Source of the DNA: a virus
IMG/VR virus record: IMGVR_UViG_3300040801_005901
Coordinates: 1-21,518 of that record
Length of the DNA stretch: 21,518 nt
Direction: 5' to 3' (one strand)
The notes beneath the pieces were generated by a model. That model saw nothing but the letters and a program-made list of their open reading frames with translations. It was not told the origin of the DNA and did no database searches. Shown piece by piece: positions 1-21,518 of this stretch. The position numbers and the translations under genes are program-made. Within the stretch, counting starts at the first letter, position 1; every line of letters starts with the position of its first letter.

Positions 1-135
1 AATAGGTGTGTAGCCTTTCAAACTTTTGAATTGTCCAGTCAATTTACCTGACTTTACAACGTCTTGTTTCCAAACGCCTTGCGAAACGCCCTCAACAACA
101 GTAAACAACTGCCTTCTATCAAGAAAACTTCTCAT
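1..135 (-). CDS. Partial CDS (first 45 codons), unknown tail-region protein
   Basis: An ATG at position 135 opens a reading frame that runs without a stop to the window edge, so only the N-terminal 45 residues are visible (begins MRSFLDRRQL, ends KSLKGYTPI). It starts one base after the TAA stop of the SET-domain gene, the same tight spacing used by the other genes here, which supports it as a real coding start. No Shine-Dalgarno sequence precedes it. The visible part is basic and has no motif I recognise. Its place at the distal end of a baseplate and fibre block suggests another fibre, adhesin or tail accessory protein, but that rests on position only. Confidence 0.6.
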   Translation of the reverse strand, partial: MRSFLDRRQLFTVVEGVSQGVWKQDVVKSGKLTGQFKSLKGYTPI

Positions 136-136
136 T

Positions 137-439
137 TTACCAAAATTTTACTTTTTCCTCGAGTTGAGGCGCTAAACGCAAAAACTCTTCATAATTTGAA
201 ACAATCTCTTCACCTGGGCTTATTTCTTTTTTTGCAAACAAAATTATATCACCCTTTTTTGTTTTTTTCAAAAACGTATTACTCTGCGCCTTTCCATGGT
301 TCACGTAATTACTCTTCAAAGAAAAAGAACCTTCCCCCTCACGCCAAATAATCATAATTTGTTCCCCCTTCTTCAAAGTAGAAGAAGCAAAAGCACCAAC
401 GCCATGTATTTTTGATTTACCAATGTAAATAGCTGCCAT
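137..439 (-). CDS. Small SET-domain protein (putative protein-lysine methyltransferase)
   Basis: A 100-residue protein made of little more than a SET domain, the fold that moves a methyl group from S-adenosylmethionine to lysine side chains. Visible signatures in order: the N-terminal GVGAFA motif (residues 13-18), an NH pair with a following Asn (N47, H48, N54) matching the NHxxxPN cofactor-binding element, and the C-terminal GEE-x3-NY element (76-83) with the catalytic-type Tyr at 83. There is no post-SET cysteine cluster. It is near the size of the compact viral vSET protein (about 119 residues). It sits 3 bases after a small tail protein gene and 1 base before the next gene, so it is co-transcribed with fibre genes. 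The fold call is fairly strong; the substrate is unknown and could be a virion, host or chromatin-like protein. Confidence 0.8.
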   Translation of the reverse strand: MAAIYIGKSKIHGVGAFASSTLKKGEQIMIIWREGEGSFSLKSNYVNHGKAQSNTFLKKTKKGDIILFAKKEISPGEEIVSNYEEFLRLAPQLEEKVKFW

Positions 440-442
440 CCA

Positions 443-688
443 TCAAAAATTGTCAAAAACATTTTCATTTTGCGAAATAAAATCGTCCCCTCCAAAAGGA
501 AAAAACGAAGTCCCATCATAATACCAAAAGGCATCATCATTTTTCACATAAACAACCAACCCCTCATAGGGGAAGTCTATATCGCTCAAATCAATAGAAT
601 CGTCTACTAAAGCCTTGGCATCAAGCGGTTTGGCAACGTTAGCTTGAAAATTGTTACTTACTTTTATGTCTCCTGTTGAAAACGGCAT
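443..688 (-). CDS. Small tail/fibre-associated protein
   Basis: An 81-residue acidic protein. Residues 13-60 contain PLDAKALVDD, then DLSDIDFPYEGLVVYVK, then a WYYDGT element. This resembles a short module common near phage fibres and tail appendages, in which a 'make parameters ready / value shown' pattern (P.dar..v....dl..i..pyeGm.vyv.....yy.y.gt.w) forms a small beta domain. It lies between the fibre-like 259-residue gene (3-base gap) and the SET gene (3-base gap). No enzyme motif is visible. Most likely a virion tail accessory or fibre-joining protein; the specific role is inferred from context and the module resemblance. Confidence 0.6.
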   Translation of the reverse strand: MPFSTGDIKVSNNFQANVAKPLDAKALVDDSIDLSDIDFPYEGLVVYVKNDDAFWYYDGTSFFPFGGDDFISQNENVFDNF

Positions 689-691
689 AAC

Positions 692-1471
692 TTAAAATTT
701 GAAGTCCAGTTCAAAATTGACTTGCGTAGTATCCGCATTGCTTTCATAAATGTTCATAAGCTCTGTTTGAACGCCATCAAACAAAGTGAAAGTAGAAGTT
801 CTTTTGGTGAACCCTGCCGTGACATCAAAATTGTTTTGATCAATTATAGCGGACAAATTGCCAAAAGCAGCAGGATAAACAAAATAATATCTTTCAAGAT
901 TTGGATTGAAAACAAGGTTATTCCTATCGCCTGGAGCCCAAATGTTCTTGTTCAAGTTTTTTATATCTGCTTCAACCAAGTTAGGAGCTCCAACACCATA
1001 ATAAGATGGCGCATAAAATCTTACAGTCTTGTTTATTACCAAAAGCCCTGCTTGATCAAAATTGGCTTCTAAGGTATAAGTTTTATCAGCCTCAACCCCT
1101 AAATCAGTATAAACAAAAGTATTGGTCTGCGGATTAACTAAAACAGTAGAACCTGTCTTCAAAAACACCTGCCTCAACCCGCCCGCCAAAACGAACGAAT
1201 CATCATTTGAATTTACAGCTCCATTGACATTTATATCGAACGCCTTTCCTTTCTCCCTTATGCCCAAATTTGAAAGATTTGCTGTTGCATCTATGAAAGG
1301 GTACAACAAACGCCTCAAAACTTCTTTAACTGGTTCCTCCAAAAAATCAGTTCCTGCTTCAATACCGCCAATCTTCAATGGTGTTGGCCTTGAGTCTGTA
1401 AACAAAAAGTTGGTATCCAACTCAATGTGGGTCAAAGGCGAACCCTTGTCAGTTCTTATTGTTGTGCTCAT
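692..1471 (-). CDS. Tail fibre / baseplate appendage protein
   Basis: A 259-residue protein. Its first 25 residues contain TDKGSPLTHIELDTNF, a form of the 'KGSPLTxxElDxNF' motif that often begins phage tail fibre and baseplate-attached proteins. Residues 30-75 (PLKIGGIEAGTDF, then LLYPFIDATANLS, then IREKG) form a second conserved-looking block. The rest is predicted to be beta-rich, with many Asn, Thr and aromatic residues and no enzyme motif. It lacks a signal peptide. The gene starts one base after the stop of the 131-residue gene. Placement just distal to the baseplate J gene fits a protein attached to the wedge periphery. It is short for a full receptor-binding fibre, so it may be the baseplate-proximal segment or a short fibre. 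Confidence 0.6.
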   Translation of the reverse strand: MSTTIRTDKGSPLTHIELDTNFLFTDSRPTPLKIGGIEAGTDFLEEPVKEVLRRLLYPFIDATANLSNLGIREKGKAFDINVNGAVNSNDDSFVLAGGLRQVFLKTGSTVLVNPQTNTFVYTDLGVEADKTYTLEANFDQAGLLVINKTVRFYAPSYYGVGAPNLVEADIKNLNKNIWAPGDRNNLVFNPNLERYYFVYPAAFGNLSAIIDQNNFDVTAGFTKRTSTFTLFDGVQTELMNIYESNADTTQVNFELDFKF

Positions 1472-1472
1472 A

Positions 1473-1868
1473 TCAAGGTGTTACGTAATCAGTTTGTTCC
1501 TCTACATAATCGCAAAAAACATAATCCCCACAGCCATCAATAGGCTCACAAGGATCATAAAGTAAAAACCCCGTATCAAAATCTATAAAATATCTTTCTG
1601 AATCGTCAGCTGTCACAACCAACTCACCATCTACATTAACATAGATATCTACTTCACTTGGAAGGTTTTCGGCCACGATATAAAGCTCCCCTTCAGAAAT
1701 ATCCACTTCATTCACCTGTATATTTTCTTGCGCTATACCAGCAACTACTATATAGGGCAAATCCGACACTTCCCCCTGACAATCAACCGACCCTACATAA
1801 GGATTGTCAATACGCAACCTCCTCACAGGCCTTTCAGTTAAAACAGTAAGGGTGTTTAAAATTTGCAT
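1473..1868 (-). CDS. Unknown acidic baseplate-region protein with Cys-rich C terminus
   Basis: A 131-residue, strongly acidic protein that I do not recognise. The middle (about 35-95) alternates hydrophobic and polar residues as in beta strands (for example EGELYIVAENL and DIYVNVDGELVV). The C-terminal 30 residues hold three closely spaced Cys (near 107, 112 and 118) in an acidic, aromatic context; a fourth Cys is near residue 30. These could bind a metal or form a disulfide, but no standard zinc motif is clear. The ATG overlaps the stop of the baseplate J gene by one base (TAATG), implying coupled translation. By position it is likely a baseplate or fibre adaptor protein. Confidence 0.5.
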   Translation of the reverse strand: MQILNTLTVLTERPVRRLRIDNPYVGSVDCQGEVSDLPYIVVAGIAQENIQVNEVDISEGELYIVAENLPSEVDIYVNVDGELVVTADDSERYFIDFDTGFLLYDPCEPIDGCGDYVFCDYVEEQTDYVTP

Positions 1869-3073
1869 TAAATGTAATTAACAACAGTGGTTTGAAAATT
1901 GAAATCAGCCCTTGTGGGGTAAAAAACAGGGTTTATTTCATTGTTTGCAGAAGAAATAATAGCTCCCGCCTTATCAAGCAACAAAAACCCCCTCACCCTC
2001 GGTACTTTGTTGTTTGGAACCCTTATATCCGTCCTTGGGAAAAACTTATCATCATAAACATAAGTGACACCGCTGACGCTTTTAGCTGCAAACAACAAAT
2101 CCTCCCATTCTATTCTTTCGCCCAATTTCCAATACCTATAATCTATAATTTTAGATATTGAAACTTGTATTTCTTTCCTTATAAGCTCAATATCTTGATC
2201 CTGGGCTATCTCAAGTCTCATACTAACATCAAATTCAAAAAACTCAACGCTCCTAAACTCAACGCCATTGTTTTGTACGCCAAACCAATCTGGAGCAAGG
2301 TCAGAAATAGAAAGATACTTGGCCGCAGAAGTATCAAGTTGCGCTATTTCGGCATTAGATAAATCCGTACCATCTTGCTTCAAAACGGCAATAATGGTTT
2401 TTCCCGTGCTTGACCTCCCCATATTAAAAATCCTCAATATGTCGGGATTGATAAGCATTAGTGCTTGCCGTAAATACTCCATCGTGTGTTTGGCAAGTAT
2501 ATTCACCCCGCCTCTTATACGATTTTTGAAATCTTCATCATTTTCTTCGTCCCTTCCCCCAAGCATGTAATACTCATTCGTCACGTATTGGTGGCCCGTC
2601 AACTGTTCACTTATTTCATTAACCGTGAAGGGTTCTACATTAGAAGCAAAACCATTTTGTTGGCTTTTTACCTTCACGTATTTGTACCCAATGTTGCCAA
2701 CAGTTTCGTCTTGCTCAAGCTCAAAAACAATACCGTGGTTCCCCGTAAAAGTGTGAACTGTTTTTTCATACAAGGTACCTGGCTCTGCTGCAATTCTCAA
2801 ATATCCAGAACTTGGCGAAGTAGAAAATCTCGGCGAAAACCCCCTGTCCCTTGCAATAAAATCAAGATATTCCCCATAAGCAAGATCAGGAAATATATGG
2901 GATTCAATAAGGGCTTGGTCCTTATTAACCTTTTGGCCAACTTTGGCAACTCCGTAAGCAATTCCATTTAAAACGCTCTCATCAGCAATTTTTGTAACTT
3001 TGTCTGTCCTCGCAAACAAGTTCTTTGCAAAAAATTCTTTGAATTTTTCAATGGTTTTTACCTTCGTTATCAT
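1868..3073 (-). CDS. Baseplate J-like wedge protein (T4 gp6-like)
   Basis: A 401-residue baseplate wedge component. In contractile tails the J/gp6 family forms the inner ring of the baseplate and links wedges around the hub. The family signature is the GGRDEENDEDFKNRI segment (172-186), the usual 'GG.d.EsdedfR.Ri' element in the centre of baseplate J proteins. It is preceded by a beta-rich part with GTLYEKTVHTFTG (99-111), matching the 'pGt...g..f.t' stretch, and followed by a helix-rich second half (YLRQAL, then IRKEIQVSISKII). The length is ordinary for the family. The start overlaps the preceding wedge gene by 4 bases. Neighbouring gp25-like and hub genes make this the standard baseplate order. 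Confidence 0.88.
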   Translation of the reverse strand: MITKVKTIEKFKEFFAKNLFARTDKVTKIADESVLNGIAYGVAKVGQKVNKDQALIESHIFPDLAYGEYLDFIARDRGFSPRFSTSPSSGYLRIAAEPGTLYEKTVHTFTGNHGIVFELEQDETVGNIGYKYVKVKSQQNGFASNVEPFTVNEISEQLTGHQYVTNEYYMLGGRDEENDEDFKNRIRGGVNILAKHTMEYLRQALMLINPDILRIFNMGRSSTGKTIIAVLKQDGTDLSNAEIAQLDTSAAKYLSISDLAPDWFGVQNNGVEFRSVEFFEFDVSMRLEIAQDQDIELIRKEIQVSISKIIDYRYWKLGERIEWEDLLFAAKSVSGVTYVYDDKFFPRTDIRVPNNKVPRVRGFLLLDKAGAIISSANNEINPVFYPTRADFNFQTTVVNYI

Positions 3074-4002
3074 ATCACAACATTTGTTTCAAACACCAAA
3101 CCATAAAAAGATTGAAAAGAAAACCTGACAAAAAGGCCATCTCCACGTCTTTCAAAAGACAAAACCTTGAAATCAAGAACCGTATCATCCTCATTGAAAA
3201 CCCTTGATATTTGCCTAACAAACAAAGGATAAGCAAAAGAAGCAAGATTATTACCAACAAATACTTCAGGGTCTATGCCCTTTGTAGGAAATTCAGGCAA
3301 ATCGCCTTGAAGTAAAGAACTCCCTATTTCTACAGTTTGTTTAAACGTTTCATTGGGCGTCAAAACCCTGAGATCGCTATCAGTAAACTCTAACAATCTT
3401 GCTACATCTTTTCCATAAAAATTCTCGCCCTCCATTGAATCAACTACACTTTGCAGCTTCAAATTGTTGAACTCAAGTAATTTATTCAATTCTAAAGAAG
3501 TTGATCCTACCAAATCATAATCTGTCTCTGACAAATCATTTTCTATGGCTATTTTACTCCACTCGTTATCAAAATCCTCGCTATCAAGTTTTTTTCTCGC
3601 TATTGACTCCAATGTTTCATACCGCCCCGCTTCATACCCAAACTGTATTTTGTTTGAAAAACCTCTCTTCCCCCTTGAGCTCCTCAAAAACTTCCAAGAC
3701 CTTTTGGTCAACAAAATCCTTTCCCTTATATCCTCAAGATACTCCGTATTCTCCCAATCTTCATACCTATCAAAAATCCTCTCATTGACCGCTATAAAAT
3801 TCAATATATCATTTACATCTTCTTTCAAAGTATCTAAAAACTCAAGTTTAGAAGAATCTATCTCACTTTGTGAACCAGCATAAAAAGACAAAACTTCCGG
3901 TAGAATTTCTTCAAAAAAGAACACGTAATTAGACAAAAAAAGCCTTAAATCAATACGGCTCGCCTTCTCAAATTTTTCAATAAATCTCAGTGTTATGTCC
4001 AT
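3070..4002 (-). CDS. Baseplate wedge protein with LysM-like and gp25-like domains
   Basis: A 310-residue protein with three visible parts. Residues 1-110 are helical and charged with no known motif. Residues about 119-173 look like a LysM-type module: FGYEAGRYETLESIARKKL is followed by WSKIAIENDL and a terminal LELN strand, as in LysM or XkdP-like baseplate proteins. Residues about 213-310 resemble the gp25/W-like wedge domain, with a GSSLLQGDLPEFPTKG start, a helix ending IRQISRVF-like (LFVRQISRVFNEDDTV), and the closing beta hairpin around RRGDGLFVRFSF. gp25 proteins help start sheath assembly on the baseplate. It follows the 252-residue gene by 1 base and overlaps baseplate J by 4. The domain calls are from pattern only; the gp25-like one is the better supported. 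Confidence 0.65.
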   Translation of the reverse strand: MDITLRFIEKFEKASRIDLRLFLSNYVFFFEEILPEVLSFYAGSQSEIDSSKLEFLDTLKEDVNDILNFIAVNERIFDRYEDWENTEYLEDIRERILLTKRSWKFLRSSRGKRGFSNKIQFGYEAGRYETLESIARKKLDSEDFDNEWSKIAIENDLSETDYDLVGSTSLELNKLLEFNNLKLQSVVDSMEGENFYGKDVARLLEFTDSDLRVLTPNETFKQTVEIGSSLLQGDLPEFPTKGIDPEVFVGNNLASFAYPLFVRQISRVFNEDDTVLDFKVLSFERRGDGLFVRFSFQSFYGLVFETNVVI

Positions 4003-4003
4003 C

Positions 4004-4762
4004 TTACCTATTCAAAACATTATCAGCACGTCTTAAAGTCAAAGACTTTGTTTTGTTAAATAGCTCTGTAGCCCCGTCAGTCATAACTTTAGAAGTGGCA
4101 ATGCTAACAAGAGAGGTAAACTTATTCTTTTTACTCAACTCCCTCAAAGGCGCCAAAACCTTGAAATTTGCGTTATAATTCCACATGGAAGTACGCTGCA
4201 AATTTTGAGAAAAGCTAAAATTCTCTGGCTCTACAACCCATTGCGTGTTGAAAGCAAGGTTGTAAAAATACATCATCTTAGGTTGATTGAACTTGTCCAA
4301 GTGGTAAAAATCCCTCACCATTTTATCAAGCACCTTTGTAACCCCGTATCCAGTTTTTATGGAAGAACTAAATTCGTTAGAATTTGCCTCCTCACCAGAA
4401 AAAGACCCAAAACCAAACCCAGAAGCAAGCAAATTAGTAGAACCAACCAAAAATTTGAACCTCCTCCCAAAATTACCGCTCATCTTTATTTGCTTTGGAA
4501 TGAAAGTCGGGTTTGTTATTGAAACAACACCCGCACTTGTTTTTTTCACATTATTAGGTGAAGGATATGTTTCATTCAAATCTTCCGGCAAAATAGGAAA
4601 AACAAGCAGCTGAATAGTGCTATCCTCTGAATCAACAAGCTCTAAAGCTACTGAATAAAATTCAAATTCGTCTGGAAAAGTTGCATGTAAAGCTGACCTC
4701 GCTGTACCCAAAATAGCCTTTTGGGACTCCGAGAATAAAGTATCTGAAATGTTGAGTGCCAT
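4004..4762 (-). CDS. Baseplate protein, probable hub-tube adaptor / tube initiator
   Basis: A 252-residue protein. The N-terminal third has a pattern seen in phage baseplate and gpU/gp53-like proteins: FYSVALELVDS (35-45), then a hydrophobic strand ending in FPILPEDLNETYP (55-67), then KTSAGVVS (74-81), FIPKQI and SGNFGRRFKF (95-104). This 'F..lP..l....p......ts.Gv........P..i...G.FGR' layout is typical of proteins that join the tube to the hub. The C-terminal part is helical and basic. No enzymatic motif or membrane segment is visible. It follows the Gly-Thr repeat gene by 16 bases and precedes the wedge gene by 1 base. The exact equivalent (gp48, gp53, gp54 or XkdP-like) cannot be decided by eye. 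Confidence 0.5.
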   Translation of the reverse strand: MALNISDTLFSESQKAILGTARSALHATFPDEFEFYSVALELVDSEDSTIQLLVFPILPEDLNETYPSPNNVKKTSAGVVSITNPTFIPKQIKMSGNFGRRFKFLVGSTNLLASGFGFGSFSGEEANSNEFSSSIKTGYGVTKVLDKMVRDFYHLDKFNQPKMMYFYNLAFNTQWVVEPENFSFSQNLQRTSMWNYNANFKVLAPLRELSKKNKFTSLVSIATSKVMTDGATELFNKTKSLTLRRADNVLNR

Positions 4763-4778
4763 ATTATTGTATATAACT

Positions 4779-5018
4779 CTAAGAAATTGTTCCTGTTCCT
4801 GTGCCTGTTCCTGTGCCTGGCAAGGGGCCTGTTGGGGAAGCCGTTGTTGTAACAGTTGTCACGTTTACATTTACAGTTCCTGTTTTCACATATCCATCAA
4901 TAACATCAGCAAGCAAATCAGCAAATTTTTCTTCAGCCCCTTCAGGGTCTTTGACTTGCTTCATTTGTTTCAAGACACCTAAAATCCCTTGTTTCAATAA
5001 TTCTTTTTGTAACGGCAT
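4779..5018 (-). CDS. Small spike-associated protein with C-terminal Gly-Thr repeats
   Basis: A 79-residue protein in two parts. Residues 1-45 are helical (QKELLKQGILGVLKQM, then EEKFADLLADVIDGYVKTGTV), a pattern that I associate with a small conserved protein coded directly after gp5-like spikes in several myoviruses. Residues 46-79 are Thr-, Val- and Gly-rich and end in five Gly-Thr pairs before IS-stop, encoded by five near-perfect hexamers at 4791-4820. It starts 2 bases after the spike stop. It lacks the PAAR motif, so it is not a classical spike tip, yet its place suggests a spike- or hub-associated part. Function is otherwise unknown. Confidence 0.6.
   Translation of the reverse strand: MPLQKELLKQGILGVLKQMKQVKDPEGAEEKFADLLADVIDGYVKTGTVNVNVTTVTTTASPTGPLPGTGTGTGTGTIS
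4791..4820 (-). repeat. Short tandem hexamer repeat encoding (Gly-Thr)5
   Basis: Five hexamers, read on the plus strand as TCCTGT, TCCTGT, GCCTGT, TCCTGT, GCCTGG, lie end to end inside the 3' end of the 79-residue gene. On the coding strand each gives a Gly-Thr pair. Because the unit is a multiple of three, gain or loss of units by replication slippage would change the length of the tail without breaking the frame. Confidence 0.85.
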
Positions 5019-5020
5019 TT

Positions 5021-5941
5021 TTAATCAGTTTTTGTCTTTTTTGAAAGAATACTGCTCAATTTCGCTTTTATTGCAGTGAATTCCGCTATATTGATAGGTG
5101 TACCACTCGGCCCAACACCTGTCGGCACTGTCAGCTTTTCTATGGCGCTTATGAGCTTTTCAAGCTCACCCTTCAAGGTTTCCCCCAAAACCAAACTTTC
5201 CTTGCCGCTGCCAAACAAAATTTCATCCGCTTTCAATTGATAATTTTTCGTTTCAATACTTATTTCCCCGTCCTTTATAGTTATTACATTTTCAAATTCG
5301 TCCTTCATCGTAAAACCAACACCCTTTTGATACTTTATAGATGTTGTTTTTTCATCATCATCTTTGTTTCTCACTAAAATTTCAAATTCCTTTTGAGTTT
5401 CAAGGAGAACCTTTTTTTTAGCAAATAAATGCGCCAAATGAGTTGATGACACTTTCCAGGCCCCTTCTGCCCCTGAAACCCTAAACTCCATAAAACCACC
5501 TTCAGGGTTGTCTGAAGAAAATGACATATCACCTTCTTCACCGTCTAAAGAAATACAAACAGAACTTTCGCCCTTAGACTTTACTATTTCCCAATAATTT
5601 TCCCTCAAAACAGATATGTCTACTTCCTTTTGATTTTGCCTCAAAGTGCCAACAACAACTGGGTAATTTTCCTTGTGTAAAGTCAAAAACACAACCAAAG
5701 TACCAAGCTGAAACTCACCCGCCTTTTCAGGAAATTCCAACCTTTTCATTATGTCAGCATCAACTGGAACATGATGAAAAATCTCATTTTCAAAAGTTGT
5801 AAAAGAAACTGTATTAGTAGAATAGCAATAATTAACAAACGCCTCCCTCTCCACCCCTTTCGGCAAAAAGACATAAGCCAGCCCCGCACTGGGCTTAAAG
5901 CCAGGCACTTTCCTCAAACCTAAATCCTGCTTCCTACTCAT
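5021..5941 (-). CDS. Baseplate spike / central puncturing protein (gp5-like, no lysozyme)
   Basis: A 306-residue protein with the plan of a trimeric tail spike. The N-terminal part (about 15-105) is consistent with an OB-type domain: a strand-rich region ending in FQLGTLVVFLTL, then YPVVVGTLRQ, the usual 'G..v.v.f......pvvlG.l' of gpV/gp5. Residues 110-250 are short alternating strands (ISLDGEEGDMSFSS, KKVLLETQKEFEILV, VITIKDGEISIETKNYQLKA), as in a beta-helix. The C-terminal stretch (257-300) has KGELEKLISAIEKL, TVPTGVGPSGTPIN and AIKAKLSSILSKK, a segment shared by many spike and gp5-like proteins. No lysozyme or other catalytic motif is seen. The start overlaps the hub gene by 8 bases and the next gene follows after 2, so hub and spike are translationally linked. 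Confidence 0.8.
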   Translation of the reverse strand: MSRKQDLGLRKVPGFKPSAGLAYVFLPKGVEREAFVNYCYSTNTVSFTTFENEIFHHVPVDADIMKRLEFPEKAGEFQLGTLVVFLTLHKENYPVVVGTLRQNQKEVDISVLRENYWEIVKSKGESSVCISLDGEEGDMSFSSDNPEGGFMEFRVSGAEGAWKVSSTHLAHLFAKKKVLLETQKEFEILVRNKDDDEKTTSIKYQKGVGFTMKDEFENVITIKDGEISIETKNYQLKADEILFGSGKESLVLGETLKGELEKLISAIEKLTVPTGVGPSGTPINIAEFTAIKAKLSSILSKKTKTD

Positions 5942-8624
5942 TAAACTGTTCTCTTTTCAAAAGTTTGTTGTAAATATCATTGTTAAACCTGAAAACCTTA
6001 TCTACTTGATCTTTTTTCTGTTTCTTCCCTTCAGGTAAATAACTCAACTTCAAGGTTGTACGTCTATTTTTCGCCCTATTTTTTGGTGAATCATTGCCTT
6101 GCTTGTCCTTGTTAGGGAAGGCGGGCTTTGATTCACCAAACGAAATAGTTTGCACCTCCACGGGCAAATCAGGGTATTCCCTTACTACAAGGGATTTTAC
6201 CTTTTCTGCCCTTCTTTTACCAAGATTGATGTTATAGGTGTCAGAACCTATGGAATCAGTATGACCTTCAAGGACAAAATTAGTTATATTTTGCGGCCCA
6301 ACACGGTCTATTATCTTCTTTACGTCTTCAAAAACTTTCTCATTTTCCTCTTGCCTTGTACCGTCCAAAGTATCTTGATTGAAATCAAAAAAGAAAAACA
6401 AGTCCTCCTCTTCACTTTTTTCACTTTGCGGATCATCTACCTTTCTTGTAACCTCATCAAAATCAACAATATCAAAATACCAATCTATTTTAGACTCTAC
6501 CACCCCCCTGCTCACAGTAAGAACTGTTTTTTCATCATAAGTAGTTTCGCTCACCGTAAAAGTGTGGCTAACAGAATCTACAAAAAATACTTCCCCTGTC
6601 CCCTTATGCCTCACATTCATGCCCCTTTTTATCCTTCTATCGCGCCTTATTGTTATTTGCCCCTTTCTCGTGAAAGGCAAATAAACATTGCTTTCTATCA
6701 AATACCTCAAATCATCAAGAGCAAGTTCTTTCAAATAGTCAAATGTTTCATCTTCTTCCGCCGTTTGTTTGAACATATCAAAAAACCCAACGTAATTTGA
6801 CTGTTGGTCTAAAGGCCTGCTCCCCCATATTTGGGCTATTCTTTTGAAGAAAACGGCTGGAAAATCAAGTTGACTGTACTGCTGTGACAAACCATTATAA
6901 ATGCCCTGCGGATTGAGCCTATACCAACTATAAACTTGACTGTCGTCCCACCTCAAATTATCGCTGTAAATATCGCCTTCATCTATATCTACAACGTAGT
7001 TTGTTGTAAACCCTTCTTTATCGAAAGGCGGTTTTCTAACTATCAAATAATAAAAAGGACCAAAGGTTTGTCCATAAAATTCCACAAAGGGCTTTTGACA
7101 AACCTTATTGATAAAAGAAAGCAAACTTCCTTGATGAGTTGCTAAACCGCTGTCAGCAACCCTTCTGTCCTCTACTGACTCATCAATAACAAGTTTTACA
7201 ATCGACCAAACCCCACTTATATTTTCAAATTTGTCTTCATCTGTTATCCTTTTGCTTAACTCTTCCTCATTGTAGCTTCCAAAAACATCTTCGTGGCAAA
7301 TTTCTACATGGCTCAAATTGTTGATTACATACTGTACTATCGTCCTTATATCTAAATCTTGTGTGAGTTTGAAAACATTCAAAGACCTATCAGCAAGCAA
7401 CCTTTTTGAGGCCTCTCCAATCTCTGAAATATCCTGGTATTTGAAAAACTGCCTGCCATTCACGGCATACATTTCTTGATTGAAAAAATACTCACCGTCT
7501 TCTATGAACAACTTCATCAAATCGCGGCCTTTCACACTCACTGTTATATTTGATTTGTCGGCATAGCTAACAGAACAAGAATCTACCAAACCTATACAAT
7601 CCCAAAAAGTCTCAGGAATTACAGAAGCACCAAGCTCTTGAGGAACGGAAATGTGTTTATGCCTTTTATATTTTTCTGGCCTCAACTTTTTTGAAATCTT
7701 CCTCCTCAACTCGGTGTACTTATCCCTCAAACCGCTCTCATCCTTTCTTATCTCTTCTTCGTGCTTTGTTTCTTTTTTATGGTGTGGTTCGCTATGAATT
7801 TCTTGTTCATTATGTTCAAACTCAAGTTCTTCAAAAGCTATGAAAATAAGGTCATTCGATTGTATAATCTTTGTAAACAAATCTATATTACGCCTGTACT
7901 TGTTTTGTTTTGTGTAATTTCTCGAGCCTTCTATGAAACTTTCAGATTTTTGATAATCTTGTTCTTGATAGGCTATACCAGCAAAATGATGTAAAAAATC
8001 AATATGGCTTTGAGTCGCTTGATACCCATGTATGTGATTTGCCTTCCACTTTTCTAAAAACTTTGAATCAATAGGGGGCAGACTTATAGAAAAATTGGCC
8101 CCGTTTTCCCCCTCATTCAAGGTCAAATTCATTATGAAAGGTGTCAAATCGAAAAACCCCCCCTGCGGTACACCATCTGTAGCAGGGCCAAGGGACTTGC
8201 TCCAAAGCACTACGCTCAATCTACTATAAAGTTTATGTATGCTGCCAACCTTACTGTCAGCCACCTTATTCAAGGGCGCATAAGAATCGTTTAAAAGCAC
8301 CCTTTTCATTTTTTCGTCATAGAAGGTTGGCGCATTTAAATACTTTTCCCTATTATTTGAAAAAGTTGCTCTAAAAAGGGATTCTTTGTTTATTTTTTCA
8401 ATAGGTACAATAATCAAAGGAGAACCAATAAACAAGTTTTCTTCAGGTACGTCTTGTTCATCTGAATCAAAAGAAGCCCTTTGCTCCTCAATACGGGCTT
8501 TATTGCCCCTGTAATTGAGGAACTCTTCTTGCTCCATATTGATCTTATAGTACGCCAATAAATTCTTTATTGTCGTGCCTTGCCTTATTGGCTTTGGAAA
8601 ACTTTTTATCTTTATATCAGCCAT
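5934..8624 (-). CDS. Baseplate hub protein with C-terminal OmpA-like peptidoglycan-binding domain
   Basis: An 896-residue protein. Residues about 135-720 look like a large tail hub (gp27/gpD-like): WSKSLGPATDG...FFDLTPFIMNLTLNEG, later VSVKGRDLMKLF, and strand-rich segments near 650-710 ending in a FVDSVSHTFTVS element typical of hub proteins. Residues about 268-325 form a highly charged, His/Lys/Glu-rich insert. Residues about 741-863 are an OmpA C-terminal-like domain: EGHTDSIGSDTYN (786-798), LGKRRAEKV (801-809), SFGES (828-832) and NRR (853-855). D790 and R805 are 15 residues apart, as the diaminopimelate-binding Asp and Arg of bacterial OmpA are. Its start shares one base with the tape measure stop (TAATG), and its end overlaps the spike gene by 8 bases. 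The OmpA call is strong; the hub call rests on order and weaker motifs. Confidence 0.82.
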   Translation of the reverse strand: MADIKIKSFPKPIRQGTTIKNLLAYYKINMEQEEFLNYRGNKARIEEQRASFDSDEQDVPEENLFIGSPLIIVPIEKINKESLFRATFSNNREKYLNAPTFYDEKMKRVLLNDSYAPLNKVADSKVGSIHKLYSRLSVVLWSKSLGPATDGVPQGGFFDLTPFIMNLTLNEGENGANFSISLPPIDSKFLEKWKANHIHGYQATQSHIDFLHHFAGIAYQEQDYQKSESFIEGSRNYTKQNKYRRNIDLFTKIIQSNDLIFIAFEELEFEHNEQEIHSEPHHKKETKHEEEIRKDESGLRDKYTELRRKISKKLRPEKYKRHKHISVPQELGASVIPETFWDCIGLVDSCSVSYADKSNITVSVKGRDLMKLFIEDGEYFFNQEMYAVNGRQFFKYQDISEIGEASKRLLADRSLNVFKLTQDLDIRTIVQYVINNLSHVEICHEDVFGSYNEEELSKRITDEDKFENISGVWSIVKLVIDESVEDRRVADSGLATHQGSLLSFINKVCQKPFVEFYGQTFGPFYYLIVRKPPFDKEGFTTNYVVDIDEGDIYSDNLRWDDSQVYSWYRLNPQGIYNGLSQQYSQLDFPAVFFKRIAQIWGSRPLDQQSNYVGFFDMFKQTAEEDETFDYLKELALDDLRYLIESNVYLPFTRKGQITIRRDRRIKRGMNVRHKGTGEVFFVDSVSHTFTVSETTYDEKTVLTVSRGVVESKIDWYFDIVDFDEVTRKVDDPQSEKSEEEDLFFFFDFNQDTLDGTRQEENEKVFEDVKKIIDRVGPQNITNFVLEGHTDSIGSDTYNINLGKRRAEKVKSLVVREYPDLPVEVQTISFGESKPAFPNKDKQGNDSPKNRAKNRRTTLKLSYLPEGKKQKKDQVDKVFRFNNDIYNKLLKREQFNE

Positions 8625-11083
8625 TATTCTCCGTAAATAGCGTTCCCCTTGTTTAGCTCTTCGTTGGTTTTATCTGTGTTCTTTTCAATGCCTCTCAAGC
8701 TATTCAACACATCTTCACTCAACCTGAACTCTTCAGAGGTTTTGCCTTCTCGTTGTTTTTGTGTCAATTGAACTTCTTGTTGACGGCCCCTTGTACTTAC
8801 TTGCTCTACTTGCGGTTCAAGCTCTCCTTTTTCAAGGCCTTCTGCAATAACTTCTCTTTCCTCCCTTCTTCTTTTAGCTGCTTTTTGTATGCCTTCGACG
8901 GTTCCGTCTGAATCAGCAACGGAATTAGCATATTGCTCCATCACATTCTTCATAGGCTCGATGAAGTTAGTTATACCAGGAACAATAAGCTCCTCAACAT
9001 ACTGATCCATTATAGGGATCAACGCAGCGGACATACTACTCGTGACTTCAGGCATTTTATCGGCCATCTTTGGAATTATGTTCGTCCTTGCCATTTGAAA
9101 AAACTTGTCTGTCATTTCCAAAGTCATAGCTGTATATTCACTCACATACTCATCAACGGTTTCCGCACTTGCTAACGCTTCCATTCTTGCGCCGTACTCT
9201 TCATAAGCCTCTGCACCCCTGCTTACCTGCTTTTCACGACCTTCGGCAGCCATAGCAGAAACTCTGCTTACTCGCCCTTTGCTTGTGTCAATTTGGCCTC
9301 TTTTTGCGCTCACCTTTCCTTCAGGACCTACAACAAACCTTTCACCAAACTTGCTTATATCCCCACCGCCCCTAAAGAATTCTATCATCTCATCAATTGT
9401 ATTCACGTCCATTTTGTCGCCAAACGCAGAATACAAATTCATGAAAGCTGTGTCTTCAGAACCCTGATTAGTCATAGTTTTTATGACCCTTTGCATAGAC
9501 TCAAGCCCCTCTTGGCTGCTAAACATACCCTTTTTTCTTGTCCTTATGACGTCAGCAATTGAAGCTCCTGGCCCTAAAGTAGCTGAAACAGACCTATTCA
9601 TCAACGCATCAAAGTATTGATTTCCTCCTCCAACCCCCCTCAAACTTGAATCAAGTGCACCAGCAGCACCAGAAAAAGTTGTAGGATCTCCAAAAGCACC
9701 TCCTATTTTCATCAAACTTGACTGAACAGCCAACGCCCTGTCTGAATCAACCTTGTTTGTTGCCTGCAATTGCTTTTGCGCAATGTCATTGTTTATTTTC
9801 ATCAAGTTGGCGAGTTCAGTGTAATCACCCCCCTGCATGCCAAAATTCCTCCCTATTGTGCCAACTGTTTTAAAAACAATATCAGCCACATCACCGCCTG
9901 AACCAACGTCTCTACGGAAAGTCGAAGCCATATTGCCCAAAGCCCCTTGTTGCATACCTGTCGCACGCTCAACTTGCATATTCCTAAAAGCAAGGTCTTC
10001 GCCACCCAACTCATTAAACTTGTAACCAAAACTTCGCGCTTGATTAGCAGCATAGCCACTAAACTGTGCCCTGTCCATGCCGTACGAAAAAGCAGCGCGC
10101 CCCCCCAAGGTACTTGTCAAAGCCCTATTTTGATTGACAGTATCTGTTGCTTGTGCGTAAGCTGAAATTGATTTCGTTACCTCCTGGGTGTACGTGCTGA
10201 AATGTTGCGTAACACTCCCAACTGCTTGATTGAAAAGCCCAGAAACGGTTTCAACAGTAGCTTGACTTTCCTGATTGAAATAGCTTGCTATTTGAGTCCC
10301 AAAAGTACCACCCAAACCAGCACCAACAGCAGTCCCAACCCCTGGAACAAGAGAACCAATAATACCACCAATCAAAGAACCACCAATAGAACCAACCAAA
10401 GTGTTGGTCATATTTTGCATCATAGTTTCAGAAGTCAACTGCGCTGAAGCTCCTTGAACCATTTGTTGCATCATTTGCCCACTTGCTTGTCCAGCTCCCG
10501 AAATATACTCTGTAGGATTAACTGCATACCTCCCTCTATATTGAGCACCACTCAAAGAACCAGCAGCGCCAGCAAAAGACTGCGCTACCTTTCCTTCTTC
10601 CTTAATTTGCTCCGCGTTCAAAGAGCTAATCGTGCTCATAGATTGCTGAAGCATATGTTGAACACCAAAGGCCCCAACCATTTGCCCAATTCTACCACCC
10701 CCTGTTCTTCTTTCTCTTTCCCGTTGTTCCCTTTCTATTTCTTGCGTTTCCCTTTGCCTATGAACTTCTTGTTCCCGCCTTTCTTTTTGTCTTGCTTTCG
10801 AGCTTTGCTTCCTTTCATGGTGTACTTGGTCTTCAACGGCAGAACGTTCCCTTGCTTGTTTTTCCCTAAATTCCCTTTCTTCTTCCTGCCTTACCTTTTG
10901 CTTGTATTCTTTGTATCTTTTGTATTTTTCATCAAAACTTCTCGCTTCATTAGCCCCAGACTCAAAGGGGTCTGCTTCCGTTGAACCAGATTCAATTTCT
11001 TGCTTTTTCTTTTCTGCTTCGTCAAGAAAACGCTTAAAACCTGGATCAACCTCGGCCCTTATTTTGAAAAACAGTTCACGCAT
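8624..11083 (-). CDS. Tail tape measure protein
   Basis: An 819-residue protein that should run through the tail tube, set its length and leave at injection. It is the longest gene between the chaperone pair and the hub, as expected. Residues about 50-126 are almost purely charged (Glu, Arg, Lys, Gln) and predict a long coiled coil. Residues about 228-265 form a glycine-zipper-like hydrophobic stretch (GGSLIGGIIGS, then PGVGTAVGAGLGGTFG) that could enter a membrane. The remainder is rich in Ala, Gly, Gln, Met and Ser with helical character. If about 0.15 nm per residue applies, the tail would be near 120 nm; this is a rule-of-thumb estimate. The start overlaps the second chaperone frame by 8 bases. 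No peptidase or lytic transglycosylase motif is seen. Confidence 0.88.
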   Translation of the reverse strand: MRELFFKIRAEVDPGFKRFLDEAEKKKQEIESGSTEADPFESGANEARSFDEKYKRYKEYKQKVRQEEEREFREKQARERSAVEDQVHHERKQSSKARQKERREQEVHRQRETQEIEREQRERERRTGGGRIGQMVGAFGVQHMLQQSMSTISSLNAEQIKEEGKVAQSFAGAAGSLSGAQYRGRYAVNPTEYISGAGQASGQMMQQMVQGASAQLTSETMMQNMTNTLVGSIGGSLIGGIIGSLVPGVGTAVGAGLGGTFGTQIASYFNQESQATVETVSGLFNQAVGSVTQHFSTYTQEVTKSISAYAQATDTVNQNRALTSTLGGRAAFSYGMDRAQFSGYAANQARSFGYKFNELGGEDLAFRNMQVERATGMQQGALGNMASTFRRDVGSGGDVADIVFKTVGTIGRNFGMQGGDYTELANLMKINNDIAQKQLQATNKVDSDRALAVQSSLMKIGGAFGDPTTFSGAAGALDSSLRGVGGGNQYFDALMNRSVSATLGPGASIADVIRTRKKGMFSSQEGLESMQRVIKTMTNQGSEDTAFMNLYSAFGDKMDVNTIDEMIEFFRGGGDISKFGERFVVGPEGKVSAKRGQIDTSKGRVSRVSAMAAEGREKQVSRGAEAYEEYGARMEALASAETVDEYVSEYTAMTLEMTDKFFQMARTNIIPKMADKMPEVTSSMSAALIPIMDQYVEELIVPGITNFIEPMKNVMEQYANSVADSDGTVEGIQKAAKRRREEREVIAEGLEKGELEPQVEQVSTRGRQQEVQLTQKQREGKTSEEFRLSEDVLNSLRGIEKNTDKTNEELNKGNAIYGE

Positions 11084-11447
11084 CTTTTTTCTGTTTCCTT
11101 TCTTTTTCTATTTCAGCATATTTGACGGGGTCAAAGTCTTCAAAAGCCTTATCTATTTCTTGTTTTGTCATACTTCCCCCTATCCAGTTCTCCATATCCT
11201 CACCCTTCACTTTCTTTGTAACTCTACGCCGTTGAAATTCTTCAGGGTCTTGCTTCTCTATTTCTTCATCAAGCAACCTGTTTTCTTCATAGTCAAAAAC
11301 AACAAAAGACATTTTCATACTCTTGTGTTCAACGGAACCAAAAGCCACCTTGTACTTGCGCCTCCACCAAAGGTCAAATGGGAACAAATTATCCCAAGCA
11401 TAAATCTTTTGCTTCAGACTCATGCTTGGGTAAAATGCTGGAGGCAT
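11076..11447 (-). CDS. Tail assembly chaperone, downstream frame (gpT-like, made by -1 frameshift)
   Basis: A 123-residue frame that overlaps the end of the upstream chaperone frame and the start of the tape measure gene, the position of the 'T' part of G/GT-type chaperones. It begins MPPAFYPSMS, contains an aromatic stretch (KIYAWDNLFPFDLWWRRK, about 13-30) and ends in charged helices. In T-type frames the product is normally not made alone but as an extension of the upstream protein through ribosomal slippage. Here slippage at 11453-11459 would join residue 123 of the upstream frame to Arg-Leu and then to this frame, giving about 248 residues. The ATG also overlaps the upstream stop (TGATG), so separate coupled initiation cannot be excluded. 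Confidence 0.78.
   Translation of the reverse strand: MPPAFYPSMSLKQKIYAWDNLFPFDLWWRRKYKVAFGSVEHKSMKMSFVVFDYEENRLLDEEIEKQDPEEFQRRRVTKKVKGEDMENWIGGSMTKQEIDKAFEDFDPVKYAEIEKERKQKKDA
11393..11430 (-). other. RNA hairpin downstream of the frameshift site
   Basis: A perfect 9-base inverted repeat (CCCAAGCAT at 11393-11401, ATGCTTGGG at 11422-11430) with a 20-base loop. On the coding strand it begins 22 bases after the slippery heptamer. A downstream stem often stimulates -1 frameshifting, although the usual spacing is shorter (about 5-9 bases), so its role is uncertain. Confidence 0.5.
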
Positions 11448-11469
11448 CAGCCGTTTTTTTCAGGCTGAT
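11446..11469 (-). other. Hairpin whose loop holds the slippery heptamer
   Basis: ATCAGCC (11446-11452 on plus) and GGCTGAT (11463-11469) pair perfectly over 7 bases, leaving a 10-base loop that contains the AAAAAAC slippery site. The 5' arm would be melted when the ribosome reaches the site, so this stem would not act as a forward roadblock; it might affect re-initiation at the overlapping ATG or simply be chance. Confidence 0.45.
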
Positions 11470-11821
11470 CTTTTTGGTCTTCTTCATAAGGAACATCAAG
11501 TTGTTCCTGAACTTTTTTAAACCAAGGAAAAAACACATTTTTATACTGGTGTATGAGCTCTCTTGCTTGAGCTGCCTTTAACTTGGTTATGTTGTCAACG
11601 TTGTACAACTCTTTCAACTTCGGTATGAGCACCTGAAAAGTTGCTACAGAATCAACAATGTCCAAATTCAAATTGGCCAACTTCATAGGTACCTGGGACA
11701 TATAAGAATAATTGTTTACCGTGTAGGCCAACTTCAAACTCTCAATTTCCATTATCTGACCAATAGTCGGTTCTTCTATCACAAAAGAAGAATTGTTCAA
11801 ATTAACTGTGATTGCGTCCAT
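11447..11821 (-). CDS. Tail assembly chaperone, upstream frame (gpG-like)
   Basis: A 124-residue protein in the slot between tube and tape measure. In this family the short protein and its frameshifted extension coat the tape measure and recruit tube subunits; neither is found in the finished virion. The sequence has the typical start of such chaperones: a short beta part (ITVNLNNSSFVIEEP, 4-18) and then PTIGQIMEIESLKLAY, resembling the 'P.v.qlieiE..k...' helix, followed by helices ending KKVQEQLDVP and an acidic tail. The gene is the first after the terminator at 11836-11863, which would lower its level relative to tube and sheath. The start follows an A-rich stretch without Shine-Dalgarno. 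Confidence 0.78.
   Translation of the reverse strand: MDAITVNLNNSSFVIEEPTIGQIMEIESLKLAYTVNNYSYMSQVPMKLANLNLDIVDSVATFQVLIPKLKELYNVDNITKLKAAQARELIHQYKNVFFPWFKKVQEQLDVPYEEDQKDQPEKNG
11453..11459 (-). promoter_or_regulatory. Programmed -1 ribosomal frameshift site, A AAA AAC
   Basis: On the coding strand the zero frame reads GAA AAA AAC GGC TGA, so the heptamer A AAA AAC is in the exact phase (X XXY YYZ) needed for tandem -1 slippage, two codons before the stop of the upstream frame. After the shift the next codons are CGG CTG ATG, entering the downstream chaperone frame without a stop. Both the position (between tube and tape measure) and the overlap pattern fit the well-known tail chaperone frameshift. 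Confidence 0.85.
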
Positions 11822-11835
11822 ATTTTTGTTTCATT

Positions 11836-11863
11836 AAAAAGGGGGTGCATTAGCACCCCCTTT
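11836..11863 (-). terminator. Intrinsic terminator between tail tube block and chaperone/tape measure block
   Basis: GGGGGTGC (11841-11848) and GCACCCCC (11853-11860) pair perfectly, with AAA/TTT extending the stem to 11 pairs and a 4-base loop. On the minus strand the stem is followed by a run of T (TTTTT, counting the paired ones), so it terminates transcripts moving in the operon direction. It fills most of the 64-base gap. No promoter is visible after it, so read-through is probably needed for the genes beyond. Confidence 0.85.
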
Positions 11864-11885
11864 AACTTTCCTAAGGCTAAAAAAA

Positions 11886-12290
11886 TTACAAAACTTCTGT
11901 TTTCATAACACCCCACTTCAAGGTTGCTACGTTCCTCAAATTATACTCCTCTTCCCTCACGCCATTAGTGAACGAAGCATCAGCAAACCTCACAAGAATA
12001 TCAAAAGACAGCATAACTTGAGAATTTTCATTCACATCTGCACCAAGTGTATCTTCCCTTAAAACCTCAAGGTTGATTTGGTTGTTATTGACTGAATCTA
12101 CAGACAAAGAACCGTAATTTGAAACAGAATCGCTTGAATAACTTTTGAATTCAGTTTTCACTTTGTTCTTTATGTAAGAACCCCGCACCCTTATCAAGGG
12201 AGCAGAAGACAAATCAACAGGTTGATTGTTTTCTACAATACTCAAAGGGATTATGACTGCTTCCCCTTGTTGAAAATTTATAGTGGCCAT
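11886..12290 (-). CDS. Unknown virion-type protein, paralogue 2
   Basis: A 134-residue protein related along its length to the adjacent 136-residue protein. Shared landmarks: FQQGEA with II and L (near 6-16), VDLS-A-..RV (near 26-37), a central EV-R-D-L segment, DA-F--G---EEYN--N, and a C-terminal G-MK-EVL. The N-terminal FQQGEAVIIPLSI...PVDLS pattern resembles the small beta domains at the start of BppU-type baseplate proteins, where 'kGdt..i.l.i.d..g.p.dls' is common. Predicted all-beta, no enzyme motif. An AAGGA element 5 bases before the ATG may be a genuine ribosome-binding site, unusual here. The place after the tube gene suggests a tube decoration, connector or second tube-like component; this is inference. 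Confidence 0.6.
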   Translation of the reverse strand: MATINFQQGEAVIIPLSIVENNQPVDLSSAPLIRVRGSYIKNKVKTEFKSYSSDSVSNYGSLSVDSVNNNQINLEVLREDTLGADVNENSQVMLSFDILVRFADASFTNGVREEEYNLRNVATLKWGVMKTEVL

Positions 12291-12302
12291 ATTTTTCCTT
12301 TT

Positions 12303-12713
12303 TTAAGGTGTGGGCAAAACTTCGTTTTTCATCTCCCCTACGTCAATAAAATACAAATTGGGGAAGTTGTATTCTTTTGGTGCTGTCCCGGAAGCAAACC
12401 TTGCGTCTGGCAAAGAAGCAATAAGATTAAAGCCTAAAGAAGAGGCAGAAAAATTCAAAGAATCTTGCCTTGTAACTTCAACTTGTGCTATATGTTCATT
12501 TCCTGCCCCGCTTTTCACCTTTGCCACCCCATAGCCAGCTTGAGGCACCAAACTGTACTTAGAAATGGCAACTTCATCACCATTTTGGTTTTTTTGAGTT
12601 GCCCAAACCCGCAACTGCGTTGCAGTCGACAAATCAACAGCGTTGCCATTGCCGTCAATGACAGGCAACTCAATAATTCTTGCTTCTCCTTGTTGAAATC
12701 TGCTTGTAGACAT
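12303..12713 (-). CDS. Unknown virion-type protein, paralogue 1
   Basis: A 136-residue, predicted beta-rich protein that begins MSTSRFQQGEARIIELPV with GNAVDLSTATQLRVWA following, and ends GEMKNEVLPTP. It pairs end to end with the next gene, from which it differs mostly in the middle (35-90). The ATG overlaps the tube protein stop by one base (TAATG), so it should be made with the tube, probably at high level. A 12-base gap separates it from its paralogue. Because the duplication lies within the shaft block and before the terminator, both copies are likely virion parts needed in many copies. I do not recognise a named family; a BppU-N-like or Ig-like fold is the best structural guess. Confidence 0.6.
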   Translation of the reverse strand: MSTSRFQQGEARIIELPVIDGNGNAVDLSTATQLRVWATQKNQNGDEVAISKYSLVPQAGYGVAKVKSGAGNEHIAQVEVTRQDSLNFSASSLGFNLIASLPDARFASGTAPKEYNFPNLYFIDVGEMKNEVLPTP

Positions 12714-13225
12714 TATACGAAGAAAATTGGTGTTGTGTATTCAAATTCTTGATCATGGCCACTTACTTGGCCGTCGCTTATATCAAAGCTCTCCCTCGTC
12801 ATGAAACAGCCCCTTACCTTTGCAAAAGTTTCAAAAACTCTTTCAATAGCAACAGAACCATCCCTCGGCGTAGAATCAGCCACTTTCTTCAAAATGTTGA
12901 CTGTTACGCCATCTTCTTGGAGCAAAATGGTGTTAGTCCACTCTTCAACGCTGTCTGTTTTACGAAACACCGCATTTTTGATATGGCCTTCAGTACGGCC
13001 TGTCAAGGGATCAGCTTGATTTTCATTAAACTGCACAGAAAAGAAACTGCAAGTCATAGTCCCCTGCCAACTAACAGCAGGAATTTCGTCCATAACGAGC
13101 TGTCCAATGCCTTTGATGGCAGTCCTTTGTATAGATTCTGACACCCTCAAATTTTTCGCTTTCCCTATGGGGGTGCCATCCTCCATTTGTAAAGTTGCAA
13201 GCGGTGCTGTTAAAGTCCTTTTCAT
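12713..13225 (-). CDS. Tail tube protein
   Basis: A 170-residue protein with features of the tube family (T4 gp19, XkdM, FII type), which stacks as hexamer rings inside the sheath. Visible: an early APLATLQMEDGTPIGKAKNLRVSE segment, then RTAIKGIGQLVMDEIPAVSWQGTMT (33-57), where the 'i.G.G.......p....w.gt......' pattern is typical. Near the end is ESFDISDGQVSGHDQEFEYTTPIFFV, the closing strands. Length matches tube proteins (about 140-190). It lies two genes after the sheath, the standard order, with a 6-base gap from the 114-residue gene. The start follows an AATAAAAAATT stretch without Shine-Dalgarno. Confidence 0.75.
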   Translation of the reverse strand: MKRTLTAPLATLQMEDGTPIGKAKNLRVSESIQRTAIKGIGQLVMDEIPAVSWQGTMTCSFFSVQFNENQADPLTGRTEGHIKNAVFRKTDSVEEWTNTILLQEDGVTVNILKKVADSTPRDGSVAIERVFETFAKVRGCFMTRESFDISDGQVSGHDQEFEYTTPIFFV

Positions 13226-13231
13226 AATTTT

Positions 13232-13576
13232 TTATTGAATGACAGAAAGATTGCCAGGAAAAGAAGGAAAACCAATACCCAAAGTTCCTTGAATATCCCT
13301 ACCAAGTTTGTCCTTTTGGTCTGTATACCACATGCTCACATTAGCTTCAGTAAGGGCAGAATTGACATTTTCTTTGATTTTTTCAATAGAAATCCCGTCA
13401 TCGCCTTCACGAAGGCCAACTTGCGCAAGCAAGGCGTCCCTTTCAGTTTTGTTGTTCGCGTTTTCTGGAGAAACTGAAACTTGAGCAATTTTATACTCTT
13501 CAGTAACCAAAAACCTTGCTGCAAATATAGAAGCAGGCGCTCCCCCATCGTTGTTGTACAAGAAAATAGTCCTCAT
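13232..13576 (-). CDS. Unknown small protein between sheath and tube
   Basis: A 114-residue protein I do not recognise. It starts MRTIFLYNNDGGAPASIFAARFLVTEEY, a likely strand-helix start, has a central charged helical part (NNKTERDALLAQVGLREGDDGISIEKIKENVNSAL), and ends with GTLGIGFPSFPGNLSVIQ. No catalytic, metal or membrane motif is visible. It is 10 bases after the sheath gene and 6 before the tube gene, so it shares their expression. A structural or assembly role in the tail shaft is likely from position alone. Confidence 0.5.
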   Translation of the reverse strand: MRTIFLYNNDGGAPASIFAARFLVTEEYKIAQVSVSPENANNKTERDALLAQVGLREGDDGISIEKIKENVNSALTEANVSMWYTDQKDKLGRDIQGTLGIGFPSFPGNLSVIQ

Positions 13577-13586
13577 TTTATCAATT

Positions 13587-15533
13587 TTAATTGTTAACGC
13601 TTGTGTCCAATATAACTCCAGTAAAGAATAACTTGTTTATCGGGCCGTTGGGTTCATAACCGTATTCTATAAACAAATTGTCCTCCCTTCTTTTGACTGA
13701 AACTTGTGTGAAACTTATTATCAGGCCGTCCTGGCTACTTGTAGCCGTTCTGAACCCTAAATAATTCGCAACAAAATTTTTCACTGTTTCAGTACTTGTT
13801 TGCGCCCTGTTAGAGCCAACAAGATTTTGCCTCCTACTATTCAAAATAAGCTCCTTGTTCAACTGCGCCCCTATCCTCATAATAGTATGCTCAAAGCTCG
13901 TTCCAGTAGGATCATAAAGCTGAGAATTCTTTTGCATAGTATTGATCGCTTGGTTTATAGCAAAACCAATGTTTTCAATATACTTGAAATGAAAAACCCC
14001 CTTCCTCAAAGCCTTTTCGCGCTCTTTTTTATTTAACTCATGATTGACTCCGTCAATACCAACTGACTTCCAAGTCCCAGGAACTTGAGGCTGCAAACCT
14101 GCCAGCCTACCAACAGCAACAGCAGCACTGTACAAGGGGGACAAATTCCTTTGCGCTCCCCCACGTAAATTTTCAGAAATACCAGAATGAACAACGTGAA
14201 CATAAGGGCTGTCAAAAAACTCCGCTATTGCTACGGAACTATCAGTCCCTGCATCAAACTTTGTTGAATCCTCACCACCCCCTATAAATAAAAAGCGCTT
14301 GAACTCGGCATCATCTATGATATGCTGCAAGAGCTTTGTATTTTTAACATCAGTAGCATCAGCCCCAAACAAATCTGTCACAACATAGGTGAAGTCTACG
14401 CCCTCCGCTATATTTTCAAGAACATCATCAAAATCAGAAGGGTTAAAAGTGTCAGTCCCCCCTGTTGCAAGTATGTTATTAGGATAATCATCCAACAAAG
14501 TTGGGTAAGCAACACCCCTGAAAGGGCTGTAGGAGGCCCCGTTATAAATATCAAATTCTTTCAAATAAAAGTTTTGATTGAAATCAAAACTCCCCCTCAA
14601 ATCCCTTTCAAGGTCAAAAAAACTTCTGAACTCTTCAGAAGTAAAAACAACATTGAAACCGTCATCAAAAAGCTCTTGTGTTGTTTGTCCTGTGTAAGTT
14701 ACACTCTCGCCTGGCCTGACGCCACTTAACTTTCCCTCTAATATCTCAAAAATAAAAGCATTGGGGTTGTCAACGCCCGCTTTCAACCTCAAGGCATAAC
14801 CTCTGTAAAGATTGCCAAAAAAGTCAAGGCCGTTTGCCCATGAACCTTCTATACGTGGTTGTATAACAATATTGGCCCCATAGGTACGAGTGGTTGTTTG
14901 TTCTACAATTTCTACAAGAAAACCAGCCCCATCGTCAGGCAAACCTTCAACTTCGTAAATTCCAGAAATCGAATCATCATATAAACCGTCAGAAGTTACA
15001 GTTATAGAATCAACAACCCCTCCGTTCACAGTCAAACTCAAAAACCCCCCTGACAACTTCCTTGCAGGAGAAGGAGGCAAAATTTCAACTGAATAAGTAC
15101 CGTCTGTGTAACCAGAACCTGCGTTTGAAATAGTGGCTGTGTCGATAGAATACAAGGTCAAATCCTCTCCTCCATGGTCAAAAGCCATAGTTGCTGCCGT
15201 GGTTGTTGCTGCCTTCACATAGAAGAGCCTTTCAGTTCCGTCTATCCCCACATCAGGATTAAAAAGGAACCTCGCTAAATCGTAAATTTGGCCCCCTTTA
15301 ACAAAATGCCTGAATTCACTCAAATCAGTGAAAGACCTTATAGATTTTGCCCCCTGCGAAAGCTCACCGTTTATACCAACAGCGCCAAAATTTTGTTCAA
15401 CGTTGCCCGTGTCTATCACCAAAACATTTCCGGAAGTGGCAGTAGTCGGCTGCACCGGAACACCGCTCGTTTGCCTTGCGTATGCTCCTGGTTCTATGAT
15501 TTTTTTTCCATCAAAATTAACAGTGGTCGCCAT
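13587..15533 (-). CDS. Contractile tail sheath protein
   Basis: A 648-residue sheath subunit, the part that shortens to drive the tube through the envelope. N-terminal: a strand bearing IIEPGAYARQTSGVPVQP (12-29) followed by SGNVLVIDTG (34-43), the common sheath start. Residues 70-110 (FTDLSEFRHFV, then LFYVKAATTTAA) and 215-330 (GSWANGLDFFGNLY, then LKAG and DLERDLRGS) fit the sheath core. C-terminal: HTIMRIGAQLNKEL, NYLGFRTATSSQDGLIISF and a closing NKLFFTGVILDTSV strand, the conserved domain that wraps the tube. Residues about 126-218 carry an insert with GSGYTDGTYSV, a repeat type seen in phage fibres and decorations. It is 3 bases after the 82-residue gene. Confidence 0.9.
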   Translation of the reverse strand: MATTVNFDGKKIIEPGAYARQTSGVPVQPTTATSGNVLVIDTGNVEQNFGAVGINGELSQGAKSIRSFTDLSEFRHFVKGGQIYDLARFLFNPDVGIDGTERLFYVKAATTTAATMAFDHGGEDLTLYSIDTATISNAGSGYTDGTYSVEILPPSPARKLSGGFLSLTVNGGVVDSITVTSDGLYDDSISGIYEVEGLPDDGAGFLVEIVEQTTTRTYGANIVIQPRIEGSWANGLDFFGNLYRGYALRLKAGVDNPNAFIFEILEGKLSGVRPGESVTYTGQTTQELFDDGFNVVFTSEEFRSFFDLERDLRGSFDFNQNFYLKEFDIYNGASYSPFRGVAYPTLLDDYPNNILATGGTDTFNPSDFDDVLENIAEGVDFTYVVTDLFGADATDVKNTKLLQHIIDDAEFKRFLFIGGGEDSTKFDAGTDSSVAIAEFFDSPYVHVVHSGISENLRGGAQRNLSPLYSAAVAVGRLAGLQPQVPGTWKSVGIDGVNHELNKKEREKALRKGVFHFKYIENIGFAINQAINTMQKNSQLYDPTGTSFEHTIMRIGAQLNKELILNSRRQNLVGSNRAQTSTETVKNFVANYLGFRTATSSQDGLIISFTQVSVKRREDNLFIEYGYEPNGPINKLFFTGVILDTSVNN

Positions 15534-15536
15534 ACC

Positions 15537-15785
15537 TTACTTTTGTATTGTGAAATTCTTTGTTAAAAATTGCTTCCATTCTTGGGAAGTCTTTTGCAAG
15601 CCTTTGTAATGTTTTTTCATAACCTTTTGATCCCTTACAGAAATCCCTCCATTGCGGTTTATGAAGTCATCTACAGAAATTTTCCTGCTCGTCGCCAAAA
15701 CTTCTTTCACCGTTTTGCCATTTTCAGGGCTTCCATTAGTGGAAGTTTTCGTAGTTTCATTTTTGACTTTTTTCGTTGCAGCCAT
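15537..15785 (-). CDS. Small basic protein upstream of sheath
   Basis: An 82-residue Lys- and Thr-rich protein. The first 30 residues are low-complexity and probably disordered (KKVKNETTKTSTNGSPENG); residues 30-82 predict two or three helices (KISVDDFINR, VRDQKVMKKHYKGL, SQEWKQFLTKNF). No known family is recognised. It follows a 39-base gap after the tail terminator gene, one of the few real gaps here, and runs into the sheath gene after 3 bases. The gap contains a TTATTATAAC stretch but no convincing promoter. Codon use and strand fit a true gene; the role is unknown. Confidence 0.5.
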   Translation of the reverse strand: MAATKKVKNETTKTSTNGSPENGKTVKEVLATSRKISVDDFINRNGGISVRDQKVMKKHYKGLQKTSQEWKQFLTKNFTIQK

Positions 15786-15824
15786 AATTTGTGTTTTTCA
15801 TTGTTATAATAACTCTTGAAAAAT

Positions 15825-16478
15825 CTATTGATTCCCTTCAAAAAAGACACCCCTCAAAACGTCTTTACTCAAGGTATTTCTTATTTCTTGCTCATAAAAA
15901 AAAGATAAATTGACATTCCTTGTATAAACATGATCTGGTATCAAGGAATTGTCCATTTGTATGTCTTGTCCACTTATTTTCACGTCCCTCATACCATTAA
16001 GCTCAAGTTGATCGTAAAGCATGACAAGCATAATCTTTACAAAACTATAAATCAATAAAACCTCATTCATATTGTCACTTGCTATGAGCAAATTGTAAGT
16101 GGATCTGAAATAATAAGTATTCAAAAAAACATAGCTTTCCCCCTCTTCAACCCATTGAACACCCCTGTCAAAATCTATATTTTGTTCAGAACTCTCTTCA
16201 GAAGGCAACATAATATGAACAACGGGATAACGAACCTTTTCGCTGTTAAAACCGTATTTGATATCCAACTGCCTTTGCCCTTTTCTTAAAAATACGTGTT
16301 TAGCTTGTTCAAACCAATCGTATTTTTCATAAACAAGGCTTCTTTTCACATTATCCTTCCCAAACAAGCCATAAAGCAAAGACTTTTTTTCATCACCTTT
16401 GTGCTCTTCATAATCCTTGACTATGAGCTCTTTAGCATACTCAAGGATTTGCAGTATTGTATTTTCTGGTATCGTCAT
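15825..16478 (-). CDS. Probable tail terminator / neck protein
   Basis: A 217-residue protein just before the sheath block, where gp15-like or gpU-like terminators are found. The visible core is RYPVVHIMLPSEE (83-95), a long FLNTYYFRSTYNLLIASDNMNEVLLIYSFVKIML segment (about 118-151), then GMRDVKISGQDIQMD and LIPDHVYTRNVNLSF. This combination (paired strands, SDN.NEVLLIY helix, 'GQDI' hairpin, closing strand) is what I expect from proteins capping the tail in large myoviruses. No catalytic residues are seen. The start overlaps the preceding gene by 4 bases (ATGA type). Function from family resemblance and order. Confidence 0.55.
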   Translation of the reverse strand: MTIPENTILQILEYAKELIVKDYEEHKGDEKKSLLYGLFGKDNVKRSLVYEKYDWFEQAKHVFLRKGQRQLDIKYGFNSEKVRYPVVHIMLPSEESSEQNIDFDRGVQWVEEGESYVFLNTYYFRSTYNLLIASDNMNEVLLIYSFVKIMLVMLYDQLELNGMRDVKISGQDIQMDNSLIPDHVYTRNVNLSFFYEQEIRNTLSKDVLRGVFFEGNQ

Positions 16479-17179
16479 TCTACTAAAACTCTTAACAAAG
16501 ATTCTTGCAATACAGACTCTATATCTGAAGGCCTTATTTGGCCCATTATTTTTGCTGGAGGGAAGCCAGGGTGTATCCAGGAAGAAGGATCGCTTTTTTC
16601 AGAAACCCTACGAAAAGTGAAGTATTTAGACCTTGACAAATCAGCATTTGCTTTCCTTTGCAAACCTGCGTAAATCGGCGCCTTATGCTGATAACCAGCA
16701 TGGGAAGTCTTCAAATCCTTAAAAACTTCCGGCAAGGAAGCCTCCCTCAAAGCTGCTCCAGGCGCTAAAGATTTTGCCCTTTTGTAAATAATAGCGGGCA
16801 TTCTACCTGATTTTTTTGAATTAGGCGTGTATTGCCTCAAGGGGATTGTCAAATACCAACCCCCTTCTTTTGTGTAAGAAGTCTTAGGACTTTTTTTGAA
16901 ACCTATCTTCATATCAAAAGACTTCACGCCTTTTTCAATGCTTCTCGCTTTCTCATCAAGGTAGATACTCAAATGATCATCTCCTATTTCTGTTATGAAA
17001 CCCTCAATAAAAGCCTTTGAACGCCCCCCCAATTTTTCTTTTGAAACAGCCTGAACATTGGCCCTCAAATAATCGCTAACACTTTCAAGAAAATAATACT
17101 TCAATCTATCTTCGTTAACCCTTATTCCTTCAAGGGTTTTGAAAATTTTTTCAAAGTCATATTTAATCTTGAACATCAA
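16475..17179 (-). CDS. Neck / head-tail completion protein, HK97 gp10-like
   Basis: A 234-residue basic protein. Late in the sequence it has SDPSSWIHPGFPPAKIM (196-212), the W.HPG.....i element typical of HK97-gp10-like and related neck proteins, which link the portal end to the tail. N-terminal helices (DFEKIFKTLEG, LKYYFLESVSDYLRANV) and a central RMPAIIYKRAKSLAPGAALRE stretch are consistent. It lies between the zinc-ribbon gene and the terminator gene, overlapping each by 4 bases, so this group of three is translated as a coupled set. No alternative function is suggested by visible motifs. Confidence 0.6.
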   Translation of the reverse strand: MMFKIKYDFEKIFKTLEGIRVNEDRLKYYFLESVSDYLRANVQAVSKEKLGGRSKAFIEGFITEIGDDHLSIYLDEKARSIEKGVKSFDMKIGFKKSPKTSYTKEGGWYLTIPLRQYTPNSKKSGRMPAIIYKRAKSLAPGAALREASLPEVFKDLKTSHAGYQHKAPIYAGLQRKANADLSRSKYFTFRRVSEKSDPSSWIHPGFPPAKIMGQIRPSDIESVLQESLLRVLVE

Positions 17180-17979
17180 TAAAAGCCATTTGGTGTATTA
17201 TCGAAAAACACATCATTTTCTTGCCTATGGTTCATTTCTTCCCACAAATAATGAAGCCTTTTAGCTGTTGAAAGTTGAGGGGCCTGCTTAAACTCACCAT
17301 CATCACAAGTGAATAGCTCTTTAGACTCATCACCGAATAGTTCTCTTTCTATGCTGCTGACATAATAAACAGGATGGTGCTTGTATCTTATTGATAATGT
17401 AGGATAATCAACCCCCTCAAGCACCCCCTTGTTCAAGATTATTTTGTTCTTTTCTACAACATAATCATTTTTTGACAACAACCTCAACTTTTCCCTGGAA
17501 TCAACAAACAAATAAACAAACCTAACAGAAAACGGTTCATAAATCAAAAAAGAAAAGAAATTTTCGTCTTCATCCATCATCAAATGGATAATTTGACTAA
17601 AATTAGACATCAAGTCAAGGTTTTTTACCTTGTCCATGTAAGAAACATCATCTTTGGCCAAGGTAGTCAACTTGATCGAAGTATTGTCCGTTTCTGTATA
17701 ATTCTTGTTGTACTCTGGTTGTCTTTTAAAGCCCTGCATCAAGGCCTTTGTCTTTACCCTTTCTATGTAAAAATACCCTATGCCACCGCAATTTCTACAA
17801 TCAGGCAAGGCGCTATTGTTAGCGCTCGAAGCACAAGGACAAACAAGGGCTTTTTCATGCTCTATGTTGTACCCTTTCTTCAGTATAGCTTGCTCGAAGC
17901 GGTTTAAATCCATGCTAACTTCAGGAAACTCCTTTTTAGCATCCTCCCTTGTTGCGGAAATACCTATGTTCCTTGCCAT
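17176..17979 (-). CDS. Neck-region protein with N-terminal zinc-ribbon-like motif
   Basis: A 267-residue protein. Residues 47-64 hold four Cys in CPC-x11-CRNC spacing (C47, C49, C61, C64) followed by GGIGY, a pattern like zinc ribbons or knuckles of the 'CP.C......DC..CgG.G' type seen in some head-completion proteins of large phages. The rest is mixed alpha/beta with strands around FLIYEPFSVRFVYLFVDS and LSIRYKHHPVYYV and an acidic C terminus. It lies 1 base after the WYL-like gene and overlaps the gp10-like gene by 4 bases. Metal binding and a head-tail joining role are inferred from motif and position. Confidence 0.55.
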   Translation of the reverse strand: MARNIGISATREDAKKEFPEVSMDLNRFEQAILKKGYNIEHEKALVCPCASSANNSALPDCRNCGGIGYFYIERVKTKALMQGFKRQPEYNKNYTETDNTSIKLTTLAKDDVSYMDKVKNLDLMSNFSQIIHLMMDEDENFFSFLIYEPFSVRFVYLFVDSREKLRLLSKNDYVVEKNKIILNKGVLEGVDYPTLSIRYKHHPVYYVSSIERELFGDESKELFTCDDGEFKQAPQLSTAKRLHYLWEEMNHRQENDVFFDNTPNGFY

Positions 17980-17980
17980 A

Positions 17981-18442
17981 TCAACCTTGTATCAATTCCC
18001 AAAAACACTTCTTTATTATTTGCACGTCTATTTCAGACATGTGCTTATCGTTCATACGATACATAGAATTTTCTCGAAATTTGTTAAACCTCGGGGCAAA
18101 TTGTTGTACCCTATCAACTCTAAAAAGCCTCCATTTTGGTGACTTTTTGCTTTTGCTTGTACCTTCATTGAGATAAGCCCTAAAAACCTTGTTGCCCGAA
18201 CTTTTATGTGTTCCTAAAGCAACAGGGCTTACATTTCTGTAGCCAGCCAAAACTTCCTCACCTCCAGGCCCCTTCTCTTCGTAATAAAAATCGATTTTGA
18301 ACCTTTTTCTTATGCAATAAGAAAGGGCTTCTTGTATAGTCTGATCTGACTTTTTGTAAACCTTCTTTATTTGCTTTATACGCTTGTCTTTTATATCTGG
18401 CAAACGTATGCTAATTTTTTCTTCTTGGTCTTCTTTTTTCAT
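17981..18442 (-). CDS. WYL-domain-like protein
   Basis: A 153-residue protein, basic, whose core (about 35-117) fits the WYL fold: an initial helix with IQEALSYCIRKR, strand KIDFYYEEKG, then RNVSPVALG (69-77), the VFRAYL strand (86-91) in the place of the signature W-Y-L, and WRLFRVDRVQQF (104-115), matching the 'R.FrldRI..v' end. WYL domains bind ligands or nucleic acids and are best known from transcription factors and CRISPR regulators. No DNA-binding helix-turn-helix precedes it; the first 35 residues are charged and helical. It lies between the head-tail adaptor and zinc-ribbon genes with 1-base gaps, so it is expressed as a virion gene. It may be a structural reuse of the fold. Confidence 0.6.
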   Translation of the reverse strand: MKKEDQEEKISIRLPDIKDKRIKQIKKVYKKSDQTIQEALSYCIRKRFKIDFYYEEKGPGGEEVLAGYRNVSPVALGTHKSSGNKVFRAYLNEGTSKSKKSPKWRLFRVDRVQQFAPRFNKFRENSMYRMNDKHMSEIDVQIIKKCFWELIQG

Positions 18443-18443
18443 T

Positions 18444-19277
18444 TTAGGCTGTGTTGAAGGAAAGCTCCCTGTATTTGCTTTTCAAAAGATAAAGCTGACC
18501 ACTATGCTTGTATTTTTGGTCTCCGTATAAGTCTGACATGTATTGCTTTATACGAGCACCATAAATGCCACTCTCAGCACTTTTCAACAAACTTGTACTT
18601 TGACTCAACCCGTCAAGGCTTATTGAAAAGGAATTCAAACCTACACCAAAAAATATATCGCCAAGTATGGCAAACAACTGAACGGCAGCCAACTTACCAA
18701 TCACATCAATAATTTCGGGCGGTATCTTATCAAAACCCGTCACATAAGTTGATTCCCAATAATTAGGGATGTACATACCCTTTGTAACAAGCAACATTGG
18801 CGAGGCCCCTAAAAAGTTTATACCACTAAACCTTTGTCCAGTCTTTTTTGTCCCCCCAGGAACAACATGAAAAGAACGGAAGTAAACTTGCCTGTCAACA
18901 TCAGAACTATTGGTTTCAGACCTTGTGCTCAACCAATCCTGAACGTATTCAACAACAGGTGTATCATTATAAATGCCATCAAGACTAAAGGCCCTTTTTA
19001 CAGGCCAAGTTGTACTGACAAAACCCCAATTCCTAAATTCCTCTATATCGAAAGAAGTCCTTTCTGAAACAACTTGCTTGAACAACTTTATTTTCAAGAA
19101 CTCCTCCACAGACCTTTGAGCAACTAAAATCTTTTGCCTCAAAGTTTCATAAGTCAGCTCTTCACCCTCTTTGGTACAAATTGGTATACCATGAAAATAC
19201 AATTCCAAAAGCTCACTGGGATTTATAGCGAGCTCTGGTTGGTTTTTAAACCTTATTTTTTGTTCAAGTTTAGCCAT
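18444..19277 (-). CDS. Head-tail connector / adaptor (gp6-like)
   Basis: A 277-residue protein. Motifs fit phage adaptor proteins that bind beneath the portal: an N-terminal helical part with a YETLRQKILVAQRSVEEFL helix, a middle strand section ending in YVTGFDKIPPEIIDVIGKLAA (178-198), the 'y..Gy..iP..i..ai..laa' element of gp6-like connectors, then SISLDGLSQSTS (218-229), a Ser-Gly motif found in adaptors of several large myoviruses, and the helix YGARIKQYMSDLYG. No enzyme motif. It follows the FAD oxidoreductase gene by 4 bases and precedes the WYL-like gene by 1. The family assignment is moderately secure. Confidence 0.6.
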   Translation of the reverse strand: MAKLEQKIRFKNQPELAINPSELLELYFHGIPICTKEGEELTYETLRQKILVAQRSVEEFLKIKLFKQVVSERTSFDIEEFRNWGFVSTTWPVKRAFSLDGIYNDTPVVEYVQDWLSTRSETNSSDVDRQVYFRSFHVVPGGTKKTGQRFSGINFLGASPMLLVTKGMYIPNYWESTYVTGFDKIPPEIIDVIGKLAAVQLFAILGDIFFGVGLNSFSISLDGLSQSTSLLKSAESGIYGARIKQYMSDLYGDQKYKHSGQLYLLKSKYRELSFNTA

Positions 19278-19281
19278 AACA

Positions 19282-20109
19282 TCAGTTTTTCATCATTTCA
19301 TAGCTCTTTTTGGCTAAATATCCCGCAAGTATCGTGCCGTTTTTAGCTGTGCCCGTCAAAACCAACAAATCTTTGTCCATTGACTTCACAAAATCAACAT
19401 CTCCACTTTTCAAATAGGGCCTGCAACCTTCCAAAACATCAACAATGTGCTTTTCCTTGAAACCAAAGTCAAAAAATTGGTCGTAAAGCCTTTGCTTGTT
19501 TTTTTCAACCATTTTCACAGAAGACTTTTTTTCTGGAAAAAAGTTGATAGAAGTTCCGTTAGCAAAATAAAAAAGCTCATTGTCCATTTCAAAACCAACT
19601 ATTTGTTTGTAAGGCATCCAGGCTTTGTAAATGTTTTCAGACAAAACCTTTTTTGAGTGAAAAACCATACCCCACTTTGGCGTAACATGAAGGGGCGGGT
19701 AATTTGACTTTTTCAACAAATCATCCACAACATGACCACAAGCTAAAACAACCTTGTCTGCCTCAAATTCCCCCTCTTTGGTCATTATTTTGTTGTTTGA
19801 AACAGCTTGAACTCGTTCTTCAAGAACTTCCACCCCCCCTATGATTCTTTCAGGAGGGCAATAATCAAATTCCTTACCCCCTAATTCTTTTTTTGTGATA
19901 GTTGCAAAATTCGAAAGCACCTCAAGACCTTCTTCAGCCATGGGTGCTATCGTTTTGTTGATAAAAGAAGAATTATAAATGCCAGCAGAGCACTTACTTG
20001 CAGCGTAAGGCGTCTTCACATCGAACAAAAAGCATTCAGCCCCTTGAGCTTCATAATACCTTTTGCACATTGAACCTATTATGCCACCGCCAACAACTAT
20101 TATTCTCAT
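19282..20109 (-). CDS. FAD-dependent oxidoreductase, DAO family
   Basis: A 275-residue enzyme-like protein. The N terminus is a Rossmann dinucleotide fold: VVGGGIIG (5-12) gives GxGxxG at G7, G9, G12, with the acidic D30 at the end of the second strand to bind the FAD ribose. AASKCSAGIYN (36-46) matches the 'aS..naG.l' element that contacts the flavin in DAO proteins. KVVLACG (119-125) is the second FAD motif. GCRPYLKSGDVDFV (228-241) and LVLTGTAKNGTILAG (249-263) match the C-terminal 'G.RP...D' and 'GH...G' parts. DAO enzymes oxidise amines, amino acids or glycerol-phosphate; at 275 residues this one is shorter than usual (about 370-400), so the substrate-binding domain is reduced. It lies between two head genes with 11- and 4-base gaps. 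The substrate is unknown. Confidence 0.82.
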   Translation of the reverse strand: MRIIVVGGGIIGSMCKRYYEAQGAECFLFDVKTPYAASKCSAGIYNSSFINKTIAPMAEEGLEVLSNFATITKKELGGKEFDYCPPERIIGGVEVLEERVQAVSNNKIMTKEGEFEADKVVLACGHVVDDLLKKSNYPPLHVTPKWGMVFHSKKVLSENIYKAWMPYKQIVGFEMDNELFYFANGTSINFFPEKKSSVKMVEKNKQRLYDQFFDFGFKEKHIVDVLEGCRPYLKSGDVDFVKSMDKDLLVLTGTAKNGTILAGYLAKKSYEMMKN

Positions 20110-20120
20110 GATGAAAAACT

Positions 20121-20519
20121 TTATTTTTCATCATTTGAACCTTCTTCGTCTTGTTCTTCTCCCCCCTTCAATTCACTTTCATCAATTTTTTGAAGCGCAA
20201 AAGCAACAAGCTCTTTTTTGCGCTTGGCGTTCTTCAAAATCTCTTTTTCCTCCACCCCCACGTCAAGCAAAATTTGCTTGATTTCTGAAACACTTTTAGA
20301 AGAAAGTTCTTCTTCAATGCCCTTTTCCACTTTTTGAGAAGCTTCTCCCTTGTCAAGAACAATTTCCCAACTTTCAATAGTAGCCACCTTGTCAGCAACA
20401 TTTTCTTCAACCTCTATGCAGCCGTTGGAGTCAAACTCTTTTTTGCCTACAATAGGTAAGTTGACTTGCTTAACACCTTGGTTGAACAAAGACAAATTTT
20501 GTATGAAAACCTTTCCCAT
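20121..20519 (-). CDS. Small head protein with HeH/LEM-like helix pair
   Basis: A 132-residue acidic protein directly after the capsid gene and its terminator. The N-terminal half is beta-like (FIQNLSLFNQGVKQVNLPIVG, then SNGCIEVEENVADKVATIESWEIV), resembling small proteins next to capsid genes. Residues about 74-112 (SKSVSEIKQILLDVG, then EEKEILKNAKRKKELVAFALQKI) form the two-helix pattern of HeH/LEM/SAP-like domains, often seen at the end of phage head proteins. The last 20 residues are acidic. A head-tail joining, scaffolding or minor head role is plausible; no further motif decides. The start follows AAAAAATAGTAAA with no Shine-Dalgarno. Confidence 0.55.
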   Translation of the reverse strand: MGKVFIQNLSLFNQGVKQVNLPIVGKKEFDSNGCIEVEENVADKVATIESWEIVLDKGEASQKVEKGIEEELSSKSVSEIKQILLDVGVEEKEILKNAKRKKELVAFALQKIDESELKGGEEQDEEGSNDEK

Positions 20520-20537
20520 TTTTACTATTTTTTGGTG

Positions 20538-20574
20538 AAAAAAAGCCGACCGATTTGTTATTCAGTCGGCTTTT
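20538..20574 (-). terminator. Intrinsic terminator after the capsid gene
   Basis: GCCGAC (20545-20550) and GTCGGC (20565-20570) pair perfectly across a 14-base loop, and four A-T pairs extend the stem. On the minus strand the stem is followed by seven T, so it stops transcripts leaving the capsid gene. It occupies the middle of the 78-base gap before the 132-residue gene. I see no promoter between it and that gene. Confidence 0.88.
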
Positions 20575-20597
20575 GTATGACTCAAATCAAAACCCCA

Positions 20598-21518
20598 TTA
20601 GGCTACATAGCTACCCACATTTATATACCTAACAATCCTCAAGGGGTTGTATACAAGCGGCGTTCCATAGAACAAAATCATGAAACGGTACGCAGGAGAC
20701 TCAATGGCCAAATCCATTTTCATTGGAGGCAAAAGCTGTGCAAACTCATACACAGTTTCATCAAGCTGGATCATATAGGCTTCAGTTGTATATGCCCATT
20801 TGCGGTTCCTATCGCGAACTACATACTCACCTGCGTTACCAGACGGAGTCGCACCATCATAAGCAAGGGCATCATCAACGCTCAAAGAAAAAACGGGATA
20901 AAATTTGGTAGAACCAGGTGCAGTGGCACCTTTGAGGCTACGGTAAACAATAAAGCCAGTAGCACGTTGATCATCTGTACCGCCTGTCCCAGCCTTGAAA
21001 GTCAGGTCAACAGCACCACCATTCACAATAGTAACAGGGGAACTATCAAGGGCGGTCAAAGAAGACTCACCATAATTGTTCACAGCAGCAACGGCATAAA
21101 TGTAATCACCAGCAAAATTACTTTCATTCGTACGGCCAGAAGGGGCGGTTTTCCAATTCGCTTTGCCGTCAGAACCAACAGCAGCAACAGGAGTTGTAAC
21201 ACCCGCAACAGAAGGGGCAATTGGCGCTTTGTCGCTTTGAGGCCCGTCAGTAATGAAGCGAGTTTGCTTTTGCTTCATGAACACGTCATGGTTCAAATTG
21301 ATAGAGCCAAATTGAGACTCAAAAGTTTGAACACGCTGACCAACCTGACCTTGGGAAATGGCTTCAGTATTGATAGGAATGAACTTATTGCCATAAAAGT
21401 TTTTGGTGAAGTTGGAAACGGCATCAGGAGAACCAACAAAATCAGTAGCCATACCAAAATCATTGGTAATGGATTCAGCCCCGTCAGACATATCACTTTC
21501 ACCAAGGGCCTTGCCTTC
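20598..21518 (-). CDS. Probable major capsid protein, 5' end outside the window
   Basis: The frame is open to the window edge, with nine codons (E-G-K-A-L-G-E-S-D) before the first visible Met at 21491, so the true start lies outside and 306 residues are visible. The C-terminal part (YMIQLDETVYEFAQLLPPMKMDLAIESPAYRFMILFYGTPLVYNPLRIVRYINVGSYVA, shown here by its outline: Y..QL..T...Q.LP.MK.DLA...P..RF...YGTP.VY.P......NVG) resembles the end of HK97-fold capsid proteins of large myoviruses. Residues about 88-212 after the visible Met look like an Ig/fibronectin-III insert (GDYIYAVAAVNNYGES, then TGFIVYRSLKG), as found on many capsid surfaces. A strong terminator follows, fitting a highly expressed gene. 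An alternative is a capsid decoration or other major head protein. Confidence 0.65.
   Translation of the reverse strand, partial: EGKALGESDMSDGAESITNDFGMATDFVGSPDAVSNFTKNFYGNKFIPINTEAISQGQVGQRVQTFESQFGSINLNHDVFMKQKQTRFITDGPQSDKAPIAPSVAGVTTPVAAVGSDGKANWKTAPSGRTNESNFAGDYIYAVAAVNNYGESSLTALDSSPVTIVNGGAVDLTFKAGTGGTDDQRATGFIVYRSLKGATAPGSTKFYPVFSLSVDDALAYDGATPSGNAGEYVVRDRNRKWAYTTEAYMIQLDETVYEFAQLLPPMKMDLAIESPAYRFMILFYGTPLVYNPLRIVRYINVGSYVA

Follow-up and report, generated by a model that had tools for sequence, protein, structure and literature searches.

Tail module and hub gene

The window (the whole stretch of DNA analysed, 21,518 nt, positions 1 to 21,518 of IMG/VR virus record IMGVR_UViG_3300040801_005901) carries a contractile tail module in which the sheath and probable tube are followed by a probable tape measure, the hub, a probable spike and baseplate J. 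The features of the module are as follows.

1868..3073, minus strand: baseplate J-like wedge protein (PF04865, E 2.7e-11; phrog_6, E 3.9e-25)
4004..4762, minus strand: probable tail tube initiator / hub 1 (PF23980, E 0.0036, below the cut-off; homologue in the related contig L094, E 5e-6)
5021..5941, minus strand: probable central spike, 306 aa, its start overlapping the hub end by 8 nt (from position and a layout like that of the MA9V-3 and SJC03 loci)
5934..8624, minus strand: tail (baseplate) hub protein with OmpA insertion, 896 aa (ORF; model match to solved hubs; tblastn)
5946..6002, minus strand: hub C-terminal helix motif, residues 875-893, following the OmpA domain and kept in nearly all relatives
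6036..6404, minus strand: OmpA-type peptidoglycan-binding domain, hub residues 741-863 (PF00691; PDB relatives OprF, OmpA, YfiB and Pal)
6210..6212, minus strand: codon of R805, second residue of the diaminopimelate (DAP)-binding pair, invariant in 11 hub-borne OmpA domains
6255..6257, minus strand: codon of D790, first residue of the pair, likewise invariant in the 11 domains
6474..8273, minus strand: hub core, residues 118-717 (span aligned to solved hubs)
8624..11083, minus strand: probable tape measure protein, 819 aa (from position before the hub, length and a glycine-zipper match)
12713..13225, minus strand: probable tail tube protein (phrog_985, E 5e-4, and position)
13587..15533, minus strand: tail sheath protein (phrog_279, E 2.3e-20)

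The hub gene lies between the probable tape measure and the probable spike. The structure of its product, predicted from a 39-row alignment (mean pLDDT 69.8, pTM 0.65), matches the phi812 hub (Z 24.1, 3.4 Å, 381 residues) and also Mu gp44 (Z 17.4), T4 gp27 (Z 16.6) and VgrG (Z 15-16), in each case over residues ~118-725. On this model, assignment of the 896-residue protein as a baseplate hub of the gp27/VgrG/Mu gp44 type is sound. The hub also matches phrog_1015 (tail-associated lysin type, E 7.8e-9), which establishes homology of the core, and SPO1-like records by tblastn (E 2e-8). The NlpC/P60 catalytic domain of tail-associated lysins was looked for across the window contig and was not found. 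The modelled hub core ends near residue 708-726 and is followed by a low-confidence linker and then by the OmpA domain.

The OmpA domain of the hub

Residues 745-844 of the hub match PF00691 (Pfam-A, E 2.5e-11, 44.2 bits; the curated cut-off is 27.2 bits), and this is the sole PF00691 match within the window contig. The closest solved structure by sequence is the peptidoglycan-binding domain of OprF (5u1h, E 2.6e-12). D790 aligns with the Asp of its HTD motif and R805 with the Arg of ERRA, and the profile columns of both residues also align with the OmpA domain of A. baumannii (3td3). Asp271 and Arg286 of A. baumannii OmpA bind DAP (PMC5974059), and the window domain has Asp and Arg at the aligned positions, 15 residues apart. 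This bears out the first-pass annotation, which had recognised the spacing of a DAP-binding pair in an OmpA domain fused to the tail hub. The fusion itself is a single uninterrupted 896-codon frame with a matched hub fold.

The same annotation had put the domain at the end of the hub. The domain holds up, whereas its terminal position does not: about 35 residues, including the conserved end motif, lie C-terminal of it. By sequence, the OmpA domain interrupts the hub between its core and this motif and is not a terminal add-on. Modelled within the full hub, the OmpA region is only of moderate confidence, with pLDDT block means of about 48-79 over residues 751-820 and lower values beyond; low-confidence linkers lie at both borders (727-756 and 862-875).

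A variable slot in related hubs

Among deposited phages the hub has only a handful of relatives, namely Chryseobacterium phage MA9V-3, Bacteroides phages SJC03 and DAC16-23, a faecal phage contig without annotation and, more distantly, SPO1-like phages. In MA9V-3 and the SJC03-type relatives a homologous protein occupies the same gene position (tblastn). A search for related loci with the window protein as single query gave no matches, and a two-row OmpA alignment used as query produced poor patterns and recovered L094 alone. Many more relatives came from alignment-based scans, of which two covered viral contigs and one covered genome contigs. Three of the hub relatives come from Bacteroidota genomes or MAGs, and the deposited ones infect Bacteroides and Chryseobacterium. 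Bacteroidota walls are mostly of the DAP type.

Nearly all relatives end in a motif with the consensus VNxxVFxFFLxRxQF (window version FNNDIYNKLLKREQF), whatever precedes it. The aligned relatives show the stretch between hub core and end motif to behave as an interchangeable slot. Among 76 hubs with a readable C-terminal part, the slot is empty in 49 (that is, holds nothing recognisable), peptidoglycan hydrolase-like in 16 and OmpA-type in 11 (the window and ten relatives). The hydrolases include GH24 lysozyme (L012, L069), M23 plus GH24 (L083), SLT_3 (L019), NlpC/P60 (L021, L024, L006, L007) and M15 (L040, L043, L057), along with a transglycosylase-like domain in MA9V-3; the label of L029 was given by eye without a Pfam match, and those of L058 and L059 are weak. 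Since 49 of the 76 relatives have no domain there, a domain in the slot is dispensable for the hub family. The wall-cutting function of the slot has experimental support, because the Deep-Blue Gp189 and Vp4 Gp110 hubs, with C-terminal NlpC/P60 domains, lyse Bacillus cells (PMC11406892).

OmpA domains in related hubs

The first-pass annotation had proposed a survey for hub-OmpA fusions in other phages; ten further cases were found in viral or genome contigs, and the idea of a fusion unique to the window phage is rejected. The domain exceeds the PF00691 cut-off in the window, L018, L094 and L095, reaches it in L081 only with its in-frame neighbours, and stays below it in L068. The domains of L074, L077, L082, L085 and L086 are divergent, with low Pfam scores, and are still alignable. 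When 75 related records were searched for PF00691, 5 had OmpA, in every case inside the hub reading frame and at no other place in the record. The L081 domain, modelled alone (pLDDT 78.5), has as its top structural match A. baumannii OmpA with DAP pentapeptide (3td5, Z 12.5, 2.9 Å, 114 residues), with further matches to TagL, Pal and other OmpA domains.

None of the 11 hub-borne OmpA domains departs from D790 or R805, although their identity to the window domain is only 16-31%. Also invariant are G787, L801, A806 and R854. If 7 of ~117 columns are invariant, the probability that both named columns fall among them is about 0.003, a guide figure given that the motif anchors the alignment; because of this anchoring, the invariance is partly a selection effect. 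The spacing of the pair is 14 in the divergent group, versus 15 in the window.

Gain or loss of the domain

On a hub-core tree the OmpA label requires six changes, at least three of them forced by well-supported branches. The tree is from a quick search with long branches for L095 and some others, and on it gain and loss are indistinguishable. L094 pairs with an empty-slot hub (support 98), and L079 groups with the split hubs that carry OmpA (see below) yet has no OmpA domain. The six label changes point to repeated gain or loss, and the domain likely entered the slot more than once, as far as the tree of core sequences can tell.

Partner hydrolases and split hubs

A recognised hydrolase occurs elsewhere in the hub in 8 of the 10 other OmpA hubs. 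The second hub ORF starts with an M23 peptidase in L018 (E 6e-22) and with an M15/VanY peptidase in L068, L074, L077, L081, L082, L085 and L086. The N-terminus of L095 shows a weak match to SLT (E 0.018), and no hydrolase was recognised by Pfam in the L094 hub or the other L094 tail genes scanned. The hub family has insertion points besides the C-terminal slot. In the window, Pfam recognised no hydrolase in the hub, the probable spike of 306 aa, the probable tape measure of 819 aa or any further gene that was scanned, in agreement with the first-pass annotation, which had seen no lysozyme on hub or spike. Because the window is a partial contig, the hydrolase may be encoded elsewhere. The annotation's further suggestion, that the domain positions a separate enzyme, fits the eight relatives with both OmpA and hydrolase in the hub and has no such partner in the window.

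Two adjacent ORFs together encode the hub in L018 (6390-10147), L032 (7160-10141), L036 (9776-12573), L038 (9497-12449), L068, L074, L077, L079, L081, L082, L085 and L086. The split point is common to these hubs (about residues 451-470 of the window hub), and in other relatives some 100-300 residues are inserted there. In L098 (8662-11012) the hub is made up of three overlapping ORFs, reflecting either real splitting or sequencing errors.

OmpA domains elsewhere in viral contigs

A motif search of viral contigs, which among the matches listed returned mostly stand-alone OmpA or Pal-like genes, identified L172 (63.7 kb). Its 769-aa protein (736-3045) is homologous to the T4-type gp5 spike of jumbo phages and carries an OmpA domain at residues 514-603 (E 2.3e-20) with a VanY/M15-like stretch behind it (E 0.006, below the cut-off). 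The next gene is gp25-like, as identified by eye. Tail-tip OmpA therefore emerged in a second, unrelated lineage of tails as well, again next to what is probably a wall peptidase.

We searched 50,697 phage records by tblastn with the window domain, the L094 and L081 hubs and the L172 domain, and found no hub- or spike-borne OmpA among the matches placed. The placed matches, a minority of the OmpA-matching records, several of which are unannotated, are annotated host-type genes (e.g., yiaD, pal, yfiB and ompA). Two candidates were rejected: LR756500 has a membrane-anchored OmpA protein, and in ON470592 the match is a YfiB gene that neighbours the integrase of a prophage.

Other OmpA-domain proteins were seen in passing. 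L184 has a C-terminal part similar to that of the L172 spike. L131 encodes a 425-aa protein (5241-6518), which may be of tail fibre type and has OmpA in its second half (PF00691, E 7.5e-14). Short OmpA-domain proteins with one N-terminal membrane segment are encoded in the viral contigs L177 (6674-7174) and L179 (3716-4243).

Proposed role of the hub-borne domain

We consider it fairly probable that the OmpA domain is a non-catalytic cell-wall anchor in the hub of a contractile tail, acting through DAP-type peptidoglycan. A role at the cell wall is well grounded, because a genuine hub carries an OmpA domain, the DAP pair is present in 11 of 11 such domains and the slot holds hydrolases in relatives. 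Since related phages have wall-cutting enzymes in that position, the tail probably grips the wall during infection. Binding of the window domain to peptidoglycan is inferred, as are trimeric display, timing and anchoring as the benefit. The baseplate and spike would cross the outer membrane first. By analogy with solved hubs, each hub subunit would then contribute one OmpA domain, giving three around the tube tip, where D790 and R805 would contact the DAP stem peptides of peptidoglycan. This would keep the tip in place at the wall for as long as wall opening by a hydrolase and DNA passage require. In the eight relatives this hydrolase is recognised within the same hub polypeptide(s); in the window phage it is elsewhere, unrecognised or absent. 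The first-pass annotation had proposed that the tail holds or senses peptidoglycan in this way, and this is partly supported: the hub, the OmpA domain, the conserved pair and the hydrolase slot speak for a role at the wall. Its picture of a terminal fusion gives way to an insertion before the hub end, the fusion recurs in other phages, and the window shows no partner hydrolase.

The main rival to anchoring is that wall peptides in the OmpA pocket signal arrival, upon which the spike detaches or the tape measure leaves, with no need for a virion hydrolase. The lack of a recognised hydrolase in the scanned tail genes of the window and L094 is consistent with this, as is the placement of the domain after the hub core and towards the spike, the product of the next gene. 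There is also a precedent in phiCD508, which is contractile and has no virion hydrolase at all (PMC11948020). We nevertheless regard such signalling as unlikely: the pairing of OmpA and hydrolase in the hubs of relatives fits anchoring or enzyme targeting, and the sequences give no evidence for signalling. Its strongest form, in which wall recognition has replaced the enzymatic hub module, bound peptidoglycan gates DNA release and the window phage has no virion hydrolase, seems to us quite unlikely. A purely structural use, in which the OmpA fold is reused for baseplate packing or for holding the spike, with no ligand, is also quite unlikely. Reuse of folds as baseplate scaffold is common, and the shortening of the D-R spacing by one residue and the low Pfam scores in the divergent group would suit it. 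However, the ligand Asp and Arg are invariant in 11 of 11 domains while most other positions have changed, and it is this retention of the pair that makes a purely structural role less likely. The slot otherwise houses wall enzymes, and the low-confidence linkers in the model (727-756 and 862-875) suggest a domain that hangs freely.

The remaining explanation, an assembly or sequencing artefact or a host OmpA fragment captured by chance joining, draws on the linear metagenomic nature of the record and on the abundance of OmpA genes in bacteria. It is extremely improbable. The 896-codon frame is continuous and the conserved hub motif follows in frame downstream of the OmpA domain; ten relatives on independent contigs share the layout; and G+C and third-position G+C of the domain (0.39/0.38) are taken as equal to those of the hub core (0.37/0.37). 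The joining of two genes by sequencing error, which the first-pass annotation had named as one of two findings that would overturn its reading, is contradicted by the same in-frame end motif, independent relatives and homogeneous G+C.

Relation to known systems

OmpA wall anchors in bacteria, including TagL of the type VI secretion system (T6SS), and wall hydrolases on hubs and spikes are already known. In the literature searched (subscription papers lay outside its coverage) no account of an OmpA domain borne by a phage hub or spike turned up; the OmpA-like mention in a Leptospira paper (PMC8705779) is unrelated and was rejected as a precedent. The hub-lysins of SPO1 and other Herelleviridae (phrog_1015; Deep-Blue Gp189, Vp4 Gp110) share with the window a homologous hub core followed by a cell-wall-acting domain. 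Theirs is an NlpC/P60 hydrolase, whereas the window hub has a non-catalytic OmpA domain and an extra conserved end helix. The hubs of MA9V-3 (XQU63079.1) and SJC03/DAC16 belong to the window's hub family (about 32-36% identity) and share its gene order, but their slots hold a transglycosylase-like domain and no recognised domain, respectively, in place of OmpA. T4 gp5 and LysM-bearing baseplate proteins place wall-acting modules at the tail tip. These are lysozyme or LysM rather than OmpA, although the gp5-like L172 spike does carry OmpA.

The window domain has the HTD...RA motif and the DAP-binding Asp/Arg pair of the C-terminal domains of OmpA, Pal, OprF and MotB (PF00691), and probably their fold. 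Unlike those bacterial envelope proteins, it lies inside a virion hub. In the T6SS (TssL/TagL) an OmpA domain serves a contractile injection machine at the wall, as is proposed for the window hub, but TagL anchors the membrane complex of the donor cell, whereas the phage domain is carried by the hub entering the target. A hub-borne OmpA domain connects phage tails with the wall anchors of bacterial T6SS and flagellar motors, which are likewise built on OmpA. The behaviour of the tail tip in the periplasm, from outer-membrane passage to DNA delivery, is poorly known, and the wall modules described for tails are mostly enzymes. With hub slots that are empty, enzymatic or wall-binding, a role in wall recognition is directly testable by comparison of close relatives.

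Other genes of the window

At the end of the tail module is a gene for a small SET-domain protein (137-439, minus strand; PF00856, E 2.5e-7). An FAD-dependent oxidoreductase-like gene (19282-20109, minus strand; PF01266, E 1.2e-13) lies between structural genes.

Follow-up and report, generated by a model that had tools for sequence, protein, structure and literature searches.

The gene at 19282-20109 on the minus strand of the window (the whole stretch of 21,518 nucleotides analyzed here) very probably encodes a PaMx11 gp47-type flavin-dependent DNA-base lyase/oxidase, which would serve as a tailoring enzyme in the hypermodification of phage thymidine. This assignment is based on what was observed of the protein, namely, the family to which it belongs, its fold, and its conserved catalytic-site motifs, and on the pathway genes that accompany the family. 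Since the protein is kin to an enzyme that trims an amino acid on the thymines of viral DNA, it most likely helps to disguise the phage genome chemically from bacterial defenses, and serves neither particle building nor host metabolism.

The gene and its diagnostic codons are located as follows:

19282-20109, minus strand: homologue of the flavin-dependent DNA-base lyase (PaMx11 gp47 family), 275 amino acids, matched by Pfam DAO, phrog_16743, PDB entries 8z2o/8z79, and Foldseek.
20074-20091, minus strand: codons of residues 7 to 12, the GxGxxG dinucleotide-binding motif, with G7, G9, and G12 invariant in 54/54 homologues.
19417-19422, minus strand: codons of Arg230-Pro231 in the G-x-R-P motif, both residues present in 54/54 homologues and aligned with glycine oxidase 7cyx.
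19336-19344, minus strand: codons of Lys256-Asn257-Gly258 (KNG, flavin-side element), conserved in 54/54, 51/54, and 53/54 homologues, respectively.

The reading frame starts with ATG and encodes 275 residues with zero internal stops. The DAO-type FAD motifs are intact, namely, GGGIIG (G7/G9/G12), D30, S41-A42-G43, and the C-terminal TG-x-x-KNG, and Pfam DAO (PF01266) matched the protein above its cut-off (E value of 1.2e-13, 51.8 bits). The GC content of the gene (0.383) and its GC3 (0.380) equal the values of the neighboring genes, so that a high-GC Pseudomonas phage was rejected as a recent donor.

The closest matches were obtained with the PaMx11 enzyme. Residues 1 to 267 matched the full length of phrog_16743, a family whose function label is "unknown" (E value of 4.6e-17). 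When the PDB sequences were searched with phmmer, the sole entries at an E value of ≤0.01 were 8z2o and 8z79 (1.6e-16, residues 3 to 268), which are listed there as flavin-dependent lyase and whose titles name the N-alpha-glycinylthymidine FAD-dependent lyase gp47/NGTO of Pseudomonas phage PaMx11. With a profile of 46 homologues, both entries reached an E value of about 1e-104, and the next best was glycine oxidase at 6e-12. An AlphaFold model of the window protein made from those 46 family homologues was confident (mean pLDDT of 88.9, pTM of 0.90), and its best PDB matches in Foldseek were again 8z79/8z2o (E values of 6e-22 to 2e-21, TM scores of 0.82 to 0.83). The next structure, CmiS2 (1.5e-13), was eight orders of magnitude behind, and the other listed matches had TM scores of ≤0.74 and larger rmsd values, consistent with a compact gp47-like fold as opposed to the full DAO fold. 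Within this known family of phage DNA-tailoring enzymes (PaMx11 gp47, phrog_16743), the window protein is a divergent member, from a phage lineage new to the family and with its gene at an unusual genomic position.

An earlier sequence-only reading had proposed an FAD-dependent enzyme of the DAO family, and this was borne out by the intact motifs, the Pfam match, and the confident model matching FAD enzymes. The structure prediction and comparison that it suggested returned an FAD-enzyme fold with gp47 (8z79/8z2o) as the best match. It had named as contrary evidence a structure lacking an FAD cleft, or absence of the gene from this position in relatives together with decay of the motifs; neither was found, since the protein retains its motifs and its model has an FAD-enzyme fold. 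Its view that the 275-residue length is a shortening special to this protein did not hold, as the PaMx11 lyase of known structure is 286 residues long.

The Pfam DAO match, the fold shared with glycine oxidase, and low-scoring NCBIfam hits for ThiO and D-proline dehydrogenase would also suit an oxidase of free amino acids or amines (resembling glycine oxidase, D-amino acid dehydrogenase, or sarcosine oxidase) that works on host metabolites during infection as the product of an auxiliary metabolic gene. However, the NCBIfam scores were far below the curated cut-offs for ThiO (TIGR02352, 33.3 versus 250.8 bits) and D-amino acid dehydrogenase (NF001933, 21.5 versus 383 bits), as they were for MnmC1 (TIGR03197, 19 versus 174.2 bits). 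In addition, the structural match to gp47 was far better, and the homologues are nearly confined to phages, where they travel with DNA hypermodification genes. A host-metabolite oxidase was rejected on the NCBIfam cut-offs and the fold ranking, and we consider it very improbable.

The gene company of the family points to DNA tailoring. Among phage records, matches were found in PaMx11-type phages, other Mesyanzhinovviridae, phage Simon, and one Rhizobium phage. The lyase gene of PaMx11, Sonora, and RHph_TM26 lies among genes for an amino acid:DNA transferase (ADDT), a kinase, and thymidylate synthase, and the neighbors in annotated phages include, in varying combinations, an acetyltransferase, ADDT (PF18724), HMUDK_hel (PF18723), a P-loop kinase, and a thymidylate synthase homologue. 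When IMG/VR was scanned with an alignment of the family, 57 lyase loci were found. PF18723, the helical domain of 5-hmdU DNA kinase, was present above its curated cut-off in 48 of the 49 homologue-bearing viral contigs, and PF18724 was present above its own in 47 of them; this co-occurrence is a property of the family in these 49 contigs and not an observation on the window's own genome. As a control, 50 viral contigs were selected through a 15-mer occurring by chance, which makes the set arbitrary and not strictly random; PF18723, the domain compared, was found in 1 of them. A pattern scan of 84,980 bacterial and archaeal genomes gave a single lyase locus, in a metagenome-assembled genome. 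Thus, the family is nearly confined to phages. It speaks against the assignment that no other hypermodification genes were found within the 21.5-kb window, which is the known part of this phage; they would be expected in its unsequenced part.

The surroundings of the lyase gene are formed by the following genes:

20598-21491, minus strand: major capsid protein on the upstream side of the slot (phrog_752, E value of 9.9e-32), with homologues in SPO1-like and Bacteroides phages.
20121-20519, minus strand: small gene in the capsid-lyase interval, present in relatives (40% identity over 60 amino acids to that of L126; 24% to that of L090, in the same position).
18444-19277, minus strand: head-tail connector-type protein (adaptor) downstream of the lyase (phrog_772, E value of 7.9e-25, labeled "tail" in PHROGs), syntenic with the capsid gene in relatives.

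Judged from its protein matches, the window is 21.5 kb of the genome of an SPO1-like myophage whose relatives include Bacteroides and Chryseobacterium phages. The capsid, adaptor, and sheath proteins match those of Bacteroides phages DAC16, DAC19, DAC20, DAC22, DAC23, and SJC03 and Chryseobacterium phage MA9V-3, with more distant matches in SPO1-like Bacillus phages, and these relatives suggest a Bacteroidota host. When the window lyase, adaptor, and sheath were used singly as queries against viral contigs, no close relatives were returned; alignment queries were needed instead, and the adaptor alignment gave 35 related viral contigs. Two further genes of the window have recognizable domains: 137-439 (minus strand) encodes a small SET-domain protein (PF00856, E value of 2.5e-7) with a lysine-methyltransferase-type fold in the phage tail region, and 5934-8624 (minus strand) encodes an 896-residue baseplate/hub-like protein with a C-terminal OmpA domain (PF00691, E value of 2.5e-11).

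The closest lyase homologue is carried by IMG/VR contig 3300042356_001663 (L012), with 34% identity and a sister position in the tree (support of 100/98). This 41-kb contig belongs to the same lineage: its capsid (43%) and adaptor (37%) genes, the small gene, and the genes that follow are syntenic with those of the window, and its portal is common to the lineage relatives. Its lyase gene lies near the portal in a hypermodification cluster that also contains a P-loop kinase-like gene and the genes for ADDT, an FkbM-like methyltransferase, and HMUDK_hel, whereas that of the window occupies the capsid-adaptor slot. The FkbM-like methyltransferase (13756-14466 of L012, PF05050) is encoded between ADDT and HMUDK_hel and may provide a further tailoring step in the lineage.

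HMUDK_hel was also found near the portal in five other relatives (G050, G051, G061, G062, and G064; L113-L117). Three of them (G050, G051, and G061) carry a divergent thymidylate-synthase-like gene scoring 91 to 104 bits, in a comparison where the ordinary thymidylate synthase of MA9V-3 scored 299 bits and PaMx11 gave 87 bits. As a further point against the assignment, neither ADDT nor the lyase was detectable in these five HMUDK_hel-bearing records, and counterparts of the ADDT and kinase of L012 were not detectable in the other relatives. Together, the L012 cluster and the HMUDK_hel and thymidylate-synthase-like genes of the relatives indicate that the lineage carries genes for 5-hmdU hypermodification. 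The kinase gene of G050 is located ~18 kb upstream of the capsid gene, and the equivalent site in the window would lie beyond its right end.

The lyase gene is separated by 11 bases from 20121-20519 and by 4 bases from 18444-19277. The head-module setting and tight spacing described in the sequence-only reading were confirmed by the coordinates, the phrog_752 capsid match, and the phrog_772 neighbor. This position between capsid and adaptor, with its very short gaps, would be expected if the protein were a virion-associated or head-maturation enzyme whose place reflects a role in the particle. However, a lyase homologue was found anywhere in none of 39 related records (0/39) and in the capsid-adaptor slot in none of 40 (0/40), including the L012 contig, whose slot holds nothing extra. 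The capsid-to-adaptor gap, taken from tblastn alignment ends, was 433 to 946 bases (median of ~600) in 28 of the 29 records measured, compared with 1,321 bases in the window. The exception was DAC16 (L070), whose slot is occupied by an unrelated protein, and the nearest relative by capsid and adaptor, L073, has an extra small gene there; therefore, the slot accepts insertions. Because the slot is without the lyase gene in all relatives checked, a role in the head module was rejected and is regarded as highly improbable. The earlier expectation that such an enzyme falls outside standard head assembly agrees with these counts. The search that it suggested, for the gene in the same slot of related phages, found it there in 0 of 40 records, and the gene is not a constant component of the head module in this lineage. 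The window lyase is thus a displaced or inserted pathway gene.

Some side observations concern other genes of the slot and of the head and tail modules. The DAC16 slot protein (7662-9383 of L070) has 573 residues and internal repeats and is without a Pfam match. The slot gene of L073 (9515-9910) is the single homologue of two paralogues in the tail region of the window (11886-12290 and 12303-12713, minus strand), which is evidence of gene shuffling between modules. A WYL-like small protein is encoded at 17981-18442 (minus strand) of the window (PF13280, E value of 0.012, below the cut-off), and that of L073 (12421-12834) has a different place in the head module.

The conserved residues bear on how close the reaction may be to that of gp47. 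The window protein keeps every position that is invariant in 54/54 homologues (G7, G9, G12, L65, G125, G147, P166, G185, G228, R230, P231, G253, and K256), and the motifs P166-Y167-Q169, R230-P231, and K256-N257-G258 are retained. In glycine oxidase, the Arg of the GLRP motif binds the substrate carboxylate. R230 aligns with this Arg, and KNG aligns with the RNG element, of glycine oxidase 7cyx. At near-invariant sites, the window protein has F49 for W (53/54), Y181 for W (52/54), A183 for G (52/54), and N184 for D (53/54). It is also the most divergent family member in the tree (branch of 2.65), with 20 to 34% identity to the others. Because of these replacements and this divergence, the substrate may differ from N-alpha-glycinyl-thymidine.

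Accordingly, a DNA-base lyase of the same family with a different substrate, such as another amino acid on thymine or another modified base, and a product base not yet described is a possibility that we hold to be unlikely but appreciable. The low identity, the long branch, and the departures at W49, W181, G183, and D184 speak for it, and the FkbM-like methyltransferase gene in the sister locus hints at another tailoring set. The three retained motifs speak against a changed substrate, as does the sister L012 lyase, which keeps the canonical W and D residues that the window lyase does not, and substitutions alone are no proof. A different substrate is a special case of the preferred reading, and its likelihood is not added to it. 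It is more doubtful that a lineage of probable Bacteroidota-infecting SPO1-like myophages, with a divergent flavin lyase of altered active-site/DNA-contact residues encoded in the late head operon, makes a hypermodified base other than N-alpha-glycinyl-thymidine/5-aminomethyl-dU. The long branch and the changed near-invariant residues could also mark a lyase that was acquired along with a hypermodification cluster and has since become nonfunctional or a drifting remnant, but the frame is intact at full length, the FAD-motif glycines, R230, P231, and K256 are kept, the model is confidently folded, and the operon spacing is compact, so that a remnant is very improbable.

For the preferred reading, DNA thymine tailoring, the following route is proposed. 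A thymidylate-synthase-like hydroxymethylase would allow the phage to make 5-hydroxymethyl-dU. After replication, 5-hmdU DNA kinase would phosphorylate the base in DNA, and the amino acid:DNA transferase would swap the phosphate for an amino acid, with glycine giving N-alpha-glycinyl-thymidine. Acting on duplex DNA, the flavoenzyme would then oxidize the C-alpha-N bond of the amino acid and so form an imine, whose hydrolysis would yield 5-aminomethyl-dU and release glyoxylate, with FADH2 reoxidized by O2. The window enzyme would perform this reaction, or one much like it, on phage DNA that has been replicated, and protection from restriction would be the purpose. The gene would owe its place in the late head operon to insertion or relocation, and late expression would suit a postreplicative step.

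The sequence-only reading had expected an unusual substrate, and this expectation agrees with the sequence, structure, and gene company, which favor tailoring in the hypermodification of phage DNA thymines. The same evidence left its suggested actions without support, namely, on a host metabolite, on a virion protein, through peroxide as the purpose, or as a packaged enzyme. Hypermodification of DNA thymine was not among its proposals, but MnmC was rightly listed for comparison.

Here, SPO1-like myophages with kin among the Bacteroides and Chryseobacterium phages are added to the range of the flavin-dependent DNA lyase family, whose previously known members, as far as the searched annotated phage records show, belonged mainly to Mesyanzhinovviridae siphophages. 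The window also shows that a DNA-tailoring gene can sit far from its pathway cluster, inside a head operon. Modified thymines are predicted in the virion DNA, and the window protein should be a useful divergent homologue for studies of substrate choice.

Among known systems, the MnmC FAD domain (MnmC1) offers the chemical model. It oxidizes the C-alpha-N bond of cmnm5U in tRNA to an imine, which is hydrolyzed to nm5U (PMC3648344). The same chemistry applied to N-alpha-glycinyl-thymidine would give 5-aminomethyl-dU, and the proposed reaction may thus be the DNA counterpart of this domain. Both proteins belong to the same superfamily and, by analogy, would share FAD-dependent oxidation of a glycine C-alpha-N bond on a 5-aminomethyl-uracil, whereas MnmC1 is larger and acts on tRNA (cmnm5U to nm5U). 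Glycine oxidase ThiO shares the DAO fold, and its GxRP Arg and (R/K)NG element align with the window protein, but it has about 370 residues and uses free glycine. The nearest system is PaMx11 gp47, whose reaction we take, from the PDB titles and the title of Wen et al. 2024 (cited in PMC11946847), to be the conversion of N-alpha-glycinyl-thymidine in DNA to 5-aminomethyl-dU. Homology to gp47 is full length at 24 to 27% identity (286 versus 275 amino acids), and the short DAO fold and the FAD, GxRP, and KNG motifs are common to both. The window protein differs in having F49, Y181, A183, and N184 where the gp47 family has W, W, G, and D, and its gene lies in the head operon of an SPO1-like myophage, whereas that of gp47 lies in a modification cluster.
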